From positions 1 to 64,000 of IMG/VR virus record IMGVR_UViG_3300009124_000009: 64,000 nt of DNA; one strand, 5' to 3'. The notes under the pieces are model-generated. The model searched no databases and was not told the DNA's origin. It saw nothing but the letters and a program-made list of their open reading frames with translations. A program made the translations under genes and the position numbers. Positions within the stretch are counted from its first letter, which is position 1. Each line of letters starts with the position of its first letter. This DNA comes from a virus. Shown in pieces: positions 1 through 64,000 of the stretch.

Positions 1-63
1 GCAGAAGACGGCATACGAGATTCCTCTACGTCTCGTGGGCTCGGAGATGTGTATAAGAGACAG
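1..63 (+). other. Illumina P7/Nextera adapter (artefact)
   Basis: Bases 1-21 match the 3' part of the Illumina P7 oligonucleotide, 22-29 are an 8-base i7 index (TCCTCTAC, Nextera N712 read in adapter sense), 30-44 are the Nextera read-2 primer and 45-63 the 19-bp Tn5 mosaic end. Phage sequence starts at base 64, in the middle of a gene. This is untrimmed library adapter, not phage DNA, and it means the left contig edge is artificial. Confidence 0.98.
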
Positions 64-183
64 GTATATTGGATCATTATAACATCTTGCAAATTCGGCA
101 ATTTGCTCATTAGTAAATTCCTGAGCAACGTTTGCACGTTTTAGATTAGGATTACCTAAATATACTTCTTGCTGAGCACTCAT
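64..183 (-). CDS. 17: Terminase large subunit (gp17-like), N-terminal fragment
   Basis: Forty codons are readable from the ATG at 183 (starting MSAQQEVYLGNPNLKRANVA) until the adapter interrupts the frame. The short N-terminal part with LGNPNLK, an EFTNEQIAEF helix and a DPIY motif is what cyanomyovirus homologues of T4 gp17 show before the ATPase domain. gp17 is the packaging motor ATPase and headful nuclease; those domains lie beyond the contig edge. Position downstream of gp16 fits, although several small genes separate the two. The truncation is an assembly artefact rather than a mutation. Confidence 0.72.
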
Positions 184-187
184 TTTA

Positions 188-262
188 TTATTTCACAGGC
201 CAAGTTGATTCTAATGTTATAGTCAATAACATTATGAATCCAAAAATAAAAATACTAGTCAT
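188..262 (-). CDS. Putative 24-residue membrane peptide
   Basis: A 24-codon frame starts at an ATG that overlaps the stop of the preceding 37-codon frame (sequence GATGACTAG on the coding strand) and ends with two stop codons just before the gp17 start. The product (MTSIFIFGFIMLLTITLEST and four more residues) is almost entirely hydrophobic and could form one membrane helix. Support is only the overlapping start, the hydrophobicity and the tight packing. It may be spurious. Confidence 0.35.
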   Translation of the reverse strand: MTSIFIFGFIMLLTITLESTWPVK

Positions 263-368
263 CTTTGAATAAATTTACTAATGCAGTAAATGCTGCATGA
301 AATGCAACATAAAGAAAGAATTCTTCTTTTGCGTCATCCTTTCTTCTTTTCCTCGTAGCAGCAGTCAT
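255..368 (-). CDS. 37-residue basic/amphipathic protein, unknown
   Basis: The frame starts at an ATG overlapping the TGA of the nuclease gene (ATGA type), which favours translational coupling. The product begins with a basic stretch (MTAATRKRRKDDAKEE) and continues with an aromatic, hydrophobic helix (FFLYVAFHAAFTALVNLF) ending KDD. A basic head followed by a hydrophobic helix suggests a peripheral or membrane-inserted peptide. No family was recognised. Confidence 0.55.
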   Translation of the reverse strand: MTAATRKRRKDDAKEEFFLYVAFHAAFTALVNLFKDD

Positions 369-817
369 TCGACCAGCGTACCATGAGCACGACGAATCTC
401 TCTCAACTCTTCAAAGTCTTTCTGCTTAGTTCCGCCATCGTATGCCCAGGCGTAACCTTCGTCAATCATTTGTTCGTTGAGAGAGACTTCTGCGTCTCCG
501 ATGTAGAGCCACCCGAGTAGTCTGCCATATTTGCCAACACCCCCAACAAGCTCAGTACGAACAGTGAGCTCATCATCACCAGCAATCGCACCTTCGAGTT
601 TTTCTTTGAGCCAGTTGGTTGCGTCGTATCCAAGTGCTTTCTCTTCTAGGTCTTTGGTTCTTTTTTCTGGCGTGTCCACACCAGCAACTCTAACTCGTTC
701 TTTTTTATAAAGGTCAAAACCGAGATCGATCGTGACATCAATCGTATCTCCATCAAGAACTCTATTGATCTCGATCACTCGGAAGTTGTAGCAACTCTTC
801 CGACTCGGGGGTGTCAT
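365..817 (-). CDS. Staphylococcal-nuclease-like thermonuclease
   Basis: The 150-residue product carries the SNase (OB-fold) signature: a DGDTIDV calcium-site segment, RVRVAGVDTPE with a catalytic-type Arg and Asp/Glu, and KYGRLLG with the second Arg region, followed by LNEQMIDEGYAWAYDGG. This family cleaves DNA or RNA with Ca2+. Similar genes are common in cyanomyoviruses near terminase, where host DNA breakdown or concatemer trimming has been proposed, which is inference here. No signal peptide is visible. The start is uncertain: ATG codons occur at 826 and 817 and a TTG at 844. I chose 817 because the conserved part begins soon after it. Confidence 0.85.
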   Translation of the reverse strand: MTPPSRKSCYNFRVIEINRVLDGDTIDVTIDLGFDLYKKERVRVAGVDTPEKRTKDLEEKALGYDATNWLKEKLEGAIAGDDELTVRTELVGGVGKYGRLLGWLYIGDAEVSLNEQMIDEGYAWAYDGGTKQKDFEELREIRRAHGTLVE

Positions 818-959
818 GGCTCCCATGGGATTCTCTAGTATCAACTAGTAATATATAGCGCACAACCCATATCACACCAATAAGAAGGAGCGCGATTGAA
901 AAAATCACGCTCCATACAGGGTCATTTATATCATTTAGCGGGCGGAGGAGGAGGTTCAT
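762..959 (-). CDS. Small single-pass membrane protein, unknown
   Basis: The frame encodes about 65 residues from the ATG at 959 (73 if the ATG at 983 is used). One clear transmembrane stretch (VWSVIFSIALLLIGVIWVVR) is followed by a polar acidic tail. Its last 56 bases overlap the start of the nuclease gene in another frame, and its start overlaps the end of a 42-codon frame. Dense overlap is usual in this part of the window. No family was recognised. The convincing membrane helix is the main support. Confidence 0.55.
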   Translation of the reverse strand: MNLLLRPLNDINDPVWSVIFSIALLLIGVIWVVRYILLVDTRESHGSHDTPESEELLQLPSDRDQ

Positions 960-1059
960 TAGACCCAAACATTTTCGGACCATCTCTATATCTAGGATTA
1001 GTCTTCACTTCGTGTTGTATCATCTCACCCAATTCGTCAGCACATCGACACCAATCCAT
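931..1059 (-). CDS. 42-residue hypothetical protein
   Basis: A short frame from the ATG at 1059 ends with a proline run (NEPPPPPAK). It contains two cysteines close together (DWCRCADELGEM) and a charged middle. The open frame continues upstream for 14 codons without an ATG, as far as a TAG, so the true start is uncertain. It fills the gap between two small membrane-protein genes and overlaps the downstream one by 29 bases. Unknown function, modest support. Confidence 0.45.
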   Translation of the reverse strand: MDWCRCADELGEMIQHEVKTNPRYRDGPKMFGSNEPPPPPAK

Positions 1060-1128
1060 TCTTGCATCGTGTGCGCCTAATGCTTTTTTAGATATAACCT
1101 ATACCAATGGTGCCAGAGTTTACTACAC

Positions 1129-1314
1129 TCAGCACTCTTCTGGTTTAGATGATCCTCCTGATACATGGCGCGTGAAGGGCTCCCAATGCTCCCAATTATA
1201 TTTATGGACAGCCCACATTCCAAGAATAGGTACAAAAACAAGAAGCAACCCCATGACTCCTAGACACCATGGGGTATTCATCACTGCTCTCACAAACAAT
1301 TGAACATTATGCAT
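1129..1314 (-). CDS. Small membrane protein, unknown
   Basis: Sixty-one residues with one strongly hydrophobic segment (CLGVMGLLLVFVPILGMWAV) at about residues 17-36, followed by a tryptophan-rich polar stretch and a short Lys/Glu tail ending in Cys. It lies 11 bases after the stop of the upstream 85-residue gene, consistent with one operon. No family was recognised. The row of small one-helix proteins here (three to five genes) suggests membrane-targeted accessory functions, but nothing in the sequence gives a specific role. Confidence 0.6.
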   Translation of the reverse strand: MHNVQLFVRAVMNTPWCLGVMGLLLVFVPILGMWAVHKYNWEHWEPFTRHVSGGSSKPEEC

Positions 1315-1325
1315 TTTAGCAATTG

Positions 1326-1583
1326 TCAGAAGGGGAGAGATGGTGTTGACGCTTCTGGAACAACTCCGCCAGTTGCACCAGGAAGTTCTGGCATTTCGGG
1401 CATAGCAGCATCTAGCATACCAGGGAGGGCACTAGTAACTGCCTCTGTTGCTGCCTTAGCAGCAGCACTCTTTGCTTGATCGATAAGAGCATCTTTATTT
1501 AGATATACATAAGCACCACCACCAATAATGGCAGCACTGGTTAGACCAGAAAGCAAAGCGATAACGTTGATTAGTTTTTGCAT
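1326..1583 (-). CDS. Membrane-anchored Ala/Pro-rich protein, unknown
   Basis: Eighty-five residues: MQKLINVIALLSGLTSAAII gives a hydrophobic N-terminal anchor or signal helix through about residue 27, followed by an alanine-rich helix (AKSAAAKAATEAVTSALPG) and a low-complexity Pro/Gly/Met tail (PEMPELPGATGG) that ends in LPF. Proteins of this design are common as conserved hypotheticals near the terminase genes of cyanomyoviruses, as I recall. Whether it is exported or stays as a one-helix inner-membrane protein cannot be decided. The gene is separated by 3 bases from the upstream gene stop. Confidence 0.7.
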   Translation of the reverse strand: MQKLINVIALLSGLTSAAIIGGGAYVYLNKDALIDQAKSAAAKAATEAVTSALPGMLDAAMPEMPELPGATGGVVPEASTPSLPF

Positions 1584-1586
1584 GGT

Positions 1587-1877
1587 TCAAATATCTTTGT
1601 TATATCTATCTAGGGAATTGCTAAATTTGTCAAGATCTGCTAATCTTTTCTCCCATGTGTCGCCAGAATCAGATCCTTTACAGGGATTGATGCATTGAAA
1701 GTTCCCGAACTTATTACATACCAAACCAGCGAGATCATGAGGATCACCAAGTTTTCCTGTTCCAGACCAATAGTGCTGTCCATTCAACCACAAAGCACCA
1801 CATTTAGGGCACTCTACTCGATCCATCTTCAGATCTGAATACTCCTTTGAAGGATCATACTCTGGACGGTCAGTCAT
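1587..1877 (-). CDS. Zinc-ribbon-like small protein
   Basis: The 96-residue product has a CPKCGALW pair at about residues 23-30 and a second pair (VC...FQCINPC) about 30-40 residues later, a spacing compatible with a treble-clef or zinc-ribbon metal site. Tryptophan, histidine and glycine are frequent between the pairs (WLNGQHYWSGTG). The start overlaps the end of the upstream membrane-protein gene by 8 bases, so the two are likely co-translated. The protein could bind nucleic acid or another protein; no specific function is visible. Confidence 0.65.
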   Translation of the reverse strand: MTDRPEYDPSKEYSDLKMDRVECPKCGALWLNGQHYWSGTGKLGDPHDLAGLVCNKFGNFQCINPCKGSDSGDTWEKRLADLDKFSNSLDRYNKDI

Positions 1878-2091
1878 CTTTTTGTTCCTCTGGAAAAACG
1901 TGCTTTATAATAGAAGTCGGTGGAAGATTCAAATCACTTTCCAACTTACGGCGCATAGGGTAAGTTCTAAGCAATAAACACCTATACCTCATTTGCACAT
2001 CGAGGTACGCGAATACATTCATCGTGTTTTCATACCCAGCATATGCAATCATGCATACCAATATCAACACTAGGAAGTAGAATCCAAGCAT
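1870..2091 (-). CDS. N-terminally anchored membrane protein, unknown
   Basis: Seventy-three residues start with a hydrophobic helix (MLGFYFLVLILVCMIAYAGY), followed by a basic, aromatic part (YRCLLLRTYPMRRKLESDL) that fits the positive-inside rule for a cytoplasmic C-terminus, and an acidic tail. It is the first gene of the small cluster after a 109-base gap. The gap contains a TATACT hexamer that could serve as a -10 box but lacks a well-spaced -35 box. Confidence 0.65.
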   Translation of the reverse strand: MLGFYFLVLILVCMIAYAGYENTMNVFAYLDVQMRYRCLLLRTYPMRRKLESDLNLPPTSIIKHVFPEEQKDD

Positions 2092-2170
2092 GAAAACTCA
2101 TCCGACTAGTAGTAGTATACCTACTATCTATCGAAAATAGTGTAAAACTATGTTACAAAATGTTTAGCAG

Positions 2171-2191
2171 TACTTATTTGCTTTATAAGTA
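2171..2191. repeat. AT-rich perfect inverted repeat in the 2092-2200 gap
   Basis: TACTTAT at 2171-2177 and ATAAGTA at 2185-2191 form a perfect 7-bp inverted repeat around a 7-base loop, just beyond the stop of the DUF3008-like gene. It lacks a T-run on the minus strand, so it is a weak terminator candidate; it could stabilise a 3' end or bind a protein. The rest of the gap is AT-rich and shows no gene. Confidence 0.45.
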
Positions 2192-2200
2192 AAGATTTGC

Positions 2201-2833
2201 TCAACAATTCCAAGCACGCAGAGACTTGTTGATTCTGCTATCTGGGTCTGAGGCAGTTTTCTTAGAAGTCAGTTTGGACTTCATACCTTTCATTCTAGCG
2301 CAGAAGGATGCCCTCCTGGGATTTCCAACCTTCTTGCTTGGTGCTTTGAGGTCAGATCCTGGATTTTCCTTCTCATAAGACTTTCGTCCTTTTTCGTTGA
2401 GTCCACCTTCAGAGGATTTTCCTGCCTTTCTTGTCCAGGCTGCGGATGCTTCTGCGATGAATTGGTCATAGGTTTTTAGAGTTTCTGACTCTTGATAAGA
2501 AGCAACGGCATCCATGTTATGCTCGGTGTCAGTAATCTTTGCCTGCATCCAAGCAGGAAGATTCTTTTCCTTCTTACCAAGTTTTTTCTTGAGTGTTTTG
2601 ATATTCTTTTCGGCACTATCTAACTGAGATTGTGCCATCGAAACCTCATGATCTTTTTCTTCCTTCTTTACAGGAAGACCTTTGTGTTTTGTTTTTGCAA
2701 AATCCTTTACATCGGACTTGGACATGGAGGAAGCAGCTTGGGCAACCTCAGGTGAGGGGTTTTCCATTTCCCCCTTCTGAGCTGCCCTAACCATCCCGAA
2801 GAACCTTTGTTGTGCTTTGGATTTCGCTGACAT
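2201..2833 (-). CDS. DUF3008-like plus basic C-terminal domain protein
   Basis: The 210-residue protein opens with KSKAQQRFFGMVRAAQKGE, the hallmark of DUF3008, a short domain frequent in large phages. A Lys/Glu-rich coiled-coil-like middle (about residues 60-95) follows. The C-terminal ~85 residues (WTRKAGKSSEGGLNEKGR, NPGSDLKAPSKKVGNPRRAS, RINKSLRAWNC) are strongly basic and match another conserved phage domain (DUF6321 as I recall). DUF3008 is sometimes seen in structural or processed virion proteins, but the function is unknown. The gene starts 4 bases after the stop of a virion protein gene, so it probably belongs to the late operon. Confidence 0.8.
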   Translation of the reverse strand: MSAKSKAQQRFFGMVRAAQKGEMENPSPEVAQAASSMSKSDVKDFAKTKHKGLPVKKEEKDHEVSMAQSQLDSAEKNIKTLKKKLGKKEKNLPAWMQAKITDTEHNMDAVASYQESETLKTYDQFIAEASAAWTRKAGKSSEGGLNEKGRKSYEKENPGSDLKAPSKKVGNPRRASFCARMKGMKSKLTSKKTASDPDSRINKSLRAWNC

Positions 2834-2837
2834 GTTA

Positions 2838-3380
2838 TCAACCCGATACTTGGACTTCGTTGATCCACATGGTCATGCCATTAGTGCTATCACCCTTTGC
2901 CTGAATCTTGATGCTGTTAGCAACAGTAGCGGCACCTGCAAACGCAGCACTAGCAGACTGGTCGGAGTCAATGGTGATAGTTGTGTTAGTTACAGCAGTA
3001 ACCTCAACATGAGTTACGTTGTAAGCAGCAGTATCACCACCTGTGAGAGTAACGTAATCACCAACCACGAAAGCATGGGCGGGAGTGCCACCGCCACCAA
3101 CAGTCAGGACACAGGGATCAGCAGCAGTAGCAGCAATGATTTTTGCTCTCTTGGGTTTGGCAAGTTTGAAGATTTCAGCACCATTGACAGGCATATGGAT
3201 CACCTGATCCGTCGCTACATTAGGAGCACCACCCCATGCAAAGTGATTGCTATGCGAATCAACATTGATAAATCTGTAATATCCAGTTTTTACTGTATAT
3301 GCAGCAGTTGTTTGAGGAGTATCACTATTATCAGTGAGACTACCCATATCCTGCACAGGTGTTGTTACATTCGATGACAT
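2838..3380 (-). CDS. Small virion structural protein (beta-rich), unknown
   Basis: The 180-residue product is Thr/Val/Ala-rich with alternating hydrophobic residues, typical of a beta-sandwich virion protein. It contains YRFINVDSHSNHFAWGG and a repeated pattern VLTVGGGG and ITIDSDQSASAAF, without membrane segments or coiled coils. A late-type promoter (GATAAATA) lies 27 bases upstream of its start, inside the 3' end of gp16. Location between terminase small subunit and the DUF3008 gene suggests a head, neck or decoration role; that is inference. Confidence 0.7.
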   Translation of the reverse strand: MSSNVTTPVQDMGSLTDNSDTPQTTAAYTVKTGYYRFINVDSHSNHFAWGGAPNVATDQVIHMPVNGAEIFKLAKPKRAKIIAATAADPCVLTVGGGGTPAHAFVVGDYVTLTGGDTAAYNVTHVEVTAVTNTTITIDSDQSASAAFAGAATVANSIKIQAKGDSTNGMTMWINEVQVSG

Positions 3381-3389
3381 GGCACTCAG

Positions 3390-3812
3390 TTAGATTTCTT
3401 CTGTATTATTTATCTCCTTTTGTTGCTTTAGCAGTTTCTGTAGTTCTGCTGTACTACCAACAAAAAGTGCATTGGTAGTATTTTGTGTAATCTTTTTCTC
3501 TTCAGCGTCTAGATCTTTCATCTTCTTCTGAAGATCAATCAACTTGTCTGCTACGTCTCCGACGTTTTTGATAAGTTGACCAGCAACCTCATAAGCACGA
3601 GGATGATCTGACGCTCGTGCCACATCAAGTATTCCATCAACTGCCTCCTGCCCTTTCATAACTAGGCTATGTAGTTGAGCACGAGTTGTCTCATAATCTT
3701 GCTTGACATCTTGTGTCTCGCTTTTCTTTAGTTTCGGTTTGTCATCTTCATACTTCTGAATCTCAGAAGGTTCAATACCAAAGGCATCATTTAGACCGTC
3801 AAAAGTGCTCAT
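3390..3812 (-). CDS. 16: Terminase small subunit (gp16-like)
   Basis: The 140-residue protein starts MSTFDGLNDAFGIEP and is almost entirely helical, with a long heptad-like segment (about residues 85-135, KLIDLQKKMKDLDAEEKKI). This is the layout of T4 gp16, a ring-forming DNA-recognition subunit that regulates the gp17 motor during packaging. Its start overlaps the gp15 stop by 4 bases (ATGA), so the two are probably coupled. Order gp15-gp16 matches T4. Confidence 0.85.
   Translation of the reverse strand: MSTFDGLNDAFGIEPSEIQKYEDDKPKLKKSETQDVKQDYETTRAQLHSLVMKGQEAVDGILDVARASDHPRAYEVAGQLIKNVGDVADKLIDLQKKMKDLDAEEKKITQNTTNALFVGSTAELQKLLKQQKEINNTEEI
3407..3414 (-). promoter_or_regulatory. T4-type late promoter candidate (GATAAATA)
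   Basis: The coding strand reads GATAAATAATAC within the last codons of gp16, 27 bases before the start of the 180-residue virion protein. T4-like phages use a single -10 type box, TATAAATA, read by a phage late sigma factor; cyanomyovirus versions keep ATAAATA. Confidence 0.6.
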
Positions 3813-4642
3813 GTAATTTCCTCATCAGTATCGGTCACTGGATTACGCTTCTTCATATCTGTAAACTCGGAGTAGAGTTCATTGAATCCAAAGTCGTCAT
3901 CTGGATCTGTAAATGGATCGTCGAGAACATCCACAACTCCATCTTCGTTGTAATCGACTTTCGCTTTTGGAGTTGCCGTGTAGCGAGTAACACGAGGTGC
4001 TCTTGCCTGATCCATAGACGTGTAGGTGTCCACGATTGCCTTCTTGATTGCGGCAGAATCGGTAACAGGACCATATAGATATGTCTTTGCAGTAAACTCT
4101 AGTGTGTAGATAATTGCACGACGAGTTGCAAAGTCACCTTCATAAGTATCCTGATAGTCAATACTATTCAGGGTGATGGGTACATCCCTAATTTCATTTA
4201 CAGTCTCTACAAGTTTCAACGTAAGGTTGTAATGTGGTTGAAAGAATGGTAGAATCTGCTCAAGAATTTGTAGAGAATCATCTTGCGTCTTTGCAATGAT
4301 TCCTATAGTAAACCCGATGTTATATGGGACTGGCATAAACGCAGTCTTAGCATCACTATCTTCTGATGGGATCTTGATCTTTGCTGTAGGTGCAACTTTT
4401 CTGGATGAGTCATACTCAATACGACCCATCTCGAAAGAAAGTCTAGGTAGAGTAATCTGAACCCTCTTGTTAGTTGGGTCTGCATTTTGATCTAGTCTTG
4501 CTAGAAATTTATCGATAGGACCGTATGCCAGAGGCACTTTCATTACCTCTGTGTCGCGACGTAGTTCAATATTATTGAACATCGTGCCAAAGGCAATAAC
4601 CGTCTTACGGATTATATTGTGATAAAAGTATGTTCCTAACAT
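3809..4642 (-). CDS. 15: Tail sheath stabiliser/tail completion protein (gp15-like)
   Basis: The 277-residue product resembles T4 gp15 in length and motifs: an N-terminal YFYHN...IRK opening, LPRLSFEMGRIEYD, and QILEQILPFFQPHYN, which corresponds to the T4 segment QIVEQILPYFQPHF. gp15 caps the tail tube and sheath at the head-proximal end. The C-terminal ~60 residues look like an extension; they contain DYNEDGVVDVLD, a dockerin/EF-hand-like calcium loop. The start overlaps the gp14 stop by one base. Confidence 0.9.
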   Translation of the reverse strand: MLGTYFYHNIIRKTVIAFGTMFNNIELRRDTEVMKVPLAYGPIDKFLARLDQNADPTNKRVQITLPRLSFEMGRIEYDSSRKVAPTAKIKIPSEDSDAKTAFMPVPYNIGFTIGIIAKTQDDSLQILEQILPFFQPHYNLTLKLVETVNEIRDVPITLNSIDYQDTYEGDFATRRAIIYTLEFTAKTYLYGPVTDSAAIKKAIVDTYTSMDQARAPRVTRYTATPKAKVDYNEDGVVDVLDDPFTDPDDDFGFNELYSEFTDMKKRNPVTDTDEEIT

Positions 4643-5805
4643 TAGAATGTATCGCTATCGGACCCTACTAGACCAAAGGGATTGCCCTCAGTCCAATCGA
4701 TAATATCATCATCCAGAGTCTCGTATGTCGAGTTCTGATCGTATGTACTATTCGTATTATTTAGTGTGTTATAAGACTCAGGACTCCAGAGAGCACCAGA
4801 AGTTTCGCCTTTGAGGTATTCAGAAACATTGAACGTACCAGTGCGATTGATAACTTCAAGTGCTCTAGTAGTGCTGTTCCAAGACTTGACTTCTGCGTGA
4901 ATGTCTTTGGGAGATTCTTGAATGTCTACAGTAGGTGCAGATGTATATCCAGTACCACCATTAGTAATAGTGAATCCAGTTACCAGACCTGCATCGCTAA
5001 CGGTTGCTGTTGCTGTAGCACCTGTACCTCCACCACCAGTCAACGTAACTGTAGGAGGTAGTGCAGATTTATAGTATTGACCACCACTGGTAGCAGTTAT
5101 AGAAGTGACAGCATCACCAGTAATAGTAGCAGTAGCAGTGGCAGTATAAAGATCACCAATAACGGTCTCACCAACAGAAAAATTGCCAGACCCACCAGGA
5201 TCCATAATAAGTTTGATACTGTTAGCAAATTCAGTTTCAACAGCATCAATAGCAGCAACGCCAGTATCAATAGATTCATCGGAGTACTCGAAGAGTTCGC
5301 ATTGCATTTCCCAAACGTACCCTTTACCTAACTGATAAAATGGACGTTCTACTTCTACAAATTTTATTTCAAACAAATGGTTTGTGATTGGGAACCAAAT
5401 TAGATCGCCTTCGTTTGGACGACCCTCTACTGCTAGAGTAACATTGTCGTCAACCTTTTCTGCAAATTTCTTACGGGAGATGATGAACGTTGTCTTGTCT
5501 TCGATACGAATACCAAACTTACTTAGTAGTTCTCCCTGCCCTTCCCATCCTTCTACATTATTTACATATGCCCTACAAGTATATGCAGAGTCAAATGAAG
5601 ACTCTTGAATCTCATTCAAAACATCATCGGATGTTACGCGAGTTCTTGGGATGTAATAGATATCCTGACCGTATATCTCAATAGACTCTACGATCAGATT
5701 CTCGAAAAATGTTTGCTCTTGTGCAGAACCATTGATATTGATTCTACAAGAACTACTATAGTCCGACTGAATGCAGTTGTTTGGTGGAGAATTTTGATAA
5801 GTCAT
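4642..5805 (-). CDS. 14: Neck protein (gp14-like) with glycine-rich insertion
   Basis: At 387 residues the protein is longer than T4 gp14 (256). The N-terminal ~180 residues carry the neck-protein core (SAQEQTFFENLIVESIEIYG, DIYYIPR, WFPITNHLFEIKFVE, LYEF-type WEMQCELFEYSDE). Residues about 200-300 hold a GGxGY-type beta repeat module (GGGGTGATATATVSDAG, TNGGTGYTSAPTVDI) also present in gp8 and the giant protein. gp13 and gp14 form the collar that joins the head to the tail. It overlaps gp13 by 4 bases at one end and gp15 by one base at the other. Confidence 0.87.
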   Translation of the reverse strand: MTYQNSPPNNCIQSDYSSSCRININGSAQEQTFFENLIVESIEIYGQDIYYIPRTRVTSDDVLNEIQESSFDSAYTCRAYVNNVEGWEGQGELLSKFGIRIEDKTTFIISRKKFAEKVDDNVTLAVEGRPNEGDLIWFPITNHLFEIKFVEVERPFYQLGKGYVWEMQCELFEYSDESIDTGVAAIDAVETEFANSIKLIMDPGGSGNFSVGETVIGDLYTATATATITGDAVTSITATSGGQYYKSALPPTVTLTGGGGTGATATATVSDAGLVTGFTITNGGTGYTSAPTVDIQESPKDIHAEVKSWNSTTRALEVINRTGTFNVSEYLKGETSGALWSPESYNTLNNTNSTYDQNSTYETLDDDIIDWTEGNPFGLVGSDSDTF

Positions 5806-6608
5806 CCTACGAGATCCATTGGAGGTAGTTCATATCTGCTATGAAGTTCTTGGACTAGTGCTTCCTTCTTATTTCTACCATCTTCTAGAATTTGGCGACC
5901 ATTCAAAGTAACACCACCAAGCATTTGCACACCATCATACTTACTCAGGTTTTGTCCCCACTGCTGCTGGAACAGTGCTTCAACATATCCCTTCAACCAT
6001 TCATTGTTATATGCACTAGTATAAACTTCTGGGTCAACACCAAAACTACCATCAACCAAAATATACTGACCCACTTCTAACTCTCTCCAGTCAAAGTCTA
6101 GGAAGAGTTTGTTTTGATGTACTGTCCATCTCACTCTACGATTCTGAGAAGAATTGGTTACCCAATCCAAAGTCTCAAGATATTGCGATGTCATAAAGTA
6201 ATGTAAGATCTGACCATGAGTGAAGTTGTAAATATCATTCAGGAAGATCTGATACTTGATATTGAAGATGTTGCCAGGAACTACACTGCTAGGACCAACG
6301 CTTGTGTAAACGTGGTTGATTCCTAGCGTAGTTGGCGGCATATCAATCGAGTTTGTCAACTCCGACCAATCAGTACCTGTAATCGCAGTAGAACCAGTTG
6401 CAGCAGTTTTCATTGCTTCAGTTACTTGAATGCGAATGAAACCCTGGTAAGAACCTTCGTAATGAAACTCTTGCCAATGTTGAATTGCTTCCTGAACTAG
6501 GTCATCCAGTTGCTCATCGCATACGTTGATGTCGATTGCTGGATAACCTAATCTACGGAGACAATAGTTTTTTAGTTCTGTTGCCGAAGCAGGTTTAGTT
6601 GCTGACAT
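5802..6608 (-). CDS. 13: Neck protein (gp13-like)
   Basis: The 268-residue protein starts with a helical segment (ELKNYCLRRLGYPAIDINVC) followed by DEQLDDLVQEAIQHWQEFHYEG, matching the conserved N-terminus of T4 gp13 homologues. T4 gp13 is 309 residues. Its role is completing the neck and allowing head-tail joining together with gp14. The gene begins 6 bases after the fibre-like gene, and the order fibre-gp13-gp14-gp15-gp16 follows T4. Confidence 0.88.
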   Translation of the reverse strand: MSATKPASATELKNYCLRRLGYPAIDINVCDEQLDDLVQEAIQHWQEFHYEGSYQGFIRIQVTEAMKTAATGSTAITGTDWSELTNSIDMPPTTLGINHVYTSVGPSSVVPGNIFNIKYQIFLNDIYNFTHGQILHYFMTSQYLETLDWVTNSSQNRRVRWTVHQNKLFLDFDWRELEVGQYILVDGSFGVDPEVYTSAYNNEWLKGYVEALFQQQWGQNLSKYDGVQMLGGVTLNGRQILEDGRNKKEALVQELHSRYELPPMDLVG

Positions 6609-6614
6609 GTTTTA

Positions 6615-9600
6615 TCAACCGAATGATTGGACAGTTAGAGTAGTAACATCATTAGCACTGACGACCTCTCCAACTTTGAAGAATCCGTCAACAGTATCAA
6701 TTGTGATGGCACTAGCACCGAGAGCAGTAATAACGCCAGTAGTGCCGCTAGTTGCACCAGTGACAGTCGCACCGACTTCCATCGTTGTGATGTCTGCCAG
6801 GGCGAATGTTGCATCGGTGAATATTGTTGCAGTATCAATAGTACCGCCAGCACCAGGATCAGCATCAGCACCGACTGCTGCTTGGACGATGGTGATTGTA
6901 TCGCCAATTTCATAACCAGTTCCTGCTGTAGCAACGGTAACACCAGTGATAACACCAGCAGATGCGGTGATATCTACAGTAAGACCAGTACCAGAACCAG
7001 TTGTAGTGGTTGTCAAACCAGTTGCGGTAACATAGTTAGAACCACCAGAAAGAGTACCAAAGTTGAATGTGGCAACTCCACCTGCGTTGGGGTTAGCAAT
7101 CGTGATGGTATCCGCGATTTCATAATCAGTACCACCAGCATTTACAACTATAGCAGTTACTGCACCAGCAGTAGTTGTAATATCAACTGTCAACCCAGTA
7201 CCAACACCGTCAGAAGTTGTTGCTACTGCCGTTGCATCAGAGAAACCTCCAATACCATCATTGCTAATAGCACCTGCAGTAACAACAGCACCAGGTGTAG
7301 GATCACCCGACAGGTTCAGAGTCAGTGTAGTTGTAGTTGCGAGGTTGTTGAGCATTGCTTGCAGTTGAGCAAATGCGTTGTCCAACTTATCCTGAACTCT
7401 TGCTTCTGTGTAGTAGAGGTTAGTTCCCTCAGACAGATCAGAAGTGGTCTTCTGAGAAAGGTCGAGATTTGCACCAGTTGCAGCAGCAACTCTTACATCA
7501 GCACGAGCATCTGTATAGTAAAGGTTTGTAGAACCTTCAGACAGATCATCAGTAGTTGCAGCAGCAATCTTAGTATCGAAGGATGCCTCAGCACGAGCGT
7601 CTGTGTAGTATAGATTTGTAGAACCCTCAGACAGATCGTCGGTAGTTGCAGCAGCGATACGAGCATCTGCTCTAGCATCTGTGTAGTAAAGATTTGTAGA
7701 ACCTTCTGCTACGTCGTCGGTTGTCTTAGTTGCAAGACTTGTATCAAAACGTGTTTCAGTGTAGAAGACGTTGGTAACACCCTCAGTGATGTCATCAGTT
7801 GTCTTAGTTGCAAGTTGAGTATCCCATCTTGCAGTGGTATAGTACAGATTTGTGCCTTCTGTCAGGTCATCTGTAGTCTTACCTGCAAGACTTGTGTCGA
7901 AGCGACCCTCAGTGTAGAAGATGTTAGTAACACCTTCGGTTACGTTGTCGGTATCAATATCTGCCTGAGTTACACTCAGTTCACCGCCAACGCTAAGTTC
8001 AATACCAGTGCCGTATGTGAAGTGAGTTCTGGTACGAGCAGCAGTGGTAAAGAGATTAGTAACACCTTCAGTTACGTTGTCGGTGTCAATGTCTGCTTGA
8101 GTGACGCTTAGTTCACCTGCATTGAGTTCAATGCCCGTACCATAAGTGAAGTGTGTACGGGTGCGAGCAGCAGTTGTGAAGAGGTTAGTAGTACCCTCAA
8201 CAACATCGTCAGTATCAAACTCGCTGAATTCAGCACTCAGAGTCAGTAGGTTACCTGCATCGTTGTAAGTAGCAGTAATACCAGTACCACCAGAAATCAG
8301 AGCAGCAACGCGGTCATCAACACGCTCATTGGTGTAGTAGAGGTTTGTGCCCTCAGTCAGATCTGTAGTAGAGTGGTTTGCAATGCTGGAAACTTCACCA
8401 GTTACATCACCAATAACACCACCATTTGCAGTGATTGTACCAGTGAATGTAGAGGTTCCAGTTACTGCCAGAGTGCTGGACAGAGTGGTTGCGCCAGTAA
8501 CTCCAAGTGTGGAACTTAGAGTTGCAGCACCAGTTACGCCAAGTGTATCGGATAGAGTGGTTGCACCAGTAACTCCAAGAGTGCTGCTCAGAGTTGTAGC
8601 ACCCGTTACGCCTAAAGTGCTACCGAAAGTTACAGCACCATCGGCATTTAGTGTGCTTGCGGTATCTACAGCACCAGTTGTGCCATCTACAGTAAAGTTA
8701 TTTGTGTCAACTGCAATGCCACCATTGGCATTCAGAAGACCCGTGAGGGTGGTTACACCCGTTACACCCAGTGTTCCGCCTACAGTTGCGTTACTGCTTG
8801 CTGCAAGCGTTACAACGTTGACTGCACCAGCAGCAAAACCACCACTACCATCACGAAGGACGAGGTTGTTTGCAGCGTTTGTGGTAGCAGATAGAATGTT
8901 GATCGTTGGATTGCCTGCAACACCATCACCCTGAGTGACTGTGATACCAGAACCAGATGCAGGAGAGGTAACCAGAGTGCGCTGAGCATAGGTGTTAGCA
9001 GCAGTTCTGCTTACGAAACCTGTACCAGACATTGCTGCCAGACCATCCATGTCTGCATCATCAAACGTAGTGGTCAGAGTTACGTTCTGAGAACCATCGA
9101 AGGATACAGTTGCATTGACAACACCATCAATCGTGAAGGTGCGAGCAGTGCGAAGTTCATCAGCAGTTGTTGCGTTACCCTGAATACCTGCGTTAGCACC
9201 AATGCCATTGTTGACAGTAATTTGATTAGCAGAGAAGTTACCATTAGTTCTGGAAACAACGCTGTTACCAGAAGTGTCAGTGCTGCTTGTGGTTAGACCA
9301 TCAAGAAGGTCAGCGTTCAAGTTATTGACCTTTGTATTAGATGCAACAACCAGAGGTGGTTGACCAGTGACTGTAGAAATGATTTGACCATCAACAGTCA
9401 GATCACCATTTACAATTGCATCAGCATCAACATCGAGGATTGTGCCAGTACCAGTCAAACGCAATTGATTTGCTCTGAGGTTGCCGTCTGTACCAGAGAA
9501 TACTTCGCTGCTGTTTGTTGCAGAAGTCAGGAAGACAAACTCGTTAGCAGAGTCGTCATAACCAAAGAAACCAAGTCTAGCACTTCCACTATAATAGCGG

Positions 9601-12600
9601 AACTCAATACCACGATCTTTGTTGTCATCTGATGTAGGAGCACTATCACCACCAAGAGTGAAGATAGGATCATCAATCGTAACCGTGGTGCTGTTTACAG
9701 TTGTTGTGCTACCGTTTACAACCAGGTCACCACCAACAATCAGATTGTTGTGGAACTCACCATTACCTGTGCTGTTGTCAACACTGAATGCAGCACGAGA
9801 ATTTGCAGCATCCCAGATGTAGAAGTCGCCACCGATGTAAGCATTCTTCTCTGCTCTGAAACCACCTTCTGTCGATAGAGAAACTGTATTATCAGTATAA
9901 GAAGTGATATCAGAAGTATTACTAATCGAAACACGACCACTGAAACCAGTGTTACCAGACTGAGTTGTGCTACCAGAGATCTCAAAGTCTCCGTAGACAC
10001 GCATGTTGCCGCCAACAGAGAGGTTCTTAGCAACACCTGCACCTCCAGTAATTCTTACGGCACCATCAGCAGCATAGAGTCCTGTGAGTGTTTGGTCAGC
10101 AGCATTAGTGAAACTGGATACACCAGTAACTCCTAAAGTGTTATTCAGTTGAGTGGCATTGCCAACTGTTAGAGTACCAACGATATTAGTGTTACCACTA
10201 TCAGAAGCAACGGTAAATCTATCTACAGCAGAACCATTTTGGACTGCAAACTCTCTACCTGCTTCATTGATGATTAGAGTATCATTGATTACAGTCTGAC
10301 CCTGAATCGTTACCGTACCCTGTATATCAGTATTACCGTTGTCTGTATCTACAGTGAACTTATCTACGCCAGAACCATTCTGAATGGCAAACTCTTCGTT
10401 TGCAGCATTGATAATTACCGAATCGAAAATAGTCGTCTGACCATCTACAACAAGAGTGCTATTGAAATCAACTGCACCATCTACATTCAGGGTGCTATCA
10501 AAGTCTACCGCTTGGTTGACAGTGACGTTATCAGTGAAAGTAGCGTCAGAGTTGACAGTAAGAATATCAGTATTAGCATTACCTAGAGTAATTTGAGAAC
10601 CATTGACTGTTAGATCTCTATCAAGTAGAGTATCACCATAAACGGTTAGAGTACCTACAGATGCAGTTCCTGCACCAGAGCGACCGATTGTAGTATTACC
10701 AGAAGCACCAATAACTTGGAAATCGATAGTATCGCCATTATTTTTCTTACCAATAAAGAGATCTTCACCGATATGGAGATCAGTAGCAATACCAGCACCA
10801 CCATAGACTCTCAGGTTCGAGGTATCATGTGTTGCATAGGAAGGAGTATATATTGCTCTTGTACCTGTGCGTAACTTATAACGAACTTCCAAGTAGTTCT
10901 GTCTGTTATAGTTCGCGGTAGTATCTTCTTTCTGAATGATCTGACCATTGACGTAAATGTCAGAGTTGTAGAGTGTATCCCCTTCTACATAACCACCACC
11001 GTCAAACTTGAACGAACCATAATCAGAATTCTGAATGTCATAAAGACCAGTAGATCCATTCAGAGCAATCTGAGGTTCCGCAGTCTTTTCAAGTCTTACA
11101 AATTCAAGTACGTTTAGGGTGTTGTTTAGATCAACAGCATCGGTAACAGTAAGTGTACCTTCAATTTGAGTGTTACCGTTGTCAGTATCTACAGTAAACT
11201 TAGATACGCCAGCATTGGTTTGAATATCGAACAGCGAGTTGTCGCCATTGATAGTTACGTTTGTTTGGAATGTTGCATCACCATCAACATTCAAAGTGCC
11301 ATCAATATCTGTATTACGCTGTACGTTTAGATCACGAGCAATAACAGTATCCCCAGTAGCAGAAGCAACAGTAAATACGGAATTGATGTCAAAATCATTA
11401 GAAATATCGACAGTACCACCGATATGAACGTTTTCACTGATACCCACACCACCAGTAACAACCAGAGTACCAGTTGTAGCAGAAGTTGACCCAACATTGG
11501 AAGTAAGGGCGAGGTTACCAGCAACCACGCCAGCATCAGTACCAGAGAATACTTCAGCAGTGTTCGTAGCGTCATATAGGAATCGGTAACCACCTGTAGT
11601 GCCTGCTAGTGTTCCGTAGTTGGCATCCCAACCAAAGAATCCTAGTCTTGCTTGACTATCATAATACCTGATCTCGATACCTCGGTCAAGCGTGTCTGGT
11701 GCAGTTGGAGCAGTGTCACCGCCAAGAGTAATTACAACATCATCCACCGTCATGGTGGTAGAGTTTACAGTTGTTGTAGTACCATCGACTTGGAGGTTAC
11801 CTTTGATCTGAACAAGACCAGTATCATCACCCTCAGTTGCAGGGTCAATGATAATAGTGGAATTGTCAGAGGTTATTGCATTTGCTCTGAACCAAATGTC
11901 TTCTGCTTTGACATAGTTTGATGCGTTTGTGGATGATAGTACAACATCGTTGTCAGCAGTGATATTGATGGTGGCGCTGCCAGCACCAGCGTTGGTACTA
12001 ACAATATCAAAAACTCTATTTGTGGCAGAATTGACGTTGTGGAAAAGTTTGAGTGACCCAGCAGTACGCTCGATAGTTTGGAGAGGAGTTGTACCAGGGC
12101 GATCCAGATAGATATTGGCACCACTGATGTGAGTATCAACATTGATATCAACATCACCAGCGCCAGAATTTCCAGTATTATTAGCAGTAAATAGAAGAGA
12201 ACCACTAGTATCATTGACAGTTACATAATTTAGATAGTTGAAACCACGATAACCTGTGGTTGCGGTGAGTTCTTGGTCGAGTTCAAAATCTTCCTTAGTG
12301 TTGCCATCTGCAAAGGAGATTCTGTTGTTTTGAAGTTGAGTATTATCTACACCGAGGGCGGCAATGGTGACGTGCCCGTTGCCGTCAACGTCGAAATCTT
12401 CCTGTGCAAAGGAAGCCAATCCCTTCTGCTCTGTTGCCGCAGCCGCGAGGAACCTCCATCCTCCAGTATCGCTGCTATCAGTATGAGCTGGGGCACCAGC
12501 GCCCGCAAGAATATCTTGAATGGCTTGATAGACGTTACCACCTTCTTCGATGATGTCATATCGGGAATACGATGTCCCAGCATTGTATGTAGCGTACTTA

Positions 12601-13472
12601 CTGCCTTCACGAGCAGTAGCAATAGGCACATTTGTTGCGCTTTGCAGACGACCCCTGTCGTCAACAGTAAATTTGACTGCGTTTACGGTCTCTGTACCAA
12701 ATGGTTCACCTGCAGGACCGTTAGCAGATACGGAAGTTAGAGATTCTGTGTTGTAATCGCCATCAACAACAGTTGTAGTTGCCAGATCAATCTGTGGGTT
12801 GCCAGCAGTACCAGAACCGTTTGTTACAACAATTTGACCTGCTGTAGAAAGAATGCTTCTAGTTGTCCAGTTACCATCACCAATACGAATACCAATACCA
12901 GTAGAGGTAAGACCTGCAACTGCATTCAAGTCATTATCATATGGTTGAGCACCAGACCCTTCAATGCTGGTGTCTAGACCATAATCTTGAATAGTTGTTG
13001 GGTTTGAAGCGTTTGTGATTCTGCCCTTAGCATCAACAACAACACGAGTGTATTGACCACTCGATGTTTGTGTACCATCATAGTGAGGCAATGACGTGAT
13101 AGTCTGCAGTTCAGCAGCGAGGTTCAGGTTGGTAGAACCATCAAAAGTACCAGAGGCAACGATATCTTGAGTGATTTGTACCTGTCTGACGTTCGCAAGA
13201 CGAGACGCAGTAGAGGCATTACCAATAACCGTAGCAGTAATAGTACCCGCCGAGAAGTTACCGTCAGAGTCTCTCTGAACGAGGGAGTTTGCAGTGTTAG
13301 CAACGGATTCGACTGGTCTCTCATATGCTAGGGAGTTCCACGCAGTTGAACCATCACCGATCTTGATACGACCAGAGTCTAGGTCAATGCCGACTTCACC
13401 CTGTGCCAATACAGGGTTTGCGTTTCTCCACTCCTGAGATCCGCCACGTCTTAGCTGGATTCTATTTGCCAT
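6615..13472 (-). CDS. Giant tail-fibre-like repeat protein (2,285 aa)
   Basis: The N-terminus (RIQLRRGGSQEWRNANPVLA, GEVGIDLDSGRIKIGDGS) is the tail-fibre head repeat found in many phage fibres and tropism determinants. The body is beta-rich, with an internal duplication of about 100 residues (first copy about residues 560-665, second about 1250-1345; both contain DRGIE and RLGFFG). A run of LGVTGATTLSST repeats lies at about 1607-1673 and ten EGxTNLxxT repeats at about 1700-2030. The C-terminal ~230 residues repeat GLTVDIT-type strands. The likely role is host-surface adhesion or a fibre shaft; it sits where T4 has gp9-gp12 and wac. A late promoter lies 32 bases upstream. Confidence 0.8.
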   Translation of the reverse strand: MANRIQLRRGGSQEWRNANPVLAQGEVGIDLDSGRIKIGDGSTAWNSLAYERPVESVANTANSLVQRDSDGNFSAGTITATVIGNASTASRLANVRQVQITQDIVASGTFDGSTNLNLAAELQTITSLPHYDGTQTSSGQYTRVVVDAKGRITNASNPTTIQDYGLDTSIEGSGAQPYDNDLNAVAGLTSTGIGIRIGDGNWTTRSILSTAGQIVVTNGSGTAGNPQIDLATTTVVDGDYNTESLTSVSANGPAGEPFGTETVNAVKFTVDDRGRLQSATNVPIATAREGSKYATYNAGTSYSRYDIIEEGGNVYQAIQDILAGAGAPAHTDSSDTGGWRFLAAAATEQKGLASFAQEDFDVDGNGHVTIAALGVDNTQLQNNRISFADGNTKEDFELDQELTATTGYRGFNYLNYVTVNDTSGSLLFTANNTGNSGAGDVDINVDTHISGANIYLDRPGTTPLQTIERTAGSLKLFHNVNSATNRVFDIVSTNAGAGSATINITADNDVVLSSTNASNYVKAEDIWFRANAITSDNSTIIIDPATEGDDTGLVQIKGNLQVDGTTTTVNSTTMTVDDVVITLGGDTAPTAPDTLDRGIEIRYYDSQARLGFFGWDANYGTLAGTTGGYRFLYDATNTAEVFSGTDAGVVAGNLALTSNVGSTSATTGTLVVTGGVGISENVHIGGTVDISNDFDINSVFTVASATGDTVIARDLNVQRNTDIDGTLNVDGDATFQTNVTINGDNSLFDIQTNAGVSKFTVDTDNGNTQIEGTLTVTDAVDLNNTLNVLEFVRLEKTAEPQIALNGSTGLYDIQNSDYGSFKFDGGGYVEGDTLYNSDIYVNGQIIQKEDTTANYNRQNYLEVRYKLRTGTRAIYTPSYATHDTSNLRVYGGAGIATDLHIGEDLFIGKKNNGDTIDFQVIGASGNTTIGRSGAGTASVGTLTVYGDTLLDRDLTVNGSQITLGNANTDILTVNSDATFTDNVTVNQAVDFDSTLNVDGAVDFNSTLVVDGQTTIFDSVIINAANEEFAIQNGSGVDKFTVDTDNGNTDIQGTVTIQGQTVINDTLIINEAGREFAVQNGSAVDRFTVASDSGNTNIVGTLTVGNATQLNNTLGVTGVSSFTNAADQTLTGLYAADGAVRITGGAGVAKNLSVGGNMRVYGDFEISGSTTQSGNTGFSGRVSISNTSDITSYTDNTVSLSTEGGFRAEKNAYIGGDFYIWDAANSRAAFSVDNSTGNGEFHNNLIVGGDLVVNGSTTTVNSTTVTIDDPIFTLGGDSAPTSDDNKDRGIEFRYYSGSARLGFFGYDDSANEFVFLTSATNSSEVFSGTDGNLRANQLRLTGTGTILDVDADAIVNGDLTVDGQIISTVTGQPPLVVASNTKVNNLNADLLDGLTTSSTDTSGNSVVSRTNGNFSANQITVNNGIGANAGIQGNATTADELRTARTFTIDGVVNATVSFDGSQNVTLTTTFDDADMDGLAAMSGTGFVSRTAANTYAQRTLVTSPASGSGITVTQGDGVAGNPTINILSATTNAANNLVLRDGSGGFAAGAVNVVTLAASSNATVGGTLGVTGVTTLTGLLNANGGIAVDTNNFTVDGTTGAVDTASTLNADGAVTFGSTLGVTGATTLSSTLGVTGATTLSDTLGVTGAATLSSTLGVTGATTLSSTLAVTGTSTFTGTITANGGVIGDVTGEVSSIANHSTTDLTEGTNLYYTNERVDDRVAALISGGTGITATYNDAGNLLTLSAEFSEFDTDDVVEGTTNLFTTAARTRTHFTYGTGIELNAGELSVTQADIDTDNVTEGVTNLFTTAARTRTHFTYGTGIELSVGGELSVTQADIDTDNVTEGVTNIFYTEGRFDTSLAGKTTDDLTEGTNLYYTTARWDTQLATKTTDDITEGVTNVFYTETRFDTSLATKTTDDVAEGSTNLYYTDARADARIAAATTDDLSEGSTNLYYTDARAEASFDTKIAAATTDDLSEGSTNLYYTDARADVRVAAATGANLDLSQKTTSDLSEGTNLYYTEARVQDKLDNAFAQLQAMLNNLATTTTLTLNLSGDPTPGAVVTAGAISNDGIGGFSDATAVATTSDGVGTGLTVDITTTAGAVTAIVVNAGGTDYEIADTITIANPNAGGVATFNFGTLSGGSNYVTATGLTTTTTGSGTGLTVDITASAGVITGVTVATAGTGYEIGDTITIVQAAVGADADPGAGGTIDTATIFTDATFALADITTMEVGATVTGATSGTTGVITALGASAITIDTVDGFFKVGEVVSANDVTTLTVQSFG
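7370..8370 (-). repeat. Ten EGxTNLxxT fibre repeats
   Basis: Within the 2,285-residue gene the motif DD(L/I/V)xEG(x)TN(L/V/I)(Y/F)(Y/T)T...R occurs ten times, at irregular spacings of about 22-50 residues. Two blocks carry an almost identical partner segment (ARTRTHFTYGTGIELN and ARTRTHFTYGTGIELS) followed by ADIDTDNVTEGVTN. Repeats of this class build triple-beta fibre shafts. The DNA copies are similar enough to permit recombination and length change. Confidence 0.8.
8440..8650 (-). repeat. 36-bp tandem repeats encoding LGVTGATTLSST
   Basis: Six consecutive 12-codon units encode LGVTGATTLSS(T/D) variants in the fibre-like gene. The DNA units are about 36 bp and differ mainly at third codon positions, so the array is a protein-coding tandem repeat rather than a CRISPR or noncoding array. 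Confidence 0.85.
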
Positions 13473-13503
13473 TGGGTATCACAACTGGAATTTGCCTCTG
13501 AGT

Positions 13504-13511
13504 TATTTATG
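13504..13511 (-). promoter_or_regulatory. Late promoter candidate (CATAAATA)
   Basis: The coding strand reads CATAAATAACT directly after a terminator, 32 bases before the ATG of the 2,285-residue fibre-like gene. The combination of terminator then late box marks a transcription-unit boundary. Confidence 0.7.
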
Positions 13512-13516
13512 CGTAT

Positions 13517-13540
13517 AAAAAAGAGGGGCAGGTGCCCCTC
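13517..13540 (-). terminator. Rho-independent terminator
   Basis: On the minus strand GAGGGG, a 6-base CACCTG loop and CCCCTC form a GC-only stem followed by TTTTTT (plus-strand A-run at 13517-13522). It lies 6 bases beyond the stop of the 75-residue coiled-coil gene and would end the transcription unit that includes gp8 and the DUF4815 gene. Confidence 0.9.
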
Positions 13541-13545
13541 CCCTA

Positions 13546-13773
13546 TTATTCTGCTGTCACCTCATCAACTTCATCTGGTGGATGAGACATTGTTTCTTCT
13601 TCTGCATCATCTTGATAATAGGACAATGCTTCGATTGCACCTAGCAGTTTCAGTGCAACTCCTTCATTATCTCGAATCTTTTGAGATAGTTTTTGATTCT
13701 CCTCTTGGAGAGCATCAAACCGCTCGCGAAACTGCTTTAGCATTTCCTCTTGCGAAACTTTTTCAATCGTCAT
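13546..13773 (-). CDS. Small coiled-coil protein
   Basis: Seventy-five residues with a clear heptad-type helix (EEMLKQFRERFDALQEENQK, LSQKIRDNEG) and an acidic C-terminal tail (DDAEEETMSHPPDEVDEVTA). It overlaps the upstream 83-residue gene by 11 bases and is the last gene before the terminator. Pairing with another coiled-coil protein suggests a two-component accessory such as a chaperone or fibre assembly factor, but that is a guess from size and position. Confidence 0.7.
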   Translation of the reverse strand: MTIEKVSQEEMLKQFRERFDALQEENQKLSQKIRDNEGVALKLLGAIEALSYYQDDAEEETMSHPPDEVDEVTAE

Positions 13774-14014
13774 AATTTAGACCTTTCTGATTTTGAACTA
13801 ACGTTAGTAAGAGAGATTTGATATCACTCATCTCAGATTTTAGCACAGCAACATCGTCTTGTAAACGACCGACTTGTGCTTCCTTTGCCTGTTCTGCTTC
13901 TAGTCCTGCCATATAGGCATCATAGGTAGAACGATTCACCATGGTAATTTCACCGTTGGGTCCCCGAACTAAATCGGGGTCACCCTCAACACGTTGTACT
14001 TTTGACCAATCCAT
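13763..14014 (-). CDS. Small protein with C-terminal coiled coil
   Basis: The 83-residue product begins MDWSKVQRVEGDPDLVRGPN, a polar part that may be a short folded head, and ends with a helix (EQAKEAQVGRLQDDVAVLKS) predicted to form a coiled coil. The start overlaps the stop of the DUF4815 gene by one base. It may help fold or attach the giant structural proteins made from the same mRNA; there is no family match I can name. Confidence 0.7.
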   Translation of the reverse strand: MDWSKVQRVEGDPDLVRGPNGEITMVNRSTYDAYMAGLEAEQAKEAQVGRLQDDVAVLKSEMSDIKSLLLTLVQNQKGLNYDD

Positions 14015-17000
14015 TAGATAGCGAGTGCAATTGCTCTGAAGTCTTGTAGGACAGGAACTCTAGATTGGTTTGGAGAAGACATAATAATCTTGATCTGATA
14101 TTGATCAAACTTCAAACCAGAAATCTCATAAGAATACTCTAGGAATTGCTCATTTCTAGTAGTACCTGGGATAGAAGAAGTATCGTCTTCTGGGAAGAAA
14201 GTAAAATCAACTTCTTCTAGAGACTCTGTAGAACCTACAGGACGTACCCTATATAGTGCTCTAATGTTAGTGTCTTCTGGACGGAATGCCGTAAACACTA
14301 GTTTGATAGCACCAGACTTATTAGAAAGACTTGCGATCTTAGTGATGTATGCAGCATCGTGCGTATCACCAACAAATCTAGTAGCAACGTTGCTATCGCT
14401 AGGATCATTGATCCTGTTCATAGTGGTGATAATAGAAGTTCTATCCAAGTCAATGTATGGAGTTAGATATTCTTTATCACTCTTCATGGTCAATTCCATT
14501 CTTAGCGACTTATTACCACTGAGTTCTTCAGATTCATTTAGAGCAGAAGCAACCATCTTTGGAGAATCGAAGTAGTTATTCTGATCAAGTACGATTGGAA
14601 TATAACTTCCATCGTTTACAAACGACTCCTGATCCAATGATGATGTATTTCCATCACCAATAGAAGTACCACTAATTACTTGAACTCTCGCACCAATATC
14701 AGTTTGTGGTAGTACAACCTTAGCAAAGGAAGGTGCAATCAAATCAAACTGGATATTTTGAGATGCGGTAACATCATATCCACCACCAGTGATACCGTTT
14801 GTTGCAACAAAACCAGTGCTTAGTGTGTAACTATCGAGAGTTGGAGACTCAATAGTATTGTGAACTTTGTTGATGGAAGTTAGTGGAATACCATCCAAAT
14901 TATAACATTGTACAATAGCACCTTCAGAGAAGGAAGACGCAGTAGTATTATCTTGTGCTCTTGCAAGTACTGTAATAGTATTGGTGGTCGTATCAATAGC
15001 AGAATAACTAATAATTTCTTCTGGTGAAAATACTCCAGGAACAGGAACTGGAAGAGCATTTACATCTTGATCAGGACCAACTTTTTCTGCAATAATCTTG
15101 ATATATCCAGGGTTCTGGGCACTCACATCATATCCATTGACAACAGTATGGAACTCTGATGCATCAGCAACGACAATTGTAGTATCGGTTGTACCGATGC
15201 TGTTAGAAAGAGTTGTATCGTTCACTTCAGATCTAACGCCACGAATTTGTACATTGTTGCGTGAATCATGCATACAGTGGTTAGAATGATTGATTACAAC
15301 CTTTCTTTGAGAAGTTTCATAAGTAACTTCTTGTCCGATTGTTGCGAACACAAAAGCACTGGCATTGGACATATCACCACTAAAGGTGATAGTATCAATT
15401 TCTGCACTTCTGACATTAGCCTGTTGCTCAATAGCAGTCTTTTCGTTGATTGTTTCACCAGATTCAAACATGTCTGCTGCAGCATTAGCATGTACATACT
15501 TCACTACTAGAGTGTCTGTACCACTATCCCAAGATTGGATTTCTGCTGTCGCATTATTGCTGGTTTTGATGTAGTTACCAACAGTGAAGTCTCCTCCACT
15601 ATAAGCACCACCACCAGTATCAACAACTGTAATTGTTGCTAGAGATTTAGAAGATGTGATTGCTTGGTTGAGAGCAAAGACGCCAGTTACGTCAGTTACT
15701 GTGACTACAGTGTTGCCACCAAGAAGTTCTGATGTCTTGACAGTACCAAAACCGAGATATGTATCACCACCAGAAATAGAAGCAATTCTAGCACCAGGAG
15801 TGAAAGGAATAGTTCCTGACTGAGTTAGAACTAGTTTTTGATCTGGTTTGATTGTCTGAATTGGGTTGTTACCAAGATTCAGAATACCTTTGTTACCATA
15901 ACCCAGTTCAGCGTTGTTGAATACTGCTCTACTATTCTTAGTAATATCAAACTTAGCAAGATATGCAGTAAACTTGAGGTCTTCGTACTGGTCAGCAGTC
16001 CAAGTAGATGCGTTCTGAGATTTGAATAGAACACCAGCATAAGGTTGCTCGGAGATCGTTCTATTTCCAGTAACGTCAACTTCACCCATTCGAGATACCC
16101 AAACTTGATACTCGTTAGAGTCAGATAGGAGAACAAAACAATGTTCTACAGACTGAGGCAAGAAGATAGGTGCTTGGAATGTAAATCTAGTTGGAATTGC
16201 TGCGTTATCAGAGATCTGAACTTGGGTGGGATTTAGAGTAACGTCAGAGAATGGGAGAATCTTCTTGGTTGGATAACCATTCTCCATAGTACGAATCTGA
16301 CAAGAGATTGGAACTCTCGTATCTTTAGTGTAGAAGAATACATCGAATGATGTAATAAAACAACCGCCTGGTTTATCGATGATGAAGGACTGTGCAAGAG
16401 GGTCATACCAACCAATCTGACGAACTTCTTCTCTGGTTGATTGAATTGTACGCTCATCAGTTACAGTATCTCTTACAACCTCAGCATTACGAACAGCAAG
16501 AATATTTTCTTGAACGACGTTTAGAACACCAGTTGCAGTATAAGTCGTTTCGGCAGAAGACGAGACCTGACCAGCAATTCTACTATCAGTCTCACTAGTA
16601 GTAAGACGAACAGTTCTTCTACCAGTACCCCAACGTGGATTTGTATCAACGTTTGGATCTGGAATAAACATTGCTGCTTTCAAGTTGCCGTATCTGTCGG
16701 CAATCAAACGGCGATCTTTTACAACTGCACGAGCGCCAGATTCACCAATTAGAACTTCACCAACCTGAATGTTACCATAGTAGTCACCAGTGACTTGAAC
16801 TGCCATTTGCTCAACATCAATGTTTAGGAAAGCAGTAGATGCAGAGTAAGACTCACTCAGTTCAGTATCATTATATGGGTTGAATTCATAACCGTCATTT
16901 GGAGCAGCAACTTTCAGTTTACAACCAGAAGTTTGACCAACAACAGTCTCTCCAATATCAAATGGAATGCCGTTGCTTCTGCTGTCGAGGGTAGAATCCT

Positions 17001-20000
17001 TTACAAGTTCAATAAGTTTTGGTGTAATATATTGAGTAAACTTATTACTATCGAAGAACATATAAAATCTAGTTCTTGGTTTCAGACGAGAAACATCCAT
17101 TTGAATATTTCTAGAACGAATCCAGGGCACAGCGGTGCTAGAAAGAACAGTATCCCCTAAAGATTGTCTATCCAGTCTTGGTACGACACGGGTTCTAGTA
17201 CCAGTTCTAGTTTGACGCTCTGTAGTACGAATGGTACGACGTTCGTTGATACGACGAAGACCTTTACCACCCCAAACCCATGGACGTGGAGAACGACCAC
17301 GGTCTTCTGCCAACCATCCAGAGTTACGGAATCTCTCAGTCCTCAAAACTTCACCATCACCAACCCAAGAAGTTCTCCAAGAGTTCCACTGAATAGGTAG
17401 GAAACCGTTTTGGTCGGTATTCATTTCACGTCGAGTTGCCTCAAAGTTACCCTCAATAGTGGTAACGTTTGCAGGTTCTCTTCTAGTTTCTACCCAGTCA
17501 TCTGTTGCAGGAGTCAAGTCAATACGACCAATATAGGTGAAAACGTTGAATGGGTTTACGTTTACGACTCTGGATGCATATGGTTGCTTGATAATCTCTT
17601 CTTCTTGGAATGGAAGAGTTACAATTTGACCAGTACGTTGGATATCGTTAGATGCAGGTTCGTTGATTCTTAGACCAATATTAGTTGTGTAATGAGCAGC
17701 ACGCATTGTACCTGCTGCAAAGTCTAGAGAAGCACGATAATCTGGGTGAGAGGTGTCGGACTTATCGTGAGAAGTAAAGTCATCAACAACAAAACCATTC
17801 TTGAGGCGATCTTTACCAGATGCATCGAGAATCTTAGTATTTGCAGTCTCACCTTCAAGCAGAGATAGTGCTGTATAGTACTCAACACTGCTGAGACGAC
17901 GATCGATACTACCAATATCTCTCATTGTATAGCGACGATTGTCTTCCATAGTCTTGAAGATATCTGCTTCTGGATCGAAACCATATGGTTTCAAAATCAT
18001 CGTTGCCAGAAGCATTGCATTCTTGATACCATCAGGTTCTTGAGGAACTTCCTCGGACTTACCTTCTACAACTTGGAATACACCATCAGAGGACAAGAAG
18101 ATCTTGTCGATTCTTGGCATGTAGAAATCAAAGTCACAACGGAAATCTGAACCAATCTTAGGAATATCAAAAATCGTTGCTCCAGTAGAAAATACTCTAG
18201 ACTTGAAATCTAGTGTCGAGCAGTTCACATAAGAAGGAGATAGAACCGTTCCTGTTCCTGTATACAGATTCTTAGCAGAAGGACGGAAATCCAGAACATC
18301 AGTTAGAGATTGTTCCTGGTTATAGAATGGAATGTTGTAATAATCTACACCAGAATAGGACTGACCAGCAAAGTAATCGCCAGTTGACTGATGGACCAAC
18401 CAGTCAAATACTACCAAAAGTTTTCTGATTGGAGCAGCTCTGCCAGACTTTCTAACAAGTTTGGATGTGTTATAGAAGAAACCAGTTTGATTCAGTTCTA
18501 GGAAATAATCATCGGTAACAACTTTAGAACCTGCAGTAATTGCATTAGCATCATCATTGATTAGACCCTGCAGTGGTTCATTGCTTGCATTGAAACCATC
18601 AATGATTTCACCAGGGATAAATAGTCCACTAATAGCAACATAATACAGTTTTAGTGTTCCAGTGTTGAAGGAAACAACTTTTGCTTTAGCACCAGAGGTT
18701 TTACCAGTGATAACCGTTCCAGGTTCAAAGAAAGTTGGTTCAGCAATGGTCAGAGATGGAACTACTGGATCATTTTCATCCAGAGACTCATATACAGCAT
18801 GTAATTGGAAAGCATCCGAAACACCTAGAGAAATGTCGGTGTCTTGAATACGAGTTCCATATAGGTTTGAATACTGGAGACCGTAAAGAGGAACGTCTTT
18901 GTCCTCAACAGTTTTGACAACCTTAGAAATAAACATTTTACTAAGAGTCTTCAGTTTCTTACTGACGACATTCCTAGACAAAGTTGTTGTTAGTTTTACT
19001 GAAGTAATATTTGTAAGGTTATTGACCTGAATAGTAGTTCTATCATTATCAGTAAAATATGCATAACCAAGTTCTGCAGCATCTGAAGCATCTGTCTTCA
19101 ATTCAATCTGACTACCAACAGCGTATGTACCATTGGTAGATGCCAGAACAGTCAATTGGAAAGCATCTCTACTGATTGCAGAGAACTGTTCGTTCTCACC
19201 TAGGTCAACGGTGAAAGAACCTGCAGGAACCGAGATAGAATCGTAAGTTCTTCTTACTGTCATCGATTCGTCAGAAATACTCTTGATGTATTTCTTAGGC
19301 ATATTGCTGAACAAGTCATTATTCTCTTGACCTGCCAACTGTGCTCTAACACTAACAACAGTGGTGAAGTCACCACTAGAGATACTACCAGCACCAGTAA
19401 CAACTTTTACAACTTGAGTTGTGTAATTGAAAATAGTTCCCAAACCAGTTGTAGCAAGATCTGTTGGATCAACATTCTGTACTACGAGATAGTCGTTAGC
19501 ATTGACAAAAAGTTGATCGCCAGGTCTTAGATCTTTTGCGAAGTTAGAATTGAAACCTGTAAGAGTTCCTGCAACAGAATCATAGGTAAATGTATCGCCA
19601 TCAATCGTCAGGAAGTCATCTAGAATGAGGTTACCAGTAAACTCGATATTTGTAGTTGATTCATCTTTAGAAGCAAAGGATCTTGCATCAGAGAATTCGT
19701 AGGAGAATACATGTTCAATGTCACCCTGAGAAACACCATCAACAAAAAGTGTGTCACCAGTCTTGAAATTACCCTTTACCTGATACACTACAATATTAGT
19801 AGCAGAAGATTGCGAACTTACAATCAGAGCAGTTGCTCCAGACGATGCAGTAACTTGAGAACCCTGTAGAATTGTAGCAGCAGTGTCTAGTTCTAAGACA
19901 GTCAACATCTGAATATCAAAGATATTCATATCATAGAAATCGTCTGTCGTACCAAAATTGGTATCTGCGCCAGTACCTACATGCTCAATAGCAAGTGCTC

Positions 20001-21339
20001 TAGCATAACCAATTAGATTACCGTTAGTAGCATTATATGGAGATGCAGTAGCAGTGTCATACAGTTCAACTACTTGGTATGCATTAGCAACACTAGAAGA
20101 ACCAGAGATATTTGGGAAACCATAAACATTGGTCAGGCGAACTCTGTTACCAACGTTGAATGGAATAATTTGATTTTCAAATGCTTTGGTATCTCTTGGT
20201 TTGTTGAAATCAATAAACTGGTTTTGTAGAGTTTCAATCTGATAACCATTTACATATGCAATACCAGCACTAATTTCTGCCGTGTATAGATCATCACTAG
20301 CAACATTACCAGATGCAGTAATAGCACCCGCTTCATAAACACCGTTGATACCATTTTTCAGGTCATCATTTAGGCAGTCTCTAATTGTAATCTGATAGTT
20401 TGAGATTGCATAGTTGCCATTAGTCTCAAAAGTTCTAAGAGCAAGTGCCTTCTCTAGTTCGTTGTATGCAGTCCTGGTTACAAACTTCTCAATACGAGAA
20501 TTGTTGATTCTCAGAAGTTCAATGAAGTTTTTATCAGAATCGTCATCAATTGTTTTCTTGACTAGACGAGTGCTAATTTTGAAACGATGGGCACCAGGTG
20601 CAGAATAGTTCGATGTGCCTGCTGCGTTATCGTTCAGGGAGTCGTCATCCTCAGAGGTAATAATCGACTCGGTAACTTCTAGACCAACTCTATAAGAAGG
20701 GTTGCTACCATACTGATCCAGAAGAATGTATTGAGATGGTACGTCTACAAAATGCCCTCTGATGTAGTAAACACCCTCTTCAACATAAGCAGAAGAACCT
20801 CTACCGATAGCAGCAGATGGTAGAAGTTGTGCAAATGCAGAACCTGCTTCAATCAGAGTAGTGCCAAAAGTGATGTCAACATCAGTTTGCAACTGTTCGT
20901 TATTTTCAAATACTTCGATCGTTGCTTCTGCACCACCACTTTCAACATACTTGATATACAGAGTCGCATACCCTTTGTCGGACTCTGCAGCAGAAATGCT
21001 ATACAGAACTTTTGCCTTTACCCCAGTATTCAGACCCGTAATCAGTTTGCCTGTAAGTTGATTTCTATAAGACTCAACATCAGCACCCAAGAAACTTGCT
21101 TGAAGTTGAATACAATCAACTTTAGTGTCATAACCCACCTGACCAGGGATGACCATCGCACCCTCTTTGAAGAAGTGCGTTCCCATGCTTTCGACCTGAT
21201 TCTGAAGAATCGATTGCAACGTTGTAAGTTCCCTCGCTTGCACAGGGAATCCTGGTCGGAACAGAACCTTATAAAAGTTCTTATCCTTATCAAAGTCGTC
21301 GTAATAAGGCGTTACGTTGAGGTTAGTATTCTGGGGCAT
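14014..21339 (-). CDS. DUF4815 giant virion protein (2,441 aa)
   Basis: The N-terminal ~65 residues (TPYYDDFDKDKNFYKVLFRP, GFPVQARELTTLQSILQNQV, THFFKEGAMVIPG) are the DUF4815 signature found in virion proteins of cyanomyoviruses and some other phages. The rest is long, beta-rich and without membrane segments. It includes RGHFVDVPSQYILLDQYG, a region with many Arg/Thr around residues 1370-1450, and late segments similar to tail or baseplate adhesins. It lies after gp8, in the place of T4 gp9-gp11, and probably forms an extended baseplate-attached structure. Role inferred from position and family. Confidence 0.85.
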   Translation of the reverse strand: MPQNTNLNVTPYYDDFDKDKNFYKVLFRPGFPVQARELTTLQSILQNQVESMGTHFFKEGAMVIPGQVGYDTKVDCIQLQASFLGADVESYRNQLTGKLITGLNTGVKAKVLYSISAAESDKGYATLYIKYVESGGAEATIEVFENNEQLQTDVDITFGTTLIEAGSAFAQLLPSAAIGRGSSAYVEEGVYYIRGHFVDVPSQYILLDQYGSNPSYRVGLEVTESIITSEDDDSLNDNAAGTSNYSAPGAHRFKISTRLVKKTIDDDSDKNFIELLRINNSRIEKFVTRTAYNELEKALALRTFETNGNYAISNYQITIRDCLNDDLKNGINGVYEAGAITASGNVASDDLYTAEISAGIAYVNGYQIETLQNQFIDFNKPRDTKAFENQIIPFNVGNRVRLTNVYGFPNISGSSSVANAYQVVELYDTATASPYNATNGNLIGYARALAIEHVGTGADTNFGTTDDFYDMNIFDIQMLTVLELDTAATILQGSQVTASSGATALIVSSQSSATNIVVYQVKGNFKTGDTLFVDGVSQGDIEHVFSYEFSDARSFASKDESTTNIEFTGNLILDDFLTIDGDTFTYDSVAGTLTGFNSNFAKDLRPGDQLFVNANDYLVVQNVDPTDLATTGLGTIFNYTTQVVKVVTGAGSISSGDFTTVVSVRAQLAGQENNDLFSNMPKKYIKSISDESMTVRRTYDSISVPAGSFTVDLGENEQFSAISRDAFQLTVLASTNGTYAVGSQIELKTDASDAAELGYAYFTDNDRTTIQVNNLTNITSVKLTTTLSRNVVSKKLKTLSKMFISKVVKTVEDKDVPLYGLQYSNLYGTRIQDTDISLGVSDAFQLHAVYESLDENDPVVPSLTIAEPTFFEPGTVITGKTSGAKAKVVSFNTGTLKLYYVAISGLFIPGEIIDGFNASNEPLQGLINDDANAITAGSKVVTDDYFLELNQTGFFYNTSKLVRKSGRAAPIRKLLVVFDWLVHQSTGDYFAGQSYSGVDYYNIPFYNQEQSLTDVLDFRPSAKNLYTGTGTVLSPSYVNCSTLDFKSRVFSTGATIFDIPKIGSDFRCDFDFYMPRIDKIFLSSDGVFQVVEGKSEEVPQEPDGIKNAMLLATMILKPYGFDPEADIFKTMEDNRRYTMRDIGSIDRRLSSVEYYTALSLLEGETANTKILDASGKDRLKNGFVVDDFTSHDKSDTSHPDYRASLDFAAGTMRAAHYTTNIGLRINEPASNDIQRTGQIVTLPFQEEEIIKQPYASRVVNVNPFNVFTYIGRIDLTPATDDWVETRREPANVTTIEGNFEATRREMNTDQNGFLPIQWNSWRTSWVGDGEVLRTERFRNSGWLAEDRGRSPRPWVWGGKGLRRINERRTIRTTERQTRTGTRTRVVPRLDRQSLGDTVLSSTAVPWIRSRNIQMDVSRLKPRTRFYMFFDSNKFTQYITPKLIELVKDSTLDSRSNGIPFDIGETVVGQTSGCKLKVAAPNDGYEFNPYNDTELSESYSASTAFLNIDVEQMAVQVTGDYYGNIQVGEVLIGESGARAVVKDRRLIADRYGNLKAAMFIPDPNVDTNPRWGTGRRTVRLTTSETDSRIAGQVSSSAETTYTATGVLNVVQENILAVRNAEVVRDTVTDERTIQSTREEVRQIGWYDPLAQSFIIDKPGGCFITSFDVFFYTKDTRVPISCQIRTMENGYPTKKILPFSDVTLNPTQVQISDNAAIPTRFTFQAPIFLPQSVEHCFVLLSDSNEYQVWVSRMGEVDVTGNRTISEQPYAGVLFKSQNASTWTADQYEDLKFTAYLAKFDITKNSRAVFNNAELGYGNKGILNLGNNPIQTIKPDQKLVLTQSGTIPFTPGARIASISGGDTYLGFGTVKTSELLGGNTVVTVTDVTGVFALNQAITSSKSLATITVVDTGGGAYSGGDFTVGNYIKTSNNATAEIQSWDSGTDTLVVKYVHANAAADMFESGETINEKTAIEQQANVRSAEIDTITFSGDMSNASAFVFATIGQEVTYETSQRKVVINHSNHCMHDSRNNVQIRGVRSEVNDTTLSNSIGTTDTTIVVADASEFHTVVNGYDVSAQNPGYIKIIAEKVGPDQDVNALPVPVPGVFSPEEIISYSAIDTTTNTITVLARAQDNTTASSFSEGAIVQCYNLDGIPLTSINKVHNTIESPTLDSYTLSTGFVATNGITGGGYDVTASQNIQFDLIAPSFAKVVLPQTDIGARVQVISGTSIGDGNTSSLDQESFVNDGSYIPIVLDQNNYFDSPKMVASALNESEELSGNKSLRMELTMKSDKEYLTPYIDLDRTSIITTMNRINDPSDSNVATRFVGDTHDAAYITKIASLSNKSGAIKLVFTAFRPEDTNIRALYRVRPVGSTESLEEVDFTFFPEDDTSSIPGTTRNEQFLEYSYEISGLKFDQYQIKIIMSSPNQSRVPVLQDFRAIALAI

Positions 21340-21343
21340 CTCT

Positions 21344-22876
21344 TTAGAATTCGATTACGATTTTGATATCTTCGATTTGGTCGCTTGCACGACTAATGGA
21401 CCTTCTATTATCTAGGTAAATAATTTCACCTGTGTTGAACGATACTTCTGGTTTTGCATAACCAGAGGTAAATCTCATACCTAGGTCATATTCAGTTCCG
21501 TTGATAACACGAGAAGATGTGTTGGGGACGGAAGGGAAGTTGATGTCAGGTTCTGCAGATGAACCAGACGATGCGCCCTGAATGGGGTTAGATCCATCAA
21601 ACTCATTCAGAGAACCTGTAATTTCTGGGAAGATGCCATCAACTCTGTTTTGATAATACTTCAGAACTTTTGTTGTAGCATTCCAAGAAATAACTCTTGC
21701 ACGAGATGTAACCGATGCACCACCAACAATACGAGTTTGGGTGATGATTTCGTCGGGCAGGAAGTTGCCCTGGAAATTGGGGGAGAAGATGACCGCTCTA
21801 GTAGTAGATGAAGTCAGTTCAGAAAGAAGTTCGGTTGTACCAAACTTCAATGGGTTGACAACTAGTCCAACACGACGATAGTCGTTATCAACAGGGAAGT
21901 CGCCAGCACCTTCATCGTAAGATAGTTTTGCGTTGATCATGACTCGGAAAGCACCAAGTTCAATAACTGACTCAAAACCATGACCACCTGGAGGTGGAAT
22001 AATAACGTCAATCTGTGCAGCAGAACCTGTACCAATACCAGCAATTGCGTCAACGCTGATCTTACCAAAAGAGTAACCAGTACCACCAGAGGTTACTGTT
22101 GCCGAGATAATTCTACCACCGTCAACGACGATAGAAACACGACCACCAACACCGTCACCTGCAATAGCAACGTTGTCATATGTACCATTGTTATAACCAG
22201 AACCTGCTGAAGTAATAACAACAGTATCAATTTCACCAATAACAGCATTTGTCTTCACCGATTCATTTGTGAAAACAGGCATGTAATCGTTGGAGAAAAA
22301 CTTTAGAACCTGTGCCACGGGGATGGTGTACATGTACTTCCAACGATAACCATCAGCAGTAGTGATAATAGAAGTAGAGGTGCCAGTGGGCTCGATCGTA
22401 GAAGGTTTTCCGTTAGGGTCCGAAGGCGACGTGCCATTGTAGATACACTTGTAAACTTGATAGTTACTGTTTACGACGTAATAGTCTGCATCGTACAATT
22501 TAGTAGCACCAGATGCTGCTGTGTTAGTTGGAGAGTAGTCATGGCGATACATGTCATATGTAAAACCAAGACCACCAGTGGTCTGCTCAGGAGGAGTCCA
22601 GTCGATACGACGAACAACTTGAATTGTATCAGATGCCAAGATTCTCTTCATAGAAATCATGTCATCAAACGAATCAGAAAACTGATCGAATGAATCGATT
22701 GCTTGAGGAGGTGAGTTTTCATTGTCCCAAGACTGGGGTCTGCCAATGAAAACATACAAACGATCCCTACTAGTACCAGCATCGGCATCAGACTGTGCCG
22801 AATCTGGTCCTTCAAGAGATTTGATGAACTTCTTCGCAGAGAAGATTCTAAATTGATCTGTGAGTAGGGCTGCCAT
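21344..22876 (-). CDS. 8: Baseplate wedge protein (gp8-like)
   Basis: The 510-residue product is longer than T4 gp8 (334) but retains its landmarks: DRLYVFIGRPQSWDNENSPP near residue 40 (T4: TIFITFGRSEPWSSNENE), the Y-x-C-I-YNGTSPSDPNGKPSTIEP region, DGYRWKYMYTIP (T4: DGYVWEYLFEIP), LVVNPL, and a C-terminus of YLDNRRSISRASDQIEDIKI (T4: YMENRPPIIMAMDQTEEINI). Extra residues include a GGxGY module (SGGTGYSFGKISV) at about 235-290. gp8 joins gp7 and gp6 in the wedge. A perfect T4 late box lies 24 bases upstream of the ATG. Confidence 0.92.
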   Translation of the reverse strand: MAALLTDQFRIFSAKKFIKSLEGPDSAQSDADAGTSRDRLYVFIGRPQSWDNENSPPQAIDSFDQFSDSFDDMISMKRILASDTIQVVRRIDWTPPEQTTGGLGFTYDMYRHDYSPTNTAASGATKLYDADYYVVNSNYQVYKCIYNGTSPSDPNGKPSTIEPTGTSTSIITTADGYRWKYMYTIPVAQVLKFFSNDYMPVFTNESVKTNAVIGEIDTVVITSAGSGYNNGTYDNVAIAGDGVGGRVSIVVDGGRIISATVTSGGTGYSFGKISVDAIAGIGTGSAAQIDVIIPPPGGHGFESVIELGAFRVMINAKLSYDEGAGDFPVDNDYRRVGLVVNPLKFGTTELLSELTSSTTRAVIFSPNFQGNFLPDEIITQTRIVGGASVTSRARVISWNATTKVLKYYQNRVDGIFPEITGSLNEFDGSNPIQGASSGSSAEPDINFPSVPNTSSRVINGTEYDLGMRFTSGYAKPEVSFNTGEIIYLDNRRSISRASDQIEDIKIVIEF

Positions 22877-22899
22877 GTTTTAGATCTTTCTTCGTTACT

Positions 22900-22907
22900 T
22901 ATTTATA
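22900..22907 (-). promoter_or_regulatory. 8: T4 late promoter, perfect TATAAATA box
   Basis: The coding strand contains TATAAATAAG, identical to the T4 late consensus, in the 34-base gap before gp8. The expected start site falls about 17 bases upstream of the gp8 ATG. It is the best late promoter in the window and supports a phage-encoded gp55-type sigma factor. Confidence 0.88.
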
Positions 22908-22910
22908 GTC

Positions 22911-25900
22911 TTACGAGGAGAACTCGTTTCTGACCAGGGTTGAATAGACAATATCTTTGACTCTCCACCTAGCACCATTATTACCAATAACTTCTTCACC
23001 ACCTAGAATTGCTTCTAAGACCATACCAGATCCTGTCGTATCGCCAGGATCATTCGTCACTGTGACAGTTGGATGCAATACAAACGCATTATCAATTGAC
23101 TGAGTATAACCATAACCCTCTGTAGTAATATTTACAGAATCAATCTGGTCACCACCAGCAGTCATGACTGCGGTAGCAGTAGCATCAAAACCAATTACAC
23201 TAGATTCAATAGTGATTGTGGGTACTGCAGTGTAGTTATTACCTGGGTTCACAATCTTCATATCAATGATGCTAGAGTTCTTGGAGAATTTGTAGAACCT
23301 ACCGTTGACACCAAGTGCAACGTTACCAGTATCATATGGAGTAATATTTTCGAGAACTAATTCTCTAGTAGCATTGTTCCACGAAACAACTGCTGCAGTG
23401 ATACCAGACTGTTGTCCAGTGATAATTTCTCCTGGGAAGAAGTTTTGATTATTTGTATAACGAACATCGAGAATCAATGTTGCCGTTGCTGGATGATCAA
23501 CACCTTCACTCAAAGCACCTGCAATATCGATGGTTGCAATTTTTGGAGGAAGACTTGCATCGTTGATGCTATCACCAAGTTGGAATAGAGTTGTGTTTTG
23601 TCCACCAACAGTTTCTTCAATACCATACAAAGAACTGTAGATACCACCATCTAGAGCAATCTGATTTTCAAATTGTGTTCCACTATTATCTAGATCTGGA
23701 ATATCATTCTCATCTGCATCGACATACTTAGTGTCTTGCAAAATAGTAGGAGGTAAGACTTTAGTGTTATAAACAGAGTCACCAACAAATAGAATGATTT
23801 GATCACCAGCAGAAGTTTCTGTGGTATGTGGTAGTTGTGCTGAAAGAGTAGATTCCGCAACACCACCATCAAAAGCAACTGTCTGTTCTTCAGATGATGG
23901 AATACCACCATCAATGAATGCTAGATCGTCAACTTCAAATTTTACAAATAGTTCTCTACTTTCGGGTTTCCAATCATAAACAATAGCAATTTTGTTATCG
24001 GAGTTTTCAACTCTTCTAATGATTTTGTCGCCAACTTTGAAATTGTATGTTGAAATACCAGTGTCAGCATCATTTTGAGAAGTATCGAGAATTACACGTT
24101 GATCAAAACGGAAATTCTGACCACGGAGAAGACCAGTAAATCTACCAAATTGTTTTCCAGTATATCTAACGATCTCATTACCAACCATTAGAGTACCAGA
24201 ACCAGCAAATCCTTCAGTGCTGTCAACAAACATCTGATCATCATCAGGATCCATTGGAGCAGTCAAACCAGTCAATGTAAAATTGACAGAGTTGTATGAT
24301 TGACGATTTCTAACTTGCCTTTTTAGGGTTACTAGTTTCGTAAAGATAACATTTGGTTGTGATGTATATCCAGCACCAGCTTCAGTAATATTGATTCCTG
24401 TAACTCTACCCTGACTAATTACCGCTTCTGCTTTAGCACCGAGACCGCCACCACCATCAATTAGAATAAATGGAGGTTCGTTATAGAATTGTCCACCATC
24501 ATCAACAGATATATTAGTAACTTTACCAGTTGTATCGATATATGCAACACCAGTTGCGCCAGATCCACCGCCACCCTGGAAAAATAGTGATGGAGGAGTA
24601 GCAAAATCGCGACCTTCTTGAAGTAGTGACAAACCAGTTACAGTTTGAGTAACTGGTATACCAACTGCACCGCTTCCTTCACCGCCAAGAATTTCACATC
24701 TTGCATCTCCAAAATATCCATCTCCATTTGATTTCATACTAATATATGAAATCTCACCACTACCATCATCCTTTAGAACTGCTTCCGCAAAAGCACCTCT
24801 AGGACTTTCTAGGTTTACTGATGGAATAGATTCACCAGGAAGTACTTCTCCGCCAAAGAAAGATCTACCAACAAAATATGGATAGACTGGATTACCCGTT
24901 GCATCAATAGTGGCAAAATATGCATAGGTTCCATTTGGATACTCTGGTGTTACACAATATCTTCCATTATATTCATCCAAATCACCAACTGTGGCATCAA
25001 AGATATTATCCTGAATAAATGTTCCAGATGGATAACCGTCAATAACTAAGCGTTCTGCCATATTTGCATGGTTATAACAGAAATAATACAGTGTAATTGG
25101 TGCTTCAATAGGAACAGTAATTTCTACTCTTCTCTGGGTAGCACCATTGAATGCATCGATATATCCCTGATATGTAACTTCGCTGTTGTCTAAGAAATAT
25201 CTAACACCATCTTGCCATACGACATTGTTATCAAATGGGGTTTGACCAGGCGAATGCCACCCCTGTGCAGTGCTACTTCCGATTTCCGAAAACAGTATTG
25301 CATGAGTCGTATTAGTAGCATCATCTTGACTGAAAACATATGTACTGCCACGCTCAAGATTTAGAAACTGCTTCTCAGCATTCGTGTATCCCCCACCAGT
25401 AATATAGTATCGATTACCAGTTCCAGTTGTTTGTGCTGGAGCAACAGTAACAGTATAGGTAACTGTAGTTGGGGTGACTACTCTTGGACGAACAGCGTCA
25501 ATCTCATCACCAGTTTTCAAACGATATGAAGACTCCATTCTGACTGGAGTCGATGGAATCAGTGGATCGTCATATCCATATGGACCGTAGATAGGATAAC
25601 CATCATAAGAATATCCTAAAACTTTTGAGTGACCATCAGGATGTCTAGCACGATCACCCTGGTAGTTACTATTTTTATAGTACTGTGCAATATTGAATGT
25701 ACTACCAGTTGCATCAAATGCTTCTCTTAGTTTGTATGAAGTATAAAAGTACTTACCTGCAAGTGTAGATTCCTCAGTTGCTGTTCCGCCGTATTGATCA
25801 AGACCTAACAATGATGGTGTTTTTACAACATCATAGGTATAGTTTGTAATAGATCTGGATCTTGAGATATCTAAAAACCCACCAGAATGAATTTCTACGC

Positions 25901-26429
25901 CGTTCGCTGCAATGCCAACTCTACTCTCATCGTAGATTTGCCTAGGTTGATTCGGTACTTCTTTACCACCACGATAAATGAAGGTGTGATTATATGCAAC
26001 TGCATAGATTCCATCAACATCATATGGTGCTGGATCGGGAAGATTATTGGTTCTTACATTTAGTCTGTCATACTCCGTAAACTGTCCTGTAGTTACAGAT
26101 GTATTTGCAGATACCCAGATAACGTTTGGATTGAATGTATTGACTCTAGTAACTGAGTCTTGTTTAGGTGTAATTACAACTCTTAGTGGGTCATAACCAC
26201 TTCCTGCTTCAAGAACTCTGACATAAGTAATCTTACCAGCATCTCTATCGATAAAGGGATAAAGAACTGCCTCTTGCAAAGGAGTTCCGCAGTTATCAAT
26301 TACAAGACGTGGGGGATCATCTGGGTCATACCCACTACCACCATCTTTTACCTCAACAAAAGCAACGCCGAAATCGTCGTTGAAATGAGGTTCAATTATT
26401 GCGCCAGATCCAGGAACTTCTCTTGCCAT
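22911..26429 (-). CDS. YHYH-domain virion protein with inserted cupredoxin-like domain (1,172 aa)
   Basis: N-terminal GGSGYDPDDPP-type repeats precede a YHYH domain: HPDGHSKVLGYSYDGYPIYG and YDDPLIP at about residues 255-290, then YNGRYCVTPEYPNGTYAYF at about 490. The two halves are separated by about 150 residues that look like a cupredoxin fold: LERGSTYVFSQDDATNTTHA, then YYFCYNHANMAERL with the C-x2-H-x2-M copper loop near residue 453. After the YHYH part come more GGxGY modules and beta-rich domains. It lies upstream of gp8 in the baseplate block, so a surface-exposed adhesin role is likely. Metal binding is inferred from motifs only. Confidence 0.82.
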   Translation of the reverse strand: MAREVPGSGAIIEPHFNDDFGVAFVEVKDGGSGYDPDDPPRLVIDNCGTPLQEAVLYPFIDRDAGKITYVRVLEAGSGYDPLRVVITPKQDSVTRVNTFNPNVIWVSANTSVTTGQFTEYDRLNVRTNNLPDPAPYDVDGIYAVAYNHTFIYRGGKEVPNQPRQIYDESRVGIAANGVEIHSGGFLDISRSRSITNYTYDVVKTPSLLGLDQYGGTATEESTLAGKYFYTSYKLREAFDATGSTFNIAQYYKNSNYQGDRARHPDGHSKVLGYSYDGYPIYGPYGYDDPLIPSTPVRMESSYRLKTGDEIDAVRPRVVTPTTVTYTVTVAPAQTTGTGNRYYITGGGYTNAEKQFLNLERGSTYVFSQDDATNTTHAILFSEIGSSTAQGWHSPGQTPFDNNVVWQDGVRYFLDNSEVTYQGYIDAFNGATQRRVEITVPIEAPITLYYFCYNHANMAERLVIDGYPSGTFIQDNIFDATVGDLDEYNGRYCVTPEYPNGTYAYFATIDATGNPVYPYFVGRSFFGGEVLPGESIPSVNLESPRGAFAEAVLKDDGSGEISYISMKSNGDGYFGDARCEILGGEGSGAVGIPVTQTVTGLSLLQEGRDFATPPSLFFQGGGGSGATGVAYIDTTGKVTNISVDDGGQFYNEPPFILIDGGGGLGAKAEAVISQGRVTGINITEAGAGYTSQPNVIFTKLVTLKRQVRNRQSYNSVNFTLTGLTAPMDPDDDQMFVDSTEGFAGSGTLMVGNEIVRYTGKQFGRFTGLLRGQNFRFDQRVILDTSQNDADTGISTYNFKVGDKIIRRVENSDNKIAIVYDWKPESRELFVKFEVDDLAFIDGGIPSSEEQTVAFDGGVAESTLSAQLPHTTETSAGDQIILFVGDSVYNTKVLPPTILQDTKYVDADENDIPDLDNSGTQFENQIALDGGIYSSLYGIEETVGGQNTTLFQLGDSINDASLPPKIATIDIAGALSEGVDHPATATLILDVRYTNNQNFFPGEIITGQQSGITAAVVSWNNATRELVLENITPYDTGNVALGVNGRFYKFSKNSSIIDMKIVNPGNNYTAVPTITIESSVIGFDATATAVMTAGGDQIDSVNITTEGYGYTQSIDNAFVLHPTVTVTNDPGDTTGSGMVLEAILGGEEVIGNNGARWRVKDIVYSTLVRNEFSS

Positions 26430-26438
26430 ATCCCTTTA

Positions 26439-27665
26439 TTATTTGATTAGTAGTGTTCCCGCCATGTTTGCGTGAATAGTACACTGATAGTACAGAGTAT
26501 TTGGTGCGCTCATAGGAACGGTAAAATACTGGCGACCCGTTTTATCGCCACTAACACCAAGAGTCCACTCTGAACCAGACAAACCAGTTGTTGACTGAAT
26601 TCTGAATGGGTGGTTGACACCAGCATTATTTACAAATACATATGTAAATCCTCTATACAGATGCAATGTTGGGTCATCAGTTTGTACTTGACCAGGACCC
26701 TCAATCAAATAGGAGTTGTTATTCAGACCAACTGAGATGATATACCAAAGAGTTGGCGATGGTTGGTTGATCCATGCAGGAAGAGCACCAGCACCCTGAC
26801 TGTCATATGTAATGGAGTCACCTCTGGTAAGAGTTGTAAAGTTTACATCAGTGAGTTCGGCAAACTCAAAACTGCCGTCTACATTGATAGTAACAGTGTC
26901 GCCAGAAATAGAAGTATTTACATTTGTACCACCAGCAATTGTCAATGTATCCGCAGAAGAATCCGCAGTTGTAGAACCAGTGTCACCAACAATAGTCTGG
27001 AAAATATTTTGAGTTGCAGCACCAGCAGCATCGTCGCCAGGTTGCCATTTACTCGTAGTGGAATTCCATTTCAGAACTTGACCATTCGTAGGTGCTGTTG
27101 TTGTGGTATCAACATCAGTAAATGCTGTAATGCTATCGAGTTTTGTGACCAGATCTACAGTTGCATCACCAGTTCCAGTGATGGTCATGTTGACTTTTGG
27201 ACTGTTGTCTCCGTTTACAGTAAAGAAGAATCCTTTATGTGTGGAGTTGGATGGCGCATCTCCAACAGTAGGATATTCGTTTTTGTATGTAATTTTGTCA
27301 GAGACTTGAACATGACCTGTCGAACCATCAAAAACAGTTGACTGACCACCATAACCAACGGTAACATCACCAGTTCCGTTGGGAGCAAATGAAATATCTC
27401 CATTGTTACTGGAGATAATAGAAAAGTTGTTTACATTGAGAGATGAAGTTAGGGAAGAATAGTCTTGAGGAACAAAATTGCTACCGTTCCACCTAAGAAC
27501 CTGACCCTGTGCAGCACCAGAAGTGTTGATGGTCAAATCGGTTCCATTACCGATTGAACCATACAGTTCGGTAAAATTATCATTGATTTTATCGCCACCA
27601 GCTCTCAAAGAGTCGCCAGTACCGTCGTTGGCTAATGTGCCAATATTTACAAACTGTTTTGCCAT
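26439..27665 (-). CDS. Fibre-like protein with C-terminal cupredoxin domain (408 aa)
   Basis: The N-terminus (MAKQFVNIGTLANDGTGDSL, RAGGDKINDNFTELY) is a common phage structural start motif. The middle is beta-rich. The last ~90 residues read LHLYRGFTYVFVNNAGVNHP, then YYQCTIHANMAGTLLIK. His in NHP plus Cys-x2-His-x2-Met match the four ligands of type-1 copper sites and the loop length of amicyanin. The domain could also be a copper-free structural relative. It starts directly after the YHYH gene, with a late promoter between them. Confidence 0.8.
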   Translation of the reverse strand: MAKQFVNIGTLANDGTGDSLRAGGDKINDNFTELYGSIGNGTDLTINTSGAAQGQVLRWNGSNFVPQDYSSLTSSLNVNNFSIISSNNGDISFAPNGTGDVTVGYGGQSTVFDGSTGHVQVSDKITYKNEYPTVGDAPSNSTHKGFFFTVNGDNSPKVNMTITGTGDATVDLVTKLDSITAFTDVDTTTTAPTNGQVLKWNSTTSKWQPGDDAAGAATQNIFQTIVGDTGSTTADSSADTLTIAGGTNVNTSISGDTVTINVDGSFEFAELTDVNFTTLTRGDSITYDSQGAGALPAWINQPSPTLWYIISVGLNNNSYLIEGPGQVQTDDPTLHLYRGFTYVFVNNAGVNHPFRIQSTTGLSGSEWTLGVSGDKTGRQYFTVPMSAPNTLYYQCTIHANMAGTLLIK

Positions 27666-27683
27666 CAGTCCAATGTTTTTAGT

Positions 27684-27691
27684 TATTTATG
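27684..27691 (-). promoter_or_regulatory. Late promoter candidate (CATAAATA)
   Basis: CATAAATAACT overlaps the stop codon of the 295-residue YHYH gene and lies 19 bases from the start of the 408-residue gene. Confidence 0.62.
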
Positions 27692-28574
27692 GGTTGCCGC
27701 CGCCAGGGGGAGGGGGTCCACCTGCTTGACGTTGTTGTTTTGTACTAGTACCAAAAATATATGGGTACACAGGACGGTTTTGGGAATCTAACGTTAGGAA
27801 GTACGCATAAGTCCCGTTTGGATACTCTGGTGTTACGCAATAGCGACCATTATGAACATCCAAATCACCTAAGTTTTCAACAAACTCATAGTCATTCACA
27901 TAAGTTCCTGCAGGGATATCTGCATACACGGAACCTCTTCCCACAATTGGAGAAGGGAATGCACGATAAGAACTTTGCATTCTTACTGGTTGTGTAAGAG
28001 GGTCTAAATTGTTTTCATAACCAAATGGACCGTATATGGGATAACCATCAAAACAAACTCCAACAATCTTAGAGTGTCCATCTGGATGCCTGAAAAAGTC
28101 ACCCTGATAGTTTGTAGAACTGAAATAAGAATTAGAGTTGATTAGTTTAGAACCCCAGCAGTTTACTAGGAAAGAACCAGAGTGGTAATGGTATTCTCCA
28201 GACTGCTCTGGATGCCCTCCACAAGCGTCTACACCGTATGATTCCTCATTATATACCGCATTGTATGTAAACCCCGTTGGAGGTTGTGTGCTGCTCCCTG
28301 GAAGGGGTCCTGGACCAGCAGAAGGATTGAACAAAACGGTGCCATTCAAAGCAATCCCCTGTGGACCAAGAGTAGTCTCATGGGGATTTGATGTGTTTGT
28401 TCCACCACGATAGGTGAATGTAAAATCACCATCCTGTGCCGAAATTGTATTTGGACTGCCTGGAAACAACCCTGATCCTAATGGAGTTCCATATAGGGCA
28501 GGGTCTGGACGTAAATCAGATTCTATTTCTAGTTGATTTCCGTCCAGAGTTACAGTTGTGGTCGATATTGCCAT
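27687..28574 (-). CDS. YHYH-domain virion protein (295 aa)
   Basis: This is the most complete YHYH domain of the window: SYGVDACGGHPEQSGEYHYH at about residue 112-131 contains the eponymous motif, followed by HPDGHSKIVGVCFDGYPIYG, YRAFPSP, and YNGRYCVTPEYPNGTYAYF-type ending. The family occurs in secreted or surface proteins and in phage virions; its activity is unknown. N-terminal FTYRGGTNTSNPHETTLGPQ precedes the domain and the C-terminus is a Pro/Gly tail (GGPPPPGGGNP). It is one of three proteins here sharing this fold. Confidence 0.85.
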   Translation of the reverse strand: MAISTTTVTLDGNQLEIESDLRPDPALYGTPLGSGLFPGSPNTISAQDGDFTFTYRGGTNTSNPHETTLGPQGIALNGTVLFNPSAGPGPLPGSSTQPPTGFTYNAVYNEESYGVDACGGHPEQSGEYHYHSGSFLVNCWGSKLINSNSYFSSTNYQGDFFRHPDGHSKIVGVCFDGYPIYGPFGYENNLDPLTQPVRMQSSYRAFPSPIVGRGSVYADIPAGTYVNDYEFVENLGDLDVHNGRYCVTPEYPNGTYAYFLTLDSQNRPVYPYIFGTSTKQQRQAGGPPPPGGGNP

Positions 28575-28595
28575 CTTGTCTTAGAACCCCTCATA

Positions 28596-28603
28596 GTATT
28601 TAG
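28596..28603 (-). promoter_or_regulatory. Late promoter candidate (CTAAATAC)
   Basis: CTAAATAC includes the stop codon of the 6,166-residue gene and lies 22 bases from the ATG of the 295-residue YHYH gene. It differs from the T4 box at the first bases, but the same CTAAATA form occurs before the 61-residue gene at 49.96 kb. Confidence 0.5.
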
Positions 28604-31600
28604 CTGGTGCTGGATGACCAAATAGAAGTGATATCAAAGTTGCTGATTGTGTATGCGCTAGTTGGTGCGGTCCAACCAGTCGTTTCTTCCTCAGAAGTAC
28701 CACCTTCAGTATCAGTACCACCGCTAGTTTCGCCCGTGACACCACCGCCAGAAGTCGTACCACCCGAAGTTGTTGGAGTGTCATCCACAACACCCGAACC
28801 AGCATCAGGTTCTTGTACTACCTGTCCACCCGAAGAACCAGTTCCAAGTTGGTCAACGACGATTGCGGGGGTGCCATCTGCAGGATAATCTGCAAGATTT
28901 GGAGGAGTCCAATCATCAGGCACACTAGATTCTGCAATAACAACTGGATACTTATAACCAGAACCTTCGTTAGAGAGTTCAACACGCTCAACACCGATCA
29001 GTGCTTTGATATTAGAATCAAAACCAGAGATCGAGTCTACGCGGACGAGTGGGCGTGAGGTATAACCAGATCCACCCGATGTAACGCGAGCTTCTGTAAT
29101 TCTTCCTCTGGTGATATTTGCAGTTGCTGCAGCATCTTTACCAAAGACAGAACCCAGATAATCGAAGGTGATGAGCGAGTTTGAAGATTCAATAACAGCA
29201 ACTTCACGGTCTTCTGTCTCACCCTGAATGTCTAGGATATCGCCAGGTTCAACTGGAGGAACAACAATCTCAGCGTCAACGTCTGCCTCAGAACCAACAT
29301 AGGAGAATGCCACGAACGTGGATCCTACGCGAGGAATCTCAGCAAAGATGATTCTGGAACCAACGATGTTGAACGCAATTCCTGGTTCTTGGATAACACC
29401 ATTGAGCGAGACAACGATGTTGTTTTCTGGTCTTACCGTAGCAGACTGAACGCCATCGGTTAGTGTCAGCGAGTAGAATGTACCACCGCGACGTAGGTTG
29501 AATGATTGACGTAGAGAGTCAAACTCAAACGAAATATCATCCAACTGTCTTAGTTTACCAACGTAGTAACCAGTGAATGAAGCACCAACCTCGGGAGGTT
29601 CGCTGAATTGAATGTTATCGGAGAATGCCGTATATGCGAACAGAGAACCTGGAGGTTGGAGAATACCATTGATAAAGATGAGTAGATGACCTTCTGGATC
29701 TGGGAAGTATGGAGTGCCGTTTGCAGTAGTAAGTTTGAATGTAGTTTGTACACCATCGAAACCACGGAAAGAACGCTTGACTCTTGCCTTCAATTCAACA
29801 ACGGTTTCAATTTGAGCAGCAAATCCAGCACGTCCCTTCAGGGTTTCGCGACTTGTCCAAGTTCCTTTGACCTGCGAGACGAATACACGCTTGCCAGTAC
29901 CGACCTGCTTGATATCAACAATTCTTGCAGAAGCATTTCCAGCAACTGTTAGATTTGTTTGAATTGTTGCAAAACCGACTGGGAACTCTTCATCTAGAGG
30001 ACCAAAGTAACCAACAGCATCGCCATTATTGAAAGTTCCTAGGAATGGTTGTACATACAAATAACCGTTGTCCAAATCAACTTCGGTAATGATTGCACGC
30101 TTGTTAGCATCTCTAGTGCCAGCAATAATACCGTAAAGTGTGCCACCGACATCAAACTGATCAAGAAGTGCATCAGATACAACACCAAATCTTACATAAC
30201 CACCAGAAACGATATTTTCACCAACATTCAATTCAAGACCAGCATACTGATTGATATCAAGATAAAGTCTGGAAGATTCTGGATAAACAACGCTGGTTGG
30301 TTCAAATGGTCCAACCAGAGAATCAGTATCAACGGTTAGTTTACCACCAGTGTTAGAGGTAACTGCTGCCTCAGAACGAATAAAGTTCGTTGTTACGGCA
30401 CGAACATTACTAGTGTACGCTTTGAATGGTACGTTGCTTTCAAAACTTCCTCTTAGACCGATGACATGAATTCTCTCTTCGATTGCGTCAATAGTTGCGT
30501 AAGCACCTTCGCTAGTTGTAATTACATCACCAATTGCCCATGGACCAGCAGTGATAATCATGTCAATGTAAGCAAAGTTTTCATCTGAGTAGAAAGCATA
30601 GATTGTGCCCGTAACTGTAGGAGCACCCTGCTTAGCGGCAGTATCATTCAGTACGAAAGGACCATCAGTGATTCCACTTACAGTCAGGCGTACAAATGAT
30701 GTTGCAACTTCTGCTTCATTGATGCTATACGATTCAACCTCAGCGTAGTTGTCTGTGCTTGTTCCATAAACAAACGATGCACCAACAATTTCACCACCAA
30801 GAGGAACGGGAATATTTCTAGTTCCATAGGTCTTGGGTTGCAACTCAATGCCGTTATAAACATCGATTGTGCTGTAGTACTCCTGATCTAGAAGTTGATT
30901 TCTATACAGACCTGTGTAATACCCAATCATTGCAATGATGTCTGCTGCAGTGTAATCTGCTGCAAGAGTTGCATTGGTATATGAGGGGAATGTAGTCTGA
31001 GGAGATGGATCAACTAGTGTCTGGTTGAGTGCAGCAGACATGTAAGTCTCAACCTCATCAATAATATAGTTTCTGATATTGTATGCGTTGTTTGGATAGA
31101 ACAGAGTACCATTCTGAGACTCATAGATATCAATATCACCCTTATTGAGTTTAGCACCCCAGAAGAGAACGCCGTTTGTGCCGTCGCCAGCACCCGTAGG
31201 TTGGGAACTATTGTTCATACCAAACATGATTAGTCTGACAGAACTTACACCGAATGGAACATCGAACGAGATGTATGCGCGATACCAACCGTCACCCTGA
31301 GCAAAAATGCTAGATGCTACGTTTTGAACACCTGCAGTAAAAGTAGATCCCTTTGTTCCAGCAGCAAGATCGAGATTGAAGAATGCATAGTGAGCATCAT
31401 CCCACTGGAGTCTAATTCTTGCTCTATCATAACCAGAAGACTTGAAGAATGCTGAGAATGTATACCTTTGAACAGATGCATCAACACCTTCGTCAAAGGT
31501 CAGATTACCTGCGTCAAAGGACAGATTATCACGGTCAAAGGTAGTATACGCGGTCAGAGCATAATCTCTATACAAACTCTTATCATCATTTGCATTTGTG

Positions 31601-34600
31601 GATGGAATAAATTTATCTGCCGTTGCAGTTCCATCAGGTCCGTTTGCAGCATCTACTGTAACAGTGCTAGTTGCAGTTTGGGTCCATCCACTAAAATCTT
31701 CAACTGAACCTACTGGAATTAGATTGAGTGTTTGCTCAATATCTTGTACAGTAGAAGTTAGTTGTCTGACAGAGTTATAGGTTTGAGTATTTGTATACTC
31801 TGCTGTAGTTTGATTGGTAATCGCAGTTTCCTGTGTTACCAAAATATCATGAATGATGTCATCAACTAGAGTATCCAAGAATTCATCTTCATTCCAAGAA
31901 CCCGAACCCCACTGTGCCAGAACACTTTGCTCGATTTCTCTAGCATAGTAGTTCTTGTTGAATAGAAGCATTTGTGCGGCAGAGCGACCAGTGTCTCCAC
32001 TAGGTGCAAGAGTCGCAACCAAAGCAGTAGTAAGGTTGTCAATAGCAGTTTGAACATCAGCACAATCACCAGCAGTGTAGTTTGAAGGATCACCATCATC
32101 GTTAGAATCAGTGATTGTAAAATCAACATATGCATTTTCTTGCGTGTGTTGAGCAACATAGTGATCATTGGTGATTTGAATGTTGTTTGCTGTCTGTAGA
32201 AGGTTGTTTACTGCCTTCTTGCAAAGGAATGCAATTTGCTCATATGCATAAACTGTTGCTGCTAATTGATCTTCAACAGAGAAGATTTCCAAAGCGGAGT
32301 TCAAATACGCTTCAACTGCTGACAATGTGCTGTTATTACCACCAGTGAGAAGGTCTGCCATAATACCTTCGATGATGTATCCAGCATCACGGATGCACTT
32401 GTTTCTACCATCAATACTACCACCAGGATAAGTAAAGGATTGATATGTGTTGTTGTTGCTTAGAGTATAGAAGAACTCATCTTCCATCAGACCAACTGCT
32501 TCTTCTGCAATATAATCTTTATTGAATACAATCAGATTTACAGCATCCTTATATCTGTCACCAACAGGCGATAGAATGTCATTCAGTGTTGTGACTAGGT
32601 TGTCAATAGCAGTCTTGACATCAGCACAACCACCTGGATCATTGGTGATTCCAATGTCAGGAATGATTACAGCATCAGTATACTGAGCACTTGCTTCTAG
32701 ATCGCCAGTAATGGCGAGTTTCATCATTTCACCCAGTTGCTCATGGGCATATAGTGAACCGTAGAGTTGGAGTCTGATGTGAATGATCTCATCATTCTGA
32801 CCCAGATAGAACTTCGCTGCCTCGGTGGTATAGAAGTTTCCGCCAAATCTCAAGTCTTTTACCATTGCTGCTGTTAGCAGCGATAGGTCGGTCTTACAAC
32901 GTGCAGTACCACTTCCAGTGCCATCCGTATTTCTAGGCATTTCGGTGACTAGATTTGGATAGTATGCAAGTAGTCTTCCAGAAGTTTCGTCAATAATCGC
33001 CTCAGTATTGAGTTCAATCAGATTTGCAGCATCTTGGAATCTGTATCTTGTATCATCAATAATCTCATTAGTCCAGAAGAACTTATTGACACCATCAACA
33101 TATCTTACGGTGAGATCATCAGATCTGTATGCATAGACTTTAGCACCACCATATTCAAACTCTGCAGAAGTTCTAGTAACTGTTGCCAGGTGATCAACCT
33201 GGTTGTTATATGCCTCGTCTACAGTATCAGCAACAATATCATATAGTGTTGTCAGAGCAGAAGCAACATCAGCACAATATGGAGAAGAGGTATCAATAGT
33301 GATTGTAGTATCATAATCTGGTGTCAGACCATGGTCACCAACTAAGGTGAGTGTGTCTTGACGCATGATAGCAATCGCAAGATCTCTTGCCTGCTGATAT
33401 GCATATACAGTTGCTGCCTCTTCACCAACAACATGGTTGAGTTGGATTGGATTGAGTGTTCTATCAACATAGAAAGCAGCAGCATCCCAAGTTCTTGCAT
33501 TACCACCATCTCTGATGTCTCTCATGATCTGACGAGTTACATCTCTAACATCGTCAACACAGTTGATGTATGTTGGATGAGTTCTGGTAATTGTTGCAGC
33601 AGAAGATGGATAGGTTGCAGCATCATTGCCGTCAGGATCCATAATCGTATCCGTGACGATCTGCATTAGTTCATCAATAACTGCTTCAACATCAGTACAA
33701 CCACCAAAGACATATGTGATAGTTGTATCTTTAGTCTGGGTCAGACCGTGAGTTCCACTAATGGTTACTGTAGTGTTATTGATGATTTGCTTAGCAATAT
33801 CTCTTGCCTCGTTGAATACATCAACAGAATCCTGCTCATTTCCAGATAGGTGTTGGATTACAGCACCATCGGTGTATAGATTTGCCGCGTCCCAAGTCTT
33901 AGAGTTGAAACCATACTTGACGTTGTATGCAATGTTTCTAATAACATCGTAAACATCATCGATACAATCTTGTGATGTTGTTCCAGCTGGAGGGGTTGGA
34001 GAGATTCTTTCGTATGCTTCATTAGCAATGAAGTCTAGGTTTGCAAACAGTAGGTTGTATGCATCAGCATAACGATCACCAACAATCGTAGATGGGATAT
34101 GCAGTTTTGGATATTGCAGATCTGTACGATGTGCTGCCTCATTTGCAATAAGGTCAATGTTATTGAGAATCTCACTTGCAGCATCATAGTAACGGAAAGC
34201 GATTCCAGTGTTTACAAACTCATCAGTTTCATTCCAAACAGCAGCACCAGACCAGTCAATCGTATTGGTAGCACCATCTTCTCCATCCATGTGGAGAAGC
34301 AGCATTGTATTCGCATCGCCCTGGAAAATACCAGTTGGTGCAACAAAGTTTGCCGTGTAACGATTGGTCGTACTGACACGAACTTCATCAATAAAACCAT
34401 TGAAGAAGTTGCCTAGATTTCCACCAATATAAACATTCTTAGCAGCGAATGAATTGGTATCTGCACCGCCACCACGCTGATCACCATCAATATAAAGTAG
34501 AGATTGACCAGATGCTCTAACAATAGCAACATGATACCAGGTATCAACTGCCAAGTTGAGACTGGAAACAGCAATATCGCTACCATTTACATTGTAACGT

Positions 34601-37600
34601 ACTTGAGCACCTTCTAGATAAACTCGTGCAGCAACCTCAGTTGCAGTTGCACGGAAATCTAGCAAGTTCTGAGTTCCAGTTACCGAGGAAGGTCTTACCC
34701 AGAATTCTAGAGTAAATGAATCAGTTCCAAAAGCAAAGTCAGATGTATTTGTTAGAATCGAGATGCTAGAATCAACACCATCAAATTCTGCAGAAGCAGT
34801 ACCAAACTTCTTCTGATCTGTGCTAATAGCAGCACTACCGTTGAAAGTTGCAACATGATAATCAAGACCATTTGCAGAACCTCTACCAGTCTTTCCTAGA
34901 TACAGGATACCTCTACCAGCAGCATATCCAAGAACTTCTGCTTTTGCATTGATAGTTCTAATGATTTGCCCAACGCTGAAGAATCCATTACCTTCTTTGT
35001 CTTTGATTGCAAGTTTTCTAGACTGTACAAGTTCATCAGAATCAAAATTACCAGTATCATTACCATACTCAAACTTGTAACTGCGGATAAACTCTCCATC
35101 CAGAATATCACCAGTTTCTTGGTTATATGTGATGACGTAGTTGTTTACAAACTCACCGCCAGGGAAGTTAGCATCGAAAGATACTAGGTTAGTATCATAA
35201 TCATTGATCTGAATTTGAGAATCAGCAATATTATCAAGAACGACGTTTGGATAATTTGGACTAGAGATTCTGTTGAACAGAAGACCGAAGAATGTAGAAC
35301 CCTCAGAAATAATTACCTGAGGAATAACACTACCGTCAACTGGGTTTGTATAGTTGATTGCTCTCTCAACCAAAGAAACTACGCCAGATTTTTGACCAAC
35401 AATAATATCATATTGAGCAATAGAGAATAGACCTGGAGTGGATTGATAAGTACCAGTCGTCTTAGACAGAGTTAGATCATTAGTAACCTCAATTGAAGTT
35501 CCATACAGAGGTGTTGATTCTTGCTGTTGTGCAGGAGTTGTACCAATTTGCCCTCTGAGAACAGTCAATGTAGTGGAATCGGAACCATTTACAACTTCTG
35601 TTACCTCAAATACTTCAGACCCAAACTGATATCTCTCACCAACCAAGAATGTACCTGGTTCTACTGGAGCAGGAGATATACTTGCATAATCTAGAACTTC
35701 AATGGAAGATGTTGAAACACCAACAGTGTATCTCAATCTAGCAATTGGTCTATCTTGTCCAACTTCTAGGTTGATTTCTTCGATTGTAGCAATCTCAGCA
35801 TCTAAGTTAGTAATAGTCTCTTTGAACTCATACAAATGATCTGTCTGAACATTTGCATTTTTGATTTGAGTAACAGAATCTAGAATGCCCAGGAATCCTG
35901 TTGCACCAACGTTGAATGTTTCACCAATAATGTAATTACCTTCTCCTGCCTCAGATTCAGGAAGACCAGCAAGAGTGTTCAGGTCATCACCAGCAACACC
36001 ATTGAAGAATACATCAATAGTATTTCCACTTGTAGAAATAACAGTTCCTCTCCATCTGCTAGTCAGACCAACAATAGAGAAACCTAGGGTTGGGAAGATA
36101 CCCGAAACATTACTAAATGATAGTCTGTAAACAGATAGGAATCTAGTTTCAACTTGTGCATACTTTACACTAGCAGGAGGTTGAGGTGGTTCTGCAAAAA
36201 CAATGTTGTTACCCTGAATTACATAAGATTCTATTGGGGTCTGCACAACACCATTGAGAACAATCATCAACTGGTCTGCTGAAGCAGAAACTGGTTCTAG
36301 AGCAACAGATAGTGGGAAAGAAATTTTCTGACCATCAAATTGATCAGAAATATCATCCAGTCTTTGTACAATCGATGTCAGAATGTTCTCTGAAGAGGTC
36401 AATCTCTTTTGACGGAACAGAACCTCAGTATTGTTATATTGAGTATAAATTGGTTCTACAAGAGCAAAGTTTTGGATGTTAGGTACAATCGCAGAATCTG
36501 CCAGGTTTACAGACTTAGTAAGTTCAAAGTCTGTAGTTCTATTTTCAATAGTTGCAGATTCGGTTAGTTGAAGTTGACCAAACAGTTTGAAACCTGCTGG
36601 GTGAACATTTGTTAGTAGTAGATTTCTCCAAGATTCAATCGAGACAGACGACTGAACTGCATAGGAGAACGTCTGATAATAGAAAGAGTCTTGTACTCTC
36701 TGAATAATTTCGGAAAGTTTACCACTATCATCAATAAACTGACCTGTAGTCTTGGTAATAGAGTCAATCTGTAGAACACCACGAGCAACAGAGATAGAAG
36801 CAATAACACCAGAAGACTTAGAAATTCTACCAGTTAGTTTATCGCCAATATTGAACGTTCCAGTATAATCAACTAGTTTCAGAAGTCTTGGTCCAACCAA
36901 CCAACCATCATTCTCAGAAACATAACCAATCGCAGTTGGGTTATTGATATCATCCCCCTGATAAATTTCTTCACCCGCTAAGAACCCACCAGTGATAACG
37001 TTTGCTCTTGCAGCACCACCGAACGAATCGGTAAGCAGGATTTGACGACCATTACCAGCGTTTACGAAGGCAATTGCATCGCCAAGTTCAGCGTTTGAAG
37101 GAGTAATTGCAAGTTTTAGTTGATCTGGTTCTAGGGATTGTGCAGTACCAGAAATTGCATAGTATGTGGTTGAAGCATTCAGAGTTCCAGTTGCACCACC
37201 TGCAATTGGGAATGCACCTTCATCCTCACCATCGTCCTGAACTTGAAGTTGCACTTCAGCACCGTTCTCAATACCATGTGGGAAAGAGAACTGCAGTAGA
37301 CCCAAATCTAGGTTGACAACATAGTTGAACGAAGATTTCAGAGAAACAGTAGGTTCAGAAGAATAACCAGCACCAGGATCTTTTACAAAGATTTGATCGA
37401 TACGACCGTTCTTGATCGTTGCTTCAGCAATAGCACCAGAACCACCACCACCTTCAATAATGACAGCAGGTGGTTGAGAGTAACCAGAACCAGGATCGGT
37501 AACAGTAATGTTATCGAGAATGCTAGTATTGATCAACTGAGCGTTTACTGGGAAAGTAATCTCAGGGCGTAGAGTGTAGTCGTGAGGATAATCATAACCA

Positions 37601-40600
37601 AAGTTATTGTTCTTCAGGTTCTTGATCTTACCTACGTTAGTACCTCTAGTAAAGATAGATGCACCAGAACCGAAAGGTGGAATCTCAACTTGCAGTTCTG
37701 CACCAGAACCAGTTAGACCAGGACCAAGAATACCAGGAATTGCCTCAAGATCAATGAATGCACTAGTATAACCCTTACCAGCACTTGTAATCACTACAGA
37801 TGAGATCTGACCAGGAATAGTAATTCCCTCTTCATCAGTTCCATCTTCAACTGTAATATTTACACGACCACCTTCACCATCACCAGAAATAGCAACGCCT
37901 TCATATACACCAACTGCATATTCAGTACCAGGTTCTAGAATGTTTATACGCTCAATTTTTCTAGAAGAAATAATGCCAGAAACAATAGGAAGTTTCTTAT
38001 AGAATCCACCGCTATTGATAATACGAATATCACCGATTTCACCAACAACTTTTTCGGAAGAAGTTGAATATGCGGCATAAACAATATTTGCTGGACCTTC
38101 TGGTTCATCATTCAACGCAAACTTGATGATGTCTGGACCACGAGTAATTGTGGCACCACCCAAGAATCCTACGGTGTGTTCACCCAGATATGGAGAATAT
38201 GTAACTGCCAGATATGCTTCGGAATCAACTGGAGAATTAGCACCAACTCTAGATGGGTCAAAGTAGTAAGAAATATTGGTAATTTCTGGTTCAGTGACTT
38301 TGAACACAACTTTTGGAGTTGGAGATCCAGTTGCAACAACACCAGGAGTTCCAGTACGAATAATTGAGTTGAACGAATATTCCAGTTTGTTTAGGTTGTC
38401 CTTAGAGAAGGACAAGAAGTACCCCTGCATCGAAGGATGACTGACATCAAATTCATATTGATGTCCATAGTACATCTTGATAACTGGAGACTTAGCGTAA
38501 ATGTCTACAGAACCAGCAGATACAGCAGGATTGGTTGTAGCAACATCATCTAGTTTATAAATGAACTCTTTGCTACTTACAATAGTATCAACAGGGAATG
38601 CACCATCATACTCATCATAATCCACATTACCAACAGTCTGAGTTGGGTTACCATCAACAAAGATCATGCTACCAACAGACAAATAATGTCTGTTACTGGT
38701 AATTACATAAACTTCGTCAGTATTTTCTACAGCGGAAACTCTTAGAGTCTTATCGAGAGTTGCAAACAGAGTAATCTTTGTAACACCAGTCAAACCAGTA
38801 ATTTGAATAGCAGTATTATCACTATTTGTGAAAGAAAGGTTTCCAGATGGATCTGTTGGAACTTGAGTAATTGGATCAATATAATCGGGAATTGTTACCA
38901 GAGAACCCTTTACATATGGAGAAGAACCAGATACTTCATCAATTCTCACTGCATAGTTTTCATCGCTATATGATTTGAACTTAGCAAAATTATTCAGAGT
39001 TCCACCTAAGTAGGAAACTGTGCTCATGTCGATATCAAACTCACCAATCGTGGTATAAGTCGTTTGTGGGAACTCATAACTAACAATCTGGTTTACATCA
39101 TTGACAGTAGGACCAACGATCCCATATGTATCACCTTCATCAAACTGAGAAGTAGACAGCAAACCAGTGTTTAGATCATTAGACCAAGAGTTATTATTTA
39201 CAGCAAGATAAATCTGGTTATTAGTTGTGTCAATGTCAACAATGTAACCACTATTGATAAATGCACCTGCTTCTGTATTCAGAGTCAGTTTTGCTTTTTC
39301 GGTGAACTTGAAATCCTGATTGATAGTCAGTTTTTGGATGTTATCGATCTTCAGAGTGTCAGCACTCTTGATGAAGAACTTACCAATAACCTTAGCGTCA
39401 ACTTTGACTTTTTGAGAACCTGGAGCAGGGACAGTTGCAGTTCTAGAAGACCAAATGTCCTGTCCAAAGGTAGATGTTACTTCATCTACAACATGAGAAG
39501 TGTCTGCATTGTTTAGATCGAGAACTTGCAGACCCGAAGCACCAACTGCCCAGTCGCCAGAACCAAGAGTCAAACTAGAAGGTAGATTTGCAGTTACAGA
39601 AGATCTTACTTGCTTATATCCACTAAAGTTGCTTCCCTGGTTGGGGAAAGTACCAAGTCTAACACTATCGACATTTTTGTCCGACTTGATATAGTCGCCA
39701 ATGTAGTCGATATAATCATACTTCGCAGTATATGCGGTAAAGAACGCAGTGTCAGTAAAGGTATAGTTTTCAGTAGTTGCGCTAGCAATATCAGAAGGAA
39801 GAGTGAATGTATCAATTACTCTATTTCTGAGTTTGATGTTATCAATAGCAAAACTTGCTTGCGTTGCTTGCTCAAATACACCAGCAGAAACAAGACCTGG
39901 GAAGTTTCCGACATACAGTTCTCTATCGCTCGTAGGAACATCCGCAGAGGTTGCGGTAATAACTGGAGATCCTCCATTGAGATAGACTTTGAAATCATTA
40001 CCTGTTCTGGTAACAGCAATATGATGCCATCTGTCTTGAGTGACAATAGAACCAGTGCTAGATGCAGGAGAAACCGTATCTAAAGCTGTTGTGCTGTTAG
40101 CAGCATACAATTCAAGATCAAAGTTAGCAACATCAATCAAAAGCATTACACCACCATTTTGCTGAGCATCATCGGTGATTGCAAAAACTGTATGGTGAGT
40201 TTGAGAAAGATTTGTAACTCTGGTGGATGGTACAAATACAAATGCTTCAAATGTCCAAGATTCACCATCACCAAAAGCATCTTGCAGTTCAGATCCTACA
40301 AATTGCAGATGTGTTGGTGTATAATTGGTTGTAACATTGTCAATGCCAATGAAACTCAATCTTTCGTTGACTTGCAGAGCAGAATCATTAGTTTGAGTTA
40401 GTACTGGGTCAGTAATAGCACCAGTTACATCGGCAAGAGCATCAGAAGCAAAATCTAGAACAAATTCATTTCTATTCCAAGATGTTTGACCACCGATATA
40501 GACATCACCAGAAATATCAGATGCAATAGCGTAAGTTACTAGACCATCCGCACCCTCTTGTACTTTGGTGTTGGAAATAGTAGTAATTTTGCCATCATAA

Positions 40601-43600
40601 CCAAATTTTGCAATATCAGTGCTTCTTTCTTTAGTTGTCGAATCAACTTTATTGATAGCAACAGCAACATCGCCAAAAATGTCAATATCTGCGGATGCGA
40701 TGCTTACACTGTCAGTGTCAGAAATTGCATATCTGTAGTTCCAGACCAAAACTGCATCTAGATCAAATTTACCAATCCAAACCGCATTAGTTTTTGACTG
40801 TGCAATATCATACAACGTTGCGGTAACAATAATTTCATCAAACTCATTTAGAGTGAATTTAGCATCTTTGAACCAGTTTGCAGATTGTGTAAACTCTTTA
40901 GTCCAAACCAATTCAATACCAAAAGCAAGAACTTCTAATTTAGAAATTGCAATAGTGGTATTTGTTGAGCTGGCATTTGGAGTAACCTCAAGCAGAGCGT
41001 AGATAAATTGATCTTTTACAAACAGATCAAGTACTTTTTCAGATTTGCTGTCAGAAGAGATTTTTCTCTTAGTGACAAATTCACCATTGTTGCTCATCAT
41101 AGCAACAAAAGCATCATGTGGATAAGTTGAGTTTGTATTAGTGTAACCACCGATAACAAAACGATTATCGCTATATTGAACGATAGAAGATATGTGGTCC
41201 GCACGGGTGGCACCAGAAATACCTGCCAGACCCTTCTGGAACCCTGTAGAAGCAGACAAACCATCTGCTGCTTCATCATAGCGCACAAAAATTACATCGG
41301 GGTTGTAGGCGCTTTGGATGGTAGTGTTTGGAGATACTTCACCAACAACATATACCTTACGATCGTAATATGCTAGTTTGACGAACCTGAGAGTTCTGGC
41401 GCTTGCAACTGGAGCATTTGGAGATAAAGTCTTTTCCCATTGTTTTGCACCTGTAGCAGAATACTTAGCAACGAAACCAATAATATGACCAGAAGAATTT
41501 TTAGTTTCTCCACAAACGTAACTAATTTTATTATCGGTTACGAAAATGTCGAGAATCTTAGTGTATTGTTCATTTCTCAGAGATCCCTGGAAATATTCTG
41601 CTTTCCTTAGTACCTGTGGGTGTGAAATAAGAATTCTTGGGTCTTCAGTAAATCCACTACCAGAATTGACGATGTTGAATTCAGTAACAGTACCAGTTGT
41701 AGCATTGATAATTGGTTCAATTCTTGCATCAATACCATCACCATCAATATCGATAGAAATGGGCACATCATCATTATAACCAGTACCAGGTTGGGTAACC
41801 TTTAGAGATTCAATACCATTGATAACTCTAACTTTCAGTTGCTTATCAGAGTCTTCTAGTTGTGGTTTATAATCAACCTCAACTTTGTCCCCAATGACAA
41901 TTTCATGAGGTACTGTTGTTTGAATGACACCATAAGGAACGTCATTGATAGTTTCAAAAGTAAACGACTGAATTGTTTTACCACGAATAGTTCTAACTTC
42001 AGCAGAAGCACCATCACCATCAGTGTCAGTATTATCAAAAACCAAACGGTCTTTTACCTGATAACTAGAACCTGGGTTTTCGACGATAAAACCATCAACT
42101 CTAGCATCTTCAAACTTCGTTGTTGTTTCAACTTCAATATCAACTCTAGAGTCAAAACTTACTCTTGGGAAGTAGTCAAATACTTCAAGTTTTGCTTCTT
42201 CTTGCAGTTGATTGAGATTATCAATTTCAGTTTGACTAATGGTGCCATCACCATCATCGTCCATAGCATCAAATACAAGAATATCACCATCTTCAGCAGT
42301 CAAGAAGTCTGTTTCTACGTTAGGAGCACGCTCAACATCAATATCAACATCTTCAAATGGATCGCGGAATCTAATGACGCCTTCTGGGATGTTTTGCTGA
42401 ATAGCGTTACGATTCAGGTTCCAAGTATCAACGATAGAGTTCCATGCAGGACCCATAATATATGGGAATTTGGGAACACCATTTTCGGAAGCATCAATAG
42501 TTACAAAATAAGCATATGTGCCATCTGGATACTCTGGAGTCTTACAGAAACGACCATTGTACTGATCTAGACCACCAAGACCAAAAACATATTCATAGTC
42601 TTCAACAAAAAGACCGCCAGCAAATTGTGCCAATGGAGGACCATCAGTTCTGACTGGTGTTGGGTTTGTAATAGCATTGTAAACAAGTTCTTGCTTTAGT
42701 CTATAACTTGTAGTAATGCGCTGAATTTCCGATCCCTGATCAGTTGCATCAGAATAACCATATGGACCGTAAATTGGGTTGCCGTCAAATGCCCAACCAA
42801 TAATAGGGGAGTGCTCAATACCAGTTTCTGCTTCAAGAAGTCTAGTAGCATCTTCATTCTGTACTACGTTGTCACCAAGAACATAGCGCAGTCTTTGTGG
42901 GTTTGAAAGGTGCCCATATTCACCACCATACTGATTATTATATCCAGAGAATACAGAACCATTCGCTTCATCTACATCAATTTGTTCTTGTAGGTTATAA
43001 GTCCACTGGAATACATCGGCATCAAACAAAGCACCAGAACCAACCGATACCAGATCAATAGTTGTAGTTCCAGAAGTATATCCAATACCTCTGTTTACGA
43101 TTTCAATTCTGGTAACACGACCAGCATTTTCACCATCGGTATCAATAACTGCTCTTGCTTTAGCACCGAAACCAGTTCCACCAATAACTACATTTGGTGC
43201 AGTTGTATAACCACCGCCAGCATTGACGATAGCAATAGAAATGATTCTACCATTGCTAATAATTGCCTGTGCAACAGCACCTTCACCAGAACTTAGAGAA
43301 ATGAGTGGTTTGTCACTATAATCAGAACCAGCATTAGTAATTACTGCTTGCTTGATAGGACCACGAACTTTTGCTTCAGCAGTTGCGCCAGCACCACCGC
43401 CACCAGAAATTGTAATGACTGGTCTAGAGGTATATCCAGTGCCAGGACTAGTAACAATAATTTGAGTTACTCTTCCCTGAGAAACAATAGCAGTTGCTGC
43501 AGCACCCTGACCGTTACCACCGACAATCGAAACCAAAGGAATTCCAGTATATCCAGAACCACCATCAGTAATATCAATCTCAGTAATACTACCATCAACA

Positions 43601-46600
43601 GTCACAGTTGCTCTAGCACCAGAACCAGTCTCTCCTGTTTTGGTCGTGATAGTCATAATTGGTGGACTATCTGCATCATAATCTTGACCAGCATTAGTAA
43701 GATTGATCGCAGTAATCGAACCGTAAGTCTTCTTCTCAGTAGACTTATAAGACCAAACAGAAACACCGTTTACAAATGTACCAATAGGACCAGGAGATGC
43801 CTGAGTCTTAGTAGAAATTGTTTGTACATTCAGTGGGAAACGATTCAGTTTACGCTGGTTGCCTGGAACAAGTGCAGATGCACCAAAAGGACCAATTGGA
43901 TAGTTTGGAAGACCAGTTGATGCAACGTAAACGTAGTCGTCGTTGAAGAATGTATTTTGAATATTTGCGGTATAGTACCTGATCTGGTTGAAGATCGAGA
44001 TATCAGTGGAACGACCTTTGTTTAGGTCAATAGACGCAAGAATAGTACCCTGGGGTGCAATGCCACCCGTATCGGTTTGAGTGAGGTACTGGAACTCTTT
44101 ACGGTTATCTTTATTGATCGAAATAACTGTAAAAGATCCGTTATAAACGATTGGGTTTGCACCGTAGATGGTAACTCGGTCACCAACCAGCAAACCATGA
44201 TCAACATCACTATATGCAGTAGCAACTCTGCCAGCACCCTGAATTTCAGTAATACCAACCAGTTTCTTGACGTTATATCTCCAAGAATCTAGTTGAGGAG
44301 AAGAACCAGTAGCACCTAGTTTTGCAACAGTTAGTTTGTCACCAGCAAGATAATAGGATCCTGTGTCAGTTAGGGTCGTCGAACCCGCTTCAGCGATACC
44401 TAGAATTTCTAGTTGAACTTCGTTTGATAGACCTTTGTTTACATAAACTCTAAAGTTGGATTTGACGATCGTGCCAGCATCCCAATCTTCAACAACATTG
44501 TTTACAGAACGTGTACATTCAATAAATTGGTTCAAAGATTTCTCTTTGTACTGAATGAGTTCATCTCCGATAAGAATTTCGCCGTTTCTTTCTGGCCAAC
44601 CTACAGTAGAGTCAACTGTAATGATACCATTAGTTTGATTGATTCCTTCTACAAGACGAGTCTTATATGGAATTGCAAATCTACCAAGAATAGTTTCTTC
44701 AGAAAGAATTAGTTCATAAATTGTAAATGTAGAAGTTTCAATCGTAAGATAGTTTTCAATTAGTGCTTGTGCGGCAGTTACATTCGTATCAACCAAGTCT
44801 GCTTCTTGAATTAGAAGACCATCTCTAAGATCTTCTGCATTGCCACTAACAATAGCGGCACGAACAATAGTATCTACTGCCCAAGTAGCATCAGATGGTT
44901 TGATAATCTGCTCTCGTGGATAAGATACACTAACTTCTTCACCATAAAGAAGTCTAAACAGATAATCAATTGCTTGAGTAGTACCTTTAGAATTATAAAA
45001 ATCTCTAATATTCTTGACAACGTTATTTACGTCAATCTTTTCAATATCAATGAAAGGAAGATCTGGTAAAAATTGATCAATGAAACTGCTCAGCATCTTC
45101 TTGAGGAACAAACCATCAAGACAGTCAACCTTTGCTCCAGAAGCAACAGTATGCGTTGCAGCAGAAGTCATAGCTTGGAATTTGATATTACCGATGTTAT
45201 CAAAACCAATTGGACCAGCAACACCACGAGCACACCCTTCAAATTGTGCTTTTCTGTAATTTCTGCCAGATTCAATAATTTCAAAACCAGTTACACCACT
45301 AAAAGCAATTTCAACCGATGCTTCTGCTTGAGGTGGTCTTTGAATAAAGATTTTTGGTGGATTTGCTGGATCGTATCCCGTACCAAAATTGGTTACGTTG
45401 ATATCGGTAATCGAACCGTTGAAAATAGATGCAGTTGCTGTGGCACCACTACCACCAATATAATTTCCTGCAGTGTCTTTTCTGTCATCAACAATGTAGA
45501 TAGATGGAATATCTTCAAATCCCAAACCACCATTCAAAAGTTCAATATTAGTGACTCTGCCCAAAGAATCTACTTGAACTTCCAAAACTTGAGCAAGTGT
45601 TGGTTCAATAATAGCAACTCTAGGAGGAGTTACATATCCTCTACCTGGATTATTGATTGTTACACTGTCAACTTCACCCGAAGCATTGATTGTTGTGGTA
45701 ATCTGTGCTTGAATGGGATCACCGCCAGTAGGAGGATCAATATATACCAAAGGTGCAGTGCTGTAGTTTTTACCCGCAGTCAGAAGTTCTACACTACCAA
45801 CTACAAGTTGACCACCAGAAATTGATGGTTGAGAAATTGTTGCACCACCTGGATCTTCAAAAGTAATACGAGGAACAAAAGTATAGTTTGAACCAGAAGA
45901 AAGAAGTTCTAGAGAAGTTACAGAACCATTTTCAACATTTGCTTTGATTTCTGCAGTTTTGCCGCTAACAGGATCTTGGGCAATAACTTTTGGTGGGTTA
46001 GATGCAGAATAACCACTACCACCTTTCAGCAGACGCATTGTTTTTACGCCACTGACAAGAGAAATTGCCGTTGCACCTGATCCACCACCTTTGGTAATTC
46101 TAACCTTTGGTGGATTTTGATTTCTATATCCAGTACCAGAGTTTTTTACAAGAATTGAAATAACTTGCCCATTATCATCAATTTTTGCAATTGCCGATGC
46201 ACCATTACCAAAGGAAGGAATTGGTGCTTCAATAGAACGAATATGAACGGTTTTACCTAATGGATATGCTTCTTTGAAGATAATTGTAGATTCGTAGATA
46301 CTGTAGTCTACGTTAGGAGTCAGAAGATTACCGTCTACAAGAACTACTGTATATTCAGCAGTGACTGGTACATAGGTTTCTCCAGAACGAAGAAGTGCAA
46401 ACTCTCTTTCAGAGTTGTCAAAATCAGATTGAATATTATCAGTAACTCTAATAAAATCTTGAGAAAATCCCTTTAGATAAAAAATGCTAACATTACCTAT
46501 GCTATCAGAAGCAGTTGGTGTTCTTGGTGCTTGAGCAAAGACAACATTAGTGCCTTCGATAGTGTAATCAACACCAGGAATTTGATATTCGTCATAAACT

Positions 46601-47100
46601 TTGATTACCAAGTGCTCTTGACTTGGAGGAGTGATGGGAAGATCGCCAGATTTTAGTTGGAATGATCTTGTAGTTCCATCAAACTGAAAATATGGATTTA
46701 CGAGTTCAACCCATCTATTGCGGAAAGAATTGTAATCAATACCATCAGTGATAGCAACGTTTGGAGCCTGGGTTGCTCTTTCGTAGAAAATGATTTCGTC
46801 GCCAATCTTGATTGTTCCATTTTCTTCTACAAATCCGTAAACGTCTTCGACAATAATCGTATCAGAAGTCTCATCTACATCTTCAAGAACATATGCACCA
46901 CCTTCAAGAAGTCGAAGGTCATATTCGTCAATGTCAAGATAATTTGTTAGGTTGTTGAGAATATTATAACTCAAACCAGTTTTTTCTTGAGACTTGTAAT
47001 AGTACTCAAGAAATTTGACGAGTTGAGGGTTATCCCTGTCTATAAATTCAGGAACCTGTTCCCTAATAGCACGAGAGACCTTATTGATTTCTGTGTTCAT
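28600..47100 (-). CDS. 7: Giant gp7-like baseplate/adhesin protein (6,166 aa)
   Basis: An 18.5-kb uninterrupted frame with a good AAGGGA ribosome site. Two parts recall T4 gp7: RDFYNSKGTTQAIDYLFRLL followed by YGEEV near residue 699 (T4: YDFYSTKGIEASYKFLFKVL) and LTNVHPAGFKLFGQLQL near 3505 (T4: VRFVHPVGFGF). Between and after them lie large insertions: GGxGY beta repeats (about 320-610 and 1137-1350), a YHYH domain (1424-1547), an EF-hand loop DDDGDGTISQTE (about 1615), a propeller-like region (1834-2180), LamG-like domains (2257-2424 and 4091-4284), and tandem helical cysteine modules (4314-5067). The C-terminus is Ser/Gly/Thr-rich. Gene order gp25-gp6-this-gp8 fits gp7. It is likely both wedge and receptor-binding protein. 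Confidence 0.78.
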   Translation of the reverse strand: MNTEINKVSRAIREQVPEFIDRDNPQLVKFLEYYYKSQEKTGLSYNILNNLTNYLDIDEYDLRLLEGGAYVLEDVDETSDTIIVEDVYGFVEENGTIKIGDEIIFYERATQAPNVAITDGIDYNSFRNRWVELVNPYFQFDGTTRSFQLKSGDLPITPPSQEHLVIKVYDEYQIPGVDYTIEGTNVVFAQAPRTPTASDSIGNVSIFYLKGFSQDFIRVTDNIQSDFDNSEREFALLRSGETYVPVTAEYTVVLVDGNLLTPNVDYSIYESTIIFKEAYPLGKTVHIRSIEAPIPSFGNGASAIAKIDDNGQVISILVKNSGTGYRNQNPPKVRITKGGGSGATAISLVSGVKTMRLLKGGSGYSASNPPKVIAQDPVSGKTAEIKANVENGSVTSLELLSSGSNYTFVPRITFEDPGGATISQPSISGGQLVVGSVELLTAGKNYSTAPLVYIDPPTGGDPIQAQITTTINASGEVDSVTINNPGRGYVTPPRVAIIEPTLAQVLEVQVDSLGRVTNIELLNGGLGFEDIPSIYIVDDRKDTAGNYIGGSGATATASIFNGSITDINVTNFGTGYDPANPPKIFIQRPPQAEASVEIAFSGVTGFEIIESGRNYRKAQFEGCARGVAGPIGFDNIGNIKFQAMTSAATHTVASGAKVDCLDGLFLKKMLSSFIDQFLPDLPFIDIEKIDVNNVVKNIRDFYNSKGTTQAIDYLFRLLYGEEVSVSYPREQIIKPSDATWAVDTIVRAAIVSGNAEDLRDGLLIQEADLVDTNVTAAQALIENYLTIETSTFTIYELILSEETILGRFAIPYKTRLVEGINQTNGIITVDSTVGWPERNGEILIGDELIQYKEKSLNQFIECTRSVNNVVEDWDAGTIVKSNFRVYVNKGLSNEVQLEILGIAEAGSTTLTDTGSYYLAGDKLTVAKLGATGSSPQLDSWRYNVKKLVGITEIQGAGRVATAYSDVDHGLLVGDRVTIYGANPIVYNGSFTVISINKDNRKEFQYLTQTDTGGIAPQGTILASIDLNKGRSTDISIFNQIRYYTANIQNTFFNDDYVYVASTGLPNYPIGPFGASALVPGNQRKLNRFPLNVQTISTKTQASPGPIGTFVNGVSVWSYKSTEKKTYGSITAINLTNAGQDYDADSPPIMTITTKTGETGSGARATVTVDGSITEIDITDGGSGYTGIPLVSIVGGNGQGAAATAIVSQGRVTQIIVTSPGTGYTSRPVITISGGGGAGATAEAKVRGPIKQAVITNAGSDYSDKPLISLSSGEGAVAQAIISNGRIISIAIVNAGGGYTTAPNVVIGGTGFGAKARAVIDTDGENAGRVTRIEIVNRGIGYTSGTTTIDLVSVGSGALFDADVFQWTYNLQEQIDVDEANGSVFSGYNNQYGGEYGHLSNPQRLRYVLGDNVVQNEDATRLLEAETGIEHSPIIGWAFDGNPIYGPYGYSDATDQGSEIQRITTSYRLKQELVYNAITNPTPVRTDGPPLAQFAGGLFVEDYEYVFGLGGLDQYNGRFCKTPEYPDGTYAYFVTIDASENGVPKFPYIMGPAWNSIVDTWNLNRNAIQQNIPEGVIRFRDPFEDVDIDVERAPNVETDFLTAEDGDILVFDAMDDDGDGTISQTEIDNLNQLQEEAKLEVFDYFPRVSFDSRVDIEVETTTKFEDARVDGFIVENPGSSYQVKDRLVFDNTDTDGDGASAEVRTIRGKTIQSFTFETINDVPYGVIQTTVPHEIVIGDKVEVDYKPQLEDSDKQLKVRVINGIESLKVTQPGTGYNDDVPISIDIDGDGIDARIEPIINATTGTVTEFNIVNSGSGFTEDPRILISHPQVLRKAEYFQGSLRNEQYTKILDIFVTDNKISYVCGETKNSSGHIIGFVAKYSATGAKQWEKTLSPNAPVASARTLRFVKLAYYDRKVYVVGEVSPNTTIQSAYNPDVIFVRYDEAADGLSASTGFQKGLAGISGATRADHISSIVQYSDNRFVIGGYTNTNSTYPHDAFVAMMSNNGEFVTKRKISSDSKSEKVLDLFVKDQFIYALLEVTPNASSTNTTIAISKLEVLAFGIELVWTKEFTQSANWFKDAKFTLNEFDEIIVTATLYDIAQSKTNAVWIGKFDLDAVLVWNYRYAISDTDSVSIASADIDIFGDVAVAINKVDSTTKERSTDIAKFGYDGKITTISNTKVQEGADGLVTYAIASDISGDVYIGGQTSWNRNEFVLDFASDALADVTGAITDPVLTQTNDSALQVNERLSFIGIDNVTTNYTPTHLQFVGSELQDAFGDGESWTFEAFVFVPSTRVTNLSQTHHTVFAITDDAQQNGGVMLLIDVANFDLELYAANSTTALDTVSPASSTGSIVTQDRWHHIAVTRTGNDFKVYLNGGSPVITATSADVPTSDRELYVGNFPGLVSAGVFEQATQASFAIDNIKLRNRVIDTFTLPSDIASATTENYTFTDTAFFTAYTAKYDYIDYIGDYIKSDKNVDSVRLGTFPNQGSNFSGYKQVRSSVTANLPSSLTLGSGDWAVGASGLQVLDLNNADTSHVVDEVTSTFGQDIWSSRTATVPAPGSQKVKVDAKVIGKFFIKSADTLKIDNIQKLTINQDFKFTEKAKLTLNTEAGAFINSGYIVDIDTTNNQIYLAVNNNSWSNDLNTGLLSTSQFDEGDTYGIVGPTVNDVNQIVSYEFPQTTYTTIGEFDIDMSTVSYLGGTLNNFAKFKSYSDENYAVRIDEVSGSSPYVKGSLVTIPDYIDPITQVPTDPSGNLSFTNSDNTAIQITGLTGVTKITLFATLDKTLRVSAVENTDEVYVITSNRHYLSVGSMIFVDGNPTQTVGNVDYDEYDGAFPVDTIVSSKEFIYKLDDVATTNPAVSAGSVDIYAKSPVIKMYYGHQYEFDVSHPSMQGYFLSFSKDNLNKLEYSFNSIIRTGTPGVVATGSPTPKVVFKVTEPEITNISYYFDPSRVGANSPVDSEAYLAVTYSPYLGEHTVGFLGGATITRGPDIIKFALNDEPEGPANIVYAAYSTSSEKVVGEIGDIRIINSGGFYKKLPIVSGIISSRKIERINILEPGTEYAVGVYEGVAISGDGEGGRVNITVEDGTDEEGITIPGQISSVVITSAGKGYTSAFIDLEAIPGILGPGLTGSGAELQVEIPPFGSGASIFTRGTNVGKIKNLKNNNFGYDYPHDYTLRPEITFPVNAQLINTSILDNITVTDPGSGYSQPPAVIIEGGGGSGAIAEATIKNGRIDQIFVKDPGAGYSSEPTVSLKSSFNYVVNLDLGLLQFSFPHGIENGAEVQLQVQDDGEDEGAFPIAGGATGTLNASTTYYAISGTAQSLEPDQLKLAITPSNAELGDAIAFVNAGNGRQILLTDSFGGAARANVITGGFLAGEEIYQGDDINNPTAIGYVSENDGWLVGPRLLKLVDYTGTFNIGDKLTGRISKSSGVIASISVARGVLQIDSITKTTGQFIDDSGKLSEIIQRVQDSFYYQTFSYAVQSSVSIESWRNLLLTNVHPAGFKLFGQLQLTESATIENRTTDFELTKSVNLADSAIVPNIQNFALVEPIYTQYNNTEVLFRQKRLTSSENILTSIVQRLDDISDQFDGQKISFPLSVALEPVSASADQLMIVLNGVVQTPIESYVIQGNNIVFAEPPQPPASVKYAQVETRFLSVYRLSFSNVSGIFPTLGFSIVGLTSRWRGTVISTSGNTIDVFFNGVAGDDLNTLAGLPESEAGEGNYIIGETFNVGATGFLGILDSVTQIKNANVQTDHLYEFKETITNLDAEIATIEEINLEVGQDRPIARLRYTVGVSTSSIEVLDYASISPAPVEPGTFLVGERYQFGSEVFEVTEVVNGSDSTTLTVLRGQIGTTPAQQQESTPLYGTSIEVTNDLTLSKTTGTYQSTPGLFSIAQYDIIVGQKSGVVSLVERAINYTNPVDGSVIPQVIISEGSTFFGLLFNRISSPNYPNVVLDNIADSQIQINDYDTNLVSFDANFPGGEFVNNYVITYNQETGDILDGEFIRSYKFEYGNDTGNFDSDELVQSRKLAIKDKEGNGFFSVGQIIRTINAKAEVLGYAAGRGILYLGKTGRGSANGLDYHVATFNGSAAISTDQKKFGTASAEFDGVDSSISILTNTSDFAFGTDSFTLEFWVRPSSVTGTQNLLDFRATATEVAARVYLEGAQVRYNVNGSDIAVSSLNLAVDTWYHVAIVRASGQSLLYIDGDQRGGGADTNSFAAKNVYIGGNLGNFFNGFIDEVRVSTTNRYTANFVAPTGIFQGDANTMLLLHMDGEDGATNTIDWSGAAVWNETDEFVNTGIAFRYYDAASEILNNIDLIANEAAHRTDLQYPKLHIPSTIVGDRYADAYNLLFANLDFIANEAYERISPTPPAGTTSQDCIDDVYDVIRNIAYNVKYGFNSKTWDAANLYTDGAVIQHLSGNEQDSVDVFNEARDIAKQIINNTTVTISGTHGLTQTKDTTITYVFGGCTDVEAVIDELMQIVTDTIMDPDGNDAATYPSSAATITRTHPTYINCVDDVRDVTRQIMRDIRDGGNARTWDAAAFYVDRTLNPIQLNHVVGEEAATVYAYQQARDLAIAIMRQDTLTLVGDHGLTPDYDTTITIDTSSPYCADVASALTTLYDIVADTVDEAYNNQVDHLATVTRTSAEFEYGGAKVYAYRSDDLTVRYVDGVNKFFWTNEIIDDTRYRFQDAANLIELNTEAIIDETSGRLLAYYPNLVTEMPRNTDGTGSGTARCKTDLSLLTAAMVKDLRFGGNFYTTEAAKFYLGQNDEIIHIRLQLYGSLYAHEQLGEMMKLAITGDLEASAQYTDAVIIPDIGITNDPGGCADVKTAIDNLVTTLNDILSPVGDRYKDAVNLIVFNKDYIAEEAVGLMEDEFFYTLSNNNTYQSFTYPGGSIDGRNKCIRDAGYIIEGIMADLLTGGNNSTLSAVEAYLNSALEIFSVEDQLAATVYAYEQIAFLCKKAVNNLLQTANNIQITNDHYVAQHTQENAYVDFTITDSNDDGDPSNYTAGDCADVQTAIDNLTTALVATLAPSGDTGRSAAQMLLFNKNYYAREIEQSVLAQWGSGSWNEDEFLDTLVDDIIHDILVTQETAITNQTTAEYTNTQTYNSVRQLTSTVQDIEQTLNLIPVGSVEDFSGWTQTATSTVTVDAANGPDGTATADKFIPSTNANDDKSLYRDYALTAYTTFDRDNLSFDAGNLTFDEGVDASVQRYTFSAFFKSSGYDRARIRLQWDDAHYAFFNLDLAAGTKGSTFTAGVQNVASSIFAQGDGWYRAYISFDVPFGVSSVRLIMFGMNNSSQPTGAGDGTNGVLFWGAKLNKGDIDIYESQNGTLFYPNNAYNIRNYIIDEVETYMSAALNQTLVDPSPQTTFPSYTNATLAADYTAADIIAMIGYYTGLYRNQLLDQEYYSTIDVYNGIELQPKTYGTRNIPVPLGGEIVGASFVYGTSTDNYAEVESYSINEAEVATSFVRLTVSGITDGPFVLNDTAAKQGAPTVTGTIYAFYSDENFAYIDMIITAGPWAIGDVITTSEGAYATIDAIEERIHVIGLRGSFESNVPFKAYTSNVRAVTTNFIRSEAAVTSNTGGKLTVDTDSLVGPFEPTSVVYPESSRLYLDINQYAGLELNVGENIVSGGYVRFGVVSDALLDQFDVGGTLYGIIAGTRDANKRAIITEVDLDNGYLYVQPFLGTFNNGDAVGYFGPLDEEFPVGFATIQTNLTVAGNASARIVDIKQVGTGKRVFVSQVKGTWTSRETLKGRAGFAAQIETVVELKARVKRSFRGFDGVQTTFKLTTANGTPYFPDPEGHLLIFINGILQPPGSLFAYTAFSDNIQFSEPPEVGASFTGYYVGKLRQLDDISFEFDSLRQSFNLRRGGTFYSLTLTDGVQSATVRPENNIVVSLNGVIQEPGIAFNIVGSRIIFAEIPRVGSTFVAFSYVGSEADVDAEIVVPPVEPGDILDIQGETEDREVAVIESSNSLITFDYLGSVFGKDAAATANITRGRITEARVTSGGSGYTSRPLVRVDSISGFDSNIKALIGVERVELSNEGSGYKYPVVIAESSVPDDWTPPNLADYPADGTPAIVVDQLGTGSSGGQVVQEPDAGSGVVDDTPTTSGGTTSGGGVTGETSGGTDTEGGTSEEETTGWTAPTSAYTISNFDITSIWSSSTS
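31900..34160 (-). repeat. Tandem helical two-cysteine modules in the giant protein
   Basis: Residues of about 4314-5067 contain at least five related modules, each with a CxxDxxxV/I helix (CIDDVYDVIRNIAYNVKYG, CVDDVRDVTRQIMRDIRDGG, CKTDLSLLTAAMVKDLRFGG, CIRDAGYIIEGIMADLLTGG), then an AAxxY helix, an AYxxAxxLA helix and a closing (C)ADVxxAIDxLxxxLxDTL helix. The arrangement is an all-helical repeat inserted in an otherwise beta-rich protein. Confidence 0.8.
43040..43700 (-). repeat. Block of GGxGY beta repeats in the giant protein
   Basis: About six successive ~35-40-residue units of the type I(T/S)xxGxGYTSxPxVxIxGGGGxGAxAxAxV (for example TDGGSGYTGIPLVSIVGG and SPGTGYTSRPVITISGGG) occur at about residues 1137-1350. 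A second block lies near 45.27-46.14 kb, and single units occur in other virion proteins of the window. Confidence 0.85.
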
Positions 47101-47120
47101 TCCCTTCTACTAAGCAGTAA

Positions 47121-49301
47121 TTATGTGAAACAACCTGAACCGACTACTACAGGTGATACAACCGTTGGAATTGGTGTCTGTGGTAGACTCGACTCGAATT
47201 GACCTGGCGTGATACTATTTAGTGGGATAGACGAAGGTGGAATAGTGCCAACAGTTGCCACTGTAACTGGTGGTTGTGGGAATGCAATAATAGTTCCTGG
47301 AGTTGTTGGAGTAATCGTAAAGTTATTGGATGGAATAACAATTACAGGAATAGAAAGATCATTATCGGAGATCACATACGTGTTTCCATCACCCGTTCCT
47401 CCAGTACCGCCAGAAGAACCAGTACCATCGCCAGTCCCGCCAGTGCCCGTACCTCCATCACCGCCAGTGCCCGTAGTGCCACCCCCATCTCCAGCACCAC
47501 CACTAATAAATCCATTGTCTCCAGCAGCAAGTTGATCTACTGCAGTTGGTGGATTATTTTGATCGCCAATAATTGCTACTGGTCCTACAGTAATACTGCC
47601 ACTTTCATAATCAACGGTCCCAAATTGGGGATTGGTCATAACTTGATTGCCACCATCGATATAGAAGGAGTATATATTTCCATAACCATCATCAGTAAAA
47701 TATTGTTGAGTTGCTGGTCTATCAGTTGTGTAAAAAGCACCAGATAGAATGACTGGTTCTTTATAGCAGTTGCTACTTACCGCTTTACCAGAAGCATCAA
47801 CAACTTCTCCCGTAGTTCCAATATTTTTAGATGGTGAAGTATCTAAAATCGGAGTACCATATTGAAGTGTATACGTATTTGCTAGATTTTTCTCTGGTTC
47901 AATATATTTGACTAGTGTAGTCTGAATTGAAGTACCTTCTAAAGAAGGATCTGCCAAAGAAATTGCACGAAGCAGTTTAGATTGATTATATGAAGCACCA
48001 AAGTTGTTTAGACCAGTCTGATCAGCAAATTCTGCCAAAGAGTTGTCAACTTTTGCTTGCAACTCAGATGCAGTTAGAGAAGTTTTATTTGGATCGTATG
48101 TAGTGAAGATTTTATTTGCAATATACAAATAATCTGGATCTGCAATTCTCGTTTCTAGAGATGCCATGGTGTATTTTTGCAAATCTTTAGCAATTTGCAA
48201 TTTTGTAGCATTATTGAGTTTATTGCCACTCTGAGTTTTGATAGCAACGTAAACTTTTCCGTATACTGCTGGTGTAAGTTGATCTCCACCAAATGCAACT
48301 ACGGAATCTGCGTTTGGATACACCCGTTTAGTCAGAATCTCATAATCTCTAGTTGTAACTGCTCTGTTTTGGGTTGCATAGTACCTAGGAGCAGCATATT
48401 TGATGGATTCCACACTCTCCCTAGGAGAACCCTCTTGAGAACGCTCATAGACGGTTACAGTAACCTGTCCAGCACTGTATTCAATACCGTTACTGTCAAT
48501 AATTGTTCCTACAAATCCAATATCCTGAATATCGTTTGCTTCAGAACCATTAGAAACGATATATTCAAATTCAACAATCTCACCATCCTGCAATGCTCTA
48601 CCAATAACACCATCACCGAAGAATACTTCGTATCTAAGGTCTGCTACTTCGTTCAGATAGTAAATTCTAGAGGTATTATTTAGTTGTGTGACAACATCCA
48701 CCTTATTGTAGGTATCAACACTAGTAGACTGTTCGTTGGGTCTTACAGAAACCTTTAGAGTTGCTACATCGACATCTTCATTGGGGATGATGTATCTCTG
48801 TCTTTGGAATGTATCAACAGTATAAGAGTATGTTAGTAGAGCACCTTCGGTGAAGAGGACTTTATCGAGCACGGCTTTTCCGAGATTGTCTACGGAGAAG
48901 GTAATGTCGTTTAGTGCATTGAAAATATACCCATCACCAGCAACTGCTGCACCTTTTTTCAGCGTTACAAATCTAGGGAACTCTAAATTGCTCTGAATTG
49001 TCTGTAGTTCTAGTTTTACGCAAATTTTTGCCGAAGTAATAGACCTAGGAACATAATTTAGTAGTTTTGCGATATTAGCAACATTTGCTCTTGTAGATGC
49101 ACTATTGATGAATGCTTCATTGATCAGCATATTTGACGTAAACGCCGAATAATACGTGTTATACGCCAGAATATCAATCAGATACGAAAGCGTTGATCCC
49201 TCAAAATCATAGTCCGTAAACTCATCCCGAGTCCTCAGATACGTTTTGATAGATGCTTTGATATCATCAAAATTTAGTGCTGTAAGATTATTTGGTTGCA
49301 T
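47121..49301 (-). CDS. 6: Baseplate wedge protein (gp6-like, baseplate J family)
   Basis: The 726-residue protein begins MQPNNLTALNFDDIKASIKT with DYDFEGSTLSYLIDILAYNT and INEAFINSASTRANVANIAK, characteristic of T4 gp6 homologues. gp6 dimers join the wedges into the inner baseplate ring. The C-terminal ~110 residues contain a Gly/Thr low-complexity linker (GTGGTGDGTGSSGGTGG) followed by a short Pro/Val segment, absent from T4 gp6 (660 residues) and possibly an attachment point for the adhesins. It overlaps gp25 by one base and lies 20 bases before the giant gene. Confidence 0.93.
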   Translation of the reverse strand: MQPNNLTALNFDDIKASIKTYLRTRDEFTDYDFEGSTLSYLIDILAYNTYYSAFTSNMLINEAFINSASTRANVANIAKLLNYVPRSITSAKICVKLELQTIQSNLEFPRFVTLKKGAAVAGDGYIFNALNDITFSVDNLGKAVLDKVLFTEGALLTYSYTVDTFQRQRYIIPNEDVDVATLKVSVRPNEQSTSVDTYNKVDVVTQLNNTSRIYYLNEVADLRYEVFFGDGVIGRALQDGEIVEFEYIVSNGSEANDIQDIGFVGTIIDSNGIEYSAGQVTVTVYERSQEGSPRESVESIKYAAPRYYATQNRAVTTRDYEILTKRVYPNADSVVAFGGDQLTPAVYGKVYVAIKTQSGNKLNNATKLQIAKDLQKYTMASLETRIADPDYLYIANKIFTTYDPNKTSLTASELQAKVDNSLAEFADQTGLNNFGASYNQSKLLRAISLADPSLEGTSIQTTLVKYIEPEKNLANTYTLQYGTPILDTSPSKNIGTTGEVVDASGKAVSSNCYKEPVILSGAFYTTDRPATQQYFTDDGYGNIYSFYIDGGNQVMTNPQFGTVDYESGSITVGPVAIIGDQNNPPTAVDQLAAGDNGFISGGAGDGGGTTGTGGDGGTGTGGTGDGTGSSGGTGGTGDGNTYVISDNDLSIPVIVIPSNNFTITPTTPGTIIAFPQPPVTVATVGTIPPSSIPLNSITPGQFESSLPQTPIPTVVSPVVVGSGCFT

Positions 49302-49738
49302 TATCCGACTGGAGGTTCGAGGATGAAACTAACTTCTTCTGAGTATGGTGATCCAATAATGGTATATTTCAAATCAACTTGCAAATAATGTTCATCGGGA
49401 TTGGGTATCACAGTCAAATTTTCAACTTGTATGCGCTGATCATAATTTCTGATTGTATTTATGATGTCTTGCTTCAATTCAGTTACTGTAAAAGGGTCTA
49501 GGGGTTCAAACAACAGTTGATACACCCTAGACCCAAAGTCCTGATTATAAAATTTTTCACCTGGTTGCGTTAGAACCAAGTTTTTGATTGATTGTTTGAT
49601 GGCAACATCATTTTTTACTGCAGAAACATCTTTAGTTGATGGATGAACAGCAAAAGAGGTAATGATGTCTCTAAATTTTCTAGAAGTTTTAGAAACATCA
49701 GAACCTAATAAGTCTTTTTGTGGTATGTACTGTGCCAT
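49301..49738 (-). CDS. 25: Baseplate wedge protein (gp25-like)
   Basis: The 145-residue product matches the gp25/GPW family: KTSRKFRDIITSFAVHPSTK, DVAIKQSIKNLVLTQPGEKF and FGSRVYQLLFEPLDPFT, with an ELKQDIINTIRNYDQRIQVE helix. gp25 is the most conserved sheath-initiating wedge protein, shared with R-type pyocins and type VI secretion (TssE). Despite its old name it has no proven lysozyme role. It overlaps its neighbours on both sides by single bases, so gp25 and gp6 are translated together. Confidence 0.93.
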   Translation of the reverse strand: MAQYIPQKDLLGSDVSKTSRKFRDIITSFAVHPSTKDVSAVKNDVAIKQSIKNLVLTQPGEKFYNQDFGSRVYQLLFEPLDPFTVTELKQDIINTIRNYDQRIQVENLTVIPNPDEHYLQVDLKYTIIGSPYSEEVSFILEPPVG

Positions 49739-49923
49739 TATTGATGCCAGCGTTCAACATAATCGTCAAATCCGCCTTTACCTCCACATGGACGTGAATA
49801 ACGGTCATTTGGAGGTTGTTTTGATGCTTTAGCAAGATAGTAATCAGATCTAGGATCGGTAATTAGTACCATTCCCGATTTGATGAACTCTTTCCCCTGG
49901 TCGGGGATTGGGTGGTTTGCCAT
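49738..49923 (-). CDS. 61-residue hypothetical protein
   Basis: MANHPIPDQGKEFIKSGMVL starts a polar protein with SDYYLAKASKQPPNDRYSRP and a C-terminal GGKGGFDDYVERWHQ. The ATG follows a strong Shine-Dalgarno sequence (GGAGGAG) at 7 bases and the stop overlaps the gp25 ATG by one base. No family name is known to me. Fixed coupling to gp25 suggests a baseplate assembly role, which is inference. Confidence 0.75.
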   Translation of the reverse strand: MANHPIPDQGKEFIKSGMVLITDPRSDYYLAKASKQPPNDRYSRPCGGKGGFDDYVERWHQ

Positions 49924-49959
49924 GCTCCTCCTACAATAGTAGGGACTAGTGCCCCTTTT

Positions 49960-49966
49960 TATTTAG
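49960..49966 (-). promoter_or_regulatory. Late promoter candidate (CTAAATA)
   Basis: GCTAAATAAAAA overlaps the stop of the 49-residue gene and lies 37 bases upstream of the ATG at 49923, placing it ahead of the small gene, gp25 and gp6. Confidence 0.55.
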
Positions 49967-50112
49967 CGACCCTGCCCACGGTACTTCTTTTTAGCATTAT
50001 TGCGAGAAGTTGCCGCATACTTTGTATTCTTAGATGCTCCCTGACGGGTAGACTTTGGTTTTCCTGGCATGAAGTTGACGCCAGAAAGACCTACTTTAGA
50101 TCGCGTTGCCAT
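49963..50112 (-). CDS. 49-residue highly basic protein
   Basis: A short frame from the ATG at 50112 encodes MATRSKVGLSGVNFMPGKPK and a tail rich in Lys, Arg, Asn and Gly (NAKKKYRGQGR). About a quarter of residues are Lys or Arg with almost no acidic ones, typical of a nucleic-acid-binding or virion-packaged peptide. It begins 3 bases after the stop of the PAAR gene and ends at a late promoter, filling the gap precisely. Function unknown. Confidence 0.7.
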   Translation of the reverse strand: MATRSKVGLSGVNFMPGKPKSTRQGASKNTKYAATSRNNAKKKYRGQGR

Positions 50113-50115
50113 AAT

Positions 50116-50637
50116 TTAGCCTCCAATAAATACGTTTGCTGATCCTGTGGTAATTTTGCTCAGACAGGGTGGATACATAGGATCTCCAACTCTACACGCT
50201 GCCTTCTTCTCGATAAATACGGTTTTGCTTGTTGCTTTTGGTGCTCTCTGATGTCCAATACCCCCAGCGTCATCAGCACATGTAAAGACAGATGCATTAC
50301 ATTGAATAGGAACAATTGTAGGTTGTTTTTCAGGACATGGGGATGTATTCACAGTGTTCATACATGGACTTTTATGTTCCTGTAAGACATCCCCATCAAC
50401 AATGGGAGCAATTTTGTTGATTTTTACCGTAACCGCAATAGGCGTTACTTTAGCAACTAATGGTGCGGGTGGCCATTGAGTGTAACCATCCATTGTCGCA
50501 ACAGTCTTCTTTGGGGCAATTGTACAATTACCTCCAGCGGGAACACACTGAATAGTTGCGTGTACTACACCAGGGAGACATTTGCCGTGTCCACTACAGA
50601 CACCAGCAAAAACAGCAGCAGCGGGACCTTTAGGCAT
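50116..50637 (-). CDS. PAAR-like spike tip protein
   Basis: The 173-residue product has PAAR hallmarks split between the ends: KGPAAAVFAGVCSGHGKCLP at the N-terminus and CRVGDPMYPPCLSKITTGSA with NVFIGG at the C-terminus. At least ten cysteines and several histidines could hold an iron or zinc ion at the tip. PAAR proteins sharpen contractile-tail spikes; T4 uses gp5.4. Position next to gp25 and gp6 fits. It shares one base with the upstream 917-residue gene, suggesting that gene encodes the spike or its adaptor. Confidence 0.8.
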   Translation of the reverse strand: MPKGPAAAVFAGVCSGHGKCLPGVVHATIQCVPAGGNCTIAPKKTVATMDGYTQWPPAPLVAKVTPIAVTVKINKIAPIVDGDVLQEHKSPCMNTVNTSPCPEKQPTIVPIQCNASVFTCADDAGGIGHQRAPKATSKTVFIEKKAACRVGDPMYPPCLSKITTGSANVFIGG

Positions 50638-53390
50638 TAGTTACAAACTGACTCGAATGGATTTCCAAAAGCTTCGGTAGCACTAACAAATGTGGTAGCT
50701 GCTGCCGTCATATCATTATATATGTCCACTGTTCCAGATGCAGTAAAACTTGCACATCCTCCAGAGATAGTGGCAGTAGGATATGAAAGTGAGGTCGTAA
50801 CACCTGCAATTGGTGTATAACCAGGAGCACCTGGAGTTGGACAGTAATCAGTACAATCCAAACCTGGCATAGTGCAGGTAAGACTGATATTCATCGTAGT
50901 TTTAGTCGATGAATCGGGTGTGTACTGTCTCACATAGTATTTTAGGAACCGAGAAGCGCAGGGCATACGTGAAAATGACACGTTTACTGTCTGAACTTCC
51001 GTCTCATCATACACTAATTCTTTGTCCTCGTCAAGTGTTGCGTCAATAGCAGCGTTATAATTGTCCAAAGCAATTTTCATAGAACTATCTAGACCTTCAA
51101 TGGGCGAAAATTCTGCGAATTTTTCAGGAGTTTCTGTGGTTCTTGGCATTGCATCAATAGCAGACTGAGGCAAACCTCCTGTTGAGGTCTCAATAACACG
51201 TTTTACGCCTGGATCTGTGCGTACATTTGTGCTAATATGCTTTCTTTCAGTGATTGTTTGCTGTGCAAACATAGATTCCTTCTGTTTGTAGTACTGATCT
51301 TTGCTAGTAGTCTGCGAAAGATCAATTTTAGTGACTTTTCCGACCAAAGTTTCCTTATTTTTTTGTTGTAAATCCGCTTTATTCTCTGCAATAAGTTGAG
51401 ATGCAGATTTATTTTCTAATTTTTCAATTGTGCAGGTGTAACTCTGCCTCTTCATCTCCTTTATAAAGGCATCTGCAGACTCTTGGTCCTGAAAAACCTT
51501 ACTATATTCCAAAGTAGAACCGCCTTTTTGCGTATAATTGGTCCCAGGAATCTTATATTCGGCAGGTCTGGAGTATTTTACGCGAATACCAGTGATTGTT
51601 TGCGTCCCTACAACCTCAGAAACACCATCAAAATCAAATTCTGCCGCTTTTATCTCCCCAACATGATCAAATTTACCCAAATCATTGAAGTCATCCGCCT
51701 CTTTTTGTAGATTTAGCGCAGCATCATCGTCTGGATCGCCCAAACCAGGAAAAGAAGTAACGTCACTATGACCAGTAGTGTCGCCAATACCCAGTACTGG
51801 AGGAGTAGAAGAGGAATATCCGCTACCACCATCAATAATTCTGACTGCAGTGATGCTTCCATTGCTAAATGTTGCTTCTACAACTGCCTGCTTACCACTA
51901 GAAATGGCAGGTGGAGACACACCAACGGTAGGTTCATACCCTAAAATGTTATAACCGCTACCACCATCAATGATATTAGCACCAGTAATCACCCCATTAG
52001 ACACACTAAACGTAATATTGGGTTCAACCAAGTCATCATAAACGTGTGGAACATCGGGATCTATTTCTGCAGTGATGAATTGAATGGACTTACCAGGAAA
52101 TTCATAAAATCCTACGATCATTCCACGGTCAGCAATACCCTTTCCTGCGGCAACAGTAATAGAACGTCCCGCAGATGTGGTGTATGATCCATCTTTTGTA
52201 AAATTACTTCCACTTCCATCTAGTTCTAAGACATGCCAAATAAAGTTTTCAATATCAGTATGGAACGTTCCCACAATAGTATGACCATTTACAGTCTCAC
52301 CCCTAGAAATTAGTGTGCCTGTACTACCAGCAGCAACAGTCCTATCAACAACGGAGGTTACATTGAGTGTCCACGAAAACCCTTCTAGAGTGTCACTAAA
52401 CGTAGAACTAGTACTATAACCCGTACCACCACTGATTACTTCTAGGATACTGACTAAACTACCATCATATGTGTATACATTATCGGTAAGATCCGTGATG
52501 TTAGGGCGGATACTAATCGCATACCTAAATCCATTGGGATCGGTAAACTCTTCAATATACCTCTCACCGAAATCATCTTGCCCCCAGGTTCCAGCACTGA
52601 TGGTAAATTCACCATTAGATGCACCCTCAGACCATGCATTGTATGTGTTACCATCGATGGTAATCGTAAAACTGTCAACTGAGTTAGCCTGAGTAGTAGA
52701 CAGTCCATTATATTTGAAAATAACTGTATTTCTATTTGTACCAGAGGCATAAATGGTAGGGTGTGGTTGATCACCATTACCTGTAAGATTGCCTTCTGGA
52801 AGTGAATACGAGACTGTAGTACTAGAAGGTACACACTCACCCTCAGAAGTCGTACATGGAATGCACTGCCAGAACGATGAAGACGTACTTGTGGTGGTTG
52901 TCGTCGTAATTGTCGTAGGTTCACCCGTCAATGGATCTTCTGGTCCTTCAGAAGTACTCGTACTACTCGAAGTATCAGTACGAGTAACTAGACGAGTTTG
53001 TTTACATGGAGTACCAACAAATGAACCTGAAGTGTCCCACATGTACGCAAAGTACATATCACTGTCTAACGGATAAAATGATAGAGCATTGGGCACATGT
53101 TCCCACACTCTCCAATTGGTACTAGTACTACTAGTACCGAATCCAGTGCCTTCAGAACGTTTTAGTTTTCCACAATATGCAGGAGCACTCAATGGATTGC
53201 TAGTATCGTCCTGACTAACAGCTACTACACTTGACCCGTACATGACCGCATCACGATCTACTGAAGGCCAATAAAAACTTCTATTCTGTTGAGGATACGT
53301 CCAAAATTGTACTCCCATTCCCCCAGTGGGTTGGTAGTTAGAACAATGCCCAGGAGTATCTGATGCAGACCCGTCAGTTTGGCAACCCAT
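50637..53390 (-). CDS. Large virion protein, possible spike-associated (917 aa)
   Basis: The protein starts MGCQTDGSASDTPGHCSNYQ, has a Ser/Thr-rich low-complexity stretch (GEPTTITTTTTTSTSSSFWQ) at about residue 155-175, GGxGY modules near 330, 485 and 520, a charged helical middle (about 600-790, with long Lys/Glu/Gln segments such as AENKADLQQKNKETL), and a cysteine-containing C-terminal part (CTMPGLDCTDYCPTPGAPGY). No lysozyme or OB-fold gp5 motifs were recognised. Its place directly before the PAAR tip gene suggests a tail-hub or spike role, but this is inferred. Confidence 0.7.
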   Translation of the reverse strand: MGCQTDGSASDTPGHCSNYQPTGGMGVQFWTYPQQNRSFYWPSVDRDAVMYGSSVVAVSQDDTSNPLSAPAYCGKLKRSEGTGFGTSSTSTNWRVWEHVPNALSFYPLDSDMYFAYMWDTSGSFVGTPCKQTRLVTRTDTSSSTSTSEGPEDPLTGEPTTITTTTTTSTSSSFWQCIPCTTSEGECVPSSTTVSYSLPEGNLTGNGDQPHPTIYASGTNRNTVIFKYNGLSTTQANSVDSFTITIDGNTYNAWSEGASNGEFTISAGTWGQDDFGERYIEEFTDPNGFRYAISIRPNITDLTDNVYTYDGSLVSILEVISGGTGYSTSSTFSDTLEGFSWTLNVTSVVDRTVAAGSTGTLISRGETVNGHTIVGTFHTDIENFIWHVLELDGSGSNFTKDGSYTTSAGRSITVAAGKGIADRGMIVGFYEFPGKSIQFITAEIDPDVPHVYDDLVEPNITFSVSNGVITGANIIDGGSGYNILGYEPTVGVSPPAISSGKQAVVEATFSNGSITAVRIIDGGSGYSSSTPPVLGIGDTTGHSDVTSFPGLGDPDDDAALNLQKEADDFNDLGKFDHVGEIKAAEFDFDGVSEVVGTQTITGIRVKYSRPAEYKIPGTNYTQKGGSTLEYSKVFQDQESADAFIKEMKRQSYTCTIEKLENKSASQLIAENKADLQQKNKETLVGKVTKIDLSQTTSKDQYYKQKESMFAQQTITERKHISTNVRTDPGVKRVIETSTGGLPQSAIDAMPRTTETPEKFAEFSPIEGLDSSMKIALDNYNAAIDATLDEDKELVYDETEVQTVNVSFSRMPCASRFLKYYVRQYTPDSSTKTTMNISLTCTMPGLDCTDYCPTPGAPGYTPIAGVTTSLSYPTATISGGCASFTASGTVDIYNDMTAAATTFVSATEAFGNPFESVCN

Positions 53391-53667
53391 TCTTACATTC
53401 TTTCAACTTACTGTAAATGAGATCAAAGTTCTCTTTCATATTTAGATAATTCTCTTCACCCTCTGGTCGATACATGATAGCACCACTCAATACCATCTTT
53501 TGTAAAGCATTGAATGCTTCCTCTAATTGAATGATACGTTGACTAATAATACTAATTGCATCAGCAGTTGTCTTGTGAGCATCATTTACAGTCTGCCAAT
53601 CAGTTTCTGTAATAACCACACCAGGAGGTTTTAGAATCTCTTTTAGGGTCTTGTTAGGATTTTCCAT
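53374..53667 (-). CDS. 97-residue helical protein, unknown
   Basis: MENPNKTLKEILKPPGVVIT leads into a long helix (AHKTTADAISIISQRIIQLE, EAFNALQKMVLSGA) that may form a coiled coil, then MYRPEGEENYLNMKENFDLI and an acidic/polar tail. The end overlaps the start of the 917-residue gene by 17 bases, so the two are likely made together. No family was recognised. A TATACT hexamer (53668-53673) directly abuts its start and is probably not its promoter. Confidence 0.7.
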   Translation of the reverse strand: MENPNKTLKEILKPPGVVITETDWQTVNDAHKTTADAISIISQRIIQLEEAFNALQKMVLSGAIMYRPEGEENYLNMKENFDLIYSKLKECKNGLPN

Positions 53668-53702
53668 AGTATAAAAATTGGGAACGCGGTGGAGGACACT
53701 TT

Positions 53703-53867
53703 TTAGGATTCTACTTTCTTCAAAGTAAATGAAAGTTCACTGTCATCCACAGAATACTCTAATTCATCCCCAACTGCCCATCCGAGGTCTTCTATAACTT
53801 CATCTGGAATCGGAAGGATAAGATCTCCGAATTCGTCTTCTTCTAGCGTAACAGTGAATCTTTTCAT
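53703..53867 (-). CDS. AbrB/MazE-like swapped-hairpin peptide (54 aa)
   Basis: The short protein MKRFTVTLEEDEFGDLILPI continues PDEVIEDLGWAVGDELEY and ends with a beta strand (SELSFTLKKVES). The GDLILPIPDEVIEDLGWAVGDEL core is the pattern of AbrB/SpoVT/MazE swapped-hairpin domains (strand, P-x-x-h-x-x-x-G-h-x-x-G-D). These are DNA-binding dimers, often in antitoxins or transition-state regulators. No toxin gene lies beside it. The protein is acidic overall, so DNA binding is uncertain. It is 4 bases from the downstream end of the 71-residue gene. Confidence 0.7.
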   Translation of the reverse strand: MKRFTVTLEEDEFGDLILPIPDEVIEDLGWAVGDELEYSVDDSELSFTLKKVES

Positions 53868-53871
53868 ATTT

Positions 53872-54087
53872 TTACAATCGATTTACCTGGGGATTGTCTG
53901 ATGGATTCTCACCCTTCCACTCTTTCCAGTGTTGGATGACATGAGAGGTGTCAGTGGTGTGCCCAGCACTCGTCAAATAATCTGCACATTCGTACATCCG
54001 AGGATCTAAGAAATTTTCATATTTTATTAGAGTTTCTAAGACAAACGTCCGTAGATCTTGTCTCTCAACCCTGATAGCATTGTCCAT
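53872..54087 (-). CDS. 71-residue hypothetical protein
   Basis: MDNAIRVERQDLRTFVLETL continues with a helical middle (IKYENFLDPRMYECADYLTS) and a Trp-rich polar end (VIQHWKEWKGENPSDNPQVN). It looks like a compact soluble helical protein. The 166-base gap upstream holds an AT-rich TATATAAAAAA stretch that might be a promoter. Function unknown. Confidence 0.65.
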   Translation of the reverse strand: MDNAIRVERQDLRTFVLETLIKYENFLDPRMYECADYLTSAGHTTDTSHVIQHWKEWKGENPSDNPQVNRL

Positions 54088-54253
54088 AAAAAACCTCTGA
54101 CGGGCAAAAATTTACTGGGCGATTTTTTTTATATAGCATGATAACACTCTCGCGTTTGGGAACCTTTGTAGGTTAGGGTAGTTATGCTTTTTTATATACG
54201 GCCCGCCCGACCGCCGAAAACCCGCGCCACGACTGGGATCTGGGGCGAGTTCT
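54088..54253. other. Gap with paired TATATAAAAAA motifs and a GC-rich island
   Basis: On the minus strand TATATAAAAAA occurs twice (near 54130 and 54193), the first about 40 bases before the 71-residue gene. Between about 54199 and 54232 the DNA is unusually GC-rich (runs of CCGCCC, CGACCGCCG and CCCGCGCC), in contrast to the AT-rich surroundings. I see no tRNA, no long stem followed by a T-run, and no gene. Confidence 0.5.
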
Positions 54254-54388
54254 TTACATTTTATCGCCCTCAATCAACTGCCCAATGTAATCATCAGCAT
54301 CGCCTAATACGTCTCCGACCCATTCATCTTCTGGCAGAGTCTCGGTATAAGCGTCGGAGAGGATTTCGGGAGAAAAGTCTTCAAACAT
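54254..54388 (-). CDS. 44-residue acidic protein
   Basis: A small frame from the ATG at 54388 encodes MFEDFSPEILSDAYTETLPE and DEWVGDVLGDADDYIGQLIE, ending GDKM. More than a quarter of residues are Asp or Glu and there is one Lys. Such small acidic peptides in lytic phages can mimic DNA or bind basic host proteins; that is only a general possibility here. It follows the 124-residue gene after 26 bases. Confidence 0.6.
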   Translation of the reverse strand: MFEDFSPEILSDAYTETLPEDEWVGDVLGDADDYIGQLIEGDKM

Positions 54389-54414
54389 GTGTGTCAGTTA
54401 GTGTTAGTTAGTGA

Positions 54415-54789
54415 TCAGGCGTAGATGTAACCGTTGGTGAAAACACGCTCAACGTTGTTATCTTTGAGATACCAAACATGTTGGCGCTGATAAACACCAT
54501 CAGTGGCACCATTGCAGAAGCGGTCGATGATAGCGTTTAGACGAGATTTGGTGGTATTGGATTGCCAACCGCCATCAAAGATCTCCAGAAAATCTTCTCC
54601 GAGCACTGCAATCTTGTTACCATGAAGACGAACGATCGAAGTGTTATTTTCTTCGTTGAATGAAACCGAAGTGTTGCCAGATTGCCAATCTTTGCTGTTA
54701 GCGAGAGCGGCATTCATTTGCTGTTCGATCTTACGCATGAGAGACGATTTGAGAGGGTTTAGAGTGTGGAGAGAGAGATCGGGTCTCAT
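54415..54789 (-). CDS. Conserved hypothetical protein (124 aa)
   Basis: MRPDLSLHTLNPLKSSLMRK is followed by a helix, a beta part (TSVSFNEENNTSIVRLHGNK, LEIFDGG) and NAIIDRFCNGATDGVYQRQH with VWYLKD. This pattern recurs in cyanomyovirus conserved hypotheticals, as I recall; no function is known. The ATG at 54789 has a purine-rich GGAGGGGA site directly upstream, while a second ATG at 54738 is also possible. It is served by promoter cassette a. Confidence 0.75.
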   Translation of the reverse strand: MRPDLSLHTLNPLKSSLMRKIEQQMNAALANSKDWQSGNTSVSFNEENNTSIVRLHGNKIAVLGEDFLEIFDGGWQSNTTKSRLNAIIDRFCNGATDGVYQRQHVWYLKDNNVERVFTNGYIYA

Positions 54790-54801
54790 TCCCCTCCACT
54801 C

Positions 54802-55044
54802 CTATAGTATGGCACCTCTAGGGGCACTCAGGGGGGTTTGGTGGACACTTTGACCAACTGGCACATCGGTTATTGATAGAAACCATCCGATCTGTTTGAT
54901 ATAATCGAAGGGAGACATTCTAGGCGTCACAGGATAACCTTCCCCACGTCCTTCTCTAACACCATCGACGAAAATCTCTAGTTCATAAACTGAACGAAAT
55001 TCCCCAACAAGTTCATCAGATTCATTATAAAGAAAGTAGATCAT
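54802..55044 (-). CDS. 80-residue protein whose tail is encoded by cassette a
   Basis: From the ATG at 55044 the product starts MIYFLYNESDELVGEFRSVY, a beta-hairpin-like start with YELEIFVDGVREGRGEGYP, and ends in VGQSVHQTPLSAPRGAIL. The last ~20 codons coincide with promoter cassette a and the stop TAG comes from its CTATAG. A longer start at 55089 would overlap the upstream gene and is less likely. Function unknown. The tail is probably the by-product of the regulatory DNA. Confidence 0.6.
   Translation of the reverse strand: MIYFLYNESDELVGEFRSVYELEIFVDGVREGRGEGYPVTPRMSPFDYIKQIGWFLSITDVPVGQSVHQTPLSAPRGAIL
54806..54865 (-). promoter_or_regulatory. Promoter cassette a (element plus CATACT)
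   Basis: The coding strand has a GTGCCA...GTCCAC element (54841-54864), then 29 bases, then TGC-CATACT with the -10 hexamer at 54806-54811. No recognisable -35 hexamer is found at 17 bp. The first base of the element is 35 bases from the first base of the -10 box, as in cassettes c-g. It serves the 124-residue gene and lies inside the 3' end of the upstream gene. Confidence 0.75.
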
Positions 55045-55048
55045 TTTG

Positions 55049-55255
55049 TCAATCCCCAGTGTGAACGTAATAGAGAAATCCTTCGGCAATCATATACTCC
55101 GAAGTTTTCTCTATCTTATCACTTAGTGTTTGCTGTTCAGTATCAACCAAGAACTGAAACAGTTTCACTTGCTCATCCACTGTCATTTGCTTGTTTCGCA
55201 TAAACCTGTGGAAAAGTAGTTTGTATTCCTCTGGTCCTGTGAATTGCTTTGGCAT
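55049..55255 (-). CDS. 68-residue helical protein, unknown
   Basis: MPKQFTGPEEYKLLFHRFMR and NKQMTVDEQVKLFQFLVDTE form two or three helices, with EYMIAEGFLYYVHTGD at the end. An upstream ATG at 55288 would place the first codons across the -10 box of a strong promoter, so the ATG at 55255 is preferred. The codons for LLFHRF contain a TTTTCCACA box on the coding strand. The downstream gene starts 4 bases after its stop. Confidence 0.7.
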   Translation of the reverse strand: MPKQFTGPEEYKLLFHRFMRNKQMTVDEQVKLFQFLVDTEQQTLSDKIEKTSEYMIAEGFLYYVHTGD

Positions 55256-55279
55256 TGTTTTCTGAACCCTGACAGTGTT

Positions 55280-55308
55280 ATTATACATGAGATTGGGGAT
55301 TTTGTCAA
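55280..55308 (-). promoter_or_regulatory. Consensus sigma-70 promoter
   Basis: TTGACA (55303-55308), a 17-base spacer and TATAAT (55280-55285) on the coding strand are a perfect match to the bacterial housekeeping consensus. The start site should be about 55273, giving a leader of about 18 bases before the ATG at 55255. It probably works with host RNA polymerase right after infection. Confidence 0.92.
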
Positions 55309-55394
55309 GTGGTTGTGATAGATTTGGATTCGTGATGTTTAGAGGGTTGACAACTCGTTAGCGAGGATGCTAAGACTACAATTCCTCCGAACAT
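55305..55394 (-). CDS. Possible 29-residue lipoprotein-like peptide
   Basis: The frame from the ATG at 55394 encodes MFGGIVVLASSLTSCQPSKH and nine more residues. A short hydrophobic stretch followed by L-T-S-C resembles a lipobox, and the frame stays open upstream through GTG codons (VVECVILLIMFGG), which would lengthen the hydrophobic part. There is no good ribosome site and the stop codon lies in the -35 box of the next promoter, so the peptide may not be made. Confidence 0.3.
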   Translation of the reverse strand: MFGGIVVLASSLTSCQPSKHHESKSITTT

Positions 55395-55452
55395 TATCAG
55401 AAGAATAACACACTCAACCACATTTATTTTGACATTTAGATAAAACCCCGCG

Positions 55453-55496
55453 TTTTCCACAATGTTAGATTTTCTTGTGGAAAAAGTTGTGGAAAA
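55453..55496. promoter_or_regulatory. Cluster of three TTTTCCACA boxes (candidate DnaA-type origin)
   Basis: TTTTCCACA occurs on the plus strand at 55453-55461 and on the minus strand at 55476-55484 and 55488-55496; a fourth perfect copy is at 55207-55215 (minus strand). The outer pair forms an 11-bp perfect inverted repeat, GTTTTCCACAA/TTGTGGAAAAC. This is the motif I recall as the DnaA box of cyanobacterial oriC. The surrounding gap (55395-55570) is AT-rich and has no supported gene. Binding by DnaA or origin activity is inference; the repeat could also act as an RNA structure. Confidence 0.6.
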
Positions 55497-55570
55497 CTAT
55501 TCTTACTGTTTCTTTGAGAGTGAGAACAATGTAAGACAATTCCTCTTTGATTGTTGTTTGTGTGTTGTGA

Positions 55571-55807
55571 TTACTTTCCATCTAATAGTATTACCTCGTG
55601 CCAATACTCTCTAAAACATAAGAGACAAACTTCATTGTTTGGTTGTTTAGCATGTGGATCAGGATTAGGGTAAGATCTTATACAAATGGTGATGTATCTG
55701 TCATCGATGAATCTAACAAAACCTTTGAAATCTTTCCACTGAACATGATCATCTAGAGAAAAAGTTGTTGTAGTGGGTTTAGTTTGGGAGGGTGCATTGC
55801 TGTCCAT
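55571..55807 (-). CDS. 78-residue hypothetical protein
   Basis: MDSNAPSQTKPTTTTFSLDD leads to a small beta-rich domain (HVQWKDFKGFVRFIDDRYIT, ICIRSYPNPDP) and an aromatic end (CLLCFREYWHEVILLDGK). The VQWKDFKGFVRFIDD pattern resembles short SH3-like or KOW-like barrels, a resemblance by eye only. The start lies within the 3' end of the upstream gene (55-base overlap). It is the last gene of the operon served by cassette b. Confidence 0.65.
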   Translation of the reverse strand: MDSNAPSQTKPTTTTFSLDDHVQWKDFKGFVRFIDDRYITICIRSYPNPDPHAKQPNNEVCLLCFREYWHEVILLDGK

Positions 55808-56055
55808 TTCGTTGTTAGCGATGGGTCAATGATTGATCCTGGTTTCTTGCTATTGATTGGGGAATGAATAGCACGAGTTTTGTTATGAATAAACCCCCAG
55901 ATTGTTTGGACTTGTTCGTTAGTGTAAGTGAACTTATTAGGGGGATGGACTAACCATACAGCAGTGAAAGTTTTATTGAATGGTGTTACTTTGTAGTGAT
56001 AGTCTTTTGGGGGTTTGTGTGGTAGAGGGGGATCAATAGCGATTGGATTGTTCAT
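55753..56055 (-). CDS. 100-residue Pro/Lys-rich protein, unknown
   Basis: From the ATG at 56055, MNNPIAIDPPLPHKPPKDYH leads to YKVTPFNKTFTAVWLVHPPN and a helix (NEQVQTIWGFIHNKTRAIHS), ending with PPKLNPLQQLFL. The last 18 codons overlap the following gene, so one of the two ends may be less constrained. A TTG start at 56070 is possible. No family was recognised. Confidence 0.6.
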   Translation of the reverse strand: MNNPIAIDPPLPHKPPKDYHYKVTPFNKTFTAVWLVHPPNKFTYTNEQVQTIWGFIHNKTRAIHSPINSKKPGSIIDPSLTTKWTAMHPPKLNPLQQLFL

Positions 56056-56191
56056 ACAATTTACGATCAAGATAGTCTAAATGTTGATCGGGCGTCATGT
56101 AATCTTCAACACAACCAGTATAATATATGTGCGAACGAATAGGGCGAGTGTTGTTACGAACTGAATTGGTTTGGCGTTGTTGACGTGACAT
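56033..56191 (-). CDS. 52-residue hypothetical protein
   Basis: MSRQQRQTNSVRNNTRPIRS, with five arginines in the first 20 residues, is followed by HIYYTGCVEDYMTPDQHLDY and LDRKLYEQSNRY. The basic head and acidic, tyrosine-rich tail suggest a small nucleic-acid or protein binder. It overlaps the next gene by 23 bases. Longer upstream frames lack a convincing start. Confidence 0.6.
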   Translation of the reverse strand: MSRQQRQTNSVRNNTRPIRSHIYYTGCVEDYMTPDQHLDYLDRKLYEQSNRY

Positions 56192-56195
56192 CGAA

Positions 56196-56408
56196 TCAGG
56201 GAAAGTAAGGGGTGAGAATGTTACGATAGTCGATGTATTTGATACAGAAACCAACAGCAGATGTGATTTCTTCGATTAGATCATCGGGGTCAGATGCTTC
56301 CCAATATGATCCTAGAATCTCCTCGTAGATTTCCTGTTGTTCATTAGGTGAAAGTTCAAAATTGTCATCCTCAAAATCAAATGTGATTTCAGTGATTTGG
56401 TATTGCAT
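56196..56408 (-). CDS. 70-residue acidic helical protein
   Basis: MQYQITEITFDFEDDNFELS, then PNEQQEIYEEILGSYWEASD and PDDLIEEITSAVGFCIKYID. It is very acidic and mostly helical. The ATG overlaps the stop of the upstream membrane-peptide gene by one base (TAATG type). Family unknown. Confidence 0.65.
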   Translation of the reverse strand: MQYQITEITFDFEDDNFELSPNEQQEIYEEILGSYWEASDPDDLIEEITSAVGFCIKYIDYRNILTPYFP

Positions 56409-56608
56409 TAGTTGAACAAATCGTTGAGGATAGATTTAGCAGTAGGTTCGGGGCGGATTTGCTCACTTGCCCAGTCTAATCCGTTTGCAATGTTAGAACG
56501 AGTGTCAGGGGAGTTAGCAATCAGAACACCGATGACAATGAGGAGAAGAACTTTCACTTGAGTTGCGTAGAAGTTTGCGGAACGAGATTTAGTGAGTGAC
56601 TTGAGCAT
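56408..56608 (-). CDS. 66-residue membrane protein
   Basis: From the ATG at 56608 (one base after the previous stop) MLKSLTKSRSANFYATQVKV forms a basic head, followed by a hydrophobic helix (LLLIVIGVLIANS) and a soluble tail (NIANGLDWASEQIRPEPTAK). The basic head before one membrane helix predicts an N-in topology. Longer upstream frames would overlap the 101-residue gene in another frame and are rejected. Confidence 0.65.
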   Translation of the reverse strand: MLKSLTKSRSANFYATQVKVLLLIVIGVLIANSPDTRSNIANGLDWASEQIRPEPTAKSILNDLFN

Positions 56609-56609
56609 G

Positions 56610-56915
56610 TTAGTAACGAGAATCACCTGCGACGATTGCATCATCCATGCCCGCAACTTCTGCTGCTTGCTCCCAAACATTGTAGAACATATCCCAAGCA
56701 TAGTTGTCTGCAACGAAGGTGGAAATGTCACACATTTCGCATACCCAATCGTATGCCATATCTGCATCTGCATTGTTATCAACGACGAAATCGTAGAGTT
56801 GTCCGATAACATCGCAGAAGCGAGAATCTTCTGCAAGAGAAACAAAGAACTTGCCAGTTTCGTTGTCGATCATGATACGCTTGCCAGTGATGGAGTGTGC
56901 AGATTTGTGAGTCAT
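56610..56915 (-). CDS. 101-residue cysteine-containing acidic protein
   Basis: MTHKSAHSITGKRIMIDNET opens the protein, followed by KFFVSLAEDSRFCDVIGQLY and an acidic, aromatic middle (DMAYDWVCEMCDISTFVADN) with a C-E-M-C pair, ending DDAIVAGDSRY. The start at 56915 lies just after cassette b; an upstream extension would encode the cassette and is rejected. First gene of a six-gene operon reaching to 55571. Function unknown. Confidence 0.7.
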   Translation of the reverse strand: MTHKSAHSITGKRIMIDNETGKFFVSLAEDSRFCDVIGQLYDFVVDNNADADMAYDWVCEMCDISTFVADNYAWDMFYNVWEQAAEVAGMDDAIVAGDSRY

Positions 56916-56964
56916 TTTGTTTGAGGTTAGTGTGTGTGGGGTTCGTTTCCCCCCCGTTGAAACC

Positions 56965-57023
56965 AATATAGGGCATTTGGGGGGTCTGTGCCAGAAAAGT
57001 GGACACCGTGCCGACTGGCACAC
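56965..57023 (-). promoter_or_regulatory. Promoter cassette b (variant)
   Basis: The element GTGTGCCA...GTGTCCAC occupies 56999-57023, and TATATT at 56965-56970 is the best -10 candidate, 34 bases away instead of 35. The spacer shares ACCCCCC with cassettes a and c. A G-run beyond the -10 (GGGGGGG) and a TCAAAC stretch lead to the ATG at 56915. This is the most divergent -10 of the group. Confidence 0.6.
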
Positions 57024-57030
57024 TAGTTCT

Positions 57031-57204
57031 TTACACTGTGGCAGGTGACAGACTAACATCAACTCGCTTTAGATTCAATCCAGCAAGTTGGTCAATCACG
57101 CGATCGTGGATCTTCGTGCAAGCATTTTTTGCACGAGATTGTTCATACCAAATGGTCGTACATCCGTCGTTGGTCTCTACTTGAACGCGAATAGTTTGAG
57201 TCAT
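57031..57204 (-). CDS. 57-residue hypothetical protein
   Basis: MTQTIRVQVETNDGCTTIWY followed by EQSRAKNACTKIHDRVIDQL and a C-terminal strand (LKRVDVSLSPATV) predicts a small beta-alpha-beta fold. It has two cysteines. The ATG overlaps the stop of the upstream 75-residue gene (ATGA) and its stop lies 8 bases before the conserved element of cassette b. Unknown function. Confidence 0.65.
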   Translation of the reverse strand: MTQTIRVQVETNDGCTTIWYEQSRAKNACTKIHDRVIDQLAGLNLKRVDVSLSPATV

Positions 57205-57428
57205 TGGAGTGTGAAATTGGGGATGAAAGTGAACTCGTATTTACCATCTTGCGGATCAACTCCGCCCACTAACCATTCTTCACAAATTGCAATCGCATCT
57301 TCATTGTTTCCTTCTTTGATACGATCTTGCATTGCTTCAAACAACGTGTCTGCCATGTTGTCGATAGAATGTTCCATTTCAGGGGTTTCGTCGTTGTTAG
57401 TGAACAGGTCGAGAGTTGAATCGTGCAT
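57201..57428 (-). CDS. 75-residue acidic protein
   Basis: From the ATG at 57428 the product starts MHDSTLDLFTNNDETPEMEH, continues with a helix (SIDNMADTLFEAMQDRIKEG, NNEDAIAICEEWL) and ends in beta segments (GGVDPQDGKYEFTFIPNFTL). The helical pair resembles a TPR-like unit. The gene shares 4 bases with the next one and starts 10 bases after the 63-residue gene. No named family. Confidence 0.65.
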   Translation of the reverse strand: MHDSTLDLFTNNDETPEMEHSIDNMADTLFEAMQDRIKEGNNEDAIAICEEWLVGGVDPQDGKYEFTFIPNFTLQ

Positions 57429-57438
57429 TGTTAGAAAC

Positions 57439-57630
57439 TCAGAAAGGATTGGTCCAGTTGTTGTACTGATTCTCGGAAATGTAACCCTCTTTGCAGAGTG
57501 AATCAGTGAAGTCATTCCATTCGGTACGCTTCCAAACTACGTCATTCTTGAGTTTGGGATGTGCAATAGTGATGACTTTCCAGTTATGACGAAACTGTGA
57601 AAGTGCTTGTGCTTTTGTGATGGTTCGCAT
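57439..57630 (-). CDS. 63-residue basic/aromatic protein
   Basis: MRTITKAQALSQFRHNWKVI leads to TIAHPKLKNDVVWKRTEWND and FTDSLCKEGYISENQYNNWT. It has four tryptophans and many basic residues. A good ribosome site (AAAGGA) precedes the ATG by 6 bases, and cassette c lies directly upstream. First gene of the operon continuing through 57031. Function unknown. Confidence 0.68.
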   Translation of the reverse strand: MRTITKAQALSQFRHNWKVITIAHPKLKNDVVWKRTEWNDFTDSLCKEGYISENQYNNWTNPF

Positions 57631-57655
57631 TGCGTTCCTTTCGGTTGATGCTTAT

Positions 57656-57715
57656 AGTATGGCACACCCTAGGGGCGTTCGGGGGGTTTAGTGTGCAGTT
57701 CGGTGATTGGCACAC
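57656..57715 (-). promoter_or_regulatory. Promoter cassette c
   Basis: The element (57691-57715) reads GTGTGCCAATCAC... GCACAC and is closest to a palindrome. CATACT (57656-57661) preceded by TGC starts exactly 35 bases away, with CCCTAGGG between. No -35 consensus at 17 bp. The element also encodes the last residues of the upstream peptide. Confidence 0.75.
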
Positions 57716-57858
57716 ACGTCATCGTAAGATGCACCTACGGGGATAGATTTGCAGAAACGTTCTAACTTAGCGTCCTGCATTTTGCTGACTGATTGAATGG
57801 CAGAAGAACCAATCACACCGCCCATGATGAGAACAAAAGCGAGAAGAATGAAGCGCAT
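57688..57858 (-). CDS. 56-residue secreted or membrane-anchored peptide
   Basis: MRFILLAFVLIMGGVIGSSA is a textbook signal or anchor sequence with Arg before a 15-residue hydrophobic core, followed by IQSVSKMQDAKLERFCKSIP and a Cys pair (FCK...DVCANHRTAH). Cleavage after the A of SSA is possible. The last ten codons coincide with cassette c. It shares a TGATG junction with the upstream gene, indicating coupling. No family was recognised. Confidence 0.65.
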   Translation of the reverse strand: MRFILLAFVLIMGGVIGSSAIQSVSKMQDAKLERFCKSIPVGASYDDVCANHRTAH

Positions 57859-58109
57859 CAGATAACCTCCTGTGCCAGGAACTTGTTGATAGTTTCTTCA
57901 GGCACGAAATCTTCACAAAACTCGCGCAACTGTTGCTCGTCTTCCATACAATAGAGAGAATAGATTTCATCTAAAATCTGATAATCGCTGCACGATTGCA
58001 TGTTATTCTCAATAGTATCGATGGCAAAAGATACGAGATCTTGCATATCCATAGCATCAACAATCTGTTGAGCGTAGGTTTCAATTAGTTGTGCGCGTTG
58101 CATAGTCAT
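57858..58109 (-). CDS. 83-residue acidic helical protein
   Basis: MTMQRAQLIETYAQQIVDAM, DMQDLVSFAIDTIENNMQSC and DEIYSLYCMEDEQQLREFCE form a helical, acidic domain with three cysteines. Similar helical proteins with (D/E)LxxFxxDxIxxN occur in cyanomyoviruses as hypotheticals, from memory. Position between two coupled genes supports co-translation. Confidence 0.68.
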   Translation of the reverse strand: MTMQRAQLIETYAQQIVDAMDMQDLVSFAIDTIENNMQSCSDYQILDEIYSLYCMEDEQQLREFCEDFVPEETINKFLAQEVI

Positions 58110-58136
58110 TGTGGTGAAATAATGCGGAGAAAAGGA

Positions 58137-58373
58137 TCAGCAGCAGGCAGGAGAATAGTTAGAAGAATCAGTCAGAAAGTCTGTGACTTCGTAACCAAGA
58201 TCAAGACGCGCATTTACGGTTTCGATCATCTCTTTACGAGACATAAGACGGATGGATTTAGTCATTTCATCACCCATAAACTTGAGGGTGTAGACAAACT
58301 TATCGCTGAGAATTGCATGGGGTTGAAACTCAACAACCATAGCGCGGGATTGACCTTTTGAAGTGAGTTGCAT
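58137..58373 (-). CDS. 78-residue hypothetical protein
   Basis: MQLTSKGQSRAMVVEFQPHA (beta), ILSDKFVYTLKFMGDEMTKS (beta hairpin) and a helix (RLMSRKEMIETVNARLDLGY) suggest a compact alpha-beta fold; the C-terminus is SNYSPACC. First gene after cassette d, and 27 bases from the next gene. Function unknown. Confidence 0.68.
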   Translation of the reverse strand: MQLTSKGQSRAMVVEFQPHAILSDKFVYTLKFMGDEMTKSIRLMSRKEMIETVNARLDLGYEVTDFLTDSSNYSPACC

Positions 58374-58398
58374 GTGCTTTGCTTTGTTTGACTCTTAT

Positions 58399-58459
58399 AG
58401 TATGGCACCCTATGGGGCGGAAATCAATCGGTAGTGGACACTTTGACCAACTGGCACAC
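58399..58459 (-). promoter_or_regulatory. Promoter cassette d (with partial -35)
   Basis: The element (58434-58459, GTGTGCCAGTTGGTCAAAGT and GTCCAC) is the best-conserved copy together with those in a and f. CATACT at 58399-58404 starts 35 bases away. TTGATT lies 17 bases before it and could act as a weak -35 box. The leader TATAAGAGTCAAACAAAG is identical to cassette e. Confidence 0.8.
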
Positions 58460-58460
58460 C

Positions 58461-58628
58461 CTAGAAAACATTAGTCCACCTCGCGTGATTTGCTTTGCTG
58501 ATTCTACCCTCTGCCAACATATTGTCGCAGACGTTGACAAAGACTTGAAACTTTTCCTCTCTAGTGAGAGAATGTGGTTCAGCAGCAGTAGAAATCACCC
58601 TAAGCATTTGTGCCTTTGATGTAATCAT
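58461..58628 (-). CDS. 55-residue hypothetical protein
   Basis: From the ATG at 58628, overlapping the previous stop (ATGA), the product reads MITSKAQMLRVISTAAEPHS, LTREEKFQVFVNVCDNMLAE and GRISKANHARWTNVF. It is a two-helix, basic, soluble peptide with a KFQVFVNVCDNML helix like small cyanophage conserved proteins. Its stop TAG directly abuts the cassette d element. Too small for a confident family call. Confidence 0.6.
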   Translation of the reverse strand: MITSKAQMLRVISTAAEPHSLTREEKFQVFVNVCDNMLAEGRISKANHARWTNVF

Positions 58629-58867
58629 TTGATGGAAACGTTGAAGTTTTGAAGATCAGTTTGTGTGATGGTTTCTTTACCCGAGAGCATCGAAAGATCC
58701 TCTCTAAGTGTCCACATTTTGTCATCTTGTGCGATAACAGCAAACCCGAAAACACCTGCGGTTGGCATCATGTAGAGACCATGCTTTTCTGCCTGTTTAG
58801 CACTACCAAACCCACGGGCAGTGATAGTCCAATCTTTACCGAAGTATGCACAAATGAAATCAGTCAT
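58625..58867 (-). CDS. 80-residue hypothetical protein
   Basis: The ATG at 58867 follows a strong GGAGG at 9 bases (within the end of the upstream gene), preferred to an upstream TTG. The product MTDFICAYFGKDWTITARGF has a beta-rich, aromatic N-terminal half, then GLYMMPTAGVFGFAVIAQDD and a helical end. It may be a small globular enzyme accessory; no family is recognised. Confidence 0.68.
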   Translation of the reverse strand: MTDFICAYFGKDWTITARGFGSAKQAEKHGLYMMPTAGVFGFAVIAQDDKMWTLREDLSMLSGKETITQTDLQNFNVSIK

Positions 58868-58872
58868 TATAA

Positions 58873-59076
58873 TCAACCTCCGAAGTTGTCATCCATGAAG
58901 GCAGAATCCTGCCCACGATCATCACCGAACATTTCAGTGTAGAGGTCAAGATTCTGATTCTTGTACTTCTCGTTGGTCATCCAGATCTCTTGCTCAATCC
59001 ATGCAAGTTCTGCGCGTTTCTTTAGCAGTTGCTCACGCAGATCGTAGAGTCGTTGATTGCGTTCGGTTAGAGTCAT
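58873..59076 (-). CDS. 67-residue coiled-coil protein
   Basis: MTLTERNQRLYDLREQLLKK and RAELAWIEQEIWMTNEKYKN give a continuous charged helix typical of a coiled coil. The tail is acidic (LDLYTEMFGDDRGQDSAFMD) and ends FGG, which encodes the ribosome site of the next gene. First gene after cassette e. Possibly a dimeric adaptor; function unknown. Confidence 0.68.
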   Translation of the reverse strand: MTLTERNQRLYDLREQLLKKRAELAWIEQEIWMTNEKYKNQNLDLYTEMFGDDRGQDSAFMDDNFGG

Positions 59077-59101
59077 TTGTGTTCCTTTGTTTGACTCTTA
59101 T

Positions 59102-59163
59102 AGTATGGCACACCTGAGAGGCATCCACAAGCGCCTGTGTGCCACTTTAGGCAACTGTCACAC
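59102..59163 (-). promoter_or_regulatory. Promoter cassette e
   Basis: The element (59137-59163, GTGTGACAGTTGCC... GTGGCACAC) is an imperfect inverted repeat. CATACT (59102-59107) preceded by TGC starts 35 bases away. TTGTGG lies at -35 with a 17-base spacer. The element contains the stop codon of the upstream 63-residue gene. Confidence 0.78.
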
Positions 59164-59349
59164 CCCAAACCCTCCTTTATCTTCTTTTTCCATCCTACGG
59201 TTAGCATCAACGATCTCACGAAGTTTATTCTTCATGAATCTCAACTCTTCCTCTTTGTAGAGAAATGGGTTATCATCACCGTTCTGAATTGCTTTCTTCA
59301 GTTTCTTGATTTGCGATCGAATTGTTGGCATTGGTTTGTAAGAAATCAT
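59158..59349 (-). CDS. 63-residue basic helical protein
   Basis: MISYKPMPTIRSQIKKLKKA is strongly basic, followed by a long helix (LYKEEELRFMKNKLREIVDA) and a Lys/Glu tail. This could be a small coiled-coil or DNA-binding protein. ATGA overlap with the oxygenase gene upstream indicates coupled translation. Confidence 0.68.
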   Translation of the reverse strand: MISYKPMPTIRSQIKKLKKAIQNGDDNPFLYKEEELRFMKNKLREIVDANRRMEKEDKGGFGV

Positions 59350-59990
59350 CGGACAATTTGTTGCTCGTAATATCCATCGCCCATTATTCCTTTGACAGAA
59401 TAATTGACAACGACATTCAGTCTATCATCATTTGATAGATTTTCTGGTGTTCCATGAAACGTAAATGCAGGAAATATGACCATTGTTCCTGCTTGTGGAC
59501 TGATAGTCATTTCATTAGCATTTAGTTCATTGGATCTTTCTAGTCTGGGTTTCAATGATGGCGTCATCCAGGTATGACGTAGACTCTCTTTTTCAAACTT
59601 TAGTCCACCACCATCCTCAGGCATTTTAGTGTAAAGTATGCCAGACCAGAGACAATTCTCATGGCAATGTTGTGGAGCAAAGTCTAATGTCTTGTGCCAC
59701 ATTGACCACGAGCGATTGCAATCTAGTTTAGTTGACTCTTTATCAACTGCCAGGGCATCATACACATAGTGATGCATTTCTGCTTTGATTGCATTAGAAA
59801 CGTCATCAAACTGTGGTAGTTTGAGAATCTCTTTGTTGACAGTTGTTTTACCTGTTGTGTTGTTACCCTTTACATCTTCCCACTCAAGATCTAGAAGACG
59901 TTTGTTGACATCTTCTAGATCAAGATTGTACTTTAGATGTATATCCTCTTCGATGTAAAGTGGGATTGCGAATAGTGGTAGAATTGCCAT
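59346..59990 (-). CDS. 2OG-Fe(II) oxygenase
   Basis: The 214-residue product matches the phage-type putative 2OG-Fe(II) oxygenase family (PF13759-like): FAIPLYIEED opening, FAPQHCHENCLWSGILY with His108/His110 and Glu111 as first iron ligands, GTMVIFPAFTFHGTPENLSN with His179, and DDRLNVVVNYS where Arg190 would hold 2-oxoglutarate. A HxE rather than HxD pair would be slightly unusual. Such enzymes hydroxylate proteins, nucleic-acid bases or small molecules; the substrate is unknown. Common in cyanomyoviruses. Coupled to the next gene. Confidence 0.85.
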   Translation of the reverse strand: MAILPLFAIPLYIEEDIHLKYNLDLEDVNKRLLDLEWEDVKGNNTTGKTTVNKEILKLPQFDDVSNAIKAEMHHYVYDALAVDKESTKLDCNRSWSMWHKTLDFAPQHCHENCLWSGILYTKMPEDGGGLKFEKESLRHTWMTPSLKPRLERSNELNANEMTISPQAGTMVIFPAFTFHGTPENLSNDDRLNVVVNYSVKGIMGDGYYEQQIVR

Positions 59991-59991
59991 A

Positions 59992-60501
59992 TCATTTCAT
60001 ATAAAGGTAACCACCTGCCCAGTCTGCTTTCTCATAACACTCCTCGCGAGATTTGTCATCGAGTAGATTATAACGAGCACCCTTTGCAGGAGACTTGAAT
60101 GATGCAGGTTTGAAAACATCGCCCGTCTTCTTGTCTACAAAGGCATGAACTGAGCGACTGCTAGAGTTATCCTGCTCCATGATAATCTTATAGTATTTAC
60201 GTCCTTCTTCAATAGGAAATGCAACCTCAGGATCACTATTAGCGATCTGATCTATGCGCTTTTGATGATAGTCTGCCTCAGACATGTTGCCTGCATTGGC
60301 AGCAAAGAAAAGAGAGCGTTTGTGTGATTGCATACAGCGAATCTTATAGTCCATGACTAGATTCTCACACAGCATGAGAGTATAATGATCTACCTGTTCT
60401 TGAGTTGATTGGCGTTCACCTTCGGTTGCACAATACTCAGCAAAAGACATACGTTCTTTCTCTTTGTTGTTGAGATGGATTTGATACTTGATTGCAGACA
60501 T
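59992..60501 (-). CDS. 169-residue conserved hypothetical protein
   Basis: MSAIKYQIHLNNKEKERMSF is followed by a helical, charged middle (RCMQSHKRSLFFAANAGNMS, HQKRIDQIA) and a C-terminal beta-rich part (KYYKIIMEQDNSSSRSVHAF, VDKKTGDVFKPASFKSPAKG, ARYNLL, EECYEKADWAGGYLYMK). This C-terminal arrangement recurs in cyanomyovirus genomes as I recall; its function is unknown. It starts 2 bases before the 65-residue gene stop and ends 1 base before the oxygenase. Confidence 0.75.
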   Translation of the reverse strand: MSAIKYQIHLNNKEKERMSFAEYCATEGERQSTQEQVDHYTLMLCENLVMDYKIRCMQSHKRSLFFAANAGNMSEADYHQKRIDQIANSDPEVAFPIEEGRKYYKIIMEQDNSSSRSVHAFVDKKTGDVFKPASFKSPAKGARYNLLDDKSREECYEKADWAGGYLYMK

Positions 60502-60503
60502 AA

Positions 60504-60701
60504 TCAGTTTTCGTTGAGGAAATCGTGAAGTGCTTCTTGATACTCTTCGTAGGAAGAATAACGATCTTGAAGATGTGCAGGAACTTGCTTTGCAGCAGGT
60601 TTCCGACAGTCACTGGCATCATAACCAGATTCGATGAGAGTTTGAACGTATGGATTTGAGTGCATTTGTTTCCAGTAATTAGAGTCGAACTTTGGCATCA
60701 T
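60504..60701 (-). CDS. 65-residue hypothetical protein
   Basis: MMPKFDSNYWKQMHSNPYVQ, TLIESGYDASDCRKPAAKQV and YEEYQEALHDFLNEN describe a small helical protein. The ATG overlaps the stop of the basic 86-residue gene by 4 bases. Promoter cassette g ends about 20 bases upstream. Function unknown. Confidence 0.68.
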   Translation of the reverse strand: MMPKFDSNYWKQMHSNPYVQTLIESGYDASDCRKPAAKQVPAHLQDRYSSYEEYQEALHDFLNEN

Positions 60702-60958
60702 TGGGTTTTTCCCTTTGATTGCTTAGCAATCTTAGCACCTGGGGACCGCTTTCGGCGTGGTTTGGGTGCAGTTTCAGGATTGGCACACTCTAGTACGAAT
60801 GTACCTTTCTTCAACTTGTATTGTTTGATATACTTTTCCGCGTTCTCTTTGCAGTGGAAAAAGCATAGTTTCATGGGAGGTTTTTTCCTCCCTTCTTTAG
60901 GTCCATCCTGGTGTTCTAGACGCCAGGGCATACTCTCGTAGGGAAACTTTTCAGACAT
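60698..60958 (-). CDS. 86-residue basic protein with regulatory DNA in its 3' end
   Basis: From the ATG at 60958: MSEKFPYESMPWRLEHQDGP, then KKPPMKLCFFHCKENAEKYI, KQYKLKKGTFVLECANPETA and a very basic tail (PKPRRKRSPGAKIAKQSKGK). The two cysteine-histidine pairs could bind metal. The tail codons correspond to cassette g. It overlaps the nuclease-like gene upstream by 8 bases. Function unknown; possibly nucleic-acid binding. Confidence 0.68.
   Translation of the reverse strand: MSEKFPYESMPWRLEHQDGPKEGRKKPPMKLCFFHCKENAEKYIKQYKLKKGTFVLECANPETAPKPRRKRSPGAKIAKQSKGKTQ
60729..60788 (-). promoter_or_regulatory. Promoter cassette g (inside a coding region)
   Basis: The element (60764-60788, GTGTGCCAATCCTGAAACTG then CACCC) closely matches cassette c. 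TAAGAT at 60729-60734 preceded by TGC starts 35 bases away, replacing CATACT. The whole cassette is read as the C-terminus of the 86-residue protein. Confidence 0.68.
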
Positions 60959-61460
60959 ATTCATCCATCCAGTAGAAGTCTTCAGGCATACCATCGAGGA
61001 AGAATGTGCCGCTATTTACTTTCTTTCCGCCATGCTGATTGTAGATCCATTCATTCTTCTCATTGACAACCATTACATGCTTCTTGATGGTATCTTTGTC
61101 AGCATAGAAGAAACAAATGCTAGAATGATAGACGGCAACAAATACCATCACATCGTAATCTTGCGCGGGACGGATCTGCTGCCAGCGGAAATGTGTGCCC
61201 TTATCCCACATGAATGATCCTTTGATCTCTACCTTTAGACCATCAACAATACGATCGTGATCGCTATTCTTGGGTTTCTCTACTTTCTTGCCTTTGCTAA
61301 CACAATACTCCTCAAAGATCTTCTCAAAATACTTACCTTTCTTCTTGCTGCTGAGTTGCTTCAGCGGTTGAAATACGCTGCCATGATAGTAGTCATCGTC
61401 ATGCTCATTGAGAATCTCAGCATAACAATCAAGTTTCTGGAATTGAGTGGCGTGAAGCAT
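60951..61460 (-). CDS. Probable PD-(D/E)XK nuclease
   Basis: The 169-residue protein has KGKYFEKIFEEYCVSKGKKV (Glu46/Glu50 helix), SDHDRIVDGLKVEIKGSF with Asp73 and Glu78-x-Lys80, and FRWQQIRPAQDYD with a following Gln-Gln-Ile, then strands (VMVFVAVYHSSICFFYADKD). This order (helix Glu, Asp, ExK, Q) is that of the PD-(D/E)XK fold of restriction and repair nucleases. It lies downstream of a helicase gene, with one small gene and cassette f between them. It may degrade host DNA or process phage DNA. No catalytic test is possible here. Confidence 0.72.
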   Translation of the reverse strand: MLHATQFQKLDCYAEILNEHDDDYYHGSVFQPLKQLSSKKKGKYFEKIFEEYCVSKGKKVEKPKNSDHDRIVDGLKVEIKGSFMWDKGTHFRWQQIRPAQDYDVMVFVAVYHSSICFFYADKDTIKKHVMVVNEKNEWIYNQHGGKKVNSGTFFLDGMPEDFYWMDEYV

Positions 61461-61482
61461 TGCGAATCTCTTTGACCTTTAT

Positions 61483-61543
61483 AGTATTGCACCTTTCACG
61501 GTGCTTTGCAAGTGATAGTGGACAGTTTGACCAACTGGCACAC
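61483..61543 (-). promoter_or_regulatory. Promoter cassette f
   Basis: The element (61518-61543, GTGTGCCAGTTGGTCAAACT and GTCCAC) lies 35 bases from AATACT (61483-61488), preceded by TGC. TTGCAA is placed 17 bases before the -10 box, and GCACC-GTGAAA-GGTGC forms a 5-bp stem between them. It serves the nuclease-like gene and the genes after it. Confidence 0.8.
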
Positions 61544-61743
61544 TATCCCCAGTTTTCCATCCATTCTGCTAAAGTGTAACCTTCATCCGTACAGGTTTCT
61601 TCCACTAACTCTTCGAGAGTTAGTTTCTCTATGTCTGCACGATACTCCTCTGGAGTAGGATCTTCGGGATCATAATCGTCATGGCAGAGATACTCCCACT
61701 CTGCCACCAGTGCATCAATCAGTTGTTGTTTAGTGTAGTTCAT
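61543..61743 (-). CDS. 66-residue acidic protein
   Basis: MNYTKQQLIDALVAEWEYLC is followed by a very acidic middle (HDDYDPEDPTPEEYRADIEK) and LTLEELVEETCTDEGYTLAE. It starts 3 bases after the helicase stop, so it is co-transcribed. Its stop codon is directly followed by the cassette f element. It could be a helicase partner or DNA mimic; no direct evidence. Confidence 0.68.
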   Translation of the reverse strand: MNYTKQQLIDALVAEWEYLCHDDYDPEDPTPEEYRADIEKLTLEELVEETCTDEGYTLAEWMENWG

Positions 61744-61746
61744 AAA

Positions 61747-62985
61747 TCAGCAATATGCGAGGGGAGGAATACCTTCCATGAAGATCTGGTTGACAACATT
61801 CTGCAAACGTGCAGCGATAGCGTTACCCATCTTGTAACCTGTAGGCATAGTCACGATGCCCTCTTGTTTCTTGTAAAGGTGAAACGCACCAGCAGGAATC
61901 AGACCCTGAGCAACAGCAGCACGGTCATCTTTGTGGACACGGATAACACGACCGATCGTCTGTGCCATCTCAATGATGGGCAGATTACGCAGCAGAATAG
62001 TATGCGTCAGACCAGGAACATTGATGCCCTCAGAGAGAATGGAATAGTGGAAGATTACAAACTTCTTGCTATCATCAGCACCCCAAGATGTGAGGGTCTG
62101 GAAGAACTCTTCACGACCAACTTTGCGATCATTGATGATAGCACCAAACTTGCTGGTGATGTGCATCACGTCGTAACCTTTGCGGTAGAAATACTCCAGA
62201 ATGTCAGTCTGTCCGAGCATGTTACCCAGCACCTTAGAAGATGGTGCAGCAACCAGAACTTTAGGATTCTGGAAGACATCGAGTTGCTCAAACATATCCT
62301 TCAGATTGTCTGCATCAACCTCATGTGCGTTATGCTTAGTGCGGGTGCGATTGGTCTCGAAAGGAACAATGCGGGGAGGAACGATTGCACCTGCTTCGAT
62401 GAGTTCTTGAGCAGGGACATTGCAGAGAGTGCCACCATAAACGTCGCTATTGTTCATGCCACGAGTTACACTAGTGCCGCGACCAGTGCGAGGAGTTGCA
62501 GTAAAATAGTAGCGACGTTTGGCATACTGTGCGGTAGCATATACAGCACCGAAGAAGTGACGACCGCAACCATTGTGTGCTTCGTCGAAGTAAATGGTAT
62601 CAATATCGATGCCACTATCTACAACACGGGGCAGAGAATGATAGGTGGTAAAGATCAGCGTAGACTTGGCATTACTGCGCCACAGAGTAGCAGCAGAAGC
62701 AATCTCTGCTGGTTTGGTAGTGCTGAAGTGGTGAGTTTCGCCACTGTGAACGTGCATAACGCGAGTCGAAGTAGCAGACACAAACTCCATGAACTCTTCG
62801 CACAGTTGATTAGCGAGAAGAATACGGGGAGCAACAACAACTGTAGTGCTACCCTGTGCAGCACGAGCAAGACAATCAGCGATCATGATGTAAGTCTTGC
62901 CACCACCAGTAGGCACAATGATCTGACCCTTATCGTGCTTCTGCATTGCATCGAAAGCACGTTGTTGATGGGGGCGGAGTTGCAT
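61747..62985 (-). CDS. Superfamily II DNA helicase (UvsW/SSL2-like)
   Basis: From the ATG at 62985 the 412-residue protein contains Walker A PTGGGKT (25-31), a DEAH box (IYFDEAHNG, 134-137), TATPR (162-166), and a motif VI of the type QTIGRVIRVHKDDR near residue 350. It belongs to the DEAD/DEAH group of DNA translocases, as do T4 UvsW and bacterial restriction-type helicases, and probably acts in branch migration or origin clearing. An upstream in-frame extension would span the promoter and is rejected. The strong promoter at 63014 drives it. Confidence 0.88.
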   Translation of the reverse strand: MQLRPHQQRAFDAMQKHDKGQIIVPTGGGKTYIMIADCLARAAQGSTTVVVAPRILLANQLCEEFMEFVSATSTRVMHVHSGETHHFSTTKPAEIASAATLWRSNAKSTLIFTTYHSLPRVVDSGIDIDTIYFDEAHNGCGRHFFGAVYATAQYAKRRYYFTATPRTGRGTSVTRGMNNSDVYGGTLCNVPAQELIEAGAIVPPRIVPFETNRTRTKHNAHEVDADNLKDMFEQLDVFQNPKVLVAAPSSKVLGNMLGQTDILEYFYRKGYDVMHITSKFGAIINDRKVGREEFFQTLTSWGADDSKKFVIFHYSILSEGINVPGLTHTILLRNLPIIEMAQTIGRVIRVHKDDRAAVAQGLIPAGAFHLYKKQEGIVTMPTGYKMGNAIAARLQNVVNQIFMEGIPPLAYC

Positions 62986-63013
62986 TACGAGTTGATTTCT
63001 CAAGTATGCATAT

Positions 63014-63042
63014 AGTATTGCATAAAAAAAGTCCCCTGTCAA
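63014..63042 (-). promoter_or_regulatory. Sigma-70 promoter with -35 box in terminator loop
   Basis: TTGACA (63037-63042), 17 bases, and AATACT (63014-63019) preceded by TGC form a strong promoter. The hexamer TTGACA is the loop of the terminator stem at 63024-63049. A degenerate cassette-type element, TGTGCCA...GCGTCAC (63050-63073), lies upstream at 36 bases from the -10 box. Confidence 0.85.
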
Positions 63043-63049
63043 GAGGACT
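63024..63049 (-). terminator. Terminator of the 65-residue gene
   Basis: On the minus strand AGTCCTC, loop TTGACA, GGGGACT (7 pairs including one G-T) is followed by TTTTTTT. It lies 7 bases after the stop of the upstream gene, a standard intrinsic terminator. Confidence 0.85.
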
Positions 63050-63056
63050 GTGACGC

Positions 63057-63254
63057 TTATTCAGGTGGCACATTGCGTAAGTGCAGTTTGTCAATGATGT
63101 CATCTACTTGTGCAAAGAGTAAATCATACTCTTCTGATGTAACTGTCTTATCATTGTAATAGTGTTTTTGCAATTCTGCAATATACAAAAACATTGCACG
63201 TCTAGCGATTTCTTTCTCTTCATGTGAGAGAATTGCGGTGCGAAGTGATGTCAT
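63057..63254 (-). CDS. 65-residue helical protein
   Basis: The ATG at 63254 is preferred to an in-frame TTG three codons upstream. MTSLRTAILSHEEKEIARRA, MFLYIAELQKHYYNDKTVTS and EEYDLLFAQVDDIIDKLHLR give a helical bundle; the end is NVPPE. It is close to the upstream gene, which shares its last bases with the alternative start. Function unknown. Confidence 0.7.
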   Translation of the reverse strand: MTSLRTAILSHEEKEIARRAMFLYIAELQKHYYNDKTVTSEEYDLLFAQVDDIIDKLHLRNVPPE

Positions 63255-63259
63255 TGAAG

Positions 63260-63454
63260 TCAATAGCGGCGGAGAGTCTTCAAATAGTCAAGAACATATG
63301 AACGAATGTACATAAGTTCGTGATAACATTTTTGGTTGTGAGCACACTGACGCAGTGCTGGATCTGGTTTTAGTACAGATTCGACAAACAAATCAAGTCC
63401 TCGGTTGAACTTGATGTCTTCGCTTTCGTTTTCAAACATGTGATTTTCATTCAA
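63260..63454 (-). CDS. 64-residue helical protein
   Basis: MNENHMFENESEDIKFNRGL is polar and acidic, followed by DLFVESVLKPDPALRQCAHN and helical segments (QKCYHELMYIRSYVLDYLKT) with two cysteines. A purine-rich AAGGG lies before the ATG and a consensus-like promoter is centred at about 63475. Function unknown. Confidence 0.7.
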   Translation of the reverse strand: MNENHMFENESEDIKFNRGLDLFVESVLKPDPALRQCAHNQKCYHELMYIRSYVLDYLKTLRRY

Positions 63455-63461
63455 CCCTTAC

Positions 63462-63490
63462 ATTATATCTAGTATGTTAGGGGTTGTCCA
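63462..63490 (-). promoter_or_regulatory. Sigma-70 promoter (TGGACA/TATAAT)
   Basis: TGGACA (63485-63490), a 17-base spacer and TATAAT (63462-63467) match the consensus with one mismatch. The start site is predicted at about 63455, so the leader before the ATG at 63454 would be very short; the ATG at 63439 is a possible alternative for translation. Confidence 0.75.
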
Positions 63491-63507
63491 TGGAGGAAAT
63501 CTAAAGA

Positions 63508-63609
63508 TTATTCGTATTCAATGACGCAATCATTAGAAAGTTCATACTCTGGATAATCATCATACTCATCGAGAGTATAAGTATCATCCTCATCCATAGT
63601 TTCGTTCAT
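63508..63609 (-). CDS. 33-residue acidic peptide
   Basis: From the ATG at 63609 the frame encodes MNETMDEDDTYTLDEYDDYP and EYELSNDCVIEYE. About half of the residues are Asp, Glu or Tyr, so the peptide is extremely acidic. It begins 2 bases after the previous stop. Similar acidic mini-proteins in phages mimic DNA. The peptide follows a basic protein gene, and the two could form a complex; this is speculative. Confidence 0.55.
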   Translation of the reverse strand: MNETMDEDDTYTLDEYDDYPEYELSNDCVIEYE

Positions 63610-63611
63610 AA

Positions 63612-63800
63612 TCAATACTCGTAGTTTTCGTAGTTATAGTCTGAGTTGTTGTCCCAGTTTTTGTTCTTACGTTTCTTATTCTTCTGGGCATCAATAGTTT
63701 CCCAGTTGTTACGAGTGCTGCCACGTTGACGCTTTTCTCGCAGTGATTTACTACCGTAGGAATAGTAATCATCTGGATTGCGGCGATAAGTACGACCCAT
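63612..63800 (-). CDS. 62-residue basic, Tyr/Asn-rich protein
   Basis: From the ATG at 63800, MGRTYRRNPDDYYSYGSKSL, REKRQRGSTRNNWETIDAQK and NKKRKNKNWDNNSDYNYENY. It is very basic with low hydrophobicity and low-complexity character, suggesting an intrinsically disordered RNA/DNA-binding peptide. A promoter at 63837 precedes it, with a leader of about 30 bases, and the 33-residue gene follows 2 bases later. Confidence 0.7.
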   Translation of the reverse strand: MGRTYRRNPDDYYSYGSKSLREKRQRGSTRNNWETIDAQKNKKRKNKNWDNNSDYNYENYEY

Positions 63801-63836
63801 CTGTTTGTGTTGTGTGTTGAATAGACGACAATGTAT

Positions 63837-63865
63837 ATAGTACCCCAATCATGCAGATTTGTCAA
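63837..63865 (-). promoter_or_regulatory. Sigma-70 promoter (TTGACA/TACTAT)
   Basis: TTGACA (63860-63865), 17 bases and TACTAT (63837-63842) are close to consensus. The start site should lie about 63830. It follows the stop of the truncated gene at the right edge by about 20 bases, and a GGTA-ACCG-TACC inverted repeat sits between, which may be a weak transcript end. Confidence 0.82.
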
Positions 63866-63885
63866 TGATTAGGGTACGGTTACCA

Positions 63886-64000
63886 TCAGTAATCGCAGAG
63901 AGGTTGTTCAGTAAGATACTGACTCGCTTTCACCTCAGTTTTGTCCTCAGTTTCGATCTCAGTATCATTCTGCACGATAAGTTCGTCGAAAACATACCCA
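63886..64000 (-). CDS. C-terminal end of a gene cut by the right edge
   Basis: The open frame enters from the right edge and encodes GYVFDELIVQNDTEIETEDK, TEVKASQYLTEQPLCDY and a TGA. The acidic/polar composition is like that of the neighbouring small proteins. The start and most of the protein lie outside the window, so no function can be given. Confidence 0.6.
   Translation of the reverse strand, partial: GYVFDELIVQNDTEIETEDKTEVKASQYLTEQPLCDY

What the first reader, a model, noticed from the sequence alone, without database searches (positions are those of the whole stretch)
54806..61543. A recurrent promoter cassette with a conserved upstream element at a fixed distance from an extended -10 box
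Seven intergenic or gene-end sites (54.8, 57.0, 57.7, 58.4, 59.1, 60.7 and 61.5 kb), plus a degenerate one at 63.05 kb, share an element of the form GTGTGCCA...GTGTCCAC of 25-27 bp. The distance from its first plus-strand base to the first base of the -10 box is 35 bp in six copies, 34 in one and 36 in the degenerate one. The -10 is mostly TGC(C/A)ATACT; a is clearly without a -35, while d, e and f have poor ones. The placement, about 44-70 bp upstream of the expected start, is that of an activator site. This suggests a phage-specific activator (or host factor) governing a middle-gene regulon of small genes. Shared leader sequence TCAAA(C) follows most copies.
Basis: partly seen in the sequence, partly recalled or inferred. 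Interest (0 to 1): 0.82.

Follow-up and report, generated by a model that had tools for sequence, protein, structure and literature searches.

The report
Cyanophage promoter with upstream palindrome site
Marine T4-like cyanophages carry, in front of many of their small poorly understood genes, the same promoter with a palindromic protein-binding site always about 52 bases upstream of the predicted start, which points to an unidentified regulator of that gene cluster.

Summary
The element is a symmetric dyad, TGTGMCASTT-N4/5-AASTGKCACA; GTGTGCCA...GTGTCCAC is one lineage's version. Dyads found without using any -10 information (125 in 8 complete and 8 partial Kyanoviridae genomes plus the window) have a strong -10 at +41.5 bp from their centre 44 times and at +42.5 bp 12 times, against about 0.24 per position in the background. 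In each complete genome they concentrate in one 10-20 kb cluster of small genes. A near-identical copy precedes at least 22 unrelated protein families. The two arms do not co-vary, so it is a DNA site rather than an RNA hairpin. About 9% of cassettes embed an intrinsic terminator.

The likeliest mechanism is a dimeric regulator, probably an activator, docked just upstream of host sigma-70 RNA polymerase. The protein is unknown. Most host genomes show no matching regulon, although one host genus has similar sites. 'Middle-gene regulon' is not supported: replication-gene homologues in Syn9 lack the element. The two most relevant papers (Weigele 2007, Doron 2016) were not available, so novelty is provisional.

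The parts
54841..54865 (-). dyad, 25 bp (TGTGCCAGTTGGTCAAAGTGTCCAC)
   Evidence: dyad score 25.1
54806..54811 (-). -10 hexamer CATACT with TGC before it; drives gene 54415-54789 (Kyano_Gp96 family)
56999..57022 (-). dyad, 24 bp (TGTGCCAGTCGGCACGGTGTCCAC)
   Evidence: dyad score 15.7
56965..56970 (-). -10 hexamer TATATT; upstream of gene 56616-56915
57691..57714 (-). dyad variant (TGTGCCAATCACCGAACTGCACAC)
   Evidence: whole-cassette score 44.6
57656..57661 (-). -10 hexamer CATACT with TGC before it; upstream of gene 57439-57630
58434..58458 (-). dyad, 25 bp, identical to the 54.8 kb copy
58399..58404 (-). -10 hexamer CATACT with TGC before it; upstream of gene 58137-58373
59138..59162 (-). dyad, most symmetric copy in the window (TGTGACAGTTGCCTAAAGTGGCACA)
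   Evidence: dyad score 31.7
59102..59107 (-). -10 hexamer CATACT with TGC before it; upstream of gene 58873-59076
60764..60787 (-). degenerate dyad inside the 3' end of gene 60698-60961
   Evidence: score 20.7
60729..60734 (-). weak -10 (TAAGAT); upstream of gene 60504-60701
61518..61542 (-). dyad, 25 bp (TGTGCCAGTTGGTCAAACTGTCCAC)
   Evidence: dyad score 25.5
61483..61488 (-). -10 hexamer AATACT with TGC before it; upstream of gene 60951-61460
63049..63072 (-). dyad, 24 bp (TGTGCCACCTGAATAAGCGTCACA)
   Evidence: dyad score 25.1
63014..63050 (-). terminator hairpin (AGTCCTCTTGACAGGGGACT + T7) with -35 TTGACA in it, then -10 AATACT; promoter of the helicase gene 61747-62985
   Evidence: same arrangement in relatives

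Best explanation
Each copy is a promoter cassette: a 24-25 bp dyadic protein-binding site (half-site TGTGMCASTT) centred about 52 bp upstream of the predicted start, then a sigma-70 type promoter (variable -35, strong -10, often TGn-extended) and a short leader to the ATG. A dimeric DNA-binding regulator, most likely an activator, sits at roughly -64 to -40 on the same DNA face as classic activators and contacts host RNA polymerase, so that one regulator controls the whole cluster of small, exchangeable genes. Shown: sequence, symmetry, spacing, -10 consensus, family-wide conservation, clustering. Inferred: that a protein binds, that it activates, and when. The protein is unknown; a phage-encoded one is slightly preferred.
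For: Symmetric-dyad search without -10 information converges on TGTGMCASTT-N4/5-AASTGKCACA; the -10 offset then peaks at 41.5 (44) and 42.5 (12) against 0.24 per class. 135 oriented cassettes: TATAAT 47, TATACT 23; -35 in 36% against 3% of shuffles; ATG about 30 nt downstream. Arms vary independently: odds ratios 0.55 (p=0.32) and 0.30 (p=0.04), where pairing would need values above 1. Eight complete genomes: sites concentrated in one cluster each; 6 hits in 12.8 Mb of shuffled strand. At least 22 unrelated families downstream of near-identical cores. Large viral contigs: up to 13 sites, control pattern 0. No matching regulon in most of 201 host-family genomes.
Against: No 5'-end, expression or binding data. 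A site just upstream of -35 could also serve a repressor. No conserved phage gene with an obvious DNA-binding domain was found: the only AbrB/MazE-like one at the cluster edge is strongly acidic and was not found in S-SSM7. One host genus has similar dyads, so a cellular factor remains possible.
Confidence: 0.6

Rival explanations
1. The dyad is bound by a host transcription factor that the phages exploit, as with PhoB; the cluster is then expressed early by host machinery alone.
For: Promoters are host sigma-70 type. One Cyanobiaceae genus carries 35 dyads at up to 3 mismatches against 5 for the control pattern in 10 genomes, among them a syntenic one about 430 bp upstream of 16S rRNA and others beside restriction and toxin-antitoxin-like genes, several followed 6-9 bp later by TTGAC. 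PhoB hijacking is documented for S-PM2d (PMC10976474).
Against: 190 of 201 host-family genomes have no match at up to 2 mismatches; the 16S-upstream site was not found in 30 other 16S loci of the family; the phages carry up to about 15 per genome.
Confidence: 0.3
2. The dyad is a repressor operator: a phage protein made during infection switches the cluster off after the early phase.
For: Dyad next to -35 of ordinary sigma-70 promoters that may need no activator in the third with a good -35.
Against: The site does not overlap -35 or -10, and fixed spacing on the activator helix face is not needed for steric repression.
Confidence: 0.2
3. The cassettes are mainly recombination modules like the promoter-stem-loops (PeSLs) of other T4-like phages, and the dyad is kept as shared homology.
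For: Near-identical cassettes before at least 22 unrelated families; 12 of 135 embed a perfect terminator against 0.1% in shuffles; the cluster is made of small exchangeable genes.
Against: In distant phages the dyad keeps its half-sites and spacing while the sequence between dyad and -10 diverges, which homology alone does not explain.
Confidence: 0.12
4. The dyad acts as an RNA hairpin at the 3' end of the upstream transcript.
For: Inverted repeat; transcripts may run through it; one window copy folds better than shuffles.
Against: Arms do not co-vary; two of three window copies fold no better than shuffles; position is fixed relative to the downstream -10.
Confidence: 0.03

Closest known systems
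T4 MotA/AsiA middle promoters
   Same: Phage promoters recognised by host RNA polymerase with a -10 and a dedicated upstream site replacing the -35
   Different: The MotA box is a short site at about -30; here a 24-25 bp dyad is centred near -52, a -35 is sometimes kept, and cyanophages lack motA and asiA (PMC2984593)
Promoter-early-stem-loop cassettes (PeSLs) of T4-like phages (Arbiol 2010, Comeau 2014; known here only through PMC4503421)
   Same: Composite terminator-promoter cassettes between exchangeable small genes
   Different: PeSLs as cited there are promoter plus stem-loop; the family-wide upstream dyad at fixed spacing is not mentioned in what could be read
Putative middle promoter reported by Weigele 2007 in Syn9 and P-SSM4 (via PMC2984593)
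   Same: Claimed cyanophage-specific promoter motif
   Different: Said to be upstream of T4-middle homologues and absent from P-SSM2 and S-PM2; the present dyad is in both of those and not at the replication genes
PhoB-box hijacking by cyanophages (P-SSM2, S-PM2d)
   Same: A regulator site upstream of phage genes, read by host RNA polymerase
   Different: Pho boxes are repeats of PyTTAAPyPyT/A; this is an unrelated inverted repeat

Membership tests
T4-type middle promoter (MotA box) | MotA box centred near -30, 12-13 bp upstream of the -10 | tested here: not met
   The conserved element is centred 41.5-42.5 bp upstream of the -10
T4-type middle promoter (MotA box) | Phage encodes MotA and AsiA | not tested
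   Reported absent from cyanomyoviruses (PMC2984593)
PeSL composite cassette | Intrinsic terminator combined with a promoter in one intergenic cassette | tested here: inconclusive
   Present in 12 of 135 cassettes against 0.1% in shuffles; a stem of 5 bp or more in 31; not general
PeSL composite cassette | Cassette marks recombination breakpoints between non-homologous genes | tested here: inconclusive
   At least 22 unrelated downstream families share a near-identical core; breakpoints not mapped
Activator-dependent sigma-70 promoter | Regulator site at fixed helical distance upstream of a sigma-70 -10 | tested here: met
Activator-dependent sigma-70 promoter | Promoter output requires the bound regulator | not testable with these tools
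   Needs reporter or in vitro transcription
Host regulon site | Same site controls genes of the host family | tested here: inconclusive
   Excess in one genus; 190 of 201 genomes without a match at up to 2 mismatches

The most novel reading that the evidence does not exclude
Marine cyanomyoviruses, which lack MotA and AsiA, use a family-wide transcription regulator of their own, not yet recognised, that reads TGTGMCASTT-N4-AASTGKCACA and controls the hyperplastic small-gene cluster as one regulon.
Probability: 0.33. Interest if true: 0.8.

Novelty: new variant of a known kind. Interest (0 to 1): 0.62.

Why it matters
How T4-like cyanophages time their genes without MotA and AsiA is an open question in the literature that could be read. 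A conserved operator with exact spacing gives a bait for fishing out the regulator, predicts several to a dozen or more transcription starts per genome, and defines a regulon of small genes of unknown function that are candidates for host takeover.

Tried and rejected
RNA hairpin: rejected because arms do not co-vary. Chance or low complexity: rejected. Host regulon: a strict pattern gave 44 stretches in 84,980 genomes, mostly Acidobacteria and filamentous cyanobacteria, with no consistent promoter context; a relaxed search found one host genus with an excess, but its rRNA-upstream site is not family-wide. AbrB/MazE-like protein 53703-53867 as the regulator: conserved next to the cluster in 7 of 8 genomes but strongly acidic (net charge -4 to -16), so more likely a DNA mimic or antagonist than the binder. 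Core-gene comparison for other candidate DNA-binding proteins showed no obvious one by inspection. A first PWM from the exactly-selected loci was discarded as biased. A leader-anchored search was too strict. Literature: no held paper that was found describes the motif; Doron 2016, Weigele 2007 and both PeSL papers were not available.

Full report
WHAT WAS CHECKED. The window lies in a 71 kb viral contig whose closest named relatives are Kyanoviridae: S-RIM50, S-RIM8, Syn9, S-H35. A model trained on other genomes recovers six cassettes with scores 23-42, against 0.10 hits above 18 per shuffled window; two further copies with a variant right arm come from the whole-cassette model. The 63.07 kb copy is a full-strength member, and the 60.79 kb copy is the degenerate one.

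WHAT THE ELEMENT IS. In relatives the element is an inverted repeat. Expectation-maximisation with a symmetric half-site, using no promoter information, converges on TGTG(A/C)CA(C/G)TT with a gap of 4 or 5. The two variable positions of the half-site show no positive correlation between the two arms (odds ratios 0.55 and 0.30), so the symmetry is of DNA, not of a paired RNA. The window's GTGTGCCA...GTGTCCAC is the 25 bp form common in its lineage; 68 stretches of IMG/VR DNA hold a near-exact copy.

GEOMETRY. For 125 dyads chosen by dyad score alone, strong -10 hexamers on either strand fall at +41.5 bp from the centre 44 times and at +42.5 bp 12 times; the background is 0.24 per class. Among 135 oriented cassettes the -10 is TATAAT (47), TATACT (23), CATACT (14) or AATACT (12); a -35 above threshold is present in 36% against 3% of shuffled spacers; the first ATG lies about 30 nt downstream. 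With a start about 7 nt after the -10 (assumed, not mapped), the dyad centre is near -52, one helical turn upstream of the -41.5 position of class II activators (general knowledge).

DISTRIBUTION. In Syn9, S-H35, S-RIM12, ACG-2014d, S-PM2, P-SSM2, S-SSM7 and Syn1 the sites concentrate in a single 10-20 kb cluster of small genes, with a few outliers, for example upstream of Syn9 gp183 and a similar site in S-RIM12; shuffled sequence gives 6 hits in 12.8 Mb of strand. Many rows in that table are the same dyad read on both strands, so the true number is lower than the row count. Ten large viral contigs show the same clustering where they have several sites, up to 13, with no match to the control pattern. 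A near-identical core precedes at least 22 protein families that are not related by BLAST, so the promoter is not inherited with one gene. The PHROG families of the window genes are mostly of unknown function.

COMPOSITE WITH TERMINATORS. In 12 of 135 cassettes a perfect terminator hairpin and T-run fill the space between dyad and -10, against 0.1% of shuffles. The window's helicase promoter at 63.01-63.05 kb is of this kind, with TTGACA inside the hairpin. This resembles the promoter-stem-loop cassettes of other T4-like phages, known to me here only through the discussion in PMC4503421.

MECHANISM. The best reading is a dimeric regulator bound at about -64 to -40 that helps host sigma-70 polymerase. 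A repressor is possible. The timing is unknown: nothing in the sequence says 'middle', and Syn9's homologues of T4 replication genes do not carry the element.

WHOSE PROTEIN. Of 201 genomes of the host family, 11 have a match at up to 2 mismatches (17 sites, control 2), one of them apparently a cyanophage contig. One genus shows a clear excess at 3 mismatches (35 against 5). Its sites include a syntenic one about 430 bp upstream of 16S rRNA and others beside restriction and toxin-antitoxin-like genes (named from sequence inspection, not tested), several with TTGAC 6-9 bp downstream, as in the phages. The 16S-upstream site is missing in 30 other 16S loci of the family. This leaves a cellular factor possible. 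No phage protein with a convincing DNA-binding domain was found.

PRIOR WORK. Held reviews say that cyanomyoviruses lack MotA and AsiA and that a putative middle promoter was reported in Syn9 and P-SSM4 but not in P-SSM2 or S-PM2 (PMC2984593). The present dyad is in both of the latter and so is probably different. Doron 2016 and Weigele 2007 could not be read; if either shows this motif, the finding is already known. Ten literature searches returned no description of it.

Noticed in passing
window 53703-53867 (-): 54-aa SpoVT/AbrB-MazE-like protein (Pfam MazE_antitoxin E=1e-4, below cut-off), strongly acidic, next to the small-gene cluster in 7 of 8 genomes; possibly an antagonist or DNA mimic of host AbrB-type regulators.
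   Followed up: partly
L352-L357, L367, L370 (one Cyanobiaceae genus): A conserved dyad like the phage one lies about 430 bp upstream of the 16S rRNA gene in most genomes of one host genus, but not in 30 other 16S loci of the family.
   Followed up: partly
L358, L359, L365: In the same host genus, pairs of such dyads about 0.9-1.3 kb apart flank small toxin-antitoxin-like genes beside restriction and AAA-ATPase genes, some with a shared sequence upstream (GGTAGCTTGATGGTGGTTGAG); could be mobile-element ends.
   Followed up: no
L146, L153, L157, L163, L175, L178: A Pyrinomonadaceae (Acidobacteria) genome has at least six TGTGACASTT-N4-AASTGTCACA sites; probably an unrelated regulator.
   Followed up: no
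L187 and L317: Contigs filed under a Flavobacteriales MAG (TMED113) and a Cyanobiaceae genome look like cyanophage DNA (binning contamination).
   Followed up: no
window 57439-57630 and 58461-58628 (-): Two paralogous small genes (both phrog_336) within the cluster; a cassette lies directly upstream of only the first.
   Followed up: no
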